Source of the DNA: Flavobacteriales bacterium
Lineage (GTDB): Bacteria; Bacteroidota; Bacteroidia; Flavobacteriales_E; Vicingaceae
Length of the DNA: 64,000 nucleotides
Direction: 5' to 3'
NCBI GenBank assembly: GCA_029262875.1
Contig: JAJCYO010000115.1
Coordinates: 1-64,000 of the forward strand
Positions 1-64,000 of this stretch are shown in pieces. Each line of letters opens with the position of its first letter. Position 1 is the first letter of the stretch. The translations under genes and the position numbers were made by a program. The notes beneath the pieces were generated by a model, which did not search any database, was not told where the DNA came from, and saw nothing but the letters and a program-made list of their open reading frames with translations.

Positions 1-666
1 TTAATGTTCATTTTCTTGTGCTTCCTCAGCTTCTGCTGCAGGCTCAACTGCTACAGGTTCCTCAACAACTTCAACAGCATTTGTATCTGCCCCTGGAATC
101 TTACCCATAAATTGAGCTCTCATGTAATGAACTAATTTCCATCTTTCTTCTTGGTTTAACTGAGATGCATGTGGTCCCATTAACCCTTTACCATAAGTAA
201 TGGTATGAAACATTTTCCCTTCAGCCAATTCTAATGTAGGACTAAATTTAGTCGGCACTGGTGGGAATTTATCTCTTTCAACCAATGATCCATCACCCTG
301 ACCTGTTTTACCATGACAGTGAACACAGAACATTCCATACAACTCTTTTCCATCTGCTAATACGCCATCAGAATAAGCAATTGGGTTCATTAACGTTTGT
401 CCCGCTAATTCATATCCTTCCGGTGTATTTTCATAACCATAAGGTTGAAATCCTCTAGGAATAGTTCCTTCTACAGGTTTTCTTGCAGTCATAACATCAG
501 TATTCCCATAATCTGCATAATCCACATAAGGTTCTATTGCTGGCGAACGATACATGTCAGGCATATATTCTGGAGCCATACCACCTTCTTCTTTACAAGA
601 GGTGATTGAAATTACTGCTATTACTACAGTAATTTTTGTTAAAATATTTAAATACTTTCTTTTCAT
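1..666 (-). CDS. actE: Alternative complex III subunit ActE, monohaem cytochrome c lipoprotein
   Basis: Periplasmic membrane-anchored cytochrome c that passes electrons from alternative complex III towards a terminal oxidase. The sequence has one CxxCH haem site (FCVHCHGKTG) in the second half, a lipoprotein signal ending ITSC, and an acidic Glu/Ala-rich C-terminal tail. Three in-frame starts exist: TTG at 690, ATG at 687 and ATG at 666. I prefer 666 because it gives a normal lipoprotein signal (MKRKY...) and does not overlap the stop of actD at 677. It is the fifth gene of the actABCDE operon and is complete; the stop codon lies exactly at the window edge. The expected actF would lie further left, outside the window. 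Family assignment rests on context plus the haem motif. Confidence 0.88.
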   Translation of the reverse strand: MKRKYLNILTKITVVIAVISITSCKEEGGMAPEYMPDMYRSPAIEPYVDYADYGNTDVMTARKPVEGTIPRGFQPYGYENTPEGYELAGQTLMNPIAYSDGVLADGKELYGMFCVHCHGKTGQGDGSLVERDKFPPVPTKFSPTLELAEGKMFHTITYGKGLMGPHASQLNQEERWKLVHYMRAQFMGKIPGADTNAVEVVEEPVAVEPAAEAEEAQENEH

Positions 667-676
667 CTGTATTAAA

Positions 677-1201
677 TTATTTTTCATCAATTTCTAAAAC
701 ACACGTTTCGTTAATGAAAGATTTTATTTCTTCTTGACTTAAATCAGAATCAGCAGCGTGAATCTCCATTACAAATCTATCATCTGTTGTTCTTGGATAA
801 GGGTTTCTTCCTTTAAATCCAGGTAAAGTCCAGTTTCTTAGCATAAATGTAATCGCCATACCGTGTGCAGCACACAATACTCCAAACTCAAATGTTACTG
901 GAATAAATGACGGAATGTTAGTCAATAAAGAAAAATTAGGTTTCCCACCAACATTCAATGGCCAATCGTGAATCATCATAAACCACATTCCTGTTAATGC
1001 CAAAGAAATTCCAATCATCCCATAAATAAATGCTGTCATAGCAATTCTTGTTCTTGCTAACCCTATTACAGGGTCAATTCCGTGAATTGGAAAGGGTGAA
1101 AACACATCTCTAATATGAATTCCTTTATCTACTAAATGCTTTGCACTTTCTAAAAGTACATAGTCATCATCGTAAATCGCGTATATTGTTTTATCTGACA
1201 T
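677..1201 (-). CDS. actD: Alternative complex III subunit ActD (DUF3341)
   Basis: A 174-residue membrane subunit of alternative complex III. It has two hydrophobic helices in the middle (about residues 53-75 and 95-120) with conserved-looking charged ends, the normal DUF3341 layout. ActD has no cofactor; in known complexes it packs against the membrane quinol subunits. The start ATG is 19 bases downstream of the actC stop, so it is cotranscribed with actC. Its end is followed within 10 bases by the preferred actE start. The assignment is based on length, hydrophobic pattern and fixed operon position. Confidence 0.9.
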   Translation of the reverse strand: MSDKTIYAIYDDDYVLLESAKHLVDKGIHIRDVFSPFPIHGIDPVIGLARTRIAMTAFIYGMIGISLALTGMWFMMIHDWPLNVGGKPNFSLLTNIPSFIPVTFEFGVLCAAHGMAITFMLRNWTLPGFKGRNPYPRTTDDRFVMEIHAADSDLSQEEIKSFINETCVLEIDEK

Positions 1202-1220
1202 ATTTAAAATATCTAAATAA

Positions 1221-2639
1221 TTATTTTATATCTTTTTTAAATACTGGATGAAGTTTTTTAAACTCTTCATCTGACATATTTTTATATTGTTCTCCTGATG
1301 ATTTCAAAATAGATTTCACTTCATTAAAAGCCAACACAGGGAAATATTTTAAGAACAACAAGTAGAATACACTAAAGATTCCCAGTGTTCCGATAAACAC
1401 TCCTATATCCACCCATGTAGGGTAGAACATTGACCAACTTGATGGTAAATAATCTCTATGAACAGAGGTTACAATGATTACAAATCTTTCAAACCACATT
1501 CCAATATTTACGACAATTGACATAATAAAAGTAAATGCCAAGTTTGTTCTTAATTTTTTAGACCAAAATAGATGCGGGGAAACGACATTACATGTCATCA
1601 TGATTGCATATGACCACCAATAAGGACCGGAAAGTCTATTGATAAATGCATAAGATTCATATTCAACACCTGAATAAGCAGAAATAAACAACTCAGTCAA
1701 ATAAGCTACCCCAACGATAGAACCTGTAACAATAATTACCAAGTTCATGTATTCAATGTGTTTAATTGTCACATATTGTTCCAATCTCATTGCCTTTCTT
1801 ACAATTATCATCAATGTTTGTACCATTGCAAACCCAGAGAATACCGCTCCTGCCACAAAATAAGGTGGAAAAATCGTGGTATGCCATCCTGGAATAACTG
1901 AAGTAGCAAAATCCATCGATACAATAGAGTGTACAGAGAATACTAATGGTGTCGCCAAACCAGCCAAAACCAAAGAGACCTCTTCAAAACGTTGCCAAGC
2001 TTTTGCATTACCAGTCCAACCAAAACTTAACAAGCTATACATTAATTTTTGTACTGGTCGAGTAGCTCTATCTCTAATCGACCCAAAATCAGGTATTAAA
2101 CCAATATACCAGAATACTAAAGAAACGGATAGGTAAGTACTAATTGCAAATACATCCCATAATAATGGTGAGTTAAAGTTTACCCATAATGAACCAAATT
2201 GATTTGGAATTGGCATCACCCAATAAGCCATCCAAATCCTACCCATGTGTATCATTGGAAAAGTACCTGCCATAAATACAGCAAAAATAGTCATCGCTTC
2301 AGCTGGTCTGTTAATTGCCATTCTCCATTTCTGACGGAATAATAAAAGTACAGCAGAAATAAGTGTTCCAGCATGTCCAATTCCTACCCACCATACAAAG
2401 TTGGTAATGTCCCATGCCCAACCTACGGTATTATTTAATCCCCAAGTTCCAATTCCTACTCCTATTAAATAAAGGATACAACCCACTCCCCAAAGGGCAG
2501 CAATTGTAGCTATTACCATAAGAACTTTCCATAATTTGGTTGGCTTATGCTCTATTGAATGTAATACATCATTAGAAATGTCACTGTAAGTAGGACTCCC
2601 TAATATTAATGGTTCTCTTATTGCTGCTTCTTTATGCAT
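1221..2639 (-). CDS. actC: Alternative complex III quinol-oxidising membrane subunit ActC (NrfD/PsrC family)
   Basis: A 472-residue polytopic membrane protein of the NrfD/PsrC family with about ten hydrophobic segments. In alternative complex III, ActC holds the menaquinol-binding site and hands electrons to the iron-sulfur subunit ActB on the periplasmic side. The sequence starts with a short polar N-terminus (MHKEAAIREP) followed by the first helix near residue 40, typical of ActC. It lies 25 bases downstream of actB and 19 bases upstream of actD. No disruption is visible. Confidence 0.93.
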   Translation of the reverse strand: MHKEAAIREPLILGSPTYSDISNDVLHSIEHKPTKLWKVLMVIATIAALWGVGCILYLIGVGIGTWGLNNTVGWAWDITNFVWWVGIGHAGTLISAVLLLFRQKWRMAINRPAEAMTIFAVFMAGTFPMIHMGRIWMAYWVMPIPNQFGSLWVNFNSPLLWDVFAISTYLSVSLVFWYIGLIPDFGSIRDRATRPVQKLMYSLLSFGWTGNAKAWQRFEEVSLVLAGLATPLVFSVHSIVSMDFATSVIPGWHTTIFPPYFVAGAVFSGFAMVQTLMIIVRKAMRLEQYVTIKHIEYMNLVIIVTGSIVGVAYLTELFISAYSGVEYESYAFINRLSGPYWWSYAIMMTCNVVSPHLFWSKKLRTNLAFTFIMSIVVNIGMWFERFVIIVTSVHRDYLPSSWSMFYPTWVDIGVFIGTLGIFSVFYLLFLKYFPVLAFNEVKSILKSSGEQYKNMSDEEFKKLHPVFKKDIK

Positions 2640-2664
2640 TTTATAATTCTTTAATATAAAACTA

Positions 2665-5600
2665 TTAAGCTTTTAAATTTCTAACTTTCGTTTGATAGTA
2701 AATATTTCCATCCTGTCCAACCTCTTCTATTATCCTATATGCTCTATCCTGATTTCTTGCTTCTGCTAATTTACTTCCTTCATCATTATGATCTCCAAAT
2801 GTAATTGCATTGGTAGGGCAAGCAATTGAACAAGCTGTTTGAATGTTACCATCCTCAACTTTGCTTCCTGCTTTCTTAGCATCCAATTTACCTTCTTGTA
2901 TTCTTTGTACACAAAGACTACATTTTTCCATTACCCCTCTTGACCTTACTACAACATCCGGGTTCAACACCATTCTTCCTAAATCATCTTGTGATGGGTT
3001 TACTTCTGTAAATTTGTGGTATGCGATGTAGTTAAACCAATTAAATCGTCTCACTTTATATGCACAGTTGTTAGCACAATATCTTGTCCCTATACATCTG
3101 TTGTAAGCCATCATGTTTAATCCTTCATTACTGTGTGTTGTTGCTGCTACAGGACAAACTGTTTCACAACCAGCATGATTACAATGCTGACACATCATTG
3201 GTTGATGCACTACACTTGGATTATCTGCAGCATTTTCCATTGCTGTATATGTAGATATTCCATTTAAATCAAGAGCTTCTTTTGTTGCAGTATGTGTACC
3301 ACCAACATCACCCAAAGGTTGATGCTCACTTGAATAATACCTATCAATTCTCATCCAATGCATTATTCTTCCTCTTCTAACCTCATCTTTACCAATTACC
3401 GCAATGTTATTTTCAGCAACACAAGAAGTAACACAAGCACTACATCCAGTACAAGTATTCATATCAATAGACATTCCCCATCTGTGGCCAATGTTTTTAA
3501 CTGGTTGGTCACCCCATAAATCAAATTCTTTTAGCTCTTTCTTTATTTGATGTCCGTGCTCATCTGTATCACCAGATAATAAAGTAAATGCTGGATTGTA
3601 ATCTTCTTTACTTCCTTTTTTGTAAACATCAAGTGTAGTTTCTCTCACTACAGAATCTCTCCCCATAACCGTTTGTTGTGTTTGCGTACAAGCGATATGA
3701 TAAGCCTCATCCAATTCAACATCTGCAATAGTCGCATCTGCATAATAAGATACTCCAGATTTTGTTGAAGCAACTAATGGGTAAGCATTAGCACCAGTTG
3801 GAGTTTCCATATTCCCAACAACTTTTCCATACCCTAATGCAACACTTATAGTTCCTCTTGCTTGACCAGGTTGTGCAACAACTGGCACCTGAATTTTTTG
3901 ATTATTAGCAGTTACTGCAATAACATTCATGGACTCTTCTTGTCCAAAATAGACGTTATATCCTTTTTCCTTCATTTCTGAAGGATTCATCGTAGCATAG
4001 TTATCCCAAGTAATTTTGGTGATAGGGTCAGGCATTTCTTGTAACCAAGGGTTGTCTGCACCAACTCCTGCTCCAACTGCCATGTTCTGAGTTAATTCTA
4101 ATTCTAACGTTCCACCTTTTATTTTCTTAACTGCTGAATTTGCTTTACTTGCATCTCCACTGAATACTATAGTTTCAGCTTCTTCGGTTTCAGCAGCAGC
4201 AACTTCTACAACACCATCGTGCAATGTCTTGTTCCAAAAATCTCCAAAGAATGTAGCTCCAGATTGTGGGAAAATATTTTCTTCCCAATATTTTTTAATG
4301 TAATCGTGGTAAGACAAATCATTACCAGCCCATTTTAACAAACTCTCTTCTGTTTGGCGTGTATCAAATAATGGAGATATTGTAGGTTGTCCTAAAGAAT
4401 AACTTCCCGTTACAGGCATTGCATCACTCCATGATTCTAATCCATGATTTGAAGGACAAACATATTTACATGCCGTTGCTGTATCATTCATTTTAGTTGC
4501 AAATGAAACAGTTGTTTTTACTTTTTTCAATGCTTTCGCAAATGAATCACCCATAGTGTAAACAGGATCAACTCCATCGATTAATAAAGCATCAACTTTA
4601 CCTGCATTCATATCAGCAACCAACTCTGCCATTCTACTGTCTACTCCTTGTTTAGAGTTAGATGTAGTTTTCACATCAATCGTTTTTCCATAGTTTCCAA
4701 GCATTTCATTAATTGCATTAACCAATACTTGTACATTTTTATCGTTAGAACCACAAACGACAATTGACTCTCCTTTACTTGCTTTCAATTCTTTTGCTGC
4801 AGCAGCGATTTGTTTATCGTAAGCCGTTTTCGCACCGCCACTTCCTCCTAACTTTCCATACAATGAAGAAATGATTGCTCCATATTCAGATGGTTTAGCT
4901 GGAATTCTTACATCAGCATTTGTTCCTGATAAAGACATACTCGCTTCAAACTGAAAATGTTTAGACATCCATTTGTTGTCTGGCTTTCTAGTTTGTGCAT
5001 AATCATTTACATATTGTAAAGCATCTAACCAGTTACCCATAAAATCAGCACCTACACTTACTATTGTTTTTGCTTTTTCAAAACTATAAGTAGGAATTAC
5101 TTCTTTTCCGAAAGATTCATTATTTGCTTCTAAAATTCCTGAATAAGAAATTGAATCGTAAGTAATGTGAGCACTACCGTTATCAACTACTTCTTCTCCT
5201 TCTACAGCTTCTTCTGTATTTCCTCCTACCAATTGTTCAATAGCACTTTTTGCTGAAGGACTAATGATAGAACTTGTTAATACTTTAATATTTTTTGCCG
5301 TTTTTAAATCTTTAGCAACAGCAGCATCAATTGTATCCCAATCTGTTTCTTTTCCACCCATCATAGGTGCCTTTAGACGATTACCATCATATAAAGAAAG
5401 TACAGATGCATTTACTCTTGCATTGATTGCTCCTTTTGTTAAAGCAGATTCTTTATTACCGCTAATAAATATTGGCCTTCCTTCTCTTGTCTTTACTAAA
5501 ATAGGTGCATAATCACTCCCATCATAATAGGTTGATGCATAATAATTAGCCTCACCAGGAGTAACTTCTTCAGGTTTGTTTAAATAAGGTATTGCTTTCG

Positions 5601-5823
5601 TTACAGGAGTTTCACATGCTGCTAAAGATGCTGCAGCAACTCCAAAACCTAAATATTTAAGAAAATCTCTTCTTGTTGTTGAAGCATCTTCAAGGTTTTC
5701 TTTGTCTTCTAAAAATTCCGTTACAGGAAGGTGTTCTGCAAATTCATTATTGCTTGTTTCAACAAAATCAGATTGATTATCTAATTGTTCTAAACCTTTC
5801 CAGTATTTTTTTGAATTAGCCAT
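2665..5823 (-). CDS. actB: Alternative complex III iron-sulfur subunit ActB (molybdopterin oxidoreductase-like fusion)
   Basis: A 1052-residue periplasmic subunit. The N-terminus carries a Tat-type twin-arginine motif (TTRRDFLKYLG, near residue 50) followed by a possible lipobox ending LAAC. The long middle part resembles the molybdopterin oxidoreductase catalytic domain but, as in known ActB proteins, is not expected to bind molybdenum. The C-terminal part has ferredoxin-type cysteine clusters: CTGCSACVTSC, CQHCNHAGCETVC, CIGTRYCANNC and CSLC...CSIAC, fitting four iron-sulfur clusters (three 4Fe-4S and one 3Fe-4S in the family). It passes electrons from quinol at ActC to the haems of ActA/ActE. 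It lies between actA and actC with short gaps. Confidence 0.94.
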   Translation of the reverse strand: MANSKKYWKGLEQLDNQSDFVETSNNEFAEHLPVTEFLEDKENLEDASTTRRDFLKYLGFGVAAASLAACETPVTKAIPYLNKPEEVTPGEANYYASTYYDGSDYAPILVKTREGRPIFISGNKESALTKGAINARVNASVLSLYDGNRLKAPMMGGKETDWDTIDAAVAKDLKTAKNIKVLTSSIISPSAKSAIEQLVGGNTEEAVEGEEVVDNGSAHITYDSISYSGILEANNESFGKEVIPTYSFEKAKTIVSVGADFMGNWLDALQYVNDYAQTRKPDNKWMSKHFQFEASMSLSGTNADVRIPAKPSEYGAIISSLYGKLGGSGGAKTAYDKQIAAAAKELKASKGESIVVCGSNDKNVQVLVNAINEMLGNYGKTIDVKTTSNSKQGVDSRMAELVADMNAGKVDALLIDGVDPVYTMGDSFAKALKKVKTTVSFATKMNDTATACKYVCPSNHGLESWSDAMPVTGSYSLGQPTISPLFDTRQTEESLLKWAGNDLSYHDYIKKYWEENIFPQSGATFFGDFWNKTLHDGVVEVAAAETEEAETIVFSGDASKANSAVKKIKGGTLELELTQNMAVGAGVGADNPWLQEMPDPITKITWDNYATMNPSEMKEKGYNVYFGQEESMNVIAVTANNQKIQVPVVAQPGQARGTISVALGYGKVVGNMETPTGANAYPLVASTKSGVSYYADATIADVELDEAYHIACTQTQQTVMGRDSVVRETTLDVYKKGSKEDYNPAFTLLSGDTDEHGHQIKKELKEFDLWGDQPVKNIGHRWGMSIDMNTCTGCSACVTSCVAENNIAVIGKDEVRRGRIMHWMRIDRYYSSEHQPLGDVGGTHTATKEALDLNGISTYTAMENAADNPSVVHQPMMCQHCNHAGCETVCPVAATTHSNEGLNMMAYNRCIGTRYCANNCAYKVRRFNWFNYIAYHKFTEVNPSQDDLGRMVLNPDVVVRSRGVMEKCSLCVQRIQEGKLDAKKAGSKVEDGNIQTACSIACPTNAITFGDHNDEGSKLAEARNQDRAYRIIEEVGQDGNIYYQTKVRNLKA

Positions 5824-5854
5824 ATTCTATTAAAGCTTATAAGTTCTAAATCTA

Positions 5855-7225
5855 TTAATAATGACATTTTGCACATTCCCAACCACCTATCTCATCTACT
5901 GTAAGCATTCCATCTTTCATCACTTTCTCTCTAAATTCTGGTGTCATTCTTTTATGCATGTCATCATAGTATCCATTACCATCAGTAGAAACAGCAGTTT
6001 CTTTATGACAATCGATACACCATTTCATAGTTAAAGGGGAATGTTGTTCCACAATATCCATTTCTTCTACTGGTCCGTGACATGTTTGACATTTTTGCTT
6101 ACCCGCGGTAACGTGTTGTTCGTGACTGTAATAAACATGATCTGGTAAATTGTGAATTTTAATCCACTTAACTGGGGTTGGATTATCTCCGTACTCTTGC
6201 GTCTCAGGATCGTAATCTAAATGATCGTAAATTTTTTGAATTTCCTCAACCATAGAATATTCTGCTCCATTGTACATAAATGTTTTACCATCAGAACCAT
6301 CTATCGCCTTATGACAATTCATACAAACATTTAATGAAGGTATTCCTGACGTTTTACTATGACGTGCACTTGAGTGACAATAATTACAATCTATTTGGTC
6401 ATCTCCAGCATGAATTTTATGTGAGAACTTAATTGGTTGCTCTGGTTTATATCCTTGATGAACACCTATCTCAAATGCTCCATCCATTAAACCAACTAAG
6501 CCACCAAAGAAAAGAACAATTACTATTGCTGCTACAATTCCTTTATTGTCTCCCATTAATTTCATGAAGTTACCCCATAAGCTAGTAGGCCCATCATATT
6601 CTCTCCCTTCATTCTTAGCTTCCATCTCCCTCATGAAAACCCCAGTTTTATTCAGGGTAATAATCAGAACAATGAGTAAAATGATAACAGCACCAAAAAT
6701 GCATTTCAATTTAGAGTTATCTTCTTCAACAACTTCACCTGAACCTACTTCTTCTACCACGGCTGCTTCTTCTGTTCCAGGGTTTTGAATGTAAGCTAAG
6801 ATCGCATCAATCTCCTCATCATTAACTGGTTGAGGAGGCATTATCGATTTGTTATACTCCTCAAAAATTGCTACTGCATCAGCATCTCCAGATTCTCTTA
6901 GTTCGGCATTATTTTTAATCCATTTTCCTAACCACTCTCTTGATCGTTTATCATTTATCCCCGCTAATCCAGGACCAACTGTTTTTTTTGTTCCCACATT
7001 GTGGCAAGCAGCACAGTTTGCTTTAAACAATTTTTTTCCATCCAAACCATTTCCTGCCTCAGCTTTTTCCTCCGCTACTTCAGCATTTTCTTCTACAACT
7101 TCAGGATTTTCTGTTACAGCTTCTTCTTGAGAATATGAATTGATTTGAAAGAACAGAAAAGAGAAACAAAATAAAGACACTTTAAATAGTGTGTTTGCTT
7201 TTGTTAGATTGGTTATCTTGTTCAT
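5855..7225 (-). CDS. actA: Alternative complex III multihaem cytochrome c subunit ActA with fused monohaem domain
   Basis: First gene of the operon, 456 residues. After a signal peptide and an acidic linker there is a monohaem cytochrome c domain (CAACH at 71-75, probable methionine ligand in SIMPPQP near 128). Two hydrophobic segments follow (about 174-192 and 230-247), then a pentahaem c7-like domain with CNYCH 280, CMNCH 301, CQTCH 379, CIDCH 403 and CAKCH 451 at the extreme C-terminus. This gives six haems where the core ActA has five, because a cytochrome domain is fused in front. The extra domain could act as the built-in electron carrier to the oxidase. A minus-strand TAnnTTTG box at 7286-7293 is the likely operon promoter. 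Confidence 0.92.
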   Translation of the reverse strand: MNKITNLTKANTLFKVSLFCFSFLFFQINSYSQEEAVTENPEVVEENAEVAEEKAEAGNGLDGKKLFKANCAACHNVGTKKTVGPGLAGINDKRSREWLGKWIKNNAELRESGDADAVAIFEEYNKSIMPPQPVNDEEIDAILAYIQNPGTEEAAVVEEVGSGEVVEEDNSKLKCIFGAVIILLIVLIITLNKTGVFMREMEAKNEGREYDGPTSLWGNFMKLMGDNKGIVAAIVIVLFFGGLVGLMDGAFEIGVHQGYKPEQPIKFSHKIHAGDDQIDCNYCHSSARHSKTSGIPSLNVCMNCHKAIDGSDGKTFMYNGAEYSMVEEIQKIYDHLDYDPETQEYGDNPTPVKWIKIHNLPDHVYYSHEQHVTAGKQKCQTCHGPVEEMDIVEQHSPLTMKWCIDCHKETAVSTDGNGYYDDMHKRMTPEFREKVMKDGMLTVDEIGGWECAKCHY

Positions 7226-7285
7226 ACTAAATAAGTTACAATTACTTTATGAATTATTTTAAATATACCTTCGTGCAATAGCAAA

Positions 7286-7293
7286 CAAATGTA
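7286..7293 (-). promoter_or_regulatory. Probable -7 box for the act operon
   Basis: On the minus strand this reads TACATTTG, matching the Bacteroidota -7 consensus TAnnTTTG. Transcription would begin about 7 bases downstream, near 7279, giving a leader of about 54 nt before actA. I found no clear TTG box at the expected distance, so this is a half-site call. Confidence 0.45.
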
Positions 7294-7466
7294 TAAGAAT
7301 ACCTTGTTTTTACTAAATCTTTTAAAAAAAAATGAACGTAATTTCGCTAATTTAGAATTATTCTAAATAATAAAATCCATAATAATGGAACAAGAATTGC
7401 TCATGGATTTATTTTAGTTAATTTATTGTTTTTTTACTTTTAGATTTAACACGTTAAGATTTAGTG

Positions 7467-7474
7467 TATTTTTG
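7467..7474 (+). promoter_or_regulatory. Probable -7 box for the SPOR gene
   Basis: TATTTTTG matches TAnnTTTG. A transcript starting near 7481 would exclude the upstream TTG codon at 7472 and leaves the ATG at 7499 as the start of the SPOR protein. No clear upstream TTG partner was found. Confidence 0.45.
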
Positions 7475-7498
7475 AAATTCAAATTGAACATATCCTTT

Positions 7499-7900
7499 AT
7501 GAAAAAATTGATATTAATAGGTGTTTTAGGTTTTTCTTTTCAAGTCTTATTTGCTCAAGAAAAGGGTTCTATCGATTCTTTATCTAATGTCGTAAAAGAT
7601 AAAAGAATAGATAAATTGAATGAAACTTATAAGTCTTCATACGAACTGAAAGGATATCGAATTCAGATTTATTCTGGAAACAAAAAGCAACCGGCCAATC
7701 AAGCCAGGTCTACTTTTTCAAGGCTATACAGGAAAAAGAAAGCTCACATGAAATACGAACAGCCTTACTATAAAGTAAGGGTAGGAGACTTCAGGACAAA
7801 GCTTGAAGCATTAAAATTTAAAAATGAACTCATCAAACATTTCCCAAATTGTTTTATCGTAAAAGGCGAAATTGATGTTGACGAAATATCTACTAATTAG
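7499..7900 (+). CDS. Secreted SPOR-domain protein
   Basis: A 133-residue protein with a signal peptide (MKKLILIGVLGF...LFAQ) followed by one SPOR domain. The domain is recognisable by YRIQIYSGNK near its start and by YYKVRVGDFRTKLEAL, the usual second strand and helix. SPOR domains bind denuded glycan strands of peptidoglycan, often at the division septum. I start at ATG 7499 rather than the upstream TTG at 7472, because 7499 gives a clean signal peptide and the TTG overlaps the -7 box. It is a single-gene unit ending in a terminator shared with infB. Its precise role in division or envelope upkeep cannot be told from sequence. Confidence 0.85.
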   Translation: MKKLILIGVLGFSFQVLFAQEKGSIDSLSNVVKDKRIDKLNETYKSSYELKGYRIQIYSGNKKQPANQARSTFSRLYRKKKAHMKYEQPYYKVRVGDFRTKLEALKFKNELIKHFPNCFIVKGEIDVDEISTN

Positions 7901-7904
7901 AGAA

Positions 7905-7940
7905 AATAAAAAAGCCGATGAAATTCATCGGCTTTTTTAT
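7905..7940. terminator. Bidirectional terminator between SPOR gene and infB
   Basis: An 8-9 bp GC-containing hairpin (GCCGATGA / TCATCGGC, 7914-7932) is flanked by an A-run on the left and a T-run on the right, so it can stop transcription of both converging genes. Confidence 0.85.
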
Positions 7941-7958
7941 TTTGATACTATCTTATGA

Positions 7959-10565
7959 TTATGCTAATTTTTGCTTGATTTCTACTTCATCGTAAGCCTC
8001 CACAATATCCCCAATTTTTATATCGTTGTAGTTTTCAATATTCAACCCACATTCATATCCTTTAGCTACTTCTTTCGCGTCATCTTTAAATCGTTTTAAA
8101 GAACCTAATACTCCAGTGTAAATAACAATTCCCTCTCTAATTAAGCGAACCTTACTATTTCTATTGATCTTACCCTCTTGAACCATACATCCGGCAATTG
8201 TCCCTACTTTAGACACTTTAAAGATTTCTCTAATTTCCACTGTAGCAACCACTTGCTCTTCAATCTTAGCAGCCAACATTCCTTCCATTGCATCCTTAAT
8301 TTCTTCAATGGCATCATAAATAATAGAATACAACCTAATGTCTATTTGTTCTGTCTCAGCTACTCTTCTAGCTTCAGCAGATGGTCTCACCTGGAAACCA
8401 ACAATAATTGCTTCAGATGCTGCTGCAAGCATTACATCTGTCTCAGAAATTTGACCAACTGATTTATGAATAATGTTTACTTCTATTTGATCTGTTGAAA
8501 GTTTTTGTAATGAATCGGAAAGTGCTTCTAATGATCCATCAACATCCCCTTTTATAATTACATTTAATTCTTTAAAATCACCAATAGCAAGTCTTCTTCC
8601 AATTTCATCAAGTGTAATGTGCTTTTGTGTTCTAACACCTTGCTCTCTTTGTAACTGTAATCTTCTTTCTGCAATTGCTCTTGCTTCTTTTTCGTCATCC
8701 ATGATATGGAACTTGTCTCCAGCGCTTGGTGCTCCATTTAACCCTAACAAGGATACCGGTGTAGATGGCCCTGCTTCTAAAAGGCTTTTCCCCTGATCGT
8801 CAAACATTGCTTTCACCTTCCCACTGTAACAACCTGCTAAAACAACATCTCCAATCTTCAGATTACCTGCCTGAACCAAAATTGTAGAAACGTATCCTCT
8901 TCCTTTATCTAATTCAGATTCAACTACAGCTCCAACTCCATTTTTATTAGGGTTTGCCTTTAACTCGAGTAACTCTGCTTCTAACAAAACCTTCTCTAAT
9001 AATTCGTCAATTCCTTGACCCGTTTTCGCAGAAATATCTTGTGATTGGAATTTTCCGCCCCATTCTTCTACTAAGATATTCATCTGAGAAAGTTCTTCTT
9101 TTAACTTATCAGAAGTAATTCCATCTCGATCTATTTTATTGAATGCAAAAACAATAGGAACCCCTGCTGCTTGCGCATGGTTAATGGCCTCTTTTGTTTG
9201 AGGCATCACATTATCATCTGCAGCAATCACAACAATTACTACATCTGTAATTTGGGCACCTCTGGCACGCATTGCTGTAAATGCTTCGTGACCTGGTGTA
9301 TCTAAAAATGCTATTCTTTTACCGCCTGCAACTTCAACAGAATAAGCACCAATGTGCTGTGTAATTCCACCTGCTTCTCCAGATATAACATTTGCTTTTC
9401 TAATGTAATCCAATAATGATGTTTTACCATGATCAACATGTCCCATTACAGTAACAATAGGTGCTCGATCTATTAGATCGTCTTCATTATCTTCTTGTTC
9501 TAAATCAACTTCATTGTCTTCAGTTGCTGAAATAAATTCAACTATAAACCCATGTTCTTCTGCAATAATGGTTAACGTTTCTGCATCCAATCGTTGATTA
9601 ATGGAAACAAACATACCTAAACTCATACAAGCTCCAATAATATCATTCACACCAATATCCATCATTGTAGCAAGTTCACTAACCGTAACAAATTCTGTTA
9701 GTTTAAGTACTTTTTGCTCTGCTGCTTCTATTTCTGCATCGATATCAGCTTGCTCACTTGCAGCAATTCTCTTTTCCTTTCTGTGCTTGGCACCTTTATT
9801 TTTTCCTCCGCCCGTTAACCTTGCTAACGTTTCCTTAATCTGTGCTTGAACTTCCTCTTCTGTTAACTCAGCTTTCCTTTCTACTCTACCTTTCTTTTTA
9901 CCTTTGTCAAATTGCTTTTTCTTTACATTTGCAACATCAACTTTACGTGTAATTCTCTTTCTTTTTTTCTTGTTTTGATCAACGTCCCCAGAAGATGATG
10001 CTACCGGTTTTTTCTCTTTTGGTAATTCTATTTTACCAAGAACTTTTGGAGCATCAATTTTTTCATACTTTGTTTCTATTTCTTCAGGAGTTTTTCTTTC
10101 TTCAGTTGATTCTTCCTCAACCTTAGGCTTATCTTCAGTCTTTGGTTCTTCTTTCTTCTCGGCAGCTTTTTTCTTGTCAGGTCGAGTCTTTAAATTAAGT
10201 TTATCTAAATCAATCTTCCCAACAACTTTTAAGTCTTCTGAAGACTTTTCCTCTTCAACAGCTTCTTCTACTGGTGCTTTTTCTAGTTCTTTTTCTACTT
10301 CTTTTTCCGGAGCAGCTCCTTGAACCTGCTCTAATGTTATGGTCTCTTTTTCAGTGCCAATAGAAACCTTTTCAGATTCTTCTCTAGCACTAATTTCTGA
10401 TTGAAATTCAGCAAGCAGTACGCTGTAAATTTCAGCATCAATTTTTGTATTAGGATTGCTTTCAATCTTAATATCCTTTGACGCCAAAAACTCAACAAGG
10501 GTTTGTATCCCAACATTAAACTCTCTAGCTATTTTGCTTAATCGTTTTATTTTTCCTCCAGCCAT
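7959..10565 (-). CDS. infB: Translation initiation factor IF-2
   Basis: GTPase that brings initiator tRNA to the 30S subunit. The 868-residue protein has an IF2_N-like N-terminal domain, a long charged Lys/Glu-rich linker (about 65-290), a second IF2_N domain, and the G domain with GHVDHGKT at about 375-382, DTPGHEAF and NKID. Domains II, III and the C-terminal fMet-tRNA-binding domain follow. It is the last gene of rimP-nusA-infB, 79 bases after nusA, an order conserved in most bacteria. The start codon, [13 protein letters not shown], agrees with the family in Flavobacteriales. Confidence 0.97.
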
Positions 10566-10644
10566 TTGCTATTTTACTCTTTATTTCTATCAGTATATAA
10601 TACTAAAGTATATAATTTCTTTTAATAACCTTAAGTAAGGTTTA

Positions 10645-11886
10645 CTAATCTTCAAATTCTTGTTGCAAGATATTCATTACATCTTCAACGGTTTCAATTT
10701 CCAAATCAGTCCTTTTTACCAATTCATCTACAGAATGTTCCAACACACTTTTTGCAGAATCACATCCAACAGATTTCAATTCAACTAAAACCCAATCTTC
10801 TATTTCATCAGTAAATTCATCCAATGCGACATCGTCTGTATCTTGCTCATCTACATCCCTGTAAACATCAATCTCGTATCCTACTAATTTACCAGCTAAT
10901 TTAATATTAAACCCTCCTCTACCTATCGCTAATGAAACCTGATCTGGCTTAAGAAAAACCTCAGCAGTTAATTTATCTCTATCTAATTTAATCGCAGTGA
11001 TTTTTGCTGGACTCAATGATCGTTGAATGAATAACTCTGTATTATTAGTATAATTAATTACGTCAATGTTCTCATTTCTTAGCTCTCTAACGATTCCATG
11101 AATTCTTGCCCCCTTCATTCCAACACAAGCTCCAACAGGATCAATTCTGTCATCATAAGATTCAACAGCTACTTTTGCTCTCTCTCCTGGTTCTCTCACA
11201 ATGTTTTTAATTGTAATTAATCCATCATAAATTTCAGGAACTTCTAATTCAAATAAACGCTCTAAAAACAACGGAGACGTTCTTGACAAAATAATTAACG
11301 GCTTATTGTTTTTCATTTCAACTTTCACAACAACTGCTCTTACACTATCTCCTTTTTTAAATCTATCGTTAGAGATTTGCTCTGTTTTTGGAAGAATTAA
11401 TTCATTATCTTCATCATCCAAGATTAACATTTCTCTTTTCCAAACTTGGTAAACTTCACCAGTAATTAAATCTCCAACCCTATCTTTATACTGAGAATAG
11501 ATGTTATCCTTCTCTAACTCCATCACTTTAGACATTAAATTTTGTCTTAATGATAAAACAATTCTTCTACCGAAATCTTCCATCTTCACTTCTTCAGATA
11601 CCTCTTCACCGATTTCAAAATCTGGTTCAATTAAAATTGCATCAGAATAAGAAATTTCTTTATTCTCATCTTCAACTTCTCCATCGTAAACTATTTCTCT
11701 ATTCCTCCAAATCTCTAAATCTCCTTTATCAACATTTACGATAAAATCAAAATTTTCATCATCTCCAAATCTCCTTTTGATAGTACTTCTAAAAACACTT
11801 TCTAAGATATTCATTAACGTTGCTCTATCAATGTCTTTGAATTCTTTAAATTCTTGAAACGAATCTATTAAACTTAAACTTTCCAT
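10645..11886 (-). CDS. nusA: Transcription termination/antitermination protein NusA
   Basis: RNA-polymerase-binding factor controlling pausing, termination and antitermination. The 413-residue protein has the N-terminal RNAP-binding domain, an S1 domain (about 135-200) and two KH domains; the IGRGGFNIKLA motif near residue 315 is the second KH signature. The C-terminal region is acidic and contains a helix-hairpin-helix-like stretch (ELKSVGCDSAKSVLE) instead of the E. coli acidic repeats. It is 8 bases downstream of rimP and upstream of infB. NusA in E. coli feeds back on its own operon; see the leader hairpin at 12371-12397. Confidence 0.96.
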   Translation of the reverse strand: MESLSLIDSFQEFKEFKDIDRATLMNILESVFRSTIKRRFGDDENFDFIVNVDKGDLEIWRNREIVYDGEVEDENKEISYSDAILIEPDFEIGEEVSEEVKMEDFGRRIVLSLRQNLMSKVMELEKDNIYSQYKDRVGDLITGEVYQVWKREMLILDDEDNELILPKTEQISNDRFKKGDSVRAVVVKVEMKNNKPLIILSRTSPLFLERLFELEVPEIYDGLITIKNIVREPGERAKVAVESYDDRIDPVGACVGMKGARIHGIVRELRNENIDVINYTNNTELFIQRSLSPAKITAIKLDRDKLTAEVFLKPDQVSLAIGRGGFNIKLAGKLVGYEIDVYRDVDEQDTDDVALDEFTDEIEDWVLVELKSVGCDSAKSVLEHSVDELVKRTDLEIETVEDVMNILQQEFED

Positions 11887-11894
11887 TTTTTGGT

Positions 11895-12362
11895 TTATTT
11901 AAACGATATAATTACCGTTGTTTCTTTTATATTATTAAAATTTATTTTCTCTTGTTTGATTATGGTTTGTTTTTTCTTCTTTCCTTCAATCTTTTCCTTG
12001 TAGGAATATTCAACCATAATGTCATTTTCATTTACTTCTTTCAATTCCCCCTTAACAACATTTCCATCAACCGGAACTACCTTCACATTTCTACCAACAT
12101 TCTTTTGGTATTGTTCCTTTACTCTAAAAGGCTTATCCAACCCAGGCGAAGATACTTGTAGCTCAAAATCTTCAATTTCCCTATCTAAATTATGTTCTAC
12201 TGCTCTACTGAAACTCATGCAGTCCTGAACCGTAATCCCTTTTAAGCTATCAATCTCTAACGAAATGGCATTTCCTTCTCCAATCTCAAGCTCAACAACA
12301 AAACAATCATTCTCTTTAAGCTTATCTTTTATTAAATCTTGTACTTGTTGTTTTGTTATCAT
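11895..12362 (-). CDS. rimP: Ribosome maturation factor RimP
   Basis: Factor for late 30S subunit assembly. The preferred start is ATG at 12362 (MITKQQVQDLIKDKL), giving 155 residues, the normal family length. An upstream start near 12428 would add 22 residues not seen in the family, and it lies at or before the predicted transcription start. The RimP core is visible as FVVELEIGEGNAISLEID, followed by SRAVEHNLDREIEDFELQVSSPGLDKPF. It is the first gene of rimP-nusA-infB, with its own two-box promoter and a terminator-like hairpin just ahead of the start codon. Confidence 0.92.
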   Translation of the reverse strand: MITKQQVQDLIKDKLKENDCFVVELEIGEGNAISLEIDSLKGITVQDCMSFSRAVEHNLDREIEDFELQVSSPGLDKPFRVKEQYQKNVGRNVKVVPVDGNVVKGELKEVNENDIMVEYSYKEKIEGKKKKQTIIKQEKINFNNIKETTVIISFK

Positions 12363-12370
12363 TTTTTTCC

Positions 12371-12397
12371 AAAGAAAAAGGGAACTTTTCGTTCCCT
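12371..12397 (-). promoter_or_regulatory. Attenuator-like hairpin in the rimP leader
   Basis: On the minus strand AGGGAAC-GAAAA-GTTCCCT (7 bp stem, 12379-12397) is followed by TTTTCTTT, and then the rimP ATG 8 bases later. It therefore has the form of an intrinsic terminator inside the short leader of the operon that encodes NusA. It could be an attenuator or simply a hairpin that hides the translation start. The structure is seen in the sequence; the function is inferred. Confidence 0.5.
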
Positions 12398-12425
12398 CTA
12401 ATTTTCCTCTTTTATTTTGTTCGTG

Positions 12426-12456
12426 CAAATATAGCTAAATAAATTAGTTATACAAA
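12426..12456 (-). promoter_or_regulatory. Promoter of the rimP-nusA-infB operon
   Basis: The minus strand shows TTTG (12456-12453), a 19-base spacer and TATATTTG (12433-12426), a full match to the Bacteroidota housekeeping promoter TTG-N19-TAnnTTTG. Transcription should start near 12419, leaving a leader of about 57 nt that contains the attenuator-like hairpin. Confidence 0.75.
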
Positions 12457-12478
12457 CAGATTCACAAAAAATAGGGCA

Positions 12479-12510
12479 TAAAAAAAGCCCAATTTGAGTT
12501 GGGCTTTTTA
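12479..12510 (-). terminator. Terminator of rpsF-rpsR-rplI
   Basis: Hairpin GCCCAA-TTTGAG-TTGGGC (12487-12504); on the minus strand it is followed by a run of seven or more T. It lies 17 bases past the rplI stop and separates this operon from the rimP promoter. Confidence 0.85.
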
Positions 12511-12526
12511 ACTAACTATACGTTAA

Positions 12527-12991
12527 TTATTTTTTCTCTTTCTTCTTATCAGCAATCACATCAAACTTAACTAAAGCATCAACATCTTTATGTAATCTAA
12601 TTCCTGCTTCATAAGAACCTACATTCTTAATTGCTTCTCCTTTAATTTTGATGTACTTCTTGTCAACTTTATGGCCTGCTTTATTAATAGCATCTGCTAA
12701 TTGAGTAGTTGTTACAGAACCAAATATTTTTCCTTTCTCTCCAGCTTTAACCACAACTTTCACCACCATCTCATTTAATGCATCAGCAGTTTTTTGAGCT
12801 TCGTCTTGAATTTTTTGATTCTTAACAGCACTTTGTCTTAGGTTTTCTTCTAACACTTTTATTGCTGAATCAGTAGCTAATGCAGCCACTCCTTTAGGAA
12901 TAAGGAAGTTTCTAGCGTATCCGTTTTTTACTTCAACTACTTCATCTTTAAATCCTAAGTGTTCTATATTTTCTTTTAATATTACTTTCAT
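12527..12991 (-). CDS. rplI: 50S ribosomal protein bL9
   Basis: Ribosomal protein bL9, 154 residues, with the N-terminal 23S-binding domain (MKVILKENIEHLGFKDEVVEVKNGYARNFL is the family opening; signature GYARNFLIPKG), a long connecting helix and the C-terminal domain. It is the third gene of rpsF-rpsR-rplI, 17 bases downstream of rpsR. Unusually for this phylum, it is preceded by a perfect AGGAGG at 13000-13005, 8 bases before the ATG. Confidence 0.97.
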   Translation of the reverse strand: MKVILKENIEHLGFKDEVVEVKNGYARNFLIPKGVAALATDSAIKVLEENLRQSAVKNQKIQDEAQKTADALNEMVVKVVVKAGEKGKIFGSVTTTQLADAINKAGHKVDKKYIKIKGEAIKNVGSYEAGIRLHKDVDALVKFDVIADKKKEKK

Positions 12992-12999
12992 TTTAAGAT

Positions 13000-13005
13000 C
13001 CTCCT
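13000..13005 (-). promoter_or_regulatory. Perfect Shine-Dalgarno sequence of rplI
   Basis: The minus strand reads AGGAGG, followed by 8 bases and then ATG at 12991. None of the other start sites I inspected in the window has a comparable site, and Bacteroidota as a group generally do not use them. It lies just past the rpsR stop. Confidence 0.85.
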
Positions 13006-13008
13006 AAA

Positions 13009-13278
13009 TTATTTAAGCATATCAGCAACGTAAGGCATTAATGCCAAGTGTCTTGCTCTTTTTACTGCTTGTGAAACTTTTCTTTGATACTTCAAAGATG
13101 TACCTGTAATTCTTCTCGGTAACAACTTACCTTGTTCATTTACGAATTGCAATAAGAATTTTTCATCTTTATAGTCAATGTATTTGATTCTGTTTTTTTC
13201 GAATCTACAATACTTCTCTCTATTCAATTCAATGTTAGGAGGAGTTAAATATCTAATTTCTGATGTATTTTCAGCCAT
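13009..13278 (-). CDS. rpsR: 30S ribosomal protein bS18
   Basis: Ribosomal protein bS18, 89 residues. The core motif [20 protein letters not shown] and ARHLALMPY near the C-terminus identify it. In the ribosome bS18 binds next to bS6, and in Flavobacterium it forms part of the pocket that covers the 3' end of 16S rRNA. It lies between rpsF (33 bases upstream) and rplI. Confidence 0.97.
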
Positions 13279-13311
13279 GGTTTCTAATTTTTAATGGGTT
13301 AAACTTAAGGT

Positions 13312-13644
13312 TTACTTTTTTCTTTGAGGTCTAGATTCAACGAAAGCGATGGCATGCTTATCTAAAGAAACTGTTAAGAAACGCATCACTTTTTCGTCTC
13401 TTTTTAAGTTTACTTCCATGTTGCCAATTTTTTCGCCTTCCATCTCATACTCAAACAAGTGGTAAAAACCTGTTGATTTTTTTTGAATTGGGTAAGCCAA
13501 TTTTTTTAACCCCCAATCTTCTTCATGCGTCAGCTTAGCGCCAGCATCCTTCAAAGATTTTTTAAACTTTACAACTGTCTCCTTTACCTGCTCTGCAGAT
13601 AAAACGGGAGTTAAGATGAAGACAGTTTCATAACGTTTTGTCAT
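13312..13644 (-). CDS. rpsF: 30S ribosomal protein bS6
   Basis: Ribosomal protein bS6, 110 residues, recognised from the opening RYETVFILTPVLS and the central GLKKLAYPIQKKSTGFYHLF. I use ATG 13644; the upstream in-frame TTG at 13650 adds only two residues. It is the first gene of rpsF-rpsR-rplI and has a strong two-box promoter. A short perfect hairpin sits at the expected 5' end of the transcript. Confidence 0.96.
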   Translation of the reverse strand: MTKRYETVFILTPVLSAEQVKETVVKFKKSLKDAGAKLTHEEDWGLKKLAYPIQKKSTGFYHLFEYEMEGEKIGNMEVNLKRDEKVMRFLTVSLDKHAIAFVESRPQRKK

Positions 13645-13666
13645 TTCCAATTTATTTTTAGTTAAT

Positions 13667-13684
13667 CCTTTAATTTTTTAAAGG
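13667..13684 (-). promoter_or_regulatory. Hairpin at the 5' end of the rpsF leader
   Basis: The minus strand has CCTTTAA-AAAA-TTAAAGG, a perfect 7 bp stem with a four-base loop, starting about where the transcript should begin and preceded by CCG. A possible S6:S18-type autoregulatory leader was considered, but the conserved CCG is not placed inside a bulge here, so I record it only as a structure. Confidence 0.3.
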
Positions 13685-13688
13685 ACGG

Positions 13689-13719
13689 CAAAAATAAAGA
13701 ATTTATATTGATTAGCAAA
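13689..13719 (-). promoter_or_regulatory. Promoter of rpsF-rpsR-rplI
   Basis: The minus strand has TTTG (13719-13716), a 19-base spacer and TATTTTTG (13696-13689). This has the same geometry as the rimP promoter. Predicted transcription start is near 13682. Confidence 0.75.
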
Positions 13720-13838
13720 CAGTTGAGAATAAAGATTTTTCAGGTCACATCTTCACTCTAAAAACCTCCACATCAATGCAATCCATATTGTTAAAAAATA
13801 AATTCTCATAAATGCAAAAACCAAACACTAAATAAATT

Positions 13839-13846
13839 TATATTTG
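13839..13846 (+). promoter_or_regulatory. Probable -7 box for dnaX
   Basis: TATATTTG is a perfect TAnnTTTG match about 19 bases before the dnaX ATG. No clear TTG is present 19 bases upstream. Confidence 0.45.
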
Positions 13847-13864
13847 TTTCACTTTTAGAGTAGT

Positions 13865-15796
13865 ATGGAAAATTACATTGTTTCTGCAAGAAAATACAGA
13901 CCTGCAACATTTGATTCTGTTGTTGGGCAAACTTCCATTACAGCTACATTAAAGAATGCCATTAAAAACCAACACTTAGCACAAGCATTTTTATTTTGTG
14001 GGCCAAGAGGTGTCGGTAAAACCACTTGCGCTAGGATATTAGCCAAAACCATTAACTGTTTTAGCATAACATCAACCATTGAAGCATGTAACGAATGTGA
14101 ATCCTGTAAATCTTTTGATGAAGGTCGTTCGTTAAACATTCATGAATTGGATGGTGCATCAAACAACGGTGTTGACGAAATAAGAAGTTTAATTGAACAA
14201 GTACGGTTTGCTCCTCAAATTGGAACTCATAAAGTTTACATAATAGATGAGGTTCATATGCTCTCACAAGCAGCTTTTAATGCATTTTTAAAAACATTAG
14301 AAGAGCCACCTAAGCATGCTATCTTTATTTTAGCCACTACAGAAAAACACAAAATAATCCCAACCATACTTTCCAGGTGTCAAATTTTTGATTTTAACAG
14401 AATTAGAATCGATGACATTGCTAATCATCTCTCTGGGATTGCTCAAAAAGAAAATGTATCAGCAGAAGCAGATGGACTACACATTATTGCACAAAAAGCT
14501 GATGGTGCAATGAGAGATGCATTGTCTATGTTTGACCAAATAGTCAGTTTTTCTGGGGAAACAATTACCTATCAAGATGTTATTGAAAACCTAAACATCC
14601 TTGATTATGATTATTATTTTAAGGTAACGGATTCCATCTTATCTAATAATGTTGCTGATTCCTTATTATTGTTTAATGAAGTACTAAACAATGGTTTTGA
14701 TGGTCATAATTTTATCAATGGTTTAGCTGAACATTTAAGAAACTTATTGGTTTGTCAAGATGAAAAGACTGTTGAACTGTTGGAAGTTGGTGCAACTATT
14801 AAAGAGCGGTATGTTGAACAATCAAAGGCTTCTAATACCAGCCAATTAATTTCATTCTTAAACATTACGAACAAAACAGACACTCAGTATAAACTGAGTA
14901 AAAACCAGCGTTTATTGGTTGAAGTAATGCTCATGCAGCTTTGTTCAATTGATGACCAATCTGCTGAAAAAAAAAAGCCCATAATTAACATCCCTATTGG
15001 GAAAACCCGTAATACAAGTCAAAAAATAGATTCCGCACCAAATGTGGATATAGAGCAAAGTAAAAATCCTGCCTTAGATGCAGCAATTGAAAAATCAACT
15101 GTTAGTTACGCTATTCCCGAAGTAGAAATTAACCAAGTAAAAGAAGATGACCCCAAACCTATTGAACCTGCCCTTTCTGCTACTGAAGAACTACCAACCG
15201 AAACGAAACCTGTCCTCCAAGAAGAGTCACCTATTAAAACTACGGAACAAGTTGATAGTTCGAACAAAACTGAAACGGTAGAAAAAACAATCGAAGAAAC
15301 CAAACCAGTTTCTGAAACTACTTTAAAACGAGGCACTAACCTTGCTTTTTCAGATTCCATTTCAATTAACCCTTCTATTGCGAAAGAAGAGAATAAAGAA
15401 GCTGATGTTGTCATTTCTAACAAACCAACAGAAGCTTATACTCCCGAAAAATTTGCTGAAATATTAAACGATTATAAAATTCTTCTTCAAGAAAAGGGGA
15501 AGGATAGTTTAGCTTCAATTTTTGAAATTGTACCAGAAGTCAAAGAAGATACCATCCATCTTTTAATCGAAAACAAAGCATTGGAAGATGAATTTATTGC
15601 TCAAAAATCGGATTTTTTAGAATTTGTCAGAAAAGAATTGGTCAACTACAATATTCAAGTAGTGACAGAAGTTAATAAGGATGTGAAATTGAAAAAAGCA
15701 TATACTCCTCAAGAAAAATTCACTAAAATGAGCGAAAGAAATCCTAACCTAAAACAACTTGTCGAAAAGCTGGACATGGACATCGGGTATGCTTAA
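13865..15796 (+). CDS. dnaX: DNA polymerase III subunit gamma/tau
   Basis: Clamp-loader ATPase of the replicative polymerase, 643 residues. The AAA+ core has Walker A GPRGVGKTT (46-54), a zinc module with cysteines at 65, 75, 78 and 81 (CNECESC), Walker B/DEAH-like IIDEVHML and the SRC sensor. After about residue 360 the protein becomes a Glu/Pro/Thr-rich low-complexity linker, then a folded C-terminal domain (from about 525, EAYTPEKFAEILNDYK) that should bind the polymerase. I saw no obvious slippery frameshift signal producing a short gamma form, although an A9 run (about 14964-14972) lies near the end of the core region. Confidence 0.96.
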   Translation: MENYIVSARKYRPATFDSVVGQTSITATLKNAIKNQHLAQAFLFCGPRGVGKTTCARILAKTINCFSITSTIEACNECESCKSFDEGRSLNIHELDGASNNGVDEIRSLIEQVRFAPQIGTHKVYIIDEVHMLSQAAFNAFLKTLEEPPKHAIFILATTEKHKIIPTILSRCQIFDFNRIRIDDIANHLSGIAQKENVSAEADGLHIIAQKADGAMRDALSMFDQIVSFSGETITYQDVIENLNILDYDYYFKVTDSILSNNVADSLLLFNEVLNNGFDGHNFINGLAEHLRNLLVCQDEKTVELLEVGATIKERYVEQSKASNTSQLISFLNITNKTDTQYKLSKNQRLLVEVMLMQLCSIDDQSAEKKKPIINIPIGKTRNTSQKIDSAPNVDIEQSKNPALDAAIEKSTVSYAIPEVEINQVKEDDPKPIEPALSATEELPTETKPVLQEESPIKTTEQVDSSNKTETVEKTIEETKPVSETTLKRGTNLAFSDSISINPSIAKEENKEADVVISNKPTEAYTPEKFAEILNDYKILLQEKGKDSLASIFEIVPEVKEDTIHLLIENKALEDEFIAQKSDFLEFVRKELVNYNIQVVTEVNKDVKLKKAYTPQEKFTKMSERNPNLKQLVEKLDMDIGYA

Positions 15797-15824
15797 CTCT
15801 TAAATATATTAAAACTAAAAAATC

Positions 15825-18743
15825 ATGAAATTCAAAGCATTAGCATTAGTTACCATCGTATTTTTTATCTTGTCATGTGGTGGGGATACCGAAACAAAAA
15901 AAGACTATAAATATGATTACGAAACTGTTGAAGGTGATGTATTAAATACGTTTATCTACACGTTAGATAATGGCCTAAAAATATACATGTCTGTAAACAA
16001 AGATGAGCCAAGAATTCAAACAAATATTGCTGTAAATACGGGTAGTAAACAAGACCCTTCTGATGCTACTGGACTGGCCCATTATTTAGAACACATGGTT
16101 TTTAAAGGCACCTCGGAAATTGCAACCATTAATTGGGAAGAAGAGAAAGTAATCTTAAAGCAAATTTCTGATTTGTATGAGAAAAGAAGAAGCGTAACTG
16201 ATGAGGTTGAGCGAAAAGCAATTTACCATTTAATAGATAGTCTTTCTGGAGAAGCTGCAAAGTTTGCTGTTCCAAATGAGTATGATAAGATGATTAGTTC
16301 TATAGGTGCTAAAGGAACGAATGCATATACTTCTGTAGAACAAACGGTTTACATCAATGACATTCCATCCAATGAATTTGAGAAATGGTTATCGATCGAA
16401 TCTGAAAGATTTAGTGAATTAGTGTTAAGATTATTTCATACAGAATTGGAAGCTGTTTACGAAGAATACAATAGAGGTAAAGACAGCGATTATTGGTTGG
16501 CATGGGAAACGATGTCAGCACATTTGTTTAAAAAACACACTTACGGAACGCAAACTACAATAGGAACAAGTGATCATTTAAAAAATCCTTCTATGGAGAA
16601 AATTCATCAATATTTTAATGAACGGTATGTGCCAAATAATATGGCCATTATTCTTTCAGGGGATTTGGATCCGGACAATACGGTTGATTTGATTCAAAAA
16701 TATTTTGGTGATTACAAAAGGAAAGAAGTTCCAAAATTTGTTCCAGCTGTTGAAGATGAAATAACTGAACCAGAATACGTTACTGTGAAAGGAAGTGATG
16801 CTGCCTGGGTAAATATTGGTTACCGATTACCAGGAATAAAAAATGAAGATATTCATATGGTTCAGCTTTTTGACGGTTTATTAAACAATGGTCAAGCCGG
16901 ACTAATTGATCTGAACTTGGTTAAAGCACAAAAGGTATTAGATGCTTCTTCTGGTGCAGATGTTATGAAAGATTACACCGCGTTTGAATTATCAGGAAAC
17001 CCAAGAGATGGACAATCGTTAGAAGAAGTAAAAGACTTGTTATTAGCAGAAGTGGAAAAAGTTAAAGCCGGTGATTTTGAAGAGTGGATGCTGCCTGCTA
17101 TTGTCAAAGATTTTGAGCTACAAGAACAACAAGCCAACCAATATAATTCTGTGCGAGCTGGAGTAATGACCAATGCTTTTATTATGGATTTAGACTGGGC
17201 GGATGTTGTAAACGAAAATGAGAAACTAAAAAAGGTTACCAAAAAAGACATCATTGCCTTTGCCAATAAATATTTTAAAAATAATTATGTTGTTGTATAT
17301 AAAGAAACTGGCAATGCCAACAACCCTAAAGTTGAGAAACCAGCAATTACTCAGGTACAACTAAATAGAGATACGGCTTCAGTTTTTGCAAACAATTTTG
17401 AAAAGATGGAATCTACAAGAATGACTCCTGTTTTTGATGAGTATAAATCTGAAATAAAGGAAAGCAACTTGAGTTCAGGTGTGCCGCTATATTATGTGGA
17501 AAATACTACCAACGAAACATTCAGTCTAAATTATATTTTAGACATGGGTTCTTATAGTGATAAAGAAATGGCATTGGCTGTTGATTATTTAGAATACTTA
17601 GGAACAAATAAGTACTCTGCTAATGAACTGCAATTAGAATTATTTAAGCTTGGATTGACATATAGTGTTTACGCTGCCGATGAAAGAGTGTATGTAACTT
17701 TAGCTGGATTGGATGAATCCTTAGAAGAAGGAATCAAATTATTTGAACATATCCTTGCAAACGTAGAACCTAACCAAGAAGCATTTGACAACATTGTTCA
17801 AGACATTATTAAGGACCGAGCAGACACTAAGTTATCTAAAGGGGCAATTCTCTATGGTGGAATGATGAATTACGGTCAGTATGGTGCCAATGGTCCAATT
17901 AAAGATATTTTCAGCGAAGAGGAATTAACCTCTTTAGACGTCAATAACCTTATCACTAAAATTAAAGGGTTAACTTCTTATGAACATTACATTTATTATT
18001 ATGGAAGAAAAGACATCGAAGAGGTAAAAACCTTGTTAAATGAAAATCATAAAACACCTGAGAAATTAACTCCGTTAATTGCTGCGAAAGAATTTCCAGA
18101 ATTAAAAATGGAAAGCAACAAGGTTTATTTTGTGAACTATGACATGGTCCAATCAGAAGTAATGATGCTTTCTAATGCTGGCACTTACAACAAAGATTTT
18201 GCCGCAACAACTAATGTGTTTAATGAGTATTTTGGTTCAGGATTATCTTCCATTATTTTTCAGGAGATTAGAGAATCGAAAGCATTGGCTTACTCTGCAT
18301 ACTCTGTTTTCACAACCCCAAGAAAAGCCAACAAATCACATTATGTTAGGGCTTATGTTGGAACACAAGTAGACAAGTTAAGTGATGCAAAAATTGCCAT
18401 TATGGAATTGATGAATGACATGCCAGAAGTCGAGGATCAATTTCAAGATTCTAAAATGGCGGCATTGAAGAAAATTGAAACTTCAAGAACTAAACGGTCA
18501 AGTTTATTTTGGCGTTACTTATCTGCTAAAGAAATGGGTAGGGATTATGATTTGAAAAAAGAAATCTATCCTCAAATTAAAACCTTAGAATTGAAAGATT
18601 TAAAAATATTCTTTAACAATAACATCAAAGGAAGAAACTATACTTACCTGGTTATTGGGAACAAAGAGTTAGTTGACATGGATGTTTTAAAAGAAATGGG
18701 AGAATTTCAAGAATTAACTTTAGAAGAGATTTTTGGGTATTAA
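15825..18743 (+). CDS. M16 family zinc metalloprotease lipoprotein
   Basis: A 972-residue pitrilysin/insulinase-family peptidase. The signal ends ILSCGG, a lipobox, so it is likely tethered in the outer membrane or periplasm. The first M16 domain has the inverted zinc motif HxxEH as HYLEH at 86-90, with the third ligand expected in the ELEAVYEEYNRG region (near 208-214). Two further M16-like domains form the rest; the last contains the RESKALAYSAYS segment, typical of the inactive R/Y half. It is 28 bases downstream of dnaX and closed by a strong terminator. The substrate is unknown. Confidence 0.9.
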   Translation: MKFKALALVTIVFFILSCGGDTETKKDYKYDYETVEGDVLNTFIYTLDNGLKIYMSVNKDEPRIQTNIAVNTGSKQDPSDATGLAHYLEHMVFKGTSEIATINWEEEKVILKQISDLYEKRRSVTDEVERKAIYHLIDSLSGEAAKFAVPNEYDKMISSIGAKGTNAYTSVEQTVYINDIPSNEFEKWLSIESERFSELVLRLFHTELEAVYEEYNRGKDSDYWLAWETMSAHLFKKHTYGTQTTIGTSDHLKNPSMEKIHQYFNERYVPNNMAIILSGDLDPDNTVDLIQKYFGDYKRKEVPKFVPAVEDEITEPEYVTVKGSDAAWVNIGYRLPGIKNEDIHMVQLFDGLLNNGQAGLIDLNLVKAQKVLDASSGADVMKDYTAFELSGNPRDGQSLEEVKDLLLAEVEKVKAGDFEEWMLPAIVKDFELQEQQANQYNSVRAGVMTNAFIMDLDWADVVNENEKLKKVTKKDIIAFANKYFKNNYVVVYKETGNANNPKVEKPAITQVQLNRDTASVFANNFEKMESTRMTPVFDEYKSEIKESNLSSGVPLYYVENTTNETFSLNYILDMGSYSDKEMALAVDYLEYLGTNKYSANELQLELFKLGLTYSVYAADERVYVTLAGLDESLEEGIKLFEHILANVEPNQEAFDNIVQDIIKDRADTKLSKGAILYGGMMNYGQYGANGPIKDIFSEEELTSLDVNNLITKIKGLTSYEHYIYYYGRKDIEEVKTLLNENHKTPEKLTPLIAAKEFPELKMESNKVYFVNYDMVQSEVMMLSNAGTYNKDFAATTNVFNEYFGSGLSSIIFQEIRESKALAYSAYSVFTTPRKANKSHYVRAYVGTQVDKLSDAKIAIMELMNDMPEVEDQFQDSKMAALKKIETSRTKRSSLFWRYLSAKEMGRDYDLKKEIYPQIKTLELKDLKIFFNNNIKGRNYTYLVIGNKELVDMDVLKEMGEFQELTLEEIFGY

Positions 18744-18763
18744 TTCCATATGCATTGGATGAT

Positions 18764-18793
18764 AAAAAGGGGCTCAATTGAGCCCCTTTTTTA
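18764..18793 (+). terminator. Terminator of dnaX/M16 protease
   Basis: Perfect 18-base inverted repeat GGGGCTCAATTGAGCCCC (18769-18786) followed by six T. It lies 25 bases beyond the protease stop. Confidence 0.9.
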
Positions 18794-18820
18794 TTTGGGC
18801 AACTAAAACACTCAAGAGTA

Positions 18821-18849
18821 TTGTTATTTAAAACAATTTAGTACATTTG
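18821..18849 (+). promoter_or_regulatory. Promoter of rpsP-rimM
   Basis: TTG (18821-18823), an 18-base spacer and TACATTTG (18842-18849) match the Bacteroidota promoter. Predicted start is near 18856, giving a leader of about 30 nt before rpsP. Confidence 0.7.
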
Positions 18850-18885
18850 CAGGCTTAAAAATATTTAATAATTAAATTTTAGAAA

Positions 18886-19797
18886 ATGCCTACAAAGATT
18901 AGATTACAGAGACATGGTAAAAAGAGGTACGCGTACTTCCATGTAGTTGTAGCGGATGCTCGTGCCCCACGTGATGGGAAGTTTATTGAAAAACTAGGTA
19001 CTTACAACCCAAACGACAACCCTGCAACAATTGACATTAATTTCGACAGATGCCTATATTGGGTAAAAGAAGGTGCTCAACCTACTGACACATGTCGAGC
19101 TTTACTTTCTTACAGAGGAGTAATGCACAAAGACCACCTTGACAGAGGAGTTTTAAAAGGTGCGTTAACTCAAGAACAAGCTGACAAAAAATTTGAAGCT
19201 TGGTTAAAAGAAAAAGAAGCTAAAGTTGATGGTAAAAAAGATAGCTTAGCTAAAGCTGCTGCTGATGCCGAAAAAGCTAGATTGGCTGCTGAAACTGAAG
19301 CAAAAAAGAAAAAAGCTGCAGAAATTTTAACAAAAACTTCTGAAATGGCTGCTGCGGCCGCTGCTGATGCTGAAAAAGCTGAAGCTGAAGCTGCTGGAGA
19401 AGATGCTCCTGCTGTTGATGCAGAAACTGCATCGACCGAAGAAGCTCCTGCTGCTGCTGAGGCAAAAGAAGAAGCTCCTGTTGCTGAAGAAGCAAAAGAA
19501 GAAGCTCCTGCTGCTGAAGAAGCAAAAGAAGAAGCTCCTGCTGCTGAAGAGGCAAAAGAAGAAGCTCCTGCTGCTGAAGAAGCAAAAGAAGAAGCTCCTG
19601 TTGCTGAAGAAGCAAAAGAAGAAGCTCCTGTTGCTGAAGAAGCAAAAGAAGAAGCTCCTGCTGCTGAAGAAGCAAAAGAGGAAACTCCTGTTGCTGAAGA
19701 AGCAAAAGAGGAAACTCCTGTTGCTGAAGAAGCAAAAGAGGAAGTTCCTGCAGAAGAAAAAGCAGACGAATCTGAAGCTGAAGCAAAAGCTGAGTAA
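18886..19797 (+). CDS. rpsP: 30S ribosomal protein bS16 with long Ala/Glu repeat tail
   Basis: bS16 helps fold the 5' domain of 16S rRNA. The conserved domain is at the N-terminus (MPTKIRLQRHGKKRYAYF, VVADARAPRDGKFIEKLGTYNP). Typical bS16 is about 80-90 residues; Bacteroidota versions carry an extra acidic tail. Here the total is 303 residues. After a Lys/Ala helix-like stretch (about 105-170), residues 186-285 form ten copies of a 10-residue unit of the form EEAPxAEEAK, encoded by exact-length 30-bp DNA repeats. The tail is strongly acidic and probably helical or disordered. It is followed by rimM, 11 bases downstream, the usual pairing. Tail length may vary between strains. Confidence 0.95.
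   Translation: MPTKIRLQRHGKKRYAYFHVVVADARAPRDGKFIEKLGTYNPNDNPATIDINFDRCLYWVKEGAQPTDTCRALLSYRGVMHKDHLDRGVLKGALTQEQADKKFEAWLKEKEAKVDGKKDSLAKAAADAEKARLAAETEAKKKKAAEILTKTSEMAAAAAADAEKAEAEAAGEDAPAVDAETASTEEAPAAAEAKEEAPVAEEAKEEAPAAEEAKEEAPAAEEAKEEAPAAEEAKEEAPVAEEAKEEAPVAEEAKEEAPAAEEAKEETPVAEEAKEETPVAEEAKEEVPAEEKADESEAEAKAE
19441..19740 (+). repeat. Ten 30-bp tandem repeats inside rpsP
   Basis: Ten consecutive 30-base units beginning GAAGCTCCTG or GAAACTCCTG, each ending in AGCAAAAGA plus A or G. They are in frame with rpsP and differ by a few substitutions (GCT/GTT at the A/V position, GAA/GAG, GCT/ACT). A degenerate eleventh unit follows to 19770. The uniform phase and high identity point to recent expansion by slippage or unequal crossing-over. 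Confidence 0.95.
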
Positions 19798-19808
19798 TAT
19801 AAATTCTT

Positions 19809-20348
19809 ATGAATTTATATGAGTGCTATTATTTAGGCTACACTTCTAAAGTTCATGGAAAACAAGGAGAGCTTACTCTTAAATTAGAGGTAGATTTTCT
19901 TGAAGAATGCAAAAAACTGGAATCAGTGTTTATCCAAATGAATAAAAAGGATACATCACTGATTCCTTTTTTTATAACTAAATCTCAATTTCAAAATAAT
20001 GATGCTTTACGCATCAAATTAGATGATGTTGATGACATGATGGTTGCAAAATCATTAATTGGGAAATCCATTTACATTCCAATCAATACTTTACCAACAC
20101 TAAATGGCAAACACTTTTACCACCATGAAGTGGCCAATTTTAAAATTGTAGATACAAACCTTGGAGAAGTTGGACAACTCAACCAAATATTAAATTACCC
20201 CAAACAAGCTATTTTCGAGGTCATTAATGCTGATAAAAAGGAAATCTTAATTCCTATAGCTGATGATATTATTGCAAATGTAGATAGAACCAATCAAATC
20301 ATCGAAGTCATTACTCCAGATGGATTGATTGATTTATATTTGGAGTAA
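19809..20348 (+). CDS. rimM: 16S rRNA processing protein RimM
   Basis: 30S assembly factor that binds uS19, 179 residues. The N-terminal RimM domain opens with YLGYTSKVHGKQGELTLKLE, the family signature (GxxxxxHGxxGE). The C-terminal PRC-barrel is visible as HFYHHEVANFKIVDTNLGEVGQL and EILIPIADDIIANVD. It is cotranscribed with rpsP, 11 bases upstream. The usual trmD and rplS do not follow; instead a small membrane protein and trmN6 are next. Confidence 0.94.
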   Translation: MNLYECYYLGYTSKVHGKQGELTLKLEVDFLEECKKLESVFIQMNKKDTSLIPFFITKSQFQNNDALRIKLDDVDDMMVAKSLIGKSIYIPINTLPTLNGKHFYHHEVANFKIVDTNLGEVGQLNQILNYPKQAIFEVINADKKEILIPIADDIIANVDRTNQIIEVITPDGLIDLYLE

Positions 20349-20368
20349 ATTAAACCCTAAACATCTAA

Positions 20369-20899
20369 ATGGAAACATTTAAAAAGATTAGCAAAACAGC
20401 AACTTTAATTGGGTTAACTGTTACCATTATAGGTTTCATCTTATTCTATTCTAATGTATCTATTCCTATTATCATTATTTATTTAGGTCTATGGATGTTC
20501 TTCATCGGATTAGAATTACTTGCCATAAGAATACTAATTCTATCAACAAAAAAGAAAAAAAGAAAACACAATAACGGCTATATTATTGCCAATATTGTTG
20601 TTGTCTTTTGGGCATTTTGTGGTCTTTGGGGAATGTTAATAATATCAAGTATGAATTATCTATTTCAAAACTCTGATTCGTACAAAGTTGCTACGGAATA
20701 CATTCTTAATTCTGAAGAATATCAATTAAGGTATGGTGAAATTTATGGTTTTGGTTTTATGACAGCAGGCACTATTACTCAAAATAATTCTGAATTAACT
20801 TTTTCAGTAAGAGTAGAAAAAGATAATCCTGATGCTATGGTCAATTTGACAAAAGATAGTGAAGGTTTGTGGAAAGTAGAAACTATTCACCTACAGTAA
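20369..20899 (+). CDS. Membrane protein with Coa1-like C-terminal domain
   Basis: A 176-residue protein with two or three hydrophobic segments (about 14-32, 32-58 and 68-98), separated by a KKKKRKH cytoplasmic patch, and a soluble C-terminal domain from about residue 105. That domain (YKVATEYILNSEEY..., GFMTAGTIT..., LWKVETIHL) has the pattern of Coa1/Tim21-like domains: a helix, a glycine-centred strand, then a final strand with a W. Coa1 proteins help assemble cytochrome oxidase in mitochondria, but bacterial members are not characterised, so no function is assigned. It lies 20 bases after rimM and 13 before trmN6. Confidence 0.5.
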   Translation: METFKKISKTATLIGLTVTIIGFILFYSNVSIPIIIIYLGLWMFFIGLELLAIRILILSTKKKKRKHNNGYIIANIVVVFWAFCGLWGMLIISSMNYLFQNSDSYKVATEYILNSEEYQLRYGEIYGFGFMTAGTITQNNSELTFSVRVEKDNPDAMVNLTKDSEGLWKVETIHLQ

Positions 20900-20912
20900 C
20901 TACCGCAATATT

Positions 20913-21614
20913 ATGAATGCTTTCCAATTCAAACAATTCTCAGTAAAACAAAATGCTACCGCAATGAAAGTGGGCACTGATGGTGTTTTATTGGGTGCTT
21001 GGTCAAGCATTGATGAGGGCAATATTTTGGACATTGGAACAGGAACAGGCTTAATTGCATTGATGCTGGCACAACGAACCCAATCTGCCCAAATTGATGC
21101 TGTAGAAATAGAAAGCGATGCTTACAATCAAGCTATTGAAAACATTAACAACAGCAATTGGTCAAACAGAATTAATGCATACCATAGTTCTATTCAACAT
21201 TATCACCCCAGCAAGAAATACGATGTTATCATAAGCAACCCTCCTTTTTTCATCGCCTCTACTAAAGCATCAAATATAGAAAGGAATAACGCAAGGCATA
21301 CAGATAAATTATCATTTTCTGATTTAATCAGTGTTGTAAGCACATTACTAAAGCCTGATGGAACTTTCTCATTGATTTTACCTATTGTAGAAGCGAAACA
21401 ATTTATTAAAATGGTAGAGGGTAAAAATTTGTTTTTGAGTAGAGAGTGTACTGTTCAACCCAACTTGACGAAACCTGCTAAACGTGTTCTGATGGAATTC
21501 TCATTCATTAAAGGAAACATTGCAAAAGAGGTTCTTACAATTGAAACAGATACAAGACATCATTACACGAAAGAATACATATCTTTAACCCAAGATTTTT
21601 ATTTAAATTTCTAA
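20913..21614 (+). CDS. trmN6: tRNA1(Val) adenine-37 N6-methyltransferase
   Basis: S-adenosylmethionine-dependent methyltransferase of the YfiC/TrmN6 type, 233 residues. Motif I DIGTGTG is at 40-46 and the catalytic NPPF at 109-112, the N6-adenine signature. The opening FQFKQFSVKQNATAMKVGTDGVLLGAW is characteristic of the family (KVGTDGVLLGAW). In E. coli it modifies A37 of tRNA1(Val). It is followed by fdhD after one base. Confidence 0.9.
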   Translation: MNAFQFKQFSVKQNATAMKVGTDGVLLGAWSSIDEGNILDIGTGTGLIALMLAQRTQSAQIDAVEIESDAYNQAIENINNSNWSNRINAYHSSIQHYHPSKKYDVIISNPPFFIASTKASNIERNNARHTDKLSFSDLISVVSTLLKPDGTFSLILPIVEAKQFIKMVEGKNLFLSRECTVQPNLTKPAKRVLMEFSFIKGNIAKEVLTIETDTRHHYTKEYISLTQDFYLNF

Positions 21615-21615
21615 A

Positions 21616-22407
21616 ATGGCAATTGAAAATTATCAGGGGAAAAAGTTTTGTGGAGATAACAGGCTAATCGTTGATGATAATTTAACTGTTGAGGAAGCAC
21701 TTCAAATTGCAATCAACTCCGAAACGTTTACCATTACCATGCGAACTCCGGGTCATGATGAAGATTTAGTTAGAGGACTATTGTATTCTGAAGATATATA
21801 TAAAGCTGATGAAAAACTAACTATTCACTTTTCTGAAAATGAAGAGAAAGGAATAATAGAAGCTAATCTTTCCATTGACAAAGAATTGCTAAGTGATGGT
21901 TATTCTAACAGTCGAAATTTATTGTCTGTTTCCTCTTGTGGGATTTGTGGCAAAAAAGAATTGGAAAATATTGACAACAGTCAGAAATTAAAAAATGGAA
22001 TTAAATTAAACGTTAAGGACCTCTTTAAAATGTTTAATGCCATGGAAAAAGGTCAACCCACATTCGATCAATCTGGTGGTTCTCATGCCGCTGCTGCTTT
22101 TTCAAATGACATAGAATTACTATCCATTAGAGAGGATATAGGAAGACATAATGCTGTAGACAAAGTAATTGGTCATTTAATTAATGAACAACAATTAAAT
22201 AAAGCAAAATGCTTAATTGTAAGCGGAAGAATCTCCTATGAAATTGTTTCGAAAGCGTTTGCTGCAAAAATTCCAATATTAGCTGCTGTTTCTGCACCAT
22301 CTACTTTAGCTGTAGACTTTGCTAAAGAACTTGGAATTACATTGTTAGGATTTTGCAGGGAGCATAAAGCTACTTGTTATGCTCATCCCGAGCGATTAAT
22401 TGACTAA
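21616..22407 (+). CDS. fdhD: Formate dehydrogenase accessory sulfurtransferase FdhD
   Basis: Sulfur carrier that moves sulfur from IscS to the bis-MGD cofactor of formate dehydrogenases. The 263-residue protein has the essential CxxC as CGIC at 108-111 and the C-terminal GRISYEIVSKAFAAKIPILAAVSAPSTLA segment of the family (GRISYE). No formate dehydrogenase or molybdenum cofactor gene is in the window, so its client must be elsewhere. The 3' end overlaps the convergent surface-protein gene by 12 bases. Confidence 0.93.
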   Translation: MAIENYQGKKFCGDNRLIVDDNLTVEEALQIAINSETFTITMRTPGHDEDLVRGLLYSEDIYKADEKLTIHFSENEEKGIIEANLSIDKELLSDGYSNSRNLLSVSSCGICGKKELENIDNSQKLKNGIKLNVKDLFKMFNAMEKGQPTFDQSGGSHAAAAFSNDIELLSIREDIGRHNAVDKVIGHLINEQQLNKAKCLIVSGRISYEIVSKAFAAKIPILAAVSAPSTLAVDFAKELGITLLGFCREHKATCYAHPERLID

Positions 22408-23928
22408 GGTTACCACTCCTCTTTTGGAAAACTCTTCTCCTTTCGCTGATGTGAATTTAATGACATAGACATAAGAATCTACTTGACTCATTTTTCCTGT
22501 GTTGTGCATTCTACCATTCCAGGCTTCATTCACATCATTCGTTTCAAAAATCTTCTGCCCCCATTTATTATAGATCTGAAATAAATAAGATTCAGGAGCT
22601 GAAAAAGTTAAAATTGGCTTAAATTCAGGGTTATAAGGACTTGGTGGGGCAAAGGCATTTGGCACATATAGTAATGGTTCATGTAAAGTACAAGCCTCAT
22701 TCGAAATACTCGTAGCTTCTGGCAAACCACCAACATGAGCAACCAAATTTTCTGTTGCAATAATTTTGTAACAATACTCTCCGTCTCCCCTAAAAACATC
22801 CGTAATATCATCCACATAAATCAGGGTGTCAGTAAATGCTGGCAAAGTTGCTACTGGAGAAGATTCCCAAACACCAGCAACTGCTCTATAGACATCATAT
22901 TGTTTAACATTCCCTAACCACCCTTCATAAGGGGTAATGGTCAGTGTGTTTGAAGCTTCTAAATCATTTGATGTAACATCAAGCCAAATTGTTCTTCCAA
23001 TATTTGAAGGATTTCCAGCAACACCACAAGTATTCACTGTTTCCACGATGTAAAAGTAATACGTGCTGTTTGCTGCTACATCACTGTTATCAGTATATTG
23101 AACCAAGGGGTTCATTCCAGTAAAAGCTGTAACCGAACCAACATTGGTATAAGGCCCACCTAAACTTGTTGCTCTTTTAATGTTATAAGAACTAATGTCT
23201 GCCACAGTATCTACATAAAATTGCAAACTAATTTCTGTAGAATCAACCACAGTAGCTGAATACAAGTAATTGAATGCTGGGATTTTTAAAAAAGTAGACG
23301 TTGGAACGTTCACATCATTAGAGGAAGAACTGTAAGGTCCTGCTCCAATATTTTCCACAGCCATCACATAAAAATCGTATGTAGGGCCTTGTGTTATTCC
23401 GGTATAGGTATAATTAGGTGTAAGTGATGTTCCGGCCAATGTATAAGGCCCCGCATTAACACTTACGTAAATACTATAAAGTACATTTGGTCCAGATGTA
23501 AAATCGTCATAATCATTCCATACCAAAGATGCACTTGCATTACAGACATCAAATGTATACCTCAACCACATCGTATTATGATAATTTGCACCAACTGCAC
23601 TATTATTATTACAAATATCCACTCCTACTACTCCTAATTCTATTGATTCATTGTCAGAATTATTACTTCCTGAAGGAATGGTATAACAAGTTGTACCTAT
23701 AGCAACAGAATCTATGCTATCATTAGCTCCAGTTAAAGGGTTCACCATGAAAATGGTGTAGAATTCTAAATCAGGGTCAACAATTGGTTGCCAACATATG
23801 GTAATATTACCAGCCAAGTCTACGGTGACACTATCCACTACAGGAACAGGAACTATACCTGTAGCACAATTCGCATGGACTTTTGTAAATCCAATAAGTA
23901 ACAATAATATTAATCCTAACTTTTTCAA
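22396..23928 (-). CDS. Secreted fibronectin-type protein with CHU_C / gliding-type C-terminal domain
   Basis: A 510-residue exported protein. It starts at a TTG codon (no ATG is available in the right place) with a signal peptide (MKKLGLILLLLIGF...HAN). The body is a series of immunoglobulin-like/fibronectin III-like domains, visible from repeated patterns such as YTYTGITQGPTYDFYVMAV and YYFYIVETVN. The last 85 residues have the type IX secretion C-terminal signal of the CHU_C/gliding motility-associated group (NAFAPPSPYNPEFKPI, FQIYNKWGQKIFET, EAWNGR). It is likely a surface or secreted protein of unknown ligand. A TATATTTG box lies at 23952-23945. Confidence 0.85.
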   Translation of the reverse strand: MKKLGLILLLLIGFTKVHANCATGIVPVPVVDSVTVDLAGNITICWQPIVDPDLEFYTIFMVNPLTGANDSIDSVAIGTTCYTIPSGSNNSDNESIELGVVGVDICNNNSAVGANYHNTMWLRYTFDVCNASASLVWNDYDDFTSGPNVLYSIYVSVNAGPYTLAGTSLTPNYTYTGITQGPTYDFYVMAVENIGAGPYSSSSNDVNVPTSTFLKIPAFNYLYSATVVDSTEISLQFYVDTVADISSYNIKRATSLGGPYTNVGSVTAFTGMNPLVQYTDNSDVAANSTYYFYIVETVNTCGVAGNPSNIGRTIWLDVTSNDLEASNTLTITPYEGWLGNVKQYDVYRAVAGVWESSPVATLPAFTDTLIYVDDITDVFRGDGEYCYKIIATENLVAHVGGLPEATSISNEACTLHEPLLYVPNAFAPPSPYNPEFKPILTFSAPESYLFQIYNKWGQKIFETNDVNEAWNGRMHNTGKMSQVDSYVYVIKFTSAKGEEFSKRGVVTLVN

Positions 23929-23944
23929 AACCAGTGTATAGCAG

Positions 23945-23952
23945 CAAATATA
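23945..23952 (-). promoter_or_regulatory. Probable -7 box for the CHU_C protein gene
   Basis: The minus strand reads TATATTTG, a perfect TAnnTTTG. The predicted transcript would begin near 23938, only about 10 bases before the TTG start codon. Confidence 0.4.
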
Positions 23953-23980
23953 CTACGTATAAGACTTAAAAATGTTGTAA

Positions 23981-24541
23981 TTAGTTGCTTTTTTCTTTTG
24001 GAAACTTTAGCTCACCTTTTTGTAGTTGATTGTATCGTTCAACCAAAATAGCCAATAACTTGCTAAATGAATTCATCGCTTCCTTAGTTGCAGCACTGAT
24101 TTCAGCTCTTTTAAGTTTTAACAACAGGTAGCCATACAAGCCATTTAAACATGCATGTATTTCATTTCTTGATTCACCACCAGATTTAATCATAAAATTG
24201 TTAATCCCATCTTTTGCTACAAGATAGGCTTCTTGGTATTTCGTATCTTGCATGGTGGTTAATAAGGAGTTATGAAGGTTATTTAATTCCTCCATGTGTT
24301 TCATTGTAAAGCTAAGATGGCCTTTATCGGAAATGCCCTCTTTCATCATTTGTTCAATCAAATTCTGATACCAAAGCTTCATATCATACTGAACTTCAGT
24401 TGGTGCATTAAACTTAGTAATAACTGTCTCTGTTATTTGTGTTAAATCAAAATGATGGGAGCGAATAATGTCCTCTATTTGCCACATGTACAGAATGTAT
24501 TCTGCAATGTTGGTCTTCTTCTTTTCTTGAGCAATTAGCAT
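23981..24541 (-). CDS. DUF4924 family protein
   Basis: A 186-residue soluble, helical protein matching the Bacteroidota family DUF4924 (opening MLIAQEKKKTNIAEYILYMWQIED, with KTNIAEYILYMWQIED as the most telling part). Function is unknown. Its start overlaps the stop of the upstream OmpH-like gene by one base (TAATG), so translation of the two is likely coupled, suggesting a shared envelope-related role. Confidence 0.75.
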   Translation of the reverse strand: MLIAQEKKKTNIAEYILYMWQIEDIIRSHHFDLTQITETVITKFNAPTEVQYDMKLWYQNLIEQMMKEGISDKGHLSFTMKHMEELNNLHNSLLTTMQDTKYQEAYLVAKDGINNFMIKSGGESRNEIHACLNGLYGYLLLKLKRAEISAATKEAMNSFSKLLAILVERYNQLQKGELKFPKEKSN

Positions 24542-25182
24542 TACTTCTTATTTTTCTCAGCTTTCTTTTTATCGTATTCTTCGTTGAGTCCTTCTACAAT
24601 ATCTTTAGAAAGGTTTATTCCTTCATCAAAATAAAGCACCATATTTCCCAACCTTGATGATCCAATGATGATGTCGTATTTTTTGTCGGCATTGTATTCT
24701 TTAATATATCCTTTGATTTTAGTCTGAAGTTCTTCGTTCAATTTAATTTGTTCGTCCTGAAATTTAACAGCAAAGTCATCTCTCATTTTGTAAAGCATTT
24801 GCTCTTCCTCTGCCAGCTCCTTTTGCCTTGTTTGCCCTTCAAACTGAGTCATTGTTGGAGCCTTTTGTTGAAATTCCATTACTTTTTTCTCAAATGCAGT
24901 AGATTTTGAATTCAACTCTTTTTCATACTTTTTTTCTCTTGCTTTAAGTTTATTTGACAACTCATCGTATAGCTTATACTCTTGCTGCATAGAATCTACA
25001 TCAATGTATCCGATGTTTGATGCTATTTTCTCAATATCAACAGGTTCTTCAACGTCTACTACCTCTACCTCATCTGTTGCTGCGTCTTCTTCAACTACAG
25101 TGTCACCAGAAAATTGCATGTAATACAATATTGCCACAGCAATTACTAATACGGCATTTAATCCTAAAGATATATTTTTCAT
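24541..25182 (-). CDS. OmpH/Skp-like periplasmic chaperone
   Basis: An OmpH/Skp family protein, 213 residues from ATG 25182 (a longer reading from 25230 adds 16 residues ahead of the signal and is less likely). An N-terminal hydrophobic segment (ISLGLNAVLVIAVAILYY) is followed by an acidic linker, then IGYIDVDSMQQEYKLYDEL, the usual OmpH strand-helix opening, a long coiled coil, and the C-terminal strand KYDIIIGSSRLGNMVLYFDEGINLS. Skp-type proteins hold outer-membrane proteins in the periplasm. The N-terminal segment looks like a membrane anchor rather than a cleaved signal. Confidence 0.8.
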   Translation of the reverse strand: MKNISLGLNAVLVIAVAILYYMQFSGDTVVEEDAATDEVEVVDVEEPVDIEKIASNIGYIDVDSMQQEYKLYDELSNKLKAREKKYEKELNSKSTAFEKKVMEFQQKAPTMTQFEGQTRQKELAEEEQMLYKMRDDFAVKFQDEQIKLNEELQTKIKGYIKEYNADKKYDIIIGSSRLGNMVLYFDEGINLSKDIVEGLNEEYDKKKAEKNKK

Positions 25183-25271
25183 TGTTCTAATTTTTATAAA
25201 AAAATTCCTTGTTACAGTTTGTCGCTGCAAAAATGAGCAATAAAATTAAGGTAGAACTAAAATATTGGGAA

Positions 25272-25667
25272 TTAAACTAATTCAGGGTACATGGCATTAC
25301 TAATAAATTCAAAAGGCAGGTTTACCATACAGGCAAAATCTTCTCCCACTTCCTTCATATCGTCATCTTCCATAGAGAAATGCCATATAACATTAATATC
25401 AGCACCAGCTATTTTTAAATCACTTAGTTTATAAAGAATGAATAAAATTCTTTTAGAAGAAAAAATATTGAAATACTCCAAATCAAAAACGAAATCAACT
25501 CTGTCAGTGAGATTTTCTTGTGAATTTTCTAACCATTCTATTAACGGTGTATAGAAACTATCCACTTCTGTAACTACAGATTTACCTCTAATGGAGAAGT
25601 TATTATTCTCAATATCGAAGATAACTTCTGGTGAAACATCTGTTGGTTCTATTCTAATTTTTTCCAT
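25272..25667 (-). CDS. SiaC-like (DUF1987) regulatory protein
   Basis: A 131-residue protein of the SiaC/DUF1987 family, shown by IEPTDVSPEVIFD, FSIRGKS, the FYTPLIEWLE helix and the C-terminal EVGEDFACMVNLPFEF. In Pseudomonas, SiaC is phosphorylated on Thr68 in a YxNTSS segment by SiaB and dephosphorylated by SiaA, controlling a diguanylate cyclase. Here the segment reads YFNIFSSKR, with Ile at position 68, so the usual phosphosite is missing. No siaA or siaB is adjacent; its neighbours are a LytTR regulator and an OmpH-like gene. Confidence 0.75.
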   Translation of the reverse strand: MEKIRIEPTDVSPEVIFDIENNNFSIRGKSVVTEVDSFYTPLIEWLENSQENLTDRVDFVFDLEYFNIFSSKRILFILYKLSDLKIAGADINVIWHFSMEDDDMKEVGEDFACMVNLPFEFISNAMYPELV

Positions 25668-25786
25668 TTTATTCTTAATTGAATAATCAATATCTGAATA
25701 AATTCAATACAATGGTTAAAATATTATACGTATTAGCGTAATTGTAAGACAAAATACATTTAACAGTAGATAAACAGGGGTTTTCT

Positions 25787-26497
25787 TTATAAACTCTTCA
25801 TTTCCTTTAATTTACTTGCTTGCCGCCTTGATATCTCTACCTGCTCTCCATTTTTGAGCTTTACCATCAACCCTCCATTAAACCAACTTTCTATCTTATC
25901 AATCCAGTTTAAATTGATAATGAATTTGCGGTTTGCTCTAAAAAAAACGTTTTCATCCAATTTGTTCGCCAGATTATTTAATGATTTTAAAATTAGTGGC
26001 TTATTTCCATTAAAATATACCCTCACATAGTTTCCCTCAGACTCAAACATAGGCACATCTGCTAAATTTACAAACCAGCATTTATCACCATCCTTAACAA
26101 ATACTTGGTTGCTTAACCCCAATTTATCAGAATCTGAAACTGGTTCTATTTTTTCATCTTTAATTTTATCTATTGCTTCTTTTAACCTATCTGTCTGAAT
26201 TGGTTTTAATAAGTAGTCTAAAGCATTCACATCAAATGCCTTTATGGCATATTCATCATAAGCCGTAATAAAAATTACATGTGGCATGTAATCCAATTCT
26301 TCTAACACTCCAAACCCATCTTTACCAGGCATATGTATGTCCAAAAAGACTACATCTGGTTTCAATTTATCAACGGCTACAATTGCAGATTCTGCACTAT
26401 CGCATTCCTCTATAATCTCCACATTAGGAAATTCGTTTAACAAACTCTTTAGTTCATTTCTTGCTAATCTTTCGTCATCAACTATAATCGCCTTCAT
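25787..26497 (-). CDS. LytTR-family response regulator
   Basis: A 236-residue two-component regulator. The receiver domain has the acidic pocket (VDDE at 7-10), phosphoacceptor Asp53 (FLDIHMPG), and a conserved TAYDEYAIKAFD. The C-terminal LytTR DNA-binding domain (about 135-232) shows EGNYVRVYF and FFRANRKFIINL. LytTR regulators bind direct-repeat sites upstream of target promoters. It is the partner of the histidine kinase 9 bases upstream. Confidence 0.93.
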   Translation of the reverse strand: MKAIIVDDERLARNELKSLLNEFPNVEIIEECDSAESAIVAVDKLKPDVVFLDIHMPGKDGFGVLEELDYMPHVIFITAYDEYAIKAFDVNALDYLLKPIQTDRLKEAIDKIKDEKIEPVSDSDKLGLSNQVFVKDGDKCWFVNLADVPMFESEGNYVRVYFNGNKPLILKSLNNLANKLDENVFFRANRKFIINLNWIDKIESWFNGGLMVKLKNGEQVEISRRQASKLKEMKSL

Positions 26498-26506
26498 ATC
26501 AAAATA

Positions 26507-27550
26507 TTATAAAATTGTTTCTTTAGGAATTAAAAGCAATGTTTTAACCCTGTTATCTTCATTAACTATCTCAAAAATCGCTTTTCCTCCGTACATAAGT
26601 TTTAACCGTTGAACTGTATTTACAAGCCCAAATCCAGTCTCCGATTTCATGTTTTTATCATAAAATCCACTATTGTAAATAACAATTTTAAGTTGATCTT
26701 TCTCTATTGATGAATTAATTTCAATGGTACCGCCTTCAGGCAATTTAGAGGTTCCATGCTTAATCCCGTTCTCTACTAAGGTTTGAATCATTAGTGGAGG
26801 TAATAAAAACATTTCTGTCTCAACTTCTATATTTCTTTTAATGGTTAACCGCTCTTCGAACCTTGTTTTTTCTAACCCTAAATAATCATTTACCAATTTC
26901 ATTTCATCGCCCAAAGAGATTAACTTTTGCCTCCCCATCAATAAAGAATTTCTAAGCACATTAGATAATTGTGTAATCGCTTCCTTTGCTAATGTTGGGT
27001 CTTCATTTATCAAAGCCCTTATACTATTCATCGAATTAAATATGAAATGGGGATTTAACTGAGATTTCAGTTTATTTAATTCTATTTCATTCTTAGCTGC
27101 TTGCCATTTTAAATTCTTTATCTCTTCTTTCTTATAGTTGGTTACGAAATGGAATAAGAAATAAAGTAATGACCAGATCAGATACAACAACGTCCAGCTA
27201 ATAATAGATGGAAATGCTTCTGTTAGATTAAATTCATAGGCATGTTGGACAATTAATCGTTCAATAATGATTGATTTTAAAAAGTAAACCAATACCCCTG
27301 AAATTAAAGTACCTAATAGAATTCTTGGAATTAGACGAGGTATGTTAAACCTCATCCAATTCAATTTAATTATGATTAATCGAAATGCGTGAGATACTGA
27401 CAAGCCTATTAGAAAGATTGACAATAAGCTATAAATTAACTCCGCGCTTAAAGGTTTGTTTGTTAAAATATTAAAGACCCCAACAACAAAAGCATACAGC
27501 AGCCACCCTACTATTTGAGAACCCCAGTATAACCTTTTTTTATTGAGCAT
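26507..27550 (-). CDS. LytS/YehU-type sensor histidine kinase
   Basis: A 347-residue membrane kinase. It has four hydrophobic helices (about 13-30, 38-58, 75-95 and 115-137), a short coiled linker, and the His_kinase domain with the phosphoacceptor His168 in LNPHFIFNSMNSIR, then a HATPase domain with VENGIKHG and GFGLVNTVQRL. This architecture regularly pairs with LytTR regulators, as here. The start is 37 bases after the M61 peptidase stop, so the pair may be cotranscribed with it. The signal sensed is not apparent. Confidence 0.92.
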   Translation of the reverse strand: MLNKKRLYWGSQIVGWLLYAFVVGVFNILTNKPLSAELIYSLLSIFLIGLSVSHAFRLIIIKLNWMRFNIPRLIPRILLGTLISGVLVYFLKSIIIERLIVQHAYEFNLTEAFPSIISWTLLYLIWSLLYFLFHFVTNYKKEEIKNLKWQAAKNEIELNKLKSQLNPHFIFNSMNSIRALINEDPTLAKEAITQLSNVLRNSLLMGRQKLISLGDEMKLVNDYLGLEKTRFEERLTIKRNIEVETEMFLLPPLMIQTLVENGIKHGTSKLPEGGTIEINSSIEKDQLKIVIYNSGFYDKNMKSETGFGLVNTVQRLKLMYGGKAIFEIVNEDNRVKTLLLIPKETIL

Positions 27551-27587
27551 GCAGTTAGAATAACGATGAAAAAACTAAAATTACAAA

Positions 27588-29426
27588 TTATTGTTTTTGG
27601 CCTAACCAAGCATTTCTTAATTGTAATTGCTTTTCGGTTGCTTTATCGTTAAATTCAATTAAGTATTTTTTCTTTTTTTCTACTAAAATTGCTTTTGATT
27701 TCATTTTTTTCTCTTTCAATTTCCCTTTTTCTTTTCTTGAAACTACAACTTCAACTTTATCCCCAGGCTTAGTATTCTTTTTAAAATCATCTAACTGTTC
27801 TTGTACTTTACTTATGTCTATTTTAACACCATTAACAGCAACAAGTTCATCATTGGTTTTATACCCCATAGACTTGCCAAACTCATTTACATTTCCCATA
27901 TCAGCAACAAATAAACGTTGGGTCTCTGGATTATAACTTAACAAAATCCCTCCTAAAGTTATTTCTTTAACAGTGATGTCTTTCTTAAAAGTAACCCCAA
28001 CTCTTTTTAAAACGTCTTCAAGAGGAAGCTCCGCTTTTCCTTCAACATACTTAGTGAAAAACTCTCGTATTTCTGGCGAAGACAATTCTGCAATTTTATC
28101 AAAAAGTTTATCATCTGTAAATGATTTATATTTACCATATTCTTTAGATAACATTGCCATCATATCTTTAGTTCCAATTTCACCGTTAGACTGATCTCTC
28201 AATAAAATATCCAAACACATTCCTATTAATGCTCCTTTTTGGTAAACATTTCCATACTGACTTTCATGTTCATCTAAACAACCTAAACTCATTTCAGTAA
28301 ATGGAAGGTTATCTTTAAACCTATTTGCTCCAGCCAGTTTTTCTTCAATTACACCTAAATATTCTTCTGGAGTTTGCATCCCTCCATAAACCTGCACATG
28401 ACCAGCAAAGTACTCTGTTACTCCTTCGTACATCCATAAATGTTTAGACATTTTCGGGTTGATATAATCAAAATCTCCAATTTCTTCTGAATGGATATTA
28501 AGTGGTGTTACGATATGGAAAAATTCGTGCGCGGCAACTCTAACAATAAATCCAGACAACTGTTCTGCCGGCATTTCTGGTAAATAATAAAACGAAGAGT
28601 AAGAGTGCTCCAATGCTCCACTTCCTCCAGAACCACTTGCTCCTGCATATAAATAAATAATAAATGCATATTTATCTACTGGTAGTGTCCCTCCTAAATA
28701 ATCTTTTTGTAATTCTAAAATTTCTTTAATGTCCTCAGAAATTTCTAATGCTGTTGCTGCTTTATTTTTAGAATAAACAGAAATTAAAATATCGGCACCA
28801 CCAACTTTAAAAGTTAAGGTATCTGGTGCATTATACATAATTGGAGCATCAACTAAATCCATATAGTTATCAGTTGTAAATTGATCTACATTTCCTGTGG
28901 TTTTAATTGTTGTTAATCCTGTTGAACCGTAGAAATTATCTGGTCGAGTAACATTAACCTCATACTTTAAATGCTTCATCTCATCAAAATAGCCAAAGAA
29001 ACCATGGTTGTTTAAAACGACATTGGCATCTTTTTCAATGTTTGTTCCTCCTGGTTCAAAAACCAATTCATCCACATTTGCATCCCAAGTATCCTCTACC
29101 CAATAGCTAATTTTTGTTAGCATTTTTGCATTTTCAATTTCCCATCTGTTTTTATCCAATTGAGTTATACTTAGGCTTCTCCCGTCTTTATCAAACGCTT
29201 CAAAATCCATTGCGTATTGTCCAAAATCATATATATGATACGTTCCCGGAACTATCTTAGGGATGTTATAAATGATTTTATCGGTTTTAATTTCCGGAGT
29301 CGTTAAACTCACCTGAATAAGGTCACTGCTTATTTTATTTAAATCTAAATAAAATTGATACTTATCGTTTTGACCAAATCCACTTAATCCTACAATTATT
29401 AATAATGCACTTAAAATACTTTTCAT
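27588..29426 (-). CDS. M61 family peptidase with PDZ domain
   Basis: A 612-residue secreted metallopeptidase of the glycyl aminopeptidase (M61) family. After a signal peptide (MKSILSALLIIVGLSGFGQ) there is a beta-rich N-terminal domain, then the catalytic domain with HEFFH at 300-304 and the third zinc ligand region EGVTEY at 334-339. A PDZ domain lies near 480-560 (GYKTNDELVAVNGVKID). A Lys-rich C-terminus follows. M61 enzymes remove N-terminal residues from peptides; the physiological substrate is unknown. It lies upstream of the kinase/regulator pair. Confidence 0.9.
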   Translation of the reverse strand: MKSILSALLIIVGLSGFGQNDKYQFYLDLNKISSDLIQVSLTTPEIKTDKIIYNIPKIVPGTYHIYDFGQYAMDFEAFDKDGRSLSITQLDKNRWEIENAKMLTKISYWVEDTWDANVDELVFEPGGTNIEKDANVVLNNHGFFGYFDEMKHLKYEVNVTRPDNFYGSTGLTTIKTTGNVDQFTTDNYMDLVDAPIMYNAPDTLTFKVGGADILISVYSKNKAATALEISEDIKEILELQKDYLGGTLPVDKYAFIIYLYAGASGSGGSGALEHSYSSFYYLPEMPAEQLSGFIVRVAAHEFFHIVTPLNIHSEEIGDFDYINPKMSKHLWMYEGVTEYFAGHVQVYGGMQTPEEYLGVIEEKLAGANRFKDNLPFTEMSLGCLDEHESQYGNVYQKGALIGMCLDILLRDQSNGEIGTKDMMAMLSKEYGKYKSFTDDKLFDKIAELSSPEIREFFTKYVEGKAELPLEDVLKRVGVTFKKDITVKEITLGGILLSYNPETQRLFVADMGNVNEFGKSMGYKTNDELVAVNGVKIDISKVQEQLDDFKKNTKPGDKVEVVVSRKEKGKLKEKKMKSKAILVEKKKKYLIEFNDKATEKQLQLRNAWLGQKQ

Positions 29427-29448
29427 CTCTTTCTTTTTTATATGTAAA

Positions 29449-29456
29449 CAAATGTA
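29449..29456 (-). promoter_or_regulatory. Probable -7 box for the M61 peptidase gene
   Basis: The minus strand reads TACATTTG, matching TAnnTTTG, with the start codon 23 bases downstream. No TTG partner is evident. Confidence 0.4.
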
Positions 29457-29524
29457 TTTATGTTTGAGTTAACTTTACACCTTTTTTACATCAGTGGTAT
29501 ATTTAATCCACTAAAGGCTTTTTT

Positions 29525-30115
29525 ATGAATTATTTAGCACATTTTTATTTGTCTGATTATGATGAAAACCTAATAATAGGTAATTATATTGCTGATGATG
29601 TAAAAGGAAAGGCATATTTAAATTACCCCGAAGAGATCCAAAAGGGAATATTACTCCACAGAAAAATTGATGATTTTACCGATAGTCACGATATTGTTTT
29701 TAACAGTAAAGGGATTATACGTCACCATCAAAAAAAGTATACTCCTGTAGTTATGGATGTGTTTTACGACTATTTTTTAGCAAAAGATTGGGAGATTCAT
29801 TCGGAAGATGAACTCAAGGGTTTTACTATTTTTGTTTATAAAACATTATTCAAAAACCTAAAACATCTCCCTACAAAAAGTCAGCTTCGATTATCTTTTA
29901 TGGCTAAGAGCAATTGGTTATATAATTACCGAAATATAAAAGGTATTGATAGCGCATTAACTGGTTTATCGAAAAGAACTAACTATGAGAATAATATGGC
30001 TCAAGCTCATATTATTTTAAAAGAAAAAGAAGATTCTTTAAGTGCTGATTTTAACGCATTTTTTCCTGAGTTAAAGACATTTGTATTTGATGAAATAAAA
30101 AAGGGAACTAAGTAG
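29525..30115 (+). CDS. acpH: Acyl carrier protein phosphodiesterase
   Basis: Family DUF479/AcpH, 196 residues. The opening MNYLAHFYLSDYDENLIIGNYIADDVKG, especially NYLAHFYLS and GNYIADDVKG, and the metal-binding histidine/aspartate set around LLHRKIDDFTDSH identify the HD-related AcpH fold. In E. coli it removes phosphopantetheine from acyl carrier protein. It is a single-gene unit, divergent from the M61 gene, and its stop codon sits inside the terminator hairpin. Confidence 0.87.
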   Translation: MNYLAHFYLSDYDENLIIGNYIADDVKGKAYLNYPEEIQKGILLHRKIDDFTDSHDIVFNSKGIIRHHQKKYTPVVMDVFYDYFLAKDWEIHSEDELKGFTIFVYKTLFKNLKHLPTKSQLRLSFMAKSNWLYNYRNIKGIDSALTGLSKRTNYENNMAQAHIILKEKEDSLSADFNAFFPELKTFVFDEIKKGTK

Positions 30116-30128
30116 TAGTTCCCTTTTT
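30098..30128. terminator. Bidirectional terminator overlapping the acpH stop
   Basis: GGGAACTA-AGTAG-TAGTTCCC (30103-30123) with an A-run before and a T-run after. The hairpin includes the last codons and stop of acpH and also serves the convergent lipoprotein gene. Confidence 0.82.
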
Positions 30129-30148
30129 AAATCTTAGTTAAATTCGTT

Positions 30149-31012
30149 CTACCACATCTGAACGTTATAGACGTTTCCATTTATGGTTACTGTTGCTTGG
30201 TTATCACAAGCACCTGTCCCAAAATCTACTGTTCTTGTAGCAAATCCTTGAGGAACTACATCTAATGAACCACTAACAACCCATCTACAACAAACCTCTT
30301 TTCTTAATGGGGCAGTTATATTTACAGCATAAGCCAATCCATTTCTATTAACTCCACTTCCTGATCCTGTTATCAAATAAACATCATCACAAATACCAGC
30401 TAATCCGTTGGTAAAAAGAGTTGTAGAATCTCCTTCTATCCATTCATTCGTTCTTGTTGATGACCATGTCAACGTTGTATTGTCAGTATAAGTAATTACT
30501 GCATTGTTAACATCTACAATGTATTCTAAATTGTTATTGACATTATATCCGTCATTCGTTAATGTTTTTGTTCCTTCAACTTTTACATCATTGATGTGAT
30601 AGTTTTGTGTTTGAACTGTTAAAACACTTCCCAAATTTCTATACCTGTCAGATAGGGTAACGGTTAATTTTCCTCTTCTATTAATACCATAGGCTCCTTG
30701 ACAATTTGTAGGTCCAAAATCAATTTCCATTACTTTTGGCCAAGTTGTATCACCCCATGCTGGAGATATACTAACTGTTGCACACCCACCAAAGGAGTAA
30801 GCTGAGGATCCCGCTGTTCTTGCAGATTGCCCTTCATCATCAGCAGCCTCTTCAACTACTTTTTTAATGTCTGCAAATAAATTTTCTGCTGCACTATTGT
30901 CTTTAGAAGAAATGGTAGAATTATCCACTACGGTTGTTTCATCTTTTTTACATCCAAACATTACTAAAAATGTTGTCAATGTAATTACGGTTATTAGTTT
31001 GTTATTTTTCAT
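30149..31012 (-). CDS. Lipoprotein of unknown function
   Basis: A 287-residue lipoprotein: signal MKNNKLITVITLTTFLVMFGCKK, with the lipobox ending MFGC. I use ATG 31012; the longer reading from 31060 puts 16 residues before the signal. After a Ser/Asp-rich linker the mature part is beta-rich with many Thr, Asn and Gly residues and three scattered cysteine pairs or singles, including the CCRW motif in the C-terminal third. No domain family was recognised. It is a monocistronic unit ending at the terminator shared with acpH. Confidence 0.72.
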   Translation of the reverse strand: MKNNKLITVITLTTFLVMFGCKKDETTVVDNSTISSKDNSAAENLFADIKKVVEEAADDEGQSARTAGSSAYSFGGCATVSISPAWGDTTWPKVMEIDFGPTNCQGAYGINRRGKLTVTLSDRYRNLGSVLTVQTQNYHINDVKVEGTKTLTNDGYNVNNNLEYIVDVNNAVITYTDNTTLTWSSTRTNEWIEGDSTTLFTNGLAGICDDVYLITGSGSGVNRNGLAYAVNITAPLRKEVCCRWVVSGSLDVVPQGFATRTVDFGTGACDNQATVTINGNVYNVQMW

Positions 31013-31152
31013 GGTCAAAAAAGTTTTAGGTTCTAAAATTACATATTTTCTGTTAATCAATAAAATATATCAAAACGTCTGCCAAAAATTAAGATTGGTC
31101 TAACTTTTTGCTTTTATAGCCTTCTCGATGTAACAAAACTTGATTTTTTACG

Positions 31153-31160
31153 TATATTTG
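31153..31160 (+). promoter_or_regulatory. Probable -7 box for the secreted protein gene at 31185
   Basis: TATATTTG is a perfect TAnnTTTG. It lies downstream of an upstream TTG codon at 31140 and so supports the ATG at 31185 as the true start. Confidence 0.5.
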
Positions 31161-31184
31161 ACTGATACCTATAAACCTTTAGTT

Positions 31185-31610
31185 ATGAAAAAATTAATCC
31201 TATTATTAGCCGTATTACTCCCAGTGGTATTCTTTGCTCAAAGCTCAAGAGATATTAATACTGTCATCCAGAAAACGATTGATTTGCATGCTTTAAAGAA
31301 ACATTTTAATGAATCAGAAAAATCGGGAGAAACTCCTTTGATTATATTAAATGATGATAAAATCCCTAATAACTTAATCGTTTTTAAGTTTAATAAAAGG
31401 GTTAAAATAATGACTCCAGCGCAGCTTGAAACTTTCAAGTCTATATACAAAGGAAGTTTAGACAGCTACTTTGTTTTTGAAATTATGGAGTTTAAAGAAA
31501 ATGAGGTTACCATTAAAGCCGTTTTTAGAAAAACCGATAAAATTGCCATTAATGTAAGCATGAAAAAAGAGGATAAAAATTGGCTTGTTACCGAATCCTC
31601 TGCTGGGTAA
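31185..31610 (+). CDS. Secreted protein of unknown function
   Basis: A 141-residue protein with signal peptide MKKLILLLAVLLPVVFFAQ. The mature part is basic, alpha/beta, with no cysteines and no recognised domain. An upstream in-frame TTG at 31140 is rejected because the promoter box lies after it and the signal peptide would be displaced. It is followed 12 bases later by an Smr-domain gene and a small membrane protein, perhaps as one transcript. Confidence 0.7.
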   Translation: MKKLILLLAVLLPVVFFAQSSRDINTVIQKTIDLHALKKHFNESEKSGETPLIILNDDKIPNNLIVFKFNKRVKIMTPAQLETFKSIYKGSLDSYFVFEIMEFKENEVTIKAVFRKTDKIAINVSMKKEDKNWLVTESSAG

Positions 31611-31622
31611 TTTACTTTTCAA

Positions 31623-31877
31623 ATGGGCAAATTAAAGCTCGACCTTCACGACATTTATAATAAATCTCACCTTATTGATAAAGCATTAAATGATATTATC
31701 ATAGAGGCTATTGATAATAAAATTAAAACCATAGAAATAATTCCTGGTAAAGGTTCTGGTCAGCTCAAAAAGAAAGTTATTCGCTTTTTACAACAATCCC
31801 ACATTAAAAATAAATACCATAGAATAGATAAAGACAGTAAAAATTTTGGGCGTATTTTTGTTCACTTTAAACACTAA
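31623..31877 (+). CDS. Smr-domain protein
   Basis: An 84-residue protein that is almost only an Smr domain. The conserved LDLHDI near the N-terminus and GKGSGQLK (residues about 44-51) are the two signature motifs (LDLHG-like and GxGxxxLK). Stand-alone Smr domains act as nucleases on DNA or RNA; the MutS2-linked version is absent here. Only two bases separate it from the next small membrane gene. Confidence 0.85.
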   Translation: MGKLKLDLHDIYNKSHLIDKALNDIIIEAIDNKIKTIEIIPGKGSGQLKKKVIRFLQQSHIKNKYHRIDKDSKNFGRIFVHFKH

Positions 31878-31879
31878 AT

Positions 31880-32065
31880 ATGTTTTCAAAAGGTAAGTTA
31901 ATCTTCGCTTTAGTATTTATTATCTGTTTTATAATAATGATTGGGTATCAATACTATAAGGATAGCCAAAAGAATAAAGCACTATTCAAAGGAACCTACT
32001 GGGTATTAATAGCTGTTGTTGCTGTAATGGTTGGGTATGTGCTTTTTAACAAAGCAATCAACTAG
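31880..32065 (+). CDS. Small two-helix membrane protein
   Basis: A 61-residue protein with two hydrophobic helices (about 7-24 and 38-56) joined by a short basic loop (YYKDSQKNKALFKG). Close spacing to the Smr gene and a good start codon support it as real. No function is known. Its stop codon overlaps that of the convergent dsbD by three bases. Confidence 0.65.
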   Translation: MFSKGKLIFALVFIICFIIMIGYQYYKDSQKNKALFKGTYWVLIAVVAVMVGYVLFNKAIN

Positions 32066-34104
32066 TCCATACTTTGAAACGCTTGTAATCCACAATTTAA
32101 GTAATCCTTATACTCATCTACATCTGGTGTATATCCTATAGGATTTCCTAATAAATGTCCATCTGGACTCAACATGACATAATAAGGTTGAGAGTTGTTG
32201 TTAAAAACATGGGTCTGAAACGTTGACCATTTATTACCAATCGTTCTAATTTTCTTTACCCTCTTTTTTCCTTCACTTTCGAATTCAAAAACTCCCTGTT
32301 TTTCTGCTGGAAGCTCAACTTTATCATCGACATAAAGTGAAACCAAAATAAAATCTTTTTCCAGTTTTTCTTTAATTGCTTCATCTGTCCAAACAGTTTC
32401 TTCCATCTTTCTACAATTAACACAAGCCCAACCTGTAAAATCTATTAGCAAAGGTTTATTCTGCTTTATTGACTCTTCCATTGCTAATTCATAATCAGTA
32501 AACTCTGAATGAAAACTATCGTTATCATACCAACTGTAAAAAGAAGGTGGCGGAAAGCCACTTAGTAAGTTATGATTCCATGGTGAATTTTTCATCACTC
32601 CAGGTGCAATGTAAATGGTAAAACCAATTATTAGCGAAGCAAAGATTATTCTAAACTTTGAAAATTTACCAATTGGTGAATCATGAGGAAACTTAATCCA
32701 ACCTATTAAATAAAAGGATAGTCCTACACCTACTAATGTCCATATTAAAAAGAACGTTTCTCTTTTAATTAAACCCCATTGCTCTACTAAATCGGCATTG
32801 GATAAAAACTTCAGCGCTAACGCTATTTCAACAAATCCTAAAACTACTTTAACTGAATTTAACCATCCTCCAGATTGAGGTAGCTTATTCATAAAACTTG
32901 GGAAAGCGGCAAACACCGCAAACGGCAATCCTAATGCTATCCCAAAGCCACTCATTGCAGCACTAATTGGCCAAGGTCCATTTTTTAATGCACTTCCTAG
33001 TACGGTACCTAAAATAGGGCCTGTACACGAGAAAGAAACTAAAGCCAATGTTAATGCCATGAAAAATATACCTAACACTCCTCCTATGTTTGAAGCAGAA
33101 TCAGCCTTGTTACTAAACTTGCTCGGTAATGTAATTTCAAAATAACCAAAGAAGGAAATAGCAAAGACAACAAAGACAACAAAGAATAGAACATTTAACC
33201 AGACACTCGTTGCTACCTCACTCAATACGGCAGGGTCTGCATTAAAATGAAAAGGGACACTTAATAAAGCATAAATAAGAAAGATGAAAAAGCCATACAA
33301 GATTGCTTTACCTATACCACTTGAGCCTCCGTCCCCTTTTGTAAAGAAACTTACCGTAAGTGGTATCATTGGAAAAACACAAGGGGTTAACAATGCAATT
33401 AAACCACCTATAAAGCCAAATAAAAAGACTAACCAAACATTGCTAATAGACTTCTTTTCTCCACAGTCTCCTATAGGGTGCTCCAAATCCATATTGGGTA
33501 TTCCTGGAATAATTTCACTTATTTCTAATTTATTAGAAGTAGTATCGACAGGTTCAACAACTACCACCGCAGTATCTACGGTATCTCCATTTTCTGAATT
33601 AACGTCTCCACATCCTTTTACTTTTACACTAAACTCAGCATCATAAGGTGGCAAACAAAAAGCTGCCTCTCCATCTACCTCTTCCTTACAGGTTTGAAAT
33701 GAAAACCTTCCTTTTAATGTAAAGTCATTAGCAGACAAAACTTTTATCTTCCTTCTTAACGTAATCGTTTTAGAATGCTGGTAGATTTCATCTTTTGTTA
33801 TGTCATCAACATAAAATTCTGGTTTAGGCTCAACAATTTTTCCTATAATTTCATAATTAGATGACTCTTCTGGCTCCACTTCCACCGGTATTAGCCATGA
33901 TCCTTCGGGCAAATTAGCTGCATAAACATGCCAATGTTCTATCATGGTTATTTTCCCTACAATGGTAGCATCACAACCATTTTGCTCAATACTGAACTCC
34001 CAACTCACCTTATCTTCTGGATAATTAATTTGAGCGTCAGCGCCACTAATCAATAGCAATAATGCAACTACTGGTAACAAGAAGTATTTCTTAACTAATT
34101 TCAT
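32062..34104 (-). CDS. dsbD: Thiol:disulfide interchange protein DsbD
   Basis: Moves reducing power from cytoplasmic thioredoxin to the periplasm, supporting disulfide isomerisation and cytochrome c maturation; the cytochromes of the act operon would be clients. From ATG 34104 it has 680 residues: a signal peptide, an N-terminal DsbD-like beta domain, a membrane domain with redox cysteines in LLTPCVFPMIP and SFSCTGPI, and a C-terminal thioredoxin domain with CVNC at 561-564 (WACVNCRK). The longer reading from 34134 is rejected because that codon lies in the -7 box at 34132-34139. Confidence 0.92.
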   Translation of the reverse strand: MKLVKKYFLLPVVALLLLISGADAQINYPEDKVSWEFSIEQNGCDATIVGKITMIEHWHVYAANLPEGSWLIPVEVEPEESSNYEIIGKIVEPKPEFYVDDITKDEIYQHSKTITLRRKIKVLSANDFTLKGRFSFQTCKEEVDGEAAFCLPPYDAEFSVKVKGCGDVNSENGDTVDTAVVVVEPVDTTSNKLEISEIIPGIPNMDLEHPIGDCGEKKSISNVWLVFLFGFIGGLIALLTPCVFPMIPLTVSFFTKGDGGSSGIGKAILYGFFIFLIYALLSVPFHFNADPAVLSEVATSVWLNVLFFVVFVVFAISFFGYFEITLPSKFSNKADSASNIGGVLGIFFMALTLALVSFSCTGPILGTVLGSALKNGPWPISAAMSGFGIALGLPFAVFAAFPSFMNKLPQSGGWLNSVKVVLGFVEIALALKFLSNADLVEQWGLIKRETFFLIWTLVGVGLSFYLIGWIKFPHDSPIGKFSKFRIIFASLIIGFTIYIAPGVMKNSPWNHNLLSGFPPPSFYSWYDNDSFHSEFTDYELAMEESIKQNKPLLIDFTGWACVNCRKMEETVWTDEAIKEKLEKDFILVSLYVDDKVELPAEKQGVFEFESEGKKRVKKIRTIGNKWSTFQTHVFNNNSQPYYVMLSPDGHLLGNPIGYTPDVDEYKDYLNCGLQAFQSMD

Positions 34105-34131
34105 CAATTCTTCATTATAATAATAGGATTC

Positions 34132-34139
34132 CAAAAATA
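34132..34139 (-). promoter_or_regulatory. Probable -7 box for dsbD
   Basis: The minus strand reads TATTTTTG, matching TAnnTTTG. A transcript from near 34125 fixes the start of dsbD at ATG 34104. Confidence 0.5.
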
Positions 34140-34220
34140 GGGATTTTAATTGGAGCTAAAAGGTAAGCTTTGGGACATAATTGTAATCTTAACTGTTAAA
34201 AATTCATAATTAGAAGACAT

Positions 34221-34252
34221 AAAAAAACCGAAACTAATTTTTAGTTTCGGTC
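34221..34252 (-). terminator. Terminator of the conserved hypothetical gene at 34274
   Basis: An 11 bp perfect stem (ACCGAAACTAA / TTAGTTTCGGT, 34227-34251, three-base loop); on the minus strand it is followed by a T-run. Confidence 0.87.
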
Positions 34253-34273
34253 TCGATGTATCTTTTGGTTATA

Positions 34274-34573
34274 TCAATAAAATTTTATTTCATGAATTCT
34301 CTCTATCGGGATTAATGTACCTTGTTTGAGAATGATGTTTTTTTCTGTCACTCCCCAAACAGTAGTTTCAACTTTTTTTAACCCTTCCATGTCCTCAAAA
34401 ATAATCTTGACTTTGAATTTTTTGTTATTTCCTAATTTCATGGCCCTAACAACTCTCCTCTTCCGTTCTAACTGTTTATTTTCTGAAAGTAGGACATCAC
34501 TTTTTGGAAAAGTTAATTGGGAGACATTTTCTTTGGCAACAAGCGTTGCAATCTTTGTAGCTATAGCGTTCAT
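34274..34573 (-). CDS. Conserved protein of unknown function
   Basis: A 99-residue protein without signal or membrane segment. The N-terminal half is basic (ENKQLERKRRVVRAMKLGNN); the C-terminal half looks like a small beta barrel (KKFKVKIIFEDMEGLKKVETTVWGVTEKNIILKQG, ending in IPIERIHEIKFY). The ending, with alternating strands and an IPI..I..I motif, resembles short proteins common in Flavobacteriales, but I know of no assigned function. It is a monocistronic unit with its own terminator. Confidence 0.75.
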   Translation of the reverse strand: MNAIATKIATLVAKENVSQLTFPKSDVLLSENKQLERKRRVVRAMKLGNNKKFKVKIIFEDMEGLKKVETTVWGVTEKNIILKQGTLIPIERIHEIKFY

Positions 34574-34690
34574 AAGTAAGGTAGTTTAGGTGTGAGCGGC
34601 ATTAAACCTCTATCATTAACGTTAAAGATAATAAAAAGTTTCGTTTAAACTAAGAAAATTTTGAGTCGTCAGGAATACTGGAAATCAAAC

Positions 34691-35011
34691 TTATTTTTCA
34701 AAAGAATATTCTCTTTCAACCTTTGCTATTCTAACTTTATAGCTCTTGTACCAATCCGATTTCCCTTTGTTTTGTGCCTCTTGATGATCTACATTGCTCT
34801 TCCATTTCTGAATGGATGCTAAACTGTCCCAATAAGAAACAGAAACTCCTAATAGATCTCTGGCTGTTTCAAAACCTAAAAACCCTGGTTGTATTTTCGC
34901 CAATTCATCCATTTTTTTAGCCATTACTTGATATGCTACATCATCATTTTCTCTTATCGAAGAAAAAATAACAGCATAATAAGGCGGTTGTGGAGTATTA
35001 GCTAAGCTCAT
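34691..35011 (-). CDS. Antibiotic biosynthesis monooxygenase (ABM) domain protein
   Basis: A 106-residue single-domain protein of the dimeric alpha-beta-barrel ABM group (YAVIFSSIRENDD near the start, PGFLGFETARD in the middle, YWDSLASIQKWKSNVDHQEAQ late). The YWxSxxSIxxWKxxxxHxxAQ pattern is typical of small stress-related members. Start and the cystathionine beta-synthase stop share one base (TAATG), so translation is coupled. The reaction and substrate are unknown. Confidence 0.85.
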   Translation of the reverse strand: MSLANTPQPPYYAVIFSSIRENDDVAYQVMAKKMDELAKIQPGFLGFETARDLLGVSVSYWDSLASIQKWKSNVDHQEAQNKGKSDWYKSYKVRIAKVEREYSFEK

Positions 35012-36372
35012 TAAGCTATGGCTTTAATCATATCCTGCTGTGTAATGATATGATGTTTATCCCCATCAAAATTAACTAAAACAGCTTTTGCTCCTTGCTG
35101 AAATTGTTTAGAGATGTTCTCTATTGAGGTATCTTCTTTAACTATTGGAAATGCTTGCTCCATGATATTTTTCACAGGCAACTCTTTCAATTCTGGACTT
35201 TCACAAAGCTTAGCAAACAAATGATTATCTGTTAACGAACCTGCAAAACCACCATCTCCAACCACAGGTATTTGAGAAATACCATATTGGTTCATTAACA
35301 ATATCGCTTGTGATAATGGGTCATCCTGAGTAACCGTAACCAAATGTTTCCCTGCATGATCTTTAATTAAATCCAATGCATTGGTTTTTTCCTCATCTAA
35401 GAACCCTCTATCTCTCATCCAATCATCATTAAACATTTTACCAACATAACGGCTCCCATGGTCATGAAATAAGACTACAACCACGTCATCTTCTGTCAAT
35501 TCATCTTTTAACTGTAACAACCCTTTTATAGCTGACCCTGCTGAATTCCCTACAAATATTCCTTCTTCCTTTGCTAATTTTCTTTGCCAAACTGCTGCAT
35601 CCTTATCGGTTACTTTTTCGAACTTATCTATAATGTCAAAATTCACATTCTCAGGTAAGATGTCTTCTCCTATTCCTTCTGTGATGTATGGGTAAATTTC
35701 GTTGTCATCAAAAACTCCTGTTTCATGGTATTTTTTAAATACGGAACCGTAGGTATCAATTCCCCAAATTTTGATGTCTGGGTTTTTCTCTTTTAGATAT
35801 TTTCCCACTCCAGAAACAGTTCCTCCAGTACCAACTCCAACAACAAAATGTGTTATTTTTCCTTCGGTCTGTTCCCAAATTTCAGGACCAGTGCTCAAAT
35901 AATGTGCTTTAGCATTTGAAGGGTTATCGTATTGATTAACATACCAAGAGTTTGGTGTTGTTTCCGCTAAGCTCTTAGAAACAGAATAATATGAACGAGG
36001 GTCATCTGGTGGGACATTGGTTGGGCAAACATGTACTTCTGCACCAACCGCTCTTAAAATATCCATCTTCTCTTTTGACTGTTTATCGCTCAAAACACAG
36101 ATTAGCTTGTATCCTTTTATGATCGCAACTAAAGCTAAGCCCATTCCAGTATTTCCAGAAGTCCCTTCAATAATTGTTCCTCCAGGTTTCAATCTTCCAT
36201 CCGCTTCAGCATCTTCAATCATTTGAAGCGCCATTCTATCTTTTACCGAATTTCCGGGGTTAGTGGTTTCTACTTTTGCTAAAACTGTTGCTGTAATATC
36301 TTCACAAGTCTTGTTCAATTTTACCAAAGGAGTATTTCCTATTGTCTCAAGAATATTATTGTAATATTTCAT
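35011..36372 (-). CDS. Cystathionine beta-synthase (PLP enzyme with C-terminal CBS pair)
   Basis: A 453-residue fold-type II PLP enzyme of the cysteine synthase/cystathionine beta-synthase group. The PLP lysine is Lys44 in NPGNSVKDRMA; the substrate loop EGTSGNTGMGLA and the phosphate-binding GTGGTVSG are present. Two CBS domains fill the C-terminus (from about 335). Architecture and length match cystathionine beta-synthase rather than CysK. A role in transsulfuration from homocysteine and serine is the likeliest, with O-acetylserine sulfhydrylase activity as an alternative. A TACATTTG box lies at 36402-36395. Confidence 0.87.
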   Translation of the reverse strand: MKYYNNILETIGNTPLVKLNKTCEDITATVLAKVETTNPGNSVKDRMALQMIEDAEADGRLKPGGTIIEGTSGNTGMGLALVAIIKGYKLICVLSDKQSKEKMDILRAVGAEVHVCPTNVPPDDPRSYYSVSKSLAETTPNSWYVNQYDNPSNAKAHYLSTGPEIWEQTEGKITHFVVGVGTGGTVSGVGKYLKEKNPDIKIWGIDTYGSVFKKYHETGVFDDNEIYPYITEGIGEDILPENVNFDIIDKFEKVTDKDAAVWQRKLAKEEGIFVGNSAGSAIKGLLQLKDELTEDDVVVVLFHDHGSRYVGKMFNDDWMRDRGFLDEEKTNALDLIKDHAGKHLVTVTQDDPLSQAILLMNQYGISQIPVVGDGGFAGSLTDNHLFAKLCESPELKELPVKNIMEQAFPIVKEDTSIENISKQFQQGAKAVLVNFDGDKHHIITQQDMIKAIA

Positions 36373-36394
36373 ATTATTTGGAATAAAATTTTTG

Positions 36395-36402
36395 CAAATG
36401 TA
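36395..36402 (-). promoter_or_regulatory. Probable -7 box for the cystathionine beta-synthase operon
   Basis: The minus strand reads TACATTTG, 23 bases before the start codon. It lies between the preceding permease stop and this gene, so the operon can be transcribed separately. Confidence 0.45.
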
Positions 36403-36419
36403 ACAATTACCCTTCTAAA

Positions 36420-37649
36420 TTAATCGAAGCGGATTGCTTTTACTGGTGAAATTTTTGTGATAACATAAGACGGAATGACTAACATTAAAATACATATGGC
36501 TAATGTGCCCGCATTTAATATCAAAATATTGAGGAAATTCAATTCAATCGGAACGACAGAAACATAATAAGATTCTTCTGGTAACGTTAAAAACCCAAAT
36601 TGTTGTTGAAGTATACAAATCGCAATTCCGATTACATTTCCCCATATTAATCCTTTAACAATAAGGTGTGTAGCATTGTACATAAATATTTTTCTCACAT
36701 CCCAATTAGGCATTCCCAGTGCTTTTAGTATCCCTATCATATTGGTTCGTTCTAATATTAAAATAAGTAAGGCTGATATAATATTGATAATTGCGACAAT
36801 GATCATTAAGATAATAATCACATTTACATTTAGGTCTTGTAGTTCTAACCAATTGAATATGTCTGGGTTTTGTTCTTTAATGGTTGAAGAATGCAAATCA
36901 TATCCAACAGTTCCATAAACATAATCACCAAATTCATCCAGATCCTCATAATTATCTATTAAAACCTCAAATCCACCAACTTGGTTTTTATCCCATCCAT
37001 TTCTCTTTTGAATATGGGCAATATCTGCTATTACATATAGATTATCAAACTGCTCCAACCCGGTTTGATAGATTCCTCTTACCTTAAAATCTTTTGGTCT
37101 AAGCTGTCCGTTTTGTTGTATAAAATAAAGGAACATTTTATCTCCTATGCCCAATTTCATTTTAGAGGCGATGTGATTGGATAACAAAATACTGTTGTCT
37201 GGCTTTTCATCATCTACTATGAAGGAGTTTCCTTCTACGATCTTTTCATTAAAAAATCCCCAATCAAAATCACTACCAATACCTTTAACCACTACCCCAT
37301 AAATTTCTTCCTTGGTTTTTATAATTCCAGCTTTAGTCGCATAAATTTGAATGTGCTTAATTCCTTCTACAGTATCCAATTCAGGGTAAAAGTCCTGGCT
37401 TTTACTAATCGGGCTTGCTTCATAAGTATTTTGGGAGTCATAACTCGTAATTTGAATGTGACTTCCAAACCCAATTACTTTGTTTCTTATTTCTCTCTGA
37501 AAACCAGAAACAATACTAAAAGCAACTATCATTACAATTAAACTTAGTGCAATGGCAATAATTGATATCCTAATAATGGGTTTTGTAAATTTCTTTGACT
37601 GACTGTCTCCTTTAATTATATTTTTTGATATGAAATATTCGAGGTTCAA
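36420..37649 (-). CDS. LolC/LolE-like ABC transporter permease (FtsX family)
   Basis: A 409-residue permease with the LolC/E layout: one N-terminal membrane helix (about 25-47), a large periplasmic MacB_PCD domain, then three helices (about 275-297, 325-350 and 370-395). It begins at a TTG codon (MNLEYFISKNIIKG), and this opening fits the Flavobacteriales members (NLEYFI..). In the Lol system this type of subunit extracts lipoproteins from the inner membrane. The ATPase partner is not in the window. A TACTTTTG box lies at 37688-37681. Confidence 0.85.
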   Translation of the reverse strand: MNLEYFISKNIIKGDSQSKKFTKPIIRISIIAIALSLIVMIVAFSIVSGFQREIRNKVIGFGSHIQITSYDSQNTYEASPISKSQDFYPELDTVEGIKHIQIYATKAGIIKTKEEIYGVVVKGIGSDFDWGFFNEKIVEGNSFIVDDEKPDNSILLSNHIASKMKLGIGDKMFLYFIQQNGQLRPKDFKVRGIYQTGLEQFDNLYVIADIAHIQKRNGWDKNQVGGFEVLIDNYEDLDEFGDYVYGTVGYDLHSSTIKEQNPDIFNWLELQDLNVNVIIILMIIVAIINIISALLILILERTNMIGILKALGMPNWDVRKIFMYNATHLIVKGLIWGNVIGIAICILQQQFGFLTLPEESYYVSVVPIELNFLNILILNAGTLAICILMLVIPSYVITKISPVKAIRFD

Positions 37650-37702
37650 GTTTATAGAAATTCATTTGGTTGTTGTCTAACAAAAGTAGTAATTTGTATC
37701 AG

Positions 37703-38938
37703 ATGTCTTTAAAGCAATTCACAAATATTCTATTAATTGGTATTCTCTGTATTCGGTGTTCTGGACAAGAGCCCGCACCTATCCAAAATAATAAGGTAAA
37801 AGTAATTGTTACTGAACCTTCAAAACTACTCCCAATAGTTGTCGGTGCTGAAAGAACAAATTCCTATCTAAAAGGCTTAGAAGGAAAAAAAGTTGGTATA
37901 GTTGCCAATCATACCTCCATGATCAAGGAGACCCACTTAGTTGATTCATTGGTAGGTTTAGGTGTAAATGTTGTTAGTGTTTTTAGTCCGGAACACGGTT
38001 TTAGGGGAACTGCAGATGCCGGAGAAAAAGTAAGCTCCAACATTGATAAAAAAACAGGACTACCTATTGTTTCTCTTTATGGAAAAAACAAAAAACCATC
38101 CAAAGAACAAATCAAAGGTTTAGATGTTATTATTTTTGATATACAAGATGTTGGTGCTCGATTTTACACCTACATTTCTACCATGCATTATGTAATGGAG
38201 GCTTGTGCAGAAAACAATAAACAACTCATTGTTTTAGACAGACCAAATCCTAATGGACATTATGTAGATGGTCCCATTTTAGAGAAAGAGCATCAATCTT
38301 TTGTTGGATTGCACCCTGTTCCTATTGTTCATGGTATGACCATTGGAGAATATGCCCAATTGATAAACGGTGAAGGATGGTTAGCTAATAAAGTTAAATG
38401 TGAATTAACTGTCGTAAAGATGGAAGGCTACGATCACACTCGACATTATAAATTACCCATTAAACCTTCTCCTAATCTACCAAATATGAGTTCGATTTAT
38501 TTGTACCCTTCCTTGTGTTTGTTTGAGGGAACACCCATTAGCGTGGGAAGGGGAACTGACAAACCTTTTCAAATCTTAGGGCATCCAAAAATGAAGTCAG
38601 ATCGCTATTCATTTACCCCTAAGAGTATGGCAGGTGCTAAGTCTCCTAAATTAGAAGATGAAAAATGCCAGGGTTATGACTTATCTTTTTTTGGTACAGC
38701 GTATATGAAAGGTAAAGGAACCATTAATCTTTATTGGCTCATTGAAATTTACACTAACTTTCCAGAAAAAGAAGGATTTTTTAATGACATGTTTACGTTA
38801 TTAGCTGGCACAAAAAAACTCCAACAACAAATTGAAGCTGGTAAAACTGAACAAGAAATACATGCTTCTTGGAAGGTTGGTCTTGAACAATTTAAGCAAA
38901 CACGGCAACAATATTTATTGTATACCGATTTTGAGTAG
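37703..38938 (+). CDS. NamZ-type exo-beta-N-acetylmuramidase lipoprotein (DUF1343)
   Basis: A 411-residue lipoprotein of the DUF1343/NamZ family, which in Bacillus and Tannerella cleaves terminal N-acetylmuramic acid from peptidoglycan fragments. Family marks are GLEGKKVGIVANHTS, VFSPEHGFRGTADAGE, DIQDVGARFYTYISTMHY and PNPNGHYVDGPIL. The signal ends at IRCSG (lipobox CIRC). I use ATG 37703 rather than the TTG at 37670. It is divergent from the LolC/E-like gene and upstream of the methyltransferase/nuclease island, which shows no sign of disrupting it. Confidence 0.88.
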   Translation: MSLKQFTNILLIGILCIRCSGQEPAPIQNNKVKVIVTEPSKLLPIVVGAERTNSYLKGLEGKKVGIVANHTSMIKETHLVDSLVGLGVNVVSVFSPEHGFRGTADAGEKVSSNIDKKTGLPIVSLYGKNKKPSKEQIKGLDVIIFDIQDVGARFYTYISTMHYVMEACAENNKQLIVLDRPNPNGHYVDGPILEKEHQSFVGLHPVPIVHGMTIGEYAQLINGEGWLANKVKCELTVVKMEGYDHTRHYKLPIKPSPNLPNMSSIYLYPSLCLFEGTPISVGRGTDKPFQILGHPKMKSDRYSFTPKSMAGAKSPKLEDEKCQGYDLSFFGTAYMKGKGTINLYWLIEIYTNFPEKEGFFNDMFTLLAGTKKLQQQIEAGKTEQEIHASWKVGLEQFKQTRQQYLLYTDFE

Positions 38939-39003
38939 TTGAATGTTAATATCATTTTTGTTTCAATTACCTCTCAGCTTATTAAATAGCTAATTTTATT
39001 TCC

Positions 39004-39873
39004 ATGAGACAACTTATCCCAAAAAATATTATTCATAATGAATGTTGTTTAAAAACGATGTCTGAAATGCCTAATGAGCTAATTGACTTAACCATTACTT
39101 CTCCTCCTTATGATAACTTAAGAAATTATAATAGTCATATAAAAGGAAATAAAACTGAATATAATGGCTATTCATTTCCTTTTGAAAAAATTGCAAAAGA
39201 ATTATATAGAGTAACTAAAAAAGGTGGTGTTGTGGTATGGGTTGTTGCTGATTCAACTGTTAAAGGAAGTGAAACAGGAAGTTCATTTCGACAAGCATTA
39301 TTTTTTAAAGAATGTGGATTCAATCTTTTTGATACAATGATTTACTCCAAGCCACCAAGAGGGGCAGTAGGAAATAACACAACATACTGGCAATCATTTG
39401 AATATATGTTTATCTTAAGTAAAGGAAAACCAAAAACAATTAACCTTATAAAGGATAGAGAGAATAAAGAATCAAGAAAAGGTGATAATGGTACAAAGAG
39501 ACTTCAAAATGGACAATTACTCCAAGTTAGTAGAGGTGGTTATGGCCAATTCGGAAGAAGGACTAATATATGGAAATATAATATCGGGAAAGGGCATTCT
39601 ACTCAAGACGACATAGCATTTAAACATCCTGCAATATTTCCCGAAAAATTAGCTCATGACCATATCTTAACATGGAGTAATAAAGGTGATTTAATATATG
39701 ATCCAATGATAGGTAGTGGAACAGTTGCTAAAGAAAGTATCTTATTGGAGAGAAATTATCTGGGAAGTGAAATCAATAAAGAATATTGTGATATTTCTGA
39801 AATACGAATTGCTAAATTAAAAGAATCTTTATCTAATTATATAGAACTCGAATATGTCGGAGCAGCAAACTAA
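39004..39873 (+). CDS. Site-specific DNA methyltransferase (beta class, N4-cytosine or N6-adenine)
   Basis: A 289-residue DNA methyltransferase with catalytic motif IV TSPPY (32-36) near the N-terminus, motif X HPAIFPEKL (208-216) and the AdoMet-binding DPMIGSGT (233-240) near the C-terminus. This motif order defines the beta class. SPPY is more often found in N4-cytosine enzymes, but N6-adenine cannot be excluded. The middle (about 145-200) holds a basic, Gly/Asn-rich region likely to be the target-recognition segment. The 3' end overlaps the start of the HNH nuclease gene by 20 bases. The region looks more AT-rich than its neighbours, with many ATA and AGA codons, and is probably acquired. 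Confidence 0.9.
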   Translation: MRQLIPKNIIHNECCLKTMSEMPNELIDLTITSPPYDNLRNYNSHIKGNKTEYNGYSFPFEKIAKELYRVTKKGGVVVWVVADSTVKGSETGSSFRQALFFKECGFNLFDTMIYSKPPRGAVGNNTTYWQSFEYMFILSKGKPKTINLIKDRENKESRKGDNGTKRLQNGQLLQVSRGGYGQFGRRTNIWKYNIGKGHSTQDDIAFKHPAIFPEKLAHDHILTWSNKGDLIYDPMIGSGTVAKESILLERNYLGSEINKEYCDISEIRIAKLKESLSNYIELEYVGAAN

Positions 39874-40258
39874 GAGATGTAAGGAATGTGAGATAGAAAA
39901 AAATATTGAAGATTTCGCTCCAAATCAATATGGCAAAAATAATAGAGTTTTAAGAAGACCTGTTTGTAGAGAATGTTACTCAAAAAAGGTTAAGGCTGAT
40001 CCAAAACTTAAGAGATTATTTGAAAAAGATAATCCAAGGCCAAAAATCGGTGAAGAATTTTCTTGTCCAATTTGTGTGCGAACTTTTAAAAGAGAGCATA
40101 ACAATGATGTTGTCTTAGATCATAGCCATATTGATGGTAGTATTAGGGGCTGGCTTTGCAATAGTTGCAATACGAGCTTAGGTAAATTTGGAGATAATAT
40201 TGAAACTTTACAGAATGCAATTGATTGGTTGCTTAAACATAAGAATTCCAATAGTTAA
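39854..40258 (+). CDS. Endonuclease VII-fold HNH nuclease, probable restriction enzyme
   Basis: A 134-residue beta-beta-alpha-metal nuclease resembling phage T4 endonuclease VII. An N-terminal zinc ribbon (Cys9, Cys12, Cys38, Cys41) is followed by a second zinc site (Cys71, Cys74, Cys102, Cys105) that brackets the catalytic DHSH (89-92). Asn106, directly after Cys105, matches the catalytic Asn of endonuclease VII. Restriction enzymes of this fold exist (Hpy99I). The overlap with a methyltransferase makes a restriction role likely; a recombination or junction-resolving nuclease is the alternative. It is adjacent to no phage gene. Recognition sequence is not predictable. Confidence 0.82.
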   Translation: MSEQQTKRCKECEIEKNIEDFAPNQYGKNNRVLRRPVCRECYSKKVKADPKLKRLFEKDNPRPKIGEEFSCPICVRTFKREHNNDVVLDHSHIDGSIRGWLCNSCNTSLGKFGDNIETLQNAIDWLLKHKNSNS

Positions 40259-40275
40259 AACTCTTGAAAGACTAA

Positions 40276-41472
40276 TTAAGTATAATCCAACTTAGTATTC
40301 TTTAACGCCAATATAGCCTCTTCAATTCCCTTGATGGTTAATGGAAACATTTTATTATCCATAATGTTTTTAATCATATCTATCGATTGAACATAATTCC
40401 ATTCTTTTTCTGGAACAGGGTTTAGCCATACCACATCCTTAAAATTCTTCTTCAATCGTTCTAACCAGACTTTTCCTGGTTCTTCATTGTAATGCTCTAC
40501 TGCACCTTGTTTAAACATAATCTCATACGGAGACATCGATGCATCTCCCACAATAATTACTTTATAATCTGAATTAAAGGTGTTGAACATGTCCAATGTA
40601 TTTACACGATCATCCCATCTTCGAATATTTTCTTTCCATAAAAACTCGTACAAACAATTATGGAAATAAAAGAACTCTAAATGTTTAAACTCATACTTAG
40701 CAGCAGAAAATAATTGAGAACACAATTCAATGTGATCATCCATAGACCCTCCAATATCTAACAACAATAAAACCTTAACAGTATTCTTTTTTTGAGGCAC
40801 CATTTCTATCTCCAGCATCCCAGCATTTTTGGATGTTTTAGAAATGGTTTTGTCTAAATCTATTTCTTCAGAAACACCTTCACGAGAAAGAATCCTTAAT
40901 CGTTTCAATGCCATTTTCATGTTACGTGTTTCCAACTCAACATCATCACGTAAATTCTTAAATGTTCTTTTGTCCCAAACTTTTACTGCTCTTCGATGTC
41001 TACTTTCATCCTGTCCTATTCTTATTCCTTCAGGGTTATAACCATATGCCCCAAAAGGTGATGTTCCTCCAGTCCCTATCCACTTACTTCCTCCTTGGTG
41101 GCGTTCTTTCTGCTCTTTCAATAATTCTTTTACTCTCTCAAGTAACTTGTCTAACCCACCCATTGCCTTTATCTTCTCCATATCCTCTGGAGACATAAAT
41201 CGTTCTCCATTTTTTCTTAACCACTCTTCAGGGATATTCATAACATCTTCTGTACTGATGGTTTCAACACCTTTAAAATAAGCACCAAATAGTTGATCAT
41301 ATGCATCAAGGTGTTCTTCGCTTTTCACCAAAATAGATCTCGAAAGAAAATAGAAATCCTCAACTGAATAATCGATTATATCTTTATCTAATGCCTCCAA
41401 CAAGGTTAGGTACTCCCCAATAGAAACAGGGATTTTATTGTTCTTTAATATGAGGAAAAAATCTATAAACAT
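40276..41472 (-). CDS. VWA-domain protein (CoxE-like) paired with MoxR ATPase
   Basis: A 398-residue cytoplasmic protein with a charged N-terminal helical region and a von Willebrand A domain from about residue 225. The MIDAS start is DIGGS in LLLLDIGGSMDDH; VGDASMSPYE supplies a later loop. The Gly-rich central part (GGTSPFGAYGYNPEG) is a family feature. Such proteins work with MoxR AAA+ ATPases in metal insertion or complex assembly. The gene begins 5 bases after moxR-like, so they form an operon. The client is unknown. Confidence 0.85.
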   Translation of the reverse strand: MFIDFFLILKNNKIPVSIGEYLTLLEALDKDIIDYSVEDFYFLSRSILVKSEEHLDAYDQLFGAYFKGVETISTEDVMNIPEEWLRKNGERFMSPEDMEKIKAMGGLDKLLERVKELLKEQKERHQGGSKWIGTGGTSPFGAYGYNPEGIRIGQDESRHRRAVKVWDKRTFKNLRDDVELETRNMKMALKRLRILSREGVSEEIDLDKTISKTSKNAGMLEIEMVPQKKNTVKVLLLLDIGGSMDDHIELCSQLFSAAKYEFKHLEFFYFHNCLYEFLWKENIRRWDDRVNTLDMFNTFNSDYKVIIVGDASMSPYEIMFKQGAVEHYNEEPGKVWLERLKKNFKDVVWLNPVPEKEWNYVQSIDMIKNIMDNKMFPLTIKGIEEAILALKNTKLDYT

Positions 41473-41477
41473 TGGAT

Positions 41478-42299
41478 TTAGTATCCTTTAACCACAACTT
41501 CTTTGTCTTGCTCATTTTTTAACAATGCTCCTAAATAAGGGGGAGTAGTTCCCATGTTTTTCACCTCATCTAATTCTTGTGTGGTAATTTTTCCAACCAG
41601 TAATAACTTAATCCAATCAATTAGTTCACTGGTAGAAGGTTTCTTTTTCAATCCTCTTTTATCTCTAAGCTTATAAAAAATGTCCATTGCCCTTTGCATT
41701 AGTTCATCTTCTAAATTATCATAATGTACATTAACAATTTCTTTTAATGTTTCTCTTTCCGGAAAACTGATGTAATGAAAAAAACATCTTCTTAAAAACG
41801 CATCTGGTAATTCTTTTTCATTATTAGATGTAATAATAATAATAGGTCGGTTTTTTGCTTTTATGGTCTCCTTCGTTTCATAACAATAAAATTCCATCTT
41901 ATCCAGTTCCAATAGTAAGTCATTCGGGAATTCAATGTCTGCTTTATCAATCTCATCAATTAATAAAACCACTTGTTCATCTGCTTCAAAAGCTTCCCAA
42001 AGTTTTCCTTTTACAATATAATTCGCAATATCGTTTATCTTTTCATCTCCCAATTGAGAATCTCTCAACCTTGATACCGCATCATATTCATATAAGCCTT
42101 GTTGCGCTGTTGTCGTAGATTTAATGTGCCATGTATAAAGTTGTTTATTCAGTGCTTTCGCTATTTCAAAAGCCAGTAATGTTTTTCCTGTTCCTGGTTC
42201 TCCTTTAATCAATAGTGGTTTTTCTAATTGAATAGCCGCATTAACTGCAATTGATAAATCTTTTGACGCGATATAATTTTCTGTTCCTGTAAACTGCAT
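41478..42299 (-). CDS. MoxR-family AAA+ ATPase
   Basis: A 273-residue AAA+ ATPase: Walker A GEPGTGKTLL (36-45), Walker B VLLIDEIDKAD (110-120), sensor 1 IIITSNNEKELPDAFLRRC, with TSNNEK and the arginine finger region RRC. MoxR proteins act as chaperones with VWA partners, here the gene directly downstream. The upstream region has a TAAATTTG box (42322-42315 on the minus strand) as probable promoter. Confidence 0.92.
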   Translation of the reverse strand: MQFTGTENYIASKDLSIAVNAAIQLEKPLLIKGEPGTGKTLLAFEIAKALNKQLYTWHIKSTTTAQQGLYEYDAVSRLRDSQLGDEKINDIANYIVKGKLWEAFEADEQVVLLIDEIDKADIEFPNDLLLELDKMEFYCYETKETIKAKNRPIIIITSNNEKELPDAFLRRCFFHYISFPERETLKEIVNVHYDNLEDELMQRAMDIFYKLRDKRGLKKKPSTSELIDWIKLLLVGKITTQELDEVKNMGTTPPYLGALLKNEQDKEVVVKGY

Positions 42300-42489
42300 A
42301 GTTATAATTTTTTACAAATTTACGAGTAATGTTAATGGTAAGATATGATAAATATCAAAAGAAGCCACTAAGTAGTTTCCCATACAAAAATTAGAGGTGT
42401 ATTACACAGTAAATTTCAGTTGTTCTGCTCTTTTATAGCCTTACAGTTTGGGCTACATTTGAAGTATAATAACATTAAAAATATGCACT

Positions 42490-42954
42490 ATGAATAATCA
42501 AGAAAAATTATCATCGACTTCAGACAAACACTGGATAATTGTGTTTGTAGTTTTAATCGGGTTAATGTTCGTTACAGTCTCTGTTAATGCGCAAGCCGTA
42601 AATGGAAAAGTGGTCTTTAATGGTGATGAGACAAATGATTATGTAATGAAATCCTTTAAAGTAAAAGAAGTTAATAATAAACTTTATTTCAAATTTTTAG
42701 TGCTTGAAAACAGATTGAATACCACTTACACATTAGAATCTTCTTCAAACGGAGATGATTTTTATGCTGTTCAGCTTAAAGATGGTTTTAAATCACCTAA
42801 TGGAACTCCATTATTATATTGTTATGCTGTTGATTTAAACAAGCTGAATGACAAAGTTTATAGAATAAGAAGAGATTCTCCTGATGGGGTTAATTATTCT
42901 TCACTTATTGAAAGAGACAATGTCATTAACCCGAGCTTATCAGCTCAGAATTAG
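42490..42954 (+). CDS. Secreted beta-rich protein, type IX-related domain likely
   Basis: A 154-residue protein with a hydrophobic segment after a 22-residue polar N-terminus (WIIVFVVLIGLMFVTVSVNAQA), cleavage probable after NAQA. The rest resembles the beta-sandwich domain that often precedes type IX sorting signals: NNKLYFKFLVLENRLNTTYTLESSSNGDDF, with a YxLExSxxGxxF core, and a final VYRIRR strand. No sorting signal follows, so it may be a stand-alone periplasmic protein. A TACATTTG box lies at 42454-42461. The stop overlaps the convergent Nudix stop. Confidence 0.6.
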   Translation: MNNQEKLSSTSDKHWIIVFVVLIGLMFVTVSVNAQAVNGKVVFNGDETNDYVMKSFKVKEVNNKLYFKFLVLENRLNTTYTLESSSNGDDFYAVQLKDGFKSPNGTPLLYCYAVDLNKLNDKVYRIRRDSPDGVNYSSLIERDNVINPSLSAQN

Positions 42955-43580
42955 AATTTCCATTCGTGCAAAACATGTCTTAACTCGTTAAGCATAAGTG
43001 CTGTTGCTCCCCAAACAATTTTTTGGCTAAACACAAAACTTGGCGCCTTTAAAATGGCATTATTTGAAAGACGTATTTTGGTTGGCTCCAGCTCATTAAC
43101 AGCTGTTAAATCCGACAATTTTAATTCAATTATTTCTTCTACTTCATGATTATCGATTATAAAGTGAGGATAATAATCAACAACCCCAACAACAGGCGAC
43201 ACATTAAATTTGCTTACAGGAATATAGACATCTGTTAATCGTCCGATTACCTCAACATCTGCCATTATAATTCCCACCTCTTCGTTCGCTTCACGCAAAG
43301 CAGTCTGTTCAATAGTTACATCTGATTCTTCTTGTTTTCCTCCAGGAAAAGAAACTTGTCCACTATGGGTTCCTTCATATTTCGGCCGCTGCATTAAAAC
43401 AATATGCGGTTCATCCTCTTTGATGTAAAAGAGTATTAATACCCCACTTTTTCTAGCTTCGGCTATTTCAGTAGCATCAAAATCTATCCTTCTATAGGGT
43501 GCTGCCTCAAGATGAGCTGCTTTGCCCGGCAATTCTTTTTTTAATCTTTCTGATAAATATGTTTTTAAGGATACGATCAT
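42951..43580 (-). CDS. Nudix hydrolase, CoA pyrophosphatase type
   Basis: A 209-residue Nudix enzyme. The Nudix box starts at PGGKQEESD and ends REANEEVGI, with the full GX5EX7REUXEEXGU arrangement. The preceding HSGQVSFPGG matches the UPF0035/CoA pyrophosphatase signature, so hydrolysis of coenzyme A to phosphopantetheine and ADP is likely. Its start overlaps the WG-repeat gene stop by four bases (ATGA). Confidence 0.87.
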   Translation of the reverse strand: MIVSLKTYLSERLKKELPGKAAHLEAAPYRRIDFDATEIAEARKSGVLILFYIKEDEPHIVLMQRPKYEGTHSGQVSFPGGKQEESDVTIEQTALREANEEVGIIMADVEVIGRLTDVYIPVSKFNVSPVVGVVDYYPHFIIDNHEVEEIIELKLSDLTAVNELEPTKIRLSNNAILKAPSFVFSQKIVWGATALMLNELRHVLHEWKF

Positions 43581-45724
43581 TTTCCAAAAACTGATTCGAC
43601 AGGTTTATATTCGAATCCATTTTCTGAATGTAATCTTAAATACCTATTATCATCTGTTAATTCAATTTTAGTGAATTGAATGGGAAGAATTTCCTTTTGA
43701 GAAACATCTACTAAGCCATATCGTCCATTTAATTCTACCAACAATAATTCATGGGCCTTCCAGTCCGTAGATTTATAAATTAATCCATTATAAAACCATG
43801 TTATAGACTCATACTGTGGAGCCATAACATAAGATCCTTTTCTATCAATTAACCCATATTTTTCTTCTGTTTTTACAAAAGCCATTTCATTAATAAATCC
43901 TGAAGCATAATCAAAATTATATGGGATTTTTAACTTCGTATCATAGTCACAATAACCCCACTTTCCATGCCTTTTTATTGCGATTAATTGAAATGATATT
44001 TCTCCTATATCTTCAAACAATGCGGGCATAAACTTATTACCGACAGTATCTATAAGTCCAAAATTGCCTTCTGTGGTTATTCGAGCAAACCCTTTTTTAT
44101 TAAATAACCCCCAATTAATAGCCCCTTCATTATAAGGTAATGACACTTCAATTGCAATTTCTCCATTTGACTTTAAATAACCATAAAAACCATCTTTTAT
44201 GGCCATTGCATATCCGTTTTCAACCTCTGTTAGCTGATTGTAAATTGGTTTTATAAGGTAATTTCCTTTTGAATCAATTACTCCATATAACCCATTTTCT
44301 TGTACTCTAATGAATTCATTTTTTAAATTATCTATCCATTGGTATTTTGGTTTTATTACATAATATAGATTGGTGTCAATTATCCCATAAAGCCCATTTT
44401 GTTTTACATAAGCAATCCCATTATTAAAATCCCCTACTGTCTCATATTGCAATCCAACTTTTAGGTTCCCTTTTCTATCAATAAATCCATATTTACCATT
44501 TAATTCTATAGAAATAAATTGATGTGACGTTTCTCCGATTTCATCATAAATAATAGGAACAATGGTTTCTCCTGTTCTATTAATAATGCCATACTTTTCC
44601 TTCTTTCCTACAATTGCTAATCCATTGATAAAAGGTTCAGCCTCATCATATTCAAAAGGAATTACAGTTGTCTTATTCTTATTAATAAACCCAACCTTAT
44701 CATTTAACATTACGGCTGCAGCACCCTCAGAAAAATTGGAAACCCAACTGTAGGTAGTAGGTATTACCTCTTTTAGTTGCTCGTTTACAAAGCCCCAATT
44801 ATTGTTTTTTTGAATTTGGTAATACTTAGTATTTGCCAAGGTATAGTCTTGCTCTAATTCTTCTTTAAAAGGATAATCTGGAAACTGGTTTAGAAATTTT
44901 TTTATGTTATTAGGTGTTCTTACCTGAGTAGATATGTTATAAATATTTCTCCATGCTTTTGGCACTGAAGGATTATTTGAATACGTCTTAATAAACTCAT
45001 AATATGCTTTAACCGTTTTACTTTCAGTAGCCAATTCATAAATATTTTCTTGTGCTTCCAGAACATAAAAACTAGTTGGGTGCTCTTCAATAAATTTCAC
45101 ATTACTAGCCAATGTTCTATCAAGAGTATATTCTTTAAAGAGTTGTTTATCATACCTCGCTTTAGCTTCGTTAACTTGTTCCGCTTTTGGATAGGTATCA
45201 ATAAACAATTTATACACAGATGATGTATTGCTCTTTTTCGCAGCATTATAGGCCAACTCGTTTCTATTAATTATTGCTTGCTCAATTTGTAATGCACCAG
45301 TATTATTTGTGATGAAATGATTGTACGATTTTATGGTATTTATCTTTTTTGAAAAATCAAAACATTTTTCATCAACAACGTCTCTTTGTTTACACACAGA
45401 ATTGGTATCTACATTATATTCTTTGATTTTTATCTTTTGTTTTTCAGAGGTTTCTTTCCAAAAAGCATCAGTAGAGATTTTAGCATAATGAAGTGCCGAA
45501 TCTAAATCGTAGAAGGGATTGTTATTTCTCGAATAAATAACTGATAACCCATATGCTGCTGCTGCTGGATGTTTTTTTAATGATTTATTAAATGCACTTT
45601 TTGCCTTAAAATAATCGTGAATACGTAATGCTTCAAACCCTTTGTCCAATGCACTTCCATCCACCTCTAATGTCATGGAAAGAAAGAAAAAAGTACTGAG
45701 TATTATTTTAATTGTTTTATTCAA
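43577..45724 (-). CDS. Secreted WG-repeat protein
   Basis: A 715-residue exported protein with signal peptide (MNKTIKIILSTFFFLSM), starting at a TTG codon. The N-terminal 280 residues are helical and TPR-like; from about 300 there are roughly ten WG repeats, each of the form WGFVNxxxxxVIPxxYxxxxxFxxGxAxV (e.g. NNWGFVNEQLKEVIP, KYGIINRTGETIVP, LYGVIDSKGNYLIKP). WG repeats form beta structures of unknown binding partner. It is translated upstream of the Nudix gene. Confidence 0.85.
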   Translation of the reverse strand: MNKTIKIILSTFFFLSMTLEVDGSALDKGFEALRIHDYFKAKSAFNKSLKKHPAAAAYGLSVIYSRNNNPFYDLDSALHYAKISTDAFWKETSEKQKIKIKEYNVDTNSVCKQRDVVDEKCFDFSKKINTIKSYNHFITNNTGALQIEQAIINRNELAYNAAKKSNTSSVYKLFIDTYPKAEQVNEAKARYDKQLFKEYTLDRTLASNVKFIEEHPTSFYVLEAQENIYELATESKTVKAYYEFIKTYSNNPSVPKAWRNIYNISTQVRTPNNIKKFLNQFPDYPFKEELEQDYTLANTKYYQIQKNNNWGFVNEQLKEVIPTTYSWVSNFSEGAAAVMLNDKVGFINKNKTTVIPFEYDEAEPFINGLAIVGKKEKYGIINRTGETIVPIIYDEIGETSHQFISIELNGKYGFIDRKGNLKVGLQYETVGDFNNGIAYVKQNGLYGIIDTNLYYVIKPKYQWIDNLKNEFIRVQENGLYGVIDSKGNYLIKPIYNQLTEVENGYAMAIKDGFYGYLKSNGEIAIEVSLPYNEGAINWGLFNKKGFARITTEGNFGLIDTVGNKFMPALFEDIGEISFQLIAIKRHGKWGYCDYDTKLKIPYNFDYASGFINEMAFVKTEEKYGLIDRKGSYVMAPQYESITWFYNGLIYKSTDWKAHELLLVELNGRYGLVDVSQKEILPIQFTKIELTDDNRYLRLHSENGFEYKPVESVFGK

Positions 45725-45813
45725 AGTAAAACTATTTCTTATTTTTCACGTAAATATATAGACAACTAAATTAGCAATACAAAATTTCTTCCAAAAAACC
45801 TTTGTGCTTATAT

Positions 45814-47262
45814 ATGAATAAGTTTAACACATTTATACTCGTCTCCTTTTCCCTAATTTTTACGGCTTGTAATACCTCTGATGTACAAAATAGTAGTCAT
45901 AAAAATAATATCGTTTATAAGGATTTAGATAGCATTAAAAGTGTCGGAAAGTTGAAAGCACTTATTAACTATAGTTCTACAAGTTACTTTATTTATAAAG
46001 GAAACCCTATGGGGTTTGAATATGAATTGCTAAAGAAATATTCAGATCATATTGGAGTGGAACTTGAAGTAATTCCAATAAAAAACATGGACAGTGTTTT
46101 TGTTGATTTAAACAAAGGTTATGGAGATATTGTTGCTGCTAACCTAACCATTACACAAGAGCGATTACAAGAAATTGAATTTACTGAACCCATTGTCATT
46201 ACCAAACAAGTCTTGGTTCAACGTAAACCTGATAATTGGAGGCAATTGAGAAAATCAACATTAGAAGAAAGTTTATTGCAATCTCCACTAGACTTAGTAG
46301 ATAAATTAATTGTAGTCCGTGAGGGATCTTCATTTTATACAAGGTTGAAAAGCTTGTCAAATGAAATTGGCGGCCCTATAAACATCAAAACCGTTCCTGG
46401 TGAAACCACTATGGAGATTTTAATAGAAAAAGTAGCCAACAAAGAAATTGATTATACTGTTGCAGATAAAAATATTGCAGTAGTCAATCAATGGCACTAT
46501 CCAAACATTGATGCTAATTTAGTAATCAGTCTTGATCAAAAAATTGCTTGGGCAAGTAGAAACAACTCTGATAGTTTAACCACTTCTATTAATGAATGGC
46601 TGACAACATTTCAACAAACCAGAAAATTTAAACTACTGTACAATAAGTACTTCAAAAATCAAAAAGGGTTTAATAAAAGAGTTAACCATAAATACTATAC
46701 CCTTACCAGTGGAACTATCTCTCCATATGACGAAATCATTAAGCAACATGCTCCAAAAACTGGCTGGGATTGGGAATTGTTAGCTGCTTTGATTTACCAA
46801 GAATCTCATTTTAAAAATGATGCCATTGGCTGGGGTGGTGCATTTGGATTGATGCAATTTATGCCACAGACTGGAGCAAAATATGGTGTTGACAGTTCCT
46901 CTTCTGCTACTGCTAACATCATTGCTGGAACCAAATACATCAACCGTTTAAATAAGATATGGGAGCCTTTAGTTTCAGATAGTTTAGAACGAAAAAAATT
47001 CATCTTGGCATCCTACAACGTGGGTCCCGGGCATGTTATCGATGCTCAAAAATTAGCTGAAAAATATAAGAAAAACCCAGTATTATGGGAAGATGTCGGC
47101 TATTATTTACTACATAAATCTGAACCAAAATATTATAATGATGAGGTAGTAAAACATGGCTACTGTAAAGGTTATATTACTTTCAAATACGTGAATGAAA
47201 TTATGGAACGCTACGAGCATTATAAAAACATGATGCAGGAAAACGAATTGACCGAGAAATAA
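45814..47262 (+). CDS. mltF: Membrane-bound lytic murein transglycosylase F (MltF-like)
   Basis: A 482-residue lipoprotein. The signal ends FTACN with Cys19 as the lipid anchor; start is ATG 45814, not TTG 45802. Residues about 45-285 form a solute-binding protein family 3 domain (GFEYELLKKYSDHIG, GYGDIVAANLTIT), and the C-terminal SLT domain has the catalytic Glu330 in YQESHF, then GAFGLMQFMP. It cleaves peptidoglycan glycan strands to anhydro-muramic acid ends. It is monocistronic and sits in the same part of the chromosome as the NamZ-like gene without being linked. Confidence 0.9.
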   Translation: MNKFNTFILVSFSLIFTACNTSDVQNSSHKNNIVYKDLDSIKSVGKLKALINYSSTSYFIYKGNPMGFEYELLKKYSDHIGVELEVIPIKNMDSVFVDLNKGYGDIVAANLTITQERLQEIEFTEPIVITKQVLVQRKPDNWRQLRKSTLEESLLQSPLDLVDKLIVVREGSSFYTRLKSLSNEIGGPINIKTVPGETTMEILIEKVANKEIDYTVADKNIAVVNQWHYPNIDANLVISLDQKIAWASRNNSDSLTTSINEWLTTFQQTRKFKLLYNKYFKNQKGFNKRVNHKYYTLTSGTISPYDEIIKQHAPKTGWDWELLAALIYQESHFKNDAIGWGGAFGLMQFMPQTGAKYGVDSSSSATANIIAGTKYINRLNKIWEPLVSDSLERKKFILASYNVGPGHVIDAQKLAEKYKKNPVLWEDVGYYLLHKSEPKYYNDEVVKHGYCKGYITFKYVNEIMERYEHYKNMMQENELTEK

Positions 47263-47295
47263 TTAAGACTTCCAACATCTTCCCTCCTAAATAGT

Positions 47296-47303
47296 TATTT
47301 TTG
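47296..47303 (+). promoter_or_regulatory. Probable -7 box for the AhpD-like gene
   Basis: TATTTTTG matches TAnnTTTG. A transcript from near 47310 starts after the upstream TTG codon at 47306 and supports ATG 47327 as the start. Confidence 0.5.
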
Positions 47304-47326
47304 GTTTGAACACCATTAAAATAATT

Positions 47327-47932
47327 ATGAGCTGGATAAAGACTATTAACTATGAAGATGCTGACACTTCATTAAAAAGATCTTATGATAGGGTAAAAGG
47401 TCCTGATAATAATGTTGACAACGTTTTATTAATTCACAGTTTGAGGCCACATACTTTAACAGGTCACATGACATTGTACAAATCTATACTTCACAATACG
47501 AACAACACACTCCCTAAATGGTATTTAGAAGCAATAGGTGTTTATGTGAGTTTTTTAAATCAGTGTAATTATTGTGTTGAACATCATTTCTCTGGGTTAT
47601 CAAGGCTTTTGAATGACCCGAATAAATCAGATCAATTTTTAATTGCTTTAGAAAATGGTCTTCTAAAGGATTACTTGGACTCCAAACATTATGAAGGGAT
47701 TCAGTATGCTCGAATGTTAACTTTAGAGTTAAATGAAATCACCAAACAAAACATTATTAACCTTCAAACTGCCGGGTTTACCGATGGTGAAATTTTAGAA
47801 ATCAATCAAGTTACGAGCTACTTTAATTACGTGAATAGAAGTGTTCTTGGGTTGGGTGTTAATACAGATGGGGATATTCTGGGTCTTTCTCCAAACAATA
47901 GTGATGATCCAAAAAACTGGAATCATAAATAA
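47327..47932 (+). CDS. AhpD-like carboxymuconolactone decarboxylase family protein
   Basis: A 201-residue all-helical protein of the AhpD/peroxidase-related group. The redox motif is CNYCVEHH with Cys80, Cys83 and a nearby Glu/His pair (85 and 87), the usual proton-relay set. Such proteins reduce peroxides or act as alkylhydroperoxidase partners. It begins at ATG 47327. The convergent aconitase gene ends 45 bases downstream, with a terminator between. Confidence 0.85.
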   Translation: MSWIKTINYEDADTSLKRSYDRVKGPDNNVDNVLLIHSLRPHTLTGHMTLYKSILHNTNNTLPKWYLEAIGVYVSFLNQCNYCVEHHFSGLSRLLNDPNKSDQFLIALENGLLKDYLDSKHYEGIQYARMLTLELNEITKQNIINLQTAGFTDGEILEINQVTSYFNYVNRSVLGLGVNTDGDILGLSPNNSDDPKNWNHK

Positions 47933-47963
47933 AAAAGCCCAACTCAATGAGTCAGGCTTTTTC
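47931..47963. terminator. Imperfect terminator between AhpD-like gene and acnA
   Basis: GCC(CA)ACTC-AAT-GAGT(CA)GGC style hairpin (47937-47957) with a 2x2 internal mismatch, flanked by A6 and T5 runs. The mismatch weakens it, but the context between converging stops fits a terminator. Confidence 0.65.
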
Positions 47964-47977
47964 TTTATTCAAAAAAA

Positions 47978-50254
47978 TTATGCGTTAGCTGCAGCTTCTT
48001 GTTTGATTAAGTTTAAAGCAGAACCTGCTCTATACCAATCTATTTGCTGAGTATTGTAAGTATGATTCAACATAACAGTATCTGAAGAACCATCTGCATG
48101 GTTAACAGCTAATGTCAATTGTTTACCCGGAGCAAATCCTGCCAAGTCAGAGAAATTAAACGTATCGTCTTCTCTAATTTTATCATAATCTGCCTCATTT
48201 GCAAACGTTAACCCTAACATCCCTTGTTTTTTTAGGTTTGTTTCGTGAATACGAGCAAATGATTTTACAATAACAGCTACAACACCTAAATGACGAGGTT
48301 CCATTGCAGCATGTTCTCTGGAAGAACCTTCACCGTAATTATGATCTCCAACTACAATTGAAGGAATTCCTGCCGCTTTATATGCTCTTGCTGTAGCAGG
48401 AACTGCTCCTTTTTCTCCAGTTAATTGATTCACAACTTCGTTAGTGGCTTCTCCAAAAGAGTTAACGGCTCCTATCAAACAGTTATTTGAGATGTTGTCT
48501 AGATGCCCTCTATACTGCAACCATGGTCCAGCCATAGAAATATGATCCGTTGTACACTTTCCTTGAGCCTTAATTAACAATTTCGCACCGTTAATATTTT
48601 CACCGTTCCAAGCTGCAAAAGGAGTTAATAATTGTAATCTTTTTGAATCATCATTAACAACAACTTGCACGCCACTGCCATCTTCAGCAGGAGCTTGATA
48701 ACCGTTATCCTCAACTGCAAATCCGTTAGCTGGCAATTCAGAACCTGTTGGTTCAGCCAATTTAACCTCTTCTCCATTTGAGTTGGTTAATGTATCCGTA
48801 ATAGGATTAAAATCTAACTTCCCTGAAATTGCAATTGCAGCAACCATTTCTGGAGATGCTACAAAAGCCAACGTGTTTGGATTTCCATCGGCTCTTTTCT
48901 TAAAGTTTCTATTAAACGAATGCACAATGGAGTTTTTCTTTTCTTCTGATGCTCCTGGTCTATCCCATTGTCCAATACAAGGTCCACAAGCATTGGTAAA
49001 TATTTTAGTGGACTCTAATTTATTAAAGGTGTCAATAAAACCATCCCGATCAGCGGTGTACCTTACCTGCTCAGAACCTGGATTAATTCCCAAAATTGCT
49101 TTCGCTTTCAATCCTTTATTAACTGCATCATCTACAATAGAAGCGGCTCTTGATAAATCTTCGTAAGAAGAATTGGTACAAGACCCAATCAAAGCCCACT
49201 CAATATCAGTTGGCCAATCGTTAGCTGCTGCTGCTGTTTTCATTTCTGAAACTGGAGTGGCCAAATCTGGTGTATAAGGTCCATTTAAATGAGGGGTTAA
49301 TTCTGATAAATTAATCTCTATTACTTCATCAAAATATTGTGCTGGATTAGCATAAACTTCAGCATCACCTGTTAAATGCTCTGCAACTGTATCCGCTAAC
49401 GCAACAACATCTTCTCTTCCTGTAGCTGCTAAATACCTTCTCATTGAATCATCGTATCCAAAAGTAGACGTTGTAGCACCAATTTCTGCACCCATATTAC
49501 ATATGGTTCCTTTTCCTGTTCCTGATAACGATTCAGCACCCTCACCAAAATATTCTACAATGGCACCTGTACCACCTTTTACGGTTAAAATACCTGCTAC
49601 TTTTAAGATAACATCTTTAGGGGCAGTCCAACCGTTTAGTTTACCCGTTAATTTAACACCTATTAGTTTTGGCATTTTTAATTCCCAAGCCATACCAGCC
49701 ATTACATCAACAGCATCAGCTCCACCAACTCCAATGGCTACCATTCCCATTCCCCCAGCATTTACTGTGTGAGAATCTGTACCTATCATCATCCCTCCAG
49801 GAAATGCATAATTTTCTAATACAACTTGATGAATAATTCCAGCTCCTGGCTTCCAAAAACCAATTCCGTATTTATCACAAACCGAACTTAAGAAGTTAAA
49901 CACTTCATTGTTCTTGTTAATTCCTTCTTGTAAATCTTTGTCAGCTCCTAATTTTGCCTGAATCAGGTGATCCGCATGAGCAGTTGAAGGAACTGCTACT
50001 TTTGCCTTACCTGCTTGCATAAATTGTAGCAATGCCATTTGAGCTGTTGCATCTTGCATCGCAACTCGATCGGGAGCAAAATCTACGTAAGAATTTCCTC
50101 TTTCGTAAGCTTGACTTGCGTCTCCTTCCCAAAGATGTGTGTAAAGAATTTTTTCGGCCAATGTTAAAGGTTTGCCGACTACCTTTCTTGCTGCTGCAAT
50201 CCTTTCTGGATATCTTGCATAAACAGCCTTAATCATTTCTATGTCAAAAGCCAT
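47978..50254 (-). CDS. acnA: Aconitate hydratase (mitochondrial-type AcnA)
   Basis: Converts citrate to isocitrate in the citric acid cycle, 758 residues. The 4Fe-4S cluster cysteines are in [10 protein letters not shown] and [10 protein letters not shown]. The [11 protein letters not shown] and [18 protein letters not shown] (GEGSSREH) active-site segments are present. The length and the domain order match the mitochondrial-type enzyme common in Bacteroidota. A minus-strand TAnnTTTG box lies 237 bases upstream (50498-50491), across a doubtful small ORF. Confidence 0.95.
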
Positions 50255-50273
50255 AATAAAATGTTTTAAGTGG

Positions 50274-50465
50274 TTAATAAATTAGTCGTTCATACATAAA
50301 CATACATGCCTGGCTTCCCAAACAATAACGGTAATATTCACAACCTTTTAAAAAACACAGCTTATTATGGATAATTTCTCTTGCCAACGCCACACTATCC
50401 CGATTAGGATATCCCAACTTGCTGTAATGAGTTGCAAATATAAGACTTTTGAATTTTTTAAACAA
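50274..50465 (-). CDS. Possible small cysteine-containing protein ahead of acnA (doubtful)
   Basis: A 63-residue reading frame starting at TTG 50465, 26 bases downstream of a TAnnTTTG box. It is basic with an aromatic, cysteine-containing second half ([17 protein letters not shown], four Cys in 18 residues). No similar family is known to me. For it: open in an AT-rich region, promoter in front, sensible composition. Against it: no ATG, no recognised domain, and it could simply be the acnA leader. Confidence 0.3.
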
Positions 50466-50490
50466 GAATATCGCTCTCTAAATTCTAAAG

Positions 50491-50498
50491 CAAAACTA
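50491..50498 (-). promoter_or_regulatory. Probable -7 box for acnA (and the small ORF)
   Basis: The minus strand reads TAGTTTTG, matching TAnnTTTG. If it is the only promoter, acnA has a leader of about 230 nt. Confidence 0.4.
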
Positions 50499-50546
50499 TA
50501 AATGTGTAACAATATGTGTAATTTTAAATCCTATAAATTTTTACTG

Positions 50547-51440
50547 ATGAAAAAAATATTAATCCTACTTATCTGTTCCACGGTTCTACTTGTTTCTTGT
50601 AGTAAGGACAAAGATCCTATTGTAAATCCAACTGCGGTATACATTCCTAAACTAATTTTTAAATTTAAGTTTGATTCAACCTTGGCTCGATTAGATAATT
50701 TTGGTAATCCGGCAACAATACCTGTTGGAAATTCAGCTCAATCACCAAAATTTCAAACAATGAGTGCCCATTATATTGAGTTTGCCCCAAACAATTTAAC
50801 TCAACTTGGTGCAGGAGAAATCGTTTATAAAGGAGCAGAAACTACCGTTGGTGGTGGAAATGCAGTAGATTTTGATCAAGCAGTAGTTGCTGGCGAAGAT
50901 GTAACAATATATTCAACGTCATTATCTTCTGTTACCCCTGGAACCTATGAGTGGCTACGAGTATCTTTGACCTATCAAAATTATGATATAAAGTTTTTAT
51001 CCTCTGGGGTTCTTTACACAGGAAGGTTAGCTTCCTTTGTCGGGTTTGAAACTTACATAACCAATTACACCATCAATACGCAATCGGTTTTAGTTTATGA
51101 TAATAAACCACAAGGTTATTGGGGATTTGAAACTACCATTTTAGGAAACCCATTTGTCTTTGAGGGGCAAGCAGCAGGAACAACAGTACCTAATCCAATA
51201 GCTGGCACCTCTCCGATTCCACCAGGAAGCTGTGTTGTAACAGGAGATTTTCCTACTCCATTAACGATTACTGGAAATGAGACCCAAGACATAGTTGTTA
51301 CGATAAACCTCTCAACCAATAATAGTTTTGAGTGGAGAGATTTAAATGGCGATGGTTTATATGAACCAAGTGATGGAGTTAACCCAGGTGACACGGTTGT
51401 TGATATGGGGTTAAGAGGTTTATACCCAACTTATCAATAA
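50547..51440 (+). CDS. Lipoprotein of unknown function
   Basis: A 297-residue lipoprotein from ATG 50547: signal MKKILILLICSTVLLVSCSK with lipobox LVSC. The mature part is beta-rich, with a PxAVYIPKLIFKFKFDSTLAR start and a C-terminal NSFEWRDLNGDGLYEPSDGVNPGDTVVDMG segment (an Asp-rich DLNGDGLYEPSD loop that could bind calcium). No domain family was recognised. It is a single-gene unit with a terminator after it. Confidence 0.75.
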   Translation: MKKILILLICSTVLLVSCSKDKDPIVNPTAVYIPKLIFKFKFDSTLARLDNFGNPATIPVGNSAQSPKFQTMSAHYIEFAPNNLTQLGAGEIVYKGAETTVGGGNAVDFDQAVVAGEDVTIYSTSLSSVTPGTYEWLRVSLTYQNYDIKFLSSGVLYTGRLASFVGFETYITNYTINTQSVLVYDNKPQGYWGFETTILGNPFVFEGQAAGTTVPNPIAGTSPIPPGSCVVTGDFPTPLTITGNETQDIVVTINLSTNNSFEWRDLNGDGLYEPSDGVNPGDTVVDMGLRGLYPTYQ

Positions 51441-51463
51441 ATAAATAGCATACCAGATAGATT

Positions 51464-51496
51464 TAAAAATGGCTGCTAAACGCAGCCATTTTTTGT
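51464..51496 (+). terminator. Terminator after the lipoprotein gene at 50547
   Basis: AATGGCTGC-TAAAC-GCAGCCATT (51468-51490) followed by T-run. The aspS -7 box begins right at its end. Confidence 0.88.
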
Positions 51497-51504
51497 TATT
51501 TTTG
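51497..51504 (+). promoter_or_regulatory. Probable -7 box for aspS
   Basis: TATTTTTG, 22 bases before the aspS ATG. It overlaps the edge of the preceding terminator; no separate TTG box was found. Confidence 0.45.
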
Positions 51505-51526
51505 TCCTTCAAATAATCACAATATA

Positions 51527-53272
51527 ATGTACAGAACGCATACCAACGGAGAGTTAAGAATAGAAAATGTAAACAATGAAGTTACCCTCTGTGGGTGGGT
51601 ACAAAAATCGAGAGATTTGGGCGCCATGACTTTTGTTGATTTACGCGATAGATATGGAATAACACAATTGGTATTTGGTGAAGACCAAAGTGAATTGGCC
51701 AAGTCGTTGGGAAGAGAAGATGTGATTCAAGTTTCTGGAAATGTAATTGAACGGGAAAGTAAAAACACAACTATTCCAACAGGTGAAATCGAAATAACAG
51801 TAAACAAATTAACCATTCTAAATAAAAGTAAGGTTCCACCATTTACCATTGAAGATGAAACTGATGGTGGCGAGGAATTAAGAATGCAATACCGCTATTT
51901 AGACTTGAGAAGAAATCCGCTTCAGAACAATTTGAAGTTAAGGCACCAACTCTCTATTGAAATTAGAAAGTACTTGGATAGCATTAATTTCTTTGAAATA
52001 GAAACACCTTACTTAATTAAATCTACTCCTGAAGGAGCAAGAGATTTTGTGGTTCCAAGCAGAATGAATCCTAATCAGTTTTATGCTTTACCACAATCTC
52101 CACAAACCTTTAAGCAATTGTTAATGGTCAGTGGTTTTGATAGATATTATCAGATAGTGCGGTGTTTTAGAGATGAAGATCTAAGGGCTGATCGACAACC
52201 TGAGTTTACGCAGATTGATTGCGAAATGGCTTTTGTTGAGCAAGAAGATGTCTTCAACACTTTTGAAGGAATGATGACCTACTTATTCAAAAAAGTAAAA
52301 GGAATTGACTTAACAGAATTTCCTCGAATGGATTATGCTACTGCAATCGAAAAATATGGTTCTGATAAACCAGACATTCGTTTTGGTATGACGTTTAATT
52401 ACATTAACGAAGAAACTCAAAACAAAGGGTTTAACGTATTTGATCAATCGGAAGTTGTAATTGCCATTGTAGCAAAAGATTGTTCTACTTACACCCGCAA
52501 AGAGTTGGATAAGCTAACAGATTTTGTTAGACGTCCACAGGTTGGAGCTAAAGGAATGGTTTATGTTAAATGCAATGAAGATGGAACATTCAAATCTTCT
52601 GTGGACAAATTTTATTCTCAAGAGGATTTAAAAATATGGGCGAACAAATGTGGTGCCGAGGCTGGAGATTTAATTTTAGTCTTGTCTGGGGATAAAGCAG
52701 CCACACAAAACCAAATGAATGTTTTACGTTTACATTTAGGTGATGAATTGGGGTTAAGAAACCCTAATGAATATGCTCCTTTATGGGTTTACGATTTTCC
52801 ATTATTGGAATGGGATGAAGAAACAAAAAGATACCATGCCATGCATCATCCTTTTACTTCTCCAAAACCAGAAGACATGAAATTATTGGATACTGACCCT
52901 GGAAATGTAAGAGCCAATGCCTATGATATGGTATTGAATGGTGTTGAAATTGGTGGTGGTTCCATTAGGATACATGACAGAGAGGTACAATCTACCATGT
53001 TCGATCATTTAGGATTTACAAAAGAAGAAGCCCAGGCACAATTTGGGTTTCTAATGAATGCTTTTGAATATGGAGCTCCTCCACATGGAGGAATTGCTTT
53101 AGGTTTCGACAGACTATGTGCATTGTTTGGAGGACAAGAAACCATCCGAGACTTTATTGCTTTTCCAAAAAACAATGGTGGCAGAGATGTAATGATCGAT
53201 TCTCCTTCACCAATTAGCTCAGAGCAATTGGACGAATTAAATATTGATTTAAAAGTAAAAGAGGAGCTTTAA
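51527..53272 (+). CDS. aspS: Aspartate--tRNA ligase
   Basis: Class II aminoacyl-tRNA synthetase, 581 residues. The N-terminal OB fold opens with [10 protein letters not shown] and ...[26 protein letters not shown]; motif 2 is [19 protein letters not shown], with [16 protein letters not shown] as the class marker, and motif 3 GIALGFDRL near 525. The insertion domain in the middle is that of bacterial-type AspRS. Stop and terminator hairpin overlap. Confidence 0.97.
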
Positions 53273-53284
53273 GCTCCTCTTTCT
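53256..53284. terminator. Terminator overlapping the aspS stop codon
   Basis: GAGGAGCTT/AAGCTCCTC-type perfect inverted repeat (53261-53279) with A- and T-rich flanks. It serves aspS and lies at the stop of the convergent surface-protein gene. Confidence 0.82.
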
Positions 53285-53285
53285 T

Positions 53286-54605
53286 TTAGTATTTCACTAC
53301 TTTTTCTTTCTTTATCAAATTACCACTCTCATCTCGTAATTCAATAAAATAGATTCCACTTTGATAAATGGAAAGATCTATTTTAGGATTTGAGGTAGTC
53401 ATTATTTTTTCACCAATTACATTGTAGATGTGCGCTATAAAGTTTTTATCTAACGCTATATTTATAAATCCATTCGTTGGATTAGGATAAATACTGGTTT
53501 TATTTGTTATTTCATTGGTTGTAATTCCAACACCTAAACAAAAAGTAATTGTTGGAGCAACAGTTCCTAAATTAAAATCGACTTTAATTGGAGTAACAGG
53601 GGGCGTTAAGTCACAAAAATCAAAAGAACCAGTCATTGTACCAGTTGTATGATTATAAGAAGTATCTTGCACGGTAACACTTCCTGTAGCTCCGCCAGTA
53701 ACAGCATCATAATTATAGTAACTATCCGCTATGTTAAAATCTCCATCATTGTTGAATACGGCATTCGTATTAATAAAATCTGCATTCAATAAACTTTCCC
53801 CTAAATTTAATACTGCTCCTACTTGGTTATCAAAGTTCCCAGTATTCCACATACTCTCAGTACCGATTAAAGAATCCTGATTTGTAAATGTACCTGTATT
53901 CGTAATGTCTACAAAACTTAAATAATTTGTATTGGTAAAGGTTCCTGTATTGGTATATTGATCAAAATTAATGATACCATTATTTGTAAAGGTTCCTGTA
54001 TTTGTACAGCTATCTGCCCTTAATATTGAATTTACATCATTGAGCATCGTTCCTGCATTAACCATACTATCTACAACAGTTACTAAACCAAATACATTAC
54101 CATAATTATTCCAAATGTTATCGTTAAAAAAAGCCATCACATTAATTTGTCCATTATTATTAATGGTTCCATTGTTATATAAACTATCCACTCCTTGAAT
54201 AGTTCCTGTGCCTGAATTATTGGCAGTAATAAAATTGGCAAATACTTTAACAGTAAATGTACCTGTATTAGCATAAGAACCATCACTCAACAACAGTGTA
54301 TTGATTGTTGTTGTACCATTATTTGTTAATGAGGCATTTATTCCATTCACCCAAACACTTCTATTGGTTGCATCCTGAATTAAACTACCAGAGGCATTCA
54401 CCGTTATTGAGCCAACTGTATATGCAAAATCAGTATTTAAAATAACATCATTATTAATAATTACAATATCTCCAGGAATAGGTACTCCCATTGGCGACCA
54501 TGTTGTTGGTGTTGTCCAATTGCCATTTTGAGTAGAGGTATAAGTGATGGCCTGCATACTAAATGATACAAAAACAAGTAAAGACAAAATGTAAAGTTTT
54601 TTCAT
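53286..54605 (-). CDS. Type IX-secreted repeat protein with type A sorting domain
   Basis: A 439-residue secreted protein: signal peptide MKKLYILSLLVFVSFSMQA, a beta-helix-like body with an opening NGNWTTPTTWSPMGVPIPGD (common in surface proteins of the phylum), then tandem repeats built on (T)NTGTFTN (about 110-290). The last 70 residues form the type A sorting signal (SIYPNPTNGFINI, IYNVIGEKI, YQSGIYFIEL, KEKVVKY). It is exported through the outer membrane by type IX secretion and attached or released. Function is unknown; the repeat suggests adhesion or matrix. Confidence 0.85.
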   Translation of the reverse strand: MKKLYILSLLVFVSFSMQAITYTSTQNGNWTTPTTWSPMGVPIPGDIVIINNDVILNTDFAYTVGSITVNASGSLIQDATNRSVWVNGINASLTNNGTTTINTLLLSDGSYANTGTFTVKVFANFITANNSGTGTIQGVDSLYNNGTINNNGQINVMAFFNDNIWNNYGNVFGLVTVVDSMVNAGTMLNDVNSILRADSCTNTGTFTNNGIINFDQYTNTGTFTNTNYLSFVDITNTGTFTNQDSLIGTESMWNTGNFDNQVGAVLNLGESLLNADFINTNAVFNNDGDFNIADSYYNYDAVTGGATGSVTVQDTSYNHTTGTMTGSFDFCDLTPPVTPIKVDFNLGTVAPTITFCLGVGITTNEITNKTSIYPNPTNGFINIALDKNFIAHIYNVIGEKIMTTSNPKIDLSIYQSGIYFIELRDESGNLIKKEKVVKY

Positions 54606-54743
54606 AATTTTTAAATTTTTGTGATAAAATGATTAGCGAAAATACAAAATACTGGTAGTCAGCAGTTATGATTTAACTCATAAGTTTTCTAAAGATTTAG
54701 CTTCCTAAAATCCACAACGGCTCTTTTTAAGGTAAAAATCTAG

Positions 54744-54751
54744 TAGTTTTG
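54744..54751 (+). promoter_or_regulatory. Probable -7 box for the U32/ferredoxin pair
   Basis: TAGTTTTG matches TAnnTTTG; predicted transcript start is near 54758, just ahead of the two possible ATG starts at 54765 and 54771. Confidence 0.45.
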
Positions 54752-54764
54752 CGGCTTATCAAGA

Positions 54765-56030
54765 ATGATTATGAATAAAGATATTGAAATAATGGCTCCT
54801 GCAGGATCTTTTGATTCGTTAATGGCAGCAATTCAGGGAGGAGCAGATTCCATTTATTTTGGAATTGAGCAGTTAAACATGAGAGCTAGAGCTGCTAATA
54901 ACTTTGTTTTTGATGACTTAGAAAAAATTGCATCAACTTGCAATAAGGACAACGTTAGAAGTTACTTGACTTTAAATACCATTATTTACGATCATGATTT
55001 GTCTTTGATGAAACGGATTGTAGATAAGGCAAAAGAAGCTGGGATTACAGCTGTAATAGCATCTGACCAAGCAGTCATCAATTATGCTAACTCCATAGGT
55101 CTTGAAGTGCACATTTCAACACAGACGAATGTTACCAATTTAGAGACCATTAAATTTTTCTCTCATTTTGCTGATGTTATGGTATTAGCAAGAGAATTGA
55201 GTTTAAAACAAGTAAAAGACATTACTGATGGAATCATTAAAGACGATGTAAGAGGTCCTTCTGGAGAATTAGTTGAAATAGAAATTTTTGCTCATGGAGC
55301 ACTTTGTATGGCTGTTTCAGGGAAATGTTACCTCAGTCTTCATACTAATAACTCATCAGCAAATAGAGGGGCTTGCGTTCAAAATTGCAGAAGAACATAT
55401 GAAGTAAAAGATGAAGATGGCAATGAACTAAAGATTGATAACGAGTACATCATGTCACCAAAAGATTTATGCACAATAGGGTTTATTGATGACATTATAA
55501 GCTCCGGTGTAAAAGTTTTAAAAATAGAAGGAAGAGGAAGGGCTCCTGAATATGTTAAAACTGTTACTCAATGTTACAGAGAAGCGGCCAATGCTTACAT
55601 AGAAGGCACCTATACTAAAGAAAAAATTGCAGAATGGGACAAACAATTGGCTACCGTTTATAATAGAGGTTTTTGGGATGGTTATTACTTAGGTCAAGAG
55701 TTGGGCGAATGGTCTGATGTTCATGGTTCAAAAGCAACTACTCGAAAAAAATACATTGGTAAAGGAGTGCACTATTATCCTAAAGCCGGAATTGCTGAAT
55801 TCAAATTAGAGACACATTCATTAAAAATTGGAGATAAGATATTGGTTACTGGTCCTACCACAGGGGTTGTAGAAGCTGAAATTAAAGAATTGATGGTAGA
55901 AGAAGTAATGTACGATGAAATCAAAAAAGGGGTGAATTTTACAACTCCATTAAATACCGTTATCAGAAATTCTGACAAATTATACGTTGTTGAAGAGTTA
56001 GCCGCATCTCAAATTGGTGTCCAACGATAA
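54765..56030 (+). CDS. U32 family protein, probable tRNA hydroxylation protein TrhP
   Basis: A 421-residue U32 'peptidase' family member. These proteins (TrhP/YegQ) are now known to act in 5-hydroxyuridine formation at position 34 of tRNA, not as peptidases. Family marks: IMAPAGSFDSLMAAIQGGADSIYFG (APAGSF...GADSIYFG), EVHISTQTN, and the cysteine set ALCMAVSGKCYLS, NRGACVQNCRR. ATG 54771 is an equally possible start. A small ferredoxin gene follows after 13 bases and may deliver electrons or share its iron-sulfur chemistry. Confidence 0.85.
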   Translation: MIMNKDIEIMAPAGSFDSLMAAIQGGADSIYFGIEQLNMRARAANNFVFDDLEKIASTCNKDNVRSYLTLNTIIYDHDLSLMKRIVDKAKEAGITAVIASDQAVINYANSIGLEVHISTQTNVTNLETIKFFSHFADVMVLARELSLKQVKDITDGIIKDDVRGPSGELVEIEIFAHGALCMAVSGKCYLSLHTNNSSANRGACVQNCRRTYEVKDEDGNELKIDNEYIMSPKDLCTIGFIDDIISSGVKVLKIEGRGRAPEYVKTVTQCYREAANAYIEGTYTKEKIAEWDKQLATVYNRGFWDGYYLGQELGEWSDVHGSKATTRKKYIGKGVHYYPKAGIAEFKLETHSLKIGDKILVTGPTTGVVEAEIKELMVEEVMYDEIKKGVNFTTPLNTVIRNSDKLYVVEELAASQIGVQR

Positions 56031-56043
56031 AACACAGCATTAG

Positions 56044-56274
56044 ATGATTCGTATATCCCATCAACGAGAGAAATGTATTGGCTGTAACTATTGTGTAGAA
56101 TTGGCCTATGAAAGATGGCGAATGTCTAAAAAAGATGGAAAGGTTACTCTGATTGATGGTAAGAATAAAAAAGGGTTTTATACAGCATTAGCGGGAGATG
56201 ATGAATACGAAGCAAATGTAAGTGCTGCCAAAGTATGTCCTGTTAAAATAATTCGCGTAGAAAAAGTAAAATAG
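56044..56274 (+). CDS. Small 4Fe-4S ferredoxin
   Basis: A 76-residue ferredoxin with one cluster: CIGCNYC (Cys11, 14, 17) and Cys65 in VCPVKII. A 47-residue loop separates the two parts, with basic residues (KKDGK, KNKKGF). It is 13 bases after the U32 gene and before a gap, so the two probably form an operon. It may supply electrons to the U32 reaction or to another enzyme. Confidence 0.85.
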   Translation: MIRISHQREKCIGCNYCVELAYERWRMSKKDGKVTLIDGKNKKGFYTALAGDDEYEANVSAAKVCPVKIIRVEKVK

Positions 56275-56417
56275 AACTGCATTTTTAACTTTCTTTAAAA
56301 TTTAATATTGCTTCTAAAGCAGGTTTTAATCTATTATTCCATAATTCTTGAAATACCCTTTTTTAAAAGGAAAATTCTAAGCAAATACTTACCTTTACGA
56401 CAATCAAAGGCAAAAAA

Positions 56418-57377
56418 ATGACGGATAGGGTATTGGTAATTGGATCTTCAGGTCAAATTGGGACTGAATTAGTTGAAGAGTTAAGGAACTTATATGGTGA
56501 TGATAATGTGGTAGCCTCAGATATAAGAGAGCCGCAAATTGAACAAACAGGTCCTTTTGAAATACTTGATATTTTAAACAAGGTTCAACTCCTCGAAATA
56601 GTCGAAAAATATAACATCAAAGAAGTGTATTTATTGGCCGCATTGTTATCTGCTACGGCTGAAAAAAATCCTGCTTTTGGCTGGGATCTGAATATGAATA
56701 GCTTGTTTAATGTTCTCGAATTAGCCAAAGATGGAATTATCAATAAAATATTTTGGCCCAGTTCCATTGCTGTATTCGGAACAACAACTCCAAAAGAAAA
56801 TACACCACAATATACGGTTATGGAACCAAGCACCGTTTACGGAATTAGTAAGCAAGCTGGGGAAAGGTGGTGTGAGTATTACCATAAGCAGTATGGTGTA
56901 GATGTTAGAAGTATTCGTTACCCTGGATTAATTGGTTATAAATCCAAACCTGGAGGAGGAACTACTGATTATGCTGTAGATATTTTTCATCAAGCAATTC
57001 TATCTAAAAGATATGACTGTTTTCTATCCGAAGAAACTACTTTACCTATGATGTATATGTCCGATGCCATAAAAGCGACATTAAATATTATGAGAGCAGA
57101 CAGTTCGGCTATTAAAATAAGATCAAGCTATAATATAGCTGGGATGAGTTTTTCTCCAAAAGAAATGGCAGAAGAGCTGAAAAATTCCATTCCTGAATTT
57201 GAAATATCATATTCTCCCGATTACAGGCAAAAAATTGCAGATTCTTGGCCTCAATCTATAGATGACACTCACGCCAGAAAAGACTGGGGCTGGTCTCCAG
57301 ATTTCAACTTACCTAAATTAACCACAACCATGCTGGAAAATTTGGAACAATTATTATCAGAGAAAAATAATGTATAA
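56418..57377 (+). CDS. NAD-dependent epimerase/dehydratase, probable L-threonine 3-dehydrogenase
   Basis: A 319-residue short-chain dehydrogenase of the extended (epimerase) class. The NAD-binding motif GSSGQIG is at 9-15, and the catalytic Tyr141/Lys145 are in YGISK, preceded by SSIAVFG. Length and the motif set fit the Bacteroidota L-threonine dehydrogenase group (LLAALLSATAEKNPAFGW, with AALLSATAE typical). That oxidises threonine to 2-amino-3-ketobutyrate; other UDP-sugar epimerases are less likely. No 2-amino-3-ketobutyrate ligase is adjacent. Confidence 0.82.
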   Translation: MTDRVLVIGSSGQIGTELVEELRNLYGDDNVVASDIREPQIEQTGPFEILDILNKVQLLEIVEKYNIKEVYLLAALLSATAEKNPAFGWDLNMNSLFNVLELAKDGIINKIFWPSSIAVFGTTTPKENTPQYTVMEPSTVYGISKQAGERWCEYYHKQYGVDVRSIRYPGLIGYKSKPGGGTTDYAVDIFHQAILSKRYDCFLSEETTLPMMYMSDAIKATLNIMRADSSAIKIRSSYNIAGMSFSPKEMAEELKNSIPEFEISYSPDYRQKIADSWPQSIDDTHARKDWGWSPDFNLPKLTTTMLENLEQLLSEKNNV

Positions 57378-57487
57378 AAGCTGTAACTTTTTTATACTTG
57401 ACACCGTAATAAAGAAGAAATGCGTCTGTTAATCGTGAAAAAAGCAGATTTAATCTAAAAATTAAAAAAGAAATACCAATATTTACA

Positions 57488-57495
57488 TATATTTG
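57488..57495 (+). promoter_or_regulatory. Probable -7 box for the MORN gene
   Basis: TATATTTG; its last three bases coincide with an in-frame TTG at 57493, so the real start must be downstream (ATG 57505 or 57514). Confidence 0.5.
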
Positions 57496-57513
57496 AAAAA
57501 AGGCATGAGCAGA

Positions 57514-58309
57514 ATGAAAAAAATATTATACATATTTATTCCGATTTTTATTTGCAGCATAAGTGTTGCCCAAAGTGTCCCTACTTTCTTAGTTATTGAA
57601 GGAGATACCATCAATGTTGTAGATGAGAATAATCTAAAGCAAGGGTTTTGGAAAATTTTTGGTAGAATGAGAAAAGTACCAGGATATCAACCGGATCAGG
57701 TCATTGAACAAGGAAAATACGCTAACAGTAGAAAACAAGGTTTATGGACAAAGTTTTTTGCTAACGGTAAAACCAAGAGTGAGATAGAGTACAAGAACAG
57801 TAGACCTAATGGTGCATATAGAACTTATTACGAAAATGGAGAATTAGAGGAGGAGGGAAACTGGAAAAAGAGATGGAAAGCAAATTTATCGTAATGAAGA
57901 CGGTGTGATTATTATTGATGCGGACATAAAGAATGGTAAAGAGGAGAAGGTAACCGAATATTATGATGACGGATCTTTAAAAGCTGAAAAAAGCTATATT
58001 GATGGTAAATTAGATGTTGCCAATACTAAAGTTTATGCTTCTAAGACTCCTATTAAAGACAAAGGTCCTGAAGGTGTTGTTGAAATTGTAAAGGTTGATA
58101 AAACAGAAAAATCCAATAGTGGTAACTTCAATGGTGATGGACAACACAAAATGTATAATGCTAACAAGCAAATATCTAAAGATGGATTTTTTAAGAAATA
58201 TCGATTAATAGATGGTTTACTGTACCAATACAACGGAAATGGTATACTAACCAGAATAAAGAAATATAAAGAAGGAAGATACATAGGTGATGCACCTCTT
58301 CCTAAATAA
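57514..58309 (+). pseudogene. Frameshifted secreted MORN/YwqK-like protein
   Basis: Two frames that together make one MORN-repeat protein. The first (signal peptide MKKILYIFIPIFICSISVAQ, then GKYANSRKQGLWTKFF, SRPNGAYRTYYENGELEEEGNW) stops at 57894. Translating the next frame from about 57866 gives KRDGKQIYRNEDGV... and continues to 58309 with further repeats (YYDDGSLKAEKSYIDGKLD, GILTRIKKYKEGRYIGD). Removing one A from the A5 run at 57865-57869 joins them as NWKRDGKQIY. This is either a real one-base insertion, slippage in the A-run, or a sequencing error. Start could also be ATG 57505. Full product would be about 265 residues. Confidence 0.8.
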
Positions 58310-58326
58310 CAAAAAGTATAAAACAT

Positions 58327-58363
58327 AAAAAAACCCAGCAAGAATTCTTGCTGGGTTTTTTAT
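58327..58363. terminator. Strong terminator before cysS
   Basis: A perfect 24-base palindrome, ACCCAGCAAGAA with its inverse (58333-58356), flanked by A7 and T6. It ends the MORN transcript; its symmetric flanks would also stop antisense reads. Confidence 0.9.
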
Positions 58364-58413
58364 TTCTTTTTAATTAATAAAGTATTTTTACATGAATATA
58401 AATACAACATTTA

Positions 58414-59895
58414 ATGCCTGAAGCAAATTCATTACACATCTACAATAGCCTAACAAGAAAGAAAGAGCTTTTTACACCTCTTAACCCTCCGTTTGTTGGT
58501 TTGTATGTGTGTGGCCCTACCGTATACAGTGATGTCCACTTAGGCAATGTAAGGTCATTTTTAACTTTTGATGTTGTTTACCGATACCTGACCTTTTTAG
58601 GTTATAATGTAAGGTATGTAAGAAATATAACTGATGTTGGACATCTGTTGGATGACAATGACGAAGGGGAGGATAAGATAGAAAAACGTGCTCGATTGGA
58701 AAAAATTGAGCCAATGGAAATTGTTCAAAAATATACCAATGGATTTCATTCAACTGTTAATCAGTTTAACTTAATCCCTCCAAGTATTGAGCCTACAGCA
58801 ACGGGGCACATCGTTGAACAAATTGAAATGGTTCAACGAATTCTGAAAAATGGACTTGCCTACGAAATAAATGGATCGGTTTACTTTGATGTGAAAAAAT
58901 ATGCAGAGGAACACAATTATGGAGAATTATCGGGAAGAAAACTTGATGAGCTTTTAGAACAAACCAGAGAAGAGCTAGAGGGAGGAGATGAAAAAAGATT
59001 TTTTGCAGATTTCGCCATATGGAAAAAAGCCTCTGACGATACCATTATGAAATGGGATTCTCCATGGGGAACTGGTGTTCCAGGTTGGCATTTAGAATGT
59101 TCTGTTATGAGCACAAAATATTTGGGTCAAGAATTTGACATCCATGGTGGTGGGATGGATTTAAAATTCCCTCATCATGAATGTGAAATAGCTCAATCTG
59201 TTGGTGCGGATGGAATAACTCCTGTAAAGTATTGGATGCATGGAAATATGCTAACGGTGAATGGAACCAAGATGAGTAAATCATTAGGCAACTCTTTTTT
59301 ACCTGAAGAACTAATTGCTGGAGACCACCCCCTATTAGAGAAAGGTTATTCTCCAATGGTCGTAAGATTTTTCTTTTTACAAGCCAATTATAAAAGTACA
59401 GTGGATTTTTCCAATGAAGCACTTCAAGCAGCCGAAAAAGGATTAAAACGATTAATGGAAGCAATTGACACCTTAAAAAAGTTGGCACCCACTGATAAAT
59501 CAAGTATCCAAATAGATGCTTTAATAGAAAAGTCTAATGACAGTATGAATGATGATTTCAATACGCCCATGACCATTGCTCATTTATTTGATGGTGTTAA
59601 AATGATCAATTCAGTAAATGATGGTAATGATTCTATAAACACATCAGACTTAGAAAGGCTTCAAAACCATTACAATACATTTGTTTTCGATATTTTAGGC
59701 TTGCAGTCTGAAAATTCTGAATCTTCTAACGATGACCTTTCTGGCGAATTAATGGAACTTATTATCAACCTTAGAAATCAATCAAAAGAAAATAAAGATT
59801 GGGGAACTGCTGATTTAATTCGAGATGAATTAAAGAAATTAAAAATTTCAATTAAAGATAGTAAAGATACATCAACGTGGAATTATGAAGAATAA
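58414..59895 (+). CDS. cysS: Cysteine--tRNA ligase
   Basis: Class I synthetase, 493 residues. The HIGH-equivalent HLGN is in PTVYSDVHLGNVRSF (residues 31-45), zinc ligands include Cys29 (YVCGPTVY), Cys in HLECSVMS and the HHE motif (FPHHECEIAQS), and KMSKS lies in GTKMSKSLGN near 290. The C-terminal anticodon-binding domain is complete. It overlaps the start of the M28 peptidase gene by 11 bases, so the two are cotranslated. Confidence 0.97.
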   Translation: MPEANSLHIYNSLTRKKELFTPLNPPFVGLYVCGPTVYSDVHLGNVRSFLTFDVVYRYLTFLGYNVRYVRNITDVGHLLDDNDEGEDKIEKRARLEKIEPMEIVQKYTNGFHSTVNQFNLIPPSIEPTATGHIVEQIEMVQRILKNGLAYEINGSVYFDVKKYAEEHNYGELSGRKLDELLEQTREELEGGDEKRFFADFAIWKKASDDTIMKWDSPWGTGVPGWHLECSVMSTKYLGQEFDIHGGGMDLKFPHHECEIAQSVGADGITPVKYWMHGNMLTVNGTKMSKSLGNSFLPEELIAGDHPLLEKGYSPMVVRFFFLQANYKSTVDFSNEALQAAEKGLKRLMEAIDTLKKLAPTDKSSIQIDALIEKSNDSMNDDFNTPMTIAHLFDGVKMINSVNDGNDSINTSDLERLQNHYNTFVFDILGLQSENSESSNDDLSGELMELIINLRNQSKENKDWGTADLIRDELKKLKISIKDSKDTSTWNYEE

Positions 59896-60877
59896 ACTAC
59901 TCTATCTTTTTATCTTGTTTCTAATTATTGGGTGCGGCAATGATACCGTGAAAGAAGTTATACCTGTTGTAGAAAAAGAGCCTACCCCACCAATTAAAAT
60001 TGAAAGGCCTGAATTTAATGCAGATTCTGCTTATTTATATGTAAAAGAGCAAGTGGATTTTGGCCCTAGATTCCCTAATAATAAAGCACACGGAAAATGT
60101 GCCATCTATTTAGAGAATAAACTTAAGTCGTTTGGTTTAACTACAATGACACAAATAGGTTCTGCTACTACTTTTAACAATCAAAAAATTACGATCAAGA
60201 ACATTATTGGAGAATATAACCCTGATGCGAAAAAAAGAATATTGCTCTTTGCTCATTGGGATACTCGTCCTTTTGCAGACCAAGACACCAAAGACATGAC
60301 TAAACCGATATTAGGAGCAAATGATGGTGCAAGTGGTGTTGGAATATTAATGGAGGTTGCTAGGCAGTTAAGTATTAATCAACCGGCAATAGGTGTAGAC
60401 ATCATCTTCTTTGATGCTGAAGATTATGGTGAGCCAGCTGGCATGAACAATACTTTATCTGAAACTTATTGTCTTGGATCTCAATATTGGGCAAAAAACA
60501 TGCATAAAAAGGATTATTCTGCTGATTTTGGAATCTTATTAGATATGGCAGGTAATGCCAATGCATATTTTACTCAAGAAGCTATTTCTATGCGCTACGC
60601 TCCACATATTGTCCAAAAAGTATGGCATTATGGTAAATTACTGGGTTATGGCAATCATTTTGTAAATAAATCTACCAATTTTGTTGGTACCGATGACCAT
60701 CAATACGTCAATGAAATTGCGGGTATTCCTAGTATTGACATTATACATTATGAAAGAGCCTCTGGAAATTTTCATTCAACCTGGCATACACATAACGATA
60801 ATATGGATGTAATTGACAAATCAACGCTTTCTGCTGTTGGAGAAGTTCTATTATATACAATTTATCAAGAAAAGTGA
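59885..60877 (+). CDS. M28 family peptidase / glutaminyl cyclase-like lipoprotein
   Basis: A 330-residue lipoprotein (signal ends LIIGCGN, lipobox IIGC). The catalytic domain is M28 (aminopeptidase/glutaminyl-peptide cyclotransferase fold): zinc ligands in AHWDTRPFAD, GANDGASGVG and DAEDYGEP, and the later GTDDHQYVNEIAG with its His. The YCLGSQYWA loop resembles bacterial glutaminyl cyclases that make N-terminal pyroglutamate, relevant because many exported proteins in this phylum start with Gln after cleavage. An aminopeptidase role is the alternative. Confidence 0.85.
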   Translation: MKNKLLYLFILFLIIGCGNDTVKEVIPVVEKEPTPPIKIERPEFNADSAYLYVKEQVDFGPRFPNNKAHGKCAIYLENKLKSFGLTTMTQIGSATTFNNQKITIKNIIGEYNPDAKKRILLFAHWDTRPFADQDTKDMTKPILGANDGASGVGILMEVARQLSINQPAIGVDIIFFDAEDYGEPAGMNNTLSETYCLGSQYWAKNMHKKDYSADFGILLDMAGNANAYFTQEAISMRYAPHIVQKVWHYGKLLGYGNHFVNKSTNFVGTDDHQYVNEIAGIPSIDIIHYERASGNFHSTWHTHNDNMDVIDKSTLSAVGEVLLYTIYQEK

Positions 60878-60906
60878 TTATTTTTTAACATGTTAGCCCT
60901 TCAATA

Positions 60907-60937
60907 TTGTGATATTTAATATATTATAATATATTTG
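60907..60937 (+). promoter_or_regulatory. Promoter of the tandem lipoprotein genes
   Basis: TTG (60907-60909), a 20-base spacer and TATATTTG (60930-60937). Predicted start is near 60944, about 22 bases before the first ATG. Confidence 0.65.
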
Positions 60938-60965
60938 TAACCTTACTAACTTAAATTTAAGAAAG

Positions 60966-61298
60966 ATGAAAAAAATATTTACACTATTAATGGTAGCAAG
61001 TATGTTTAGTTTAGTTGCTTGTGGACCATCAGAAGAAGAACAAGCTGCTGCAGAAGCTGAAGCTGAAGCAATGGTAAATGAAATGTTTGAAGGTTTAGAA
61101 GAAGAAATTGATGCTGCTGCTGAAGAAGTTGCTGAAGTTGAATTAGCTGAACACGTTTGTAATGATAACTGTACTGAAGAAGCATGTAGCTTTGCATGTG
61201 GCGAAAAAGGTCACGAATGTACTGATGCTTGTCACGCAGAAGAAGAAGGTGAGCATGAGCATGCAGAAGGTGAAGAGCATGATCACGATCATTCTTAA
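60966..61298 (+). CDS. Small lipoprotein with Cys/His-rich acidic tail
   Basis: A 110-residue lipoprotein: MKKIFTLLMVASMFSLVACGPS, lipobox LVAC. The N-terminal half is Glu/Ala-rich and helical. The C-terminal half has six cysteines in short-spaced sets (CNDNC, CSFACG, CTDAC) and a terminal HEHAEGEEHDHDHS, a likely metal-binding tail (zinc, copper or nickel). It is the first of two tandem paralogs with nearly identical first halves; only this one has the Cys/His tail. Confidence 0.8.
   Translation: MKKIFTLLMVASMFSLVACGPSEEEQAAAEAEAEAMVNEMFEGLEEEIDAAAEEVAEVELAEHVCNDNCTEEACSFACGEKGHECTDACHAEEEGEHEHAEGEEHDHDHS
61005..61105 (+). repeat. Duplicated block, copy 1 (tandem lipoprotein genes)
   Basis: About 100 bases from TTTAGTTTAGTTGCTTGTGG onward are nearly identical to 61389-61489, 384 bases downstream, with only a few differences, mostly synonymous (AAT/AAC, GGT/GGA). 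Confidence 0.9.
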
Positions 61299-61349
61299 GA
61301 AGAATAATAAATACGTAATATAATCAATAACCTATAACACTTAATTAAA

Positions 61350-61598
61350 ATGAAAAAATTATTAGCAATGTTTATGGTAGCAGGTATCTTTAGTTTAGTT
61401 GCTTGTGGACCATCAGAAGAAGAACAAGCTGCTGCAGAAGCTGAAGCTGAAGCAATGGTAAACGAAATGTTTGAAGGATTAGAAGAGGAAATGGAAGAAG
61501 CAACTGAAGAAGTAGCTGAAGAAGCTGAGGCTGAAGAAGTTACTGAAGAAGAAGTTGAAGGTGAAGAAGAAGCTGAAGAAGAAGAAGCTGCTGAGTAA
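61350..61598 (+). CDS. Small acidic lipoprotein, paralog of the preceding gene
   Basis: An 82-residue lipoprotein (MKKLLAMFMVAGIFSLVACGPS). Its first half matches the upstream gene almost base for base (see repeat entries), but the C-terminal half is only Glu/Ala (EEEVEGEEEAEEEEAAE), without Cys or His. Likely a recent tandem duplication with later divergence of the tail. Function is unknown. A terminator follows. Confidence 0.78.
   Translation: MKKLLAMFMVAGIFSLVACGPSEEEQAAAEAEAEAMVNEMFEGLEEEMEEATEEVAEEAEAEEVTEEEVEGEEEAEEEEAAE
61389..61489 (+). repeat. Duplicated block, copy 2 (tandem lipoprotein genes)
   Basis: Second copy of the block at 61005-61105; it spans the lipobox and the acidic helix of the downstream paralog. 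Confidence 0.9.
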
Positions 61599-61609
61599 GA
61601 CATTTACTT

Positions 61610-61651
61610 TAAAAAACAAAAAAGGTTCAACTAAGTTGAACCTTTTTTTTA
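61610..61651. terminator. Terminator between tandem lipoproteins and folC
   Basis: AGGTTCAACT-A-AGTTGAACCT (61623-61643), a 10 bp stem, with A-rich left and T8 right flanks. Works for both converging transcripts. Confidence 0.9.
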
Positions 61652-61661
61652 TGGGCTATTT

Positions 61662-62879
61662 TCACAGAACTTCAGCTACAACAAACGTACTTCCTCCAAT
61701 AAATATTAAATCATCAGCTAAAGCGTTTTCTTTTGCGGCATTTAATGCATCACTAACGTCTTTGTACTTTTCACCCAACAATCCTTTTTGCTTTCCTAAT
61801 TTTATTAACTCGTCAACATGTAATGCCCTTGGGATATTCGCTTGGCAAAAGTAATACTGTGCTTTTTTTGGTAACATATCAAGCACGTCATCAATTGATT
61901 TATCGTTAACAGCTCCAAAAACAAAATGCAAGTGATTATAAGCTGTCTTTTCTATTTGGTCTATAATTTCTTTAACTCCTTCTTTATTATGTCCTGTATC
62001 GCATATCGTCAAGGGCGCAGTCTCCAAAATTTGCCATCTACCTAACAACCCCGTATTCTCTACAACAGACAACAACCCTGCTTCAATATTTTCTTCAGAA
62101 ACTTCCCATTCATTTTTTTTAAGAATCTGAAGAGCTACTAAACAGCTTTTTTGGTTTTTTTGCTGGTAATTCCCTTTTAAATCTGTCTGGTAAATTCGAT
62201 TCATTTCTGAATCTGCAAAATAAATAGGAGCACTAACTTCCTTCGCTTTTTGCATAAAAACAGGTTTTGTTGCATTATGGGTTTCTCCAACAATTACTGG
62301 AATTTGAGGTTTAATGATACCAGCTTTTTCTTCAGCAATCACTTCTAATGTATCTCCTAAAAATTGAGTATGGTCTATTCCTATATTCGTAATTACCGAA
62401 AGCTCTGGTGTAATCACGTTGGTCGAATCTAACCTTCCCCCTAATCCTGTTTCCACAATGGCAATATCGACTTTTTTCCGAGCAAAATAATCAAATGCCA
62501 AACCAACAGTCCACTCAAAGAAAGAAAGGTTTATCTCTTCAAATTTGGCTTTATACTGCTCCACGAATTCGACCACATCGCTCTCAGCAATCATTTCACC
62601 ATTCACCTTAATTCGCTCTCTAAAATCTTTTAAATGAGGAGAAGTGTATAATCCAACCTTATACCCTGCTTCTTGTAAAATTGAAGCCAACATGTGAGAC
62701 GTAGATCCTTTACCGTTAGTTCCAGCAATGTGAATTGACTTAAACTTATTTTCTGGGTGATCTAATAAATCACATAGTAAATGAGTATTAGACAAATCTA
62801 CTTTATAAGCAGCCTGACCAACTCTTTGATACATTGGCAATTGAGTAAATAGGTAAGCTAAAGTTTGATTGTAATTCAT
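61662..62879 (-). CDS. folC: Folylpolyglutamate synthase / dihydrofolate synthase
   Basis: Adds glutamate to dihydropteroate and folates, 405 residues. The Mur-ligase fold shows the ATP loop GTNGKGST (53-60), then SPHLKDFRERI and NIGIDHTQFLGDTLEVIAEEKAGIIK (GIDHTQFLG...EKAGI), the family signatures. Start codon overlaps the tonB-like stop by one base (TAATG), so it is the third gene of exbD-tonB-folC. Confidence 0.94.
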   Translation of the reverse strand: MNYNQTLAYLFTQLPMYQRVGQAAYKVDLSNTHLLCDLLDHPENKFKSIHIAGTNGKGSTSHMLASILQEAGYKVGLYTSPHLKDFRERIKVNGEMIAESDVVEFVEQYKAKFEEINLSFFEWTVGLAFDYFARKKVDIAIVETGLGGRLDSTNVITPELSVITNIGIDHTQFLGDTLEVIAEEKAGIIKPQIPVIVGETHNATKPVFMQKAKEVSAPIYFADSEMNRIYQTDLKGNYQQKNQKSCLVALQILKKNEWEVSEENIEAGLLSVVENTGLLGRWQILETAPLTICDTGHNKEGVKEIIDQIEKTAYNHLHFVFGAVNDKSIDDVLDMLPKKAQYYFCQANIPRALHVDELIKLGKQKGLLGEKYKDVSDALNAAKENALADDLIFIGGSTFVVAEVL

Positions 62880-63637
62880 TAATTAAGAATGAAAACAAAG
62901 GTCATTGTTCCTTTTTGCTCGAATGGAGCACTCGCATCTTTTTTAAACTTCGCCTTATAGGCCGCTTCTTCTGCTTTTTTCTGAAGAATAGGATTCGTTG
63001 TAGTCGATCCTCTTGCCCCAGCCTTTGCTTTAATCACTTTTCCATCTCTATCCACAACAATATCAACTACTACAGTTCCATCTTTTTGGGTAGGATTATC
63101 AGGTTTTTTAAAACTTACCTTTCCTCTACCACCCAAACTAAAACCAATTCCATTACTTGGTCCCGTATTTGGCCCATTACTGTTAGCGTTAGAATTGTTG
63201 CTATTATTAGAATTAGAGTTGCTGTTATTATTATTATCGGAAGAGTTATTCGAATTATTTAAGGCATCCAAAGCACTATTCAAATCATCACTTACTGTTT
63301 GCTCTTGAGTCTCTGAAGTATTATTGTTGTTTGATGCATTTAAATCTACAGTCTCATTATCTGTTGTCTGAACATTTTCTTGACTCGAATTGCTCTCAGA
63401 TGTTTCGGAATCATTTGTTGCATTACTTGAAGAACTTTCATTGTCTTCAGTGGGATTTTCCTCAGCCGGAGAACCTCCTCCACTATCGCCAAAATTAATC
63501 ATCATTGCTCCCTCATTTGGTGGCGGTGGATCTTGATAATTCATTCCAAACGAAATGAATAGCAACAACAATAGTAGGTGAACTAAGATAGTCCCTATTA
63601 TTCCTGACCTACTATTTTTATCCTGTACTAATTCCAT
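62879..63637 (-). CDS. TonB-family energy transducer
   Basis: A 252-residue protein with one N-terminal membrane helix (about 14-33), a long Asn/Ser/Asp-rich low-complexity periplasmic linker (about 45-165, with many consecutive N and S residues instead of the usual Pro/Lys repeats), and a C-terminal TonB/TolA-like domain (GTVVVDIVVDRDGKVIKAKAG, with VVDIVVDRDGKV as the mark). It transmits proton-motive force from ExbB/ExbD to outer-membrane receptors. exbD lies just upstream. Confidence 0.87.
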   Translation of the reverse strand: MELVQDKNSRSGIIGTILVHLLLLLLFISFGMNYQDPPPPNEGAMMINFGDSGGGSPAEENPTEDNESSSSNATNDSETSESNSSQENVQTTDNETVDLNASNNNNTSETQEQTVSDDLNSALDALNNSNNSSDNNNNSNSNSNNSNNSNANSNGPNTGPSNGIGFSLGGRGKVSFKKPDNPTQKDGTVVVDIVVDRDGKVIKAKAGARGSTTTNPILQKKAEEAAYKAKFKKDASAPFEQKGTMTFVFILN

Positions 63638-63675
63638 TTTATTAATAGATGTGCTGAAAAGGCTTATTCCATAAA

Positions 63676-64000
63676 TTAATTTGGCTTTGTTGCCAAAACC
63701 AATTTTAACTTGTTTCTATTGGCTATATCCATAATCACTACAACATTTTCAATTGGCACTGATTTTTCTGCTCTTAAAATGATTCCTGGATCTTCTTCCC
63801 CTTCTACTAAAGCCAATAATTGGTTTTCTATTTCTTGTTCTGTTACCTCGTCCTTATTCACAAAATATTTTAAATCTTCTGTTATACTAACATTAACCGT
63901 TTGTGGGCTAGGTTTAGGATTAGATGTTGCTTTTGGAAGAAGTACTTCCAAGGCATTCGGACTAATCAATGTAGAAGCAATAATGAAAAATATAAGCAAT
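63676..64000 (-). CDS. exbD: ExbD/TolR-type biopolymer transporter, N-terminus cut by window edge
   Basis: The last 107 or so residues of an ExbD-family protein. The visible part starts inside the single membrane helix (LIFFIIASTLISPNALEVLLPKA), then the periplasmic domain (SITEDLKYFVNKDEV, LRAEKSVPIENVVVIMDIANRNKLKLVLAT). The N-terminal residues, including the motor Asp, lie past the right edge. exbB is expected further upstream (outside the window). Partner of the TonB-like gene downstream. Confidence 0.88.
   Translation of the reverse strand, partial: LLIFFIIASTLISPNALEVLLPKATSNPKPSPQTVNVSITEDLKYFVNKDEVTEQEIENQLLALVEGEEDPGIILRAEKSVPIENVVVIMDIANRNKLKLVLATKPN

Follow-up and report, generated by a model that had tools for sequence, protein, structure and literature searches.

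A Compact Hpy99I-Like Nuclease Without an N-Terminal Barrel, Paired with a Beta-Class DNA Methyltransferase: A Probable Mobile Restriction-Modification System in a Flavobacteriales Bacterium

The 64 kb stretch of Flavobacteriales DNA analysed here (the window) carries two overlapping genes, one for a beta-class DNA methyltransferase (MTase) and one for a small nuclease related to the restriction enzyme Hpy99I. We propose, with a probability of about 0.82, that together they form a stand-alone, mobile type II restriction-modification system of the Hpy99I class, in a shortened version whose nuclease lacks the N-terminal barrel. The most likely target is CGNCG or CGWCG, a prediction that we hold at about even odds. 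A restriction-modification role had been put forward in the first-pass annotation of this DNA, and we arrive at the same reading because the nuclease is closest, by sequence and by fold, to a proven restriction enzyme and because the pair is conserved outside any phage context.

The Gene Pair and Its Setting

Both genes are on the + strand. The MTase gene spans positions 39,004 to 39,873 (289 aa) and the nuclease gene positions 39,854 to 40,258 (134 aa), with an overlap of 20 bases at 39,854 to 39,873, exactly as first read from the sequence. The placement between two convergent core genes also stands: the neighbours are a NamZ gene on the + strand and a VWA/CoxE gene on the − strand. The description of the pair as AT-rich holds weakly, in that its GC content is 31.1% against a window mean of 33.8%, but 14% of equal-sized segments of the window are just as low. 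The stretch from 38,941 to 40,283 has no counterpart in G413, a third species of the host genus, although the flanks of the two genomes are 80–82% identical on both sides. In G413, the slot is filled by about 0.6 kb that reads as a different open reading frame.

A Shortened Relative of Hpy99I

Among proteins of known structure, the best relative of the nuclease by sequence is Hpy99I, aligned over its residues 75 to 199 (phmmer E 2e-19), and the nuclease also matches the PADLOC model for a type II restriction enzyme (E 2e-20). The AlphaFold model has a pLDDT of 90.5, and this predicted structure matches Hpy99I (PDB 3fc3) with a Foldseek E of 2.7e-9, a TM score of 0.84, and an rmsd of 2.3. T4 endonuclease VII comes next and far behind, with an E of 0.06 and a TM score of 0.32.

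The protein contains two zinc repeats, both encoded on the + strand. The first, at 39,869 to 39,988, has the cysteines C9, C12, C38, and C41 and corresponds in the phmmer alignment to the first beta4-alpha2 repeat of Hpy99I; its match to PF18275 (E 6e-4) is below the cut-off of that family. The second repeat, at 40,055 to 40,243, has the cysteines C71, C74, C102, and C105, matches the Pfam family Endonuclease_7 (PF02945, E 1e-17), and includes the predicted catalytic residues D89-H90 (40,118 to 40,123) and N106 (40,169 to 40,171), whose counterparts in Hpy99I are D148, H149, and N165 (PMC3765158). Across 27 nuclease homologues, C71, C74, D89, H90, C102, C105, and N106 are invariant and C9, C12, C38, C41, and H92 are nearly so. 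The endonuclease VII residues named in the first-pass annotation are thus borne out. The same cannot be said of the extra N-terminal zinc ribbon that it described as a possible reader of DNA: the alignment and the near-invariance of its cysteines identify it as the first of the two zinc repeats of Hpy99I, and according to a review, zinc sites of this kind in HNH restriction enzymes have a structural role and no part in recognising the sequence (PMC4081073).

The unusual trait of the nuclease is its missing barrel rather than its N-terminal zinc repeat. The N-terminal barrel of Hpy99I, about 70 residues long, is absent from the window nuclease and from seven intact homologues, and it is present in the long-form relatives. 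Nor could it be encoded further upstream, since the frame of the window gene closes 3 codons ahead of the start codon and those of the seven homologues close 2 to 7 codons ahead. In Hpy99I, residues 1 to 105, which include the barrel, mediate DNA binding and dimerisation (PMC3765158), and the compact nuclease retains only the later part of the region matching these residues. The absence of the barrel counts against our proposal, and the barrel is the one feature of Hpy99I that was looked for and not found; therefore, we call the pair a variant of the Hpy99I class and not a plain member.

We envisage that the MTase would methylate a short palindrome in the host DNA and that the nuclease, presumably acting as a dimer, would cut the same site if unmodified. 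Catalysis would be carried out by the second, zinc-stabilised beta-beta-alpha-Me repeat, with D89, H90, and N106 and one divalent metal ion, and, as there is no barrel, only the two zinc repeats would grip the DNA.

The Methyltransferase and Its Partners

The MTase domain is recognised as Pfam N6_N4_Mtase (PF01555, E 5e-41) and by PADLOC methyltransferase models. Motif IV, TSPPY, lies at 39,097 to 39,111 (residues 32 to 36), motif I, DPMIGSGT, at 39,700 to 39,723 (residues 233 to 240), both on the + strand, and HPAIFPEKL is found at residues 208 to 216; the three motifs behind the original beta-class assignment are therefore all in place. In an MTase tree, separate clades track the partner nuclease, with support of 100/99 for the clade that accompanies the compact nuclease, 97/94 for the clade of long Hpy99I-like partners, and 99/100 for that of HindIII-family partners. 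One member of the long Hpy99I-like clade, at L009, has no nuclease identified.

The HindIII-family partners (PF09518, E about 1e-112) belong to MTases about 45% identical to the window MTase, which lie directly behind these enzymes in three genomes (L007, L008, and L010). One MTase lineage thus pairs with unrelated nuclease folds. Despite the likeness of the MTases, the window pair differs from HindIII-family systems in that its nuclease belongs to PF02945 and has an unrelated fold and in that its MTase falls in a separate clade. A HindIII-like target was rejected, as AAGCTT is not depleted in any carrier (observed/expected 0.92–0.99). Because the other relatives of the window MTase pair with HindIII-family enzymes, the base that it modifies is less than certain; if the target is CGNCG or CGWCG, it would be a cytosine-N4 enzyme like M.Hpy99I.

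The closest known system is that of Helicobacter pylori J99 (R.Hpy99I, PDB 3fc3; M.Hpy99I, jhp0756), which likewise combines two zinc repeats, a catalytic D-H-N set, and an adjacent beta-class MTase. Of the traits of this class, the window pair has the catalytic D-H...N repeat with its Cys4 zinc site, the N-terminal zinc repeat, and the adjoining beta-class MTase. The differences are the missing barrel, the MTase-first operon with overlapping genes, and a predicted target of CGNCG rather than CGWCG. The suggestion that such a pair would be a poorly described class does not survive this comparison, since Hpy99I already has an endonuclease VII fold and a methylase next to it (PMC6083498). That methylase, M.Hpy99I, belongs to the beta class and is an m4C enzyme acting at CGWCG, the sequence cut by Hpy99I (PMC3936762).

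Conservation and Mobility of the Pair

A scan of genome contigs with the nuclease alignment gave 16 loci, and in all eight Bacteroidota loci with a compact nuclease, the same MTase is directly upstream. Whole-genome searches added G416, G491, and G558, in each of which the MTase adjoins the nuclease. With the window included, the MTase is directly beside the compact nuclease in 12 of 12 genomes (here, genome G049 and locus L056 are one, their proteins being identical, and G446 is taken to be L053 from matching coordinates). Flanking genes vary between the compact loci, excepting a flank shared by L054 and L064; their chromosomal neighbours are varied, and no phage or recombination genes are conserved beside the pair. 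The first-pass annotation had asked whether the two genes co-occur in other genomes outside a phage context, and in these 12 genomes they do.

Two species of the host's own genus have the pair at different places, and MTase and nuclease distances are correlated (r 0.56, Mantel p 0.007). The different contexts, the other gene that fills the slot in G413, the correlated distances, and the MTase clades that track the partner nuclease all support a restriction-modification system. Further support comes from G406, a genome of the host's family, in which positions 5815 to 7486 of L086 hold a full-length Hpy99I homologue (E 5e-64 over residues 11 to 199) with an MTase and a small HTH gene. This HTH_3 gene is upstream and overlaps the nuclease gene by 4 bases, and the MTase gene is convergent; by analogy, the arrangement may be compared to the controller genes of type II systems. 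Another long-form nuclease gene, at L003/L065 in G270, is interrupted by an in-frame stop; the flank examined contains no related MTase, and the gene is probably a remnant. CGNCG counts in G270 are normal.

Homing endonucleases such as F-CphI and the DHHRN group have an endonuclease VII-type active site (PMC6083498), as does the window nuclease. The pair differs from them, however, in being intergenic, at sites that differ between genomes, with no intron association or conserved insertion site, and in having a constant MTase partner.

Absence of CGNCG from Carrier Genomes

A palindrome screen was made on 258–628 kb of each of three carrier genomes and one non-carrier, and CGNCG emerged from it as a word all but missing. 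In the host genome (G000), CGNCG occurs once in 625 kb against 180 expected, with one 3.2-kb contig left out. In the carriers G049 and G416, the counts are 1 against 797 and 1 against 98 expected, and in the same-genus non-carrier G421, 0 against 87. The excluded host contig (C25, L114; 3173 bases) contains six of the seven CGNCG sites in the sampled genome and is likely a contaminant or a recent arrival. The whole 64 kb window has no CGNCG site. Ten compact loci, one per genome, have 0 against 135 expected from dinucleotide shuffles, as opposed to 143 against 121 in the long-form loci. Seven short loci from long-form hosts, a sample too small to use, gave CGWCG 24 times against 38.5 expected and no deficit of CGSCG.

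The host has other gaps as well. In the 625 kb sampled, GCTAGC occurs once against 81 expected and CCTAGG once against 71, from trinucleotide counts, and the frequency of CTAG is 0.12 of that expected, very much lower than in the same-genus G421. A second restriction specificity in the host is possible from these deficits, although expectations of higher order are much smaller.

Since CGNCG is missing from the carriers and the site of Hpy99I is CGWCG, CGNCG is the most reasonable prediction for the target of the pair, and we give this word, or its CGWCG subset, about an even chance of being the true one. Two considerations count against this choice. A genome protected by methylation need not lose its sites, and CGNCG, which includes the Hpy99I site, is absent not only from carriers but also from many non-carriers. 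The second point is plain from whole-genome counts over 197 genomes of the class (forward hits to CGNCG followed by GA within 30 bases), which are strongly bimodal: about 40 of the 197 have between 2 and about 100 hits, and most others have hundreds to thousands. Most CGNCG-free genomes have neither a compact nuclease nor any Endonuclease_7 protein, and the CGNCG-free congeners G421 and G420 lack the pair. Therefore, the site gap by itself does not assign a target, and another factor must exist.

Two possibilities follow. CGNCG may be the target of the pair, in which case another factor has the same specificity, or the purge may be due to an unrelated factor, with the pair tolerating or favouring hosts free of the word. 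The second alternative, which gives the pair a different target and makes some other factor responsible for the purge in many Bacteroidota, is a serious one, and we place it slightly under an even chance. Besides the many CGNCG-free genomes that lack the pair, it is favoured by the weakness of the association in a set of 80 genomes: all six genomes in it with a clear Endonuclease_7 protein are free of CGNCG or depleted in it, and the roughly 29 normal genomes include no such carrier, but by our own calculation this set alone gives about p 0.06. Against it, 11 of the 12 compact-nuclease genomes are CGNCG-free (for several of them the state was read from short loci alone, and their relatedness weakens any p-value) and the twelfth, G558, is depleted (718 hits), compared with about 20% of the class. 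The match with the Hpy99I site CGWCG (PMC3936762) also speaks for CGNCG as the target of the pair, and common ancestry accounts only for part of the pattern, as opposite CGNCG states are found inside single genera (g203, g200, and g189). In g203, G491, G542, and G597 are free of the word and G518 and G581 are normal; in g200, G487 and G577 are free and G537 is normal.

Several explanations of the gap were rejected. Masked or altered data are not the reason, as viral and other genomic loci show normal counts and few N; nor is the gap a trait of the whole class, being limited to about 20% of the 197 genomes and patchy within genera; nor can it be due to the pair alone, which most CGNCG-free genomes lack. 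The GIY-YIG gene that adjoins the pair in G049 was also rejected as the cause, since it occurs in 3 of the 80 genomes and CGNCG is at normal levels in two of these. Other Endonuclease_7 proteins in the non-carriers amount to one long-form match (G534) and one marginal match (G512). Our search of the literature found no description of a CGNCG purge.

Other Roles for the Nuclease

The nuclease might instead serve recombination or repair, as an endonuclease VII-like resolvase or a nicking enzyme like Gmet_0936, with an orphan MTase alongside by chance. Its core, with the catalytic domain and zinc site of PF02945, is common to T4 endonuclease VII and to numerous phage proteins of the endonuclease VII type (321 phage records, mostly at about 30–35% identity), which are found in phage context without an MTase partner. 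Moreover, Gmet_0936, a barrel-less relative of Hpy99I without an MTase, looks like a repair enzyme (PMC3765158), and the best PADLOC model for the window MTase is "orphan methyltransferase". However, the pairing is constant in 12 genomes and varied contexts, sequence and fold are nearest to Hpy99I with both zinc repeats present, and recombination genes are not conserved beside the pair. We consider this role improbable, and a resolvase or phage origin of the nuclease was rejected from fold, context, and pairing. A distantly similar MTase is close to a nuclease homologue in only 1 of 40 viral loci. Thus, phage endonucleases share the nuclease core, whereas the MTase–nuclease pair is a bacterial module. 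The first-pass annotation held that a restriction role would be unlikely if homologues were mostly found without an MTase and next to phage or recombination genes; this is so for the phage homologues, but all close bacterial homologues have the MTase.

More improbable still is a decayed system in which the MTase is retained as an orphan while the nuclease is being lost. In its favour, the nuclease is frameshifted in two compact loci, and a 68% identical MTase near a contig start in G566 has no nuclease detected beside it. Against it, the window and seven other loci encode an intact nuclease whose active site is complete, and in one of the two frameshifted loci, L064, the MTase gene is broken as well, possibly through an assembly error.

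Implications

If the pair is, as we propose, a restriction-modification system of the Hpy99I class, a 134-residue enzyme of this type without the barrel would show how small a beta-beta-alpha-Me restriction enzyme with site specificity can be. Of greater importance than the compact nuclease is the CGNCG gap, which is the most surprising observation made here and deserves a separate study. A system that protects its sites by methylation ought to have no need of a genome free of them; the purge therefore suggests an activity against which methylation gives no protection. That chromosomes several megabases long have almost none of a word with four fixed bases, patchily even within genera, indicates selection that is strong and can be reversed, with a nuclease as its probable agent. 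A partial precedent is PacI, a solitary HNH-type (beta-beta-alpha-metal) restriction enzyme whose host is said to be without its site (PMC3488263), but PacI has an 8-bp site and no MTase, whereas the window pair includes an MTase and just four bases of the missing word are fixed.

It is tempting to speculate, though we hold it unlikely as yet, that many Bacteroidota tell self from non-self by a chromosome-wide purge of CGNCG, down to a handful of copies in 3–5 Mb, under a CGNCG-cutting activity independent of methylation. The compact pair would then be one mobile source of this activity, and a cell whose genome has no sites could survive both gaining and losing the pair. The CGNCG gap gives the pair a concrete candidate target, and it raises the question of whether restriction can act through the absence of sites instead of through their methylation.
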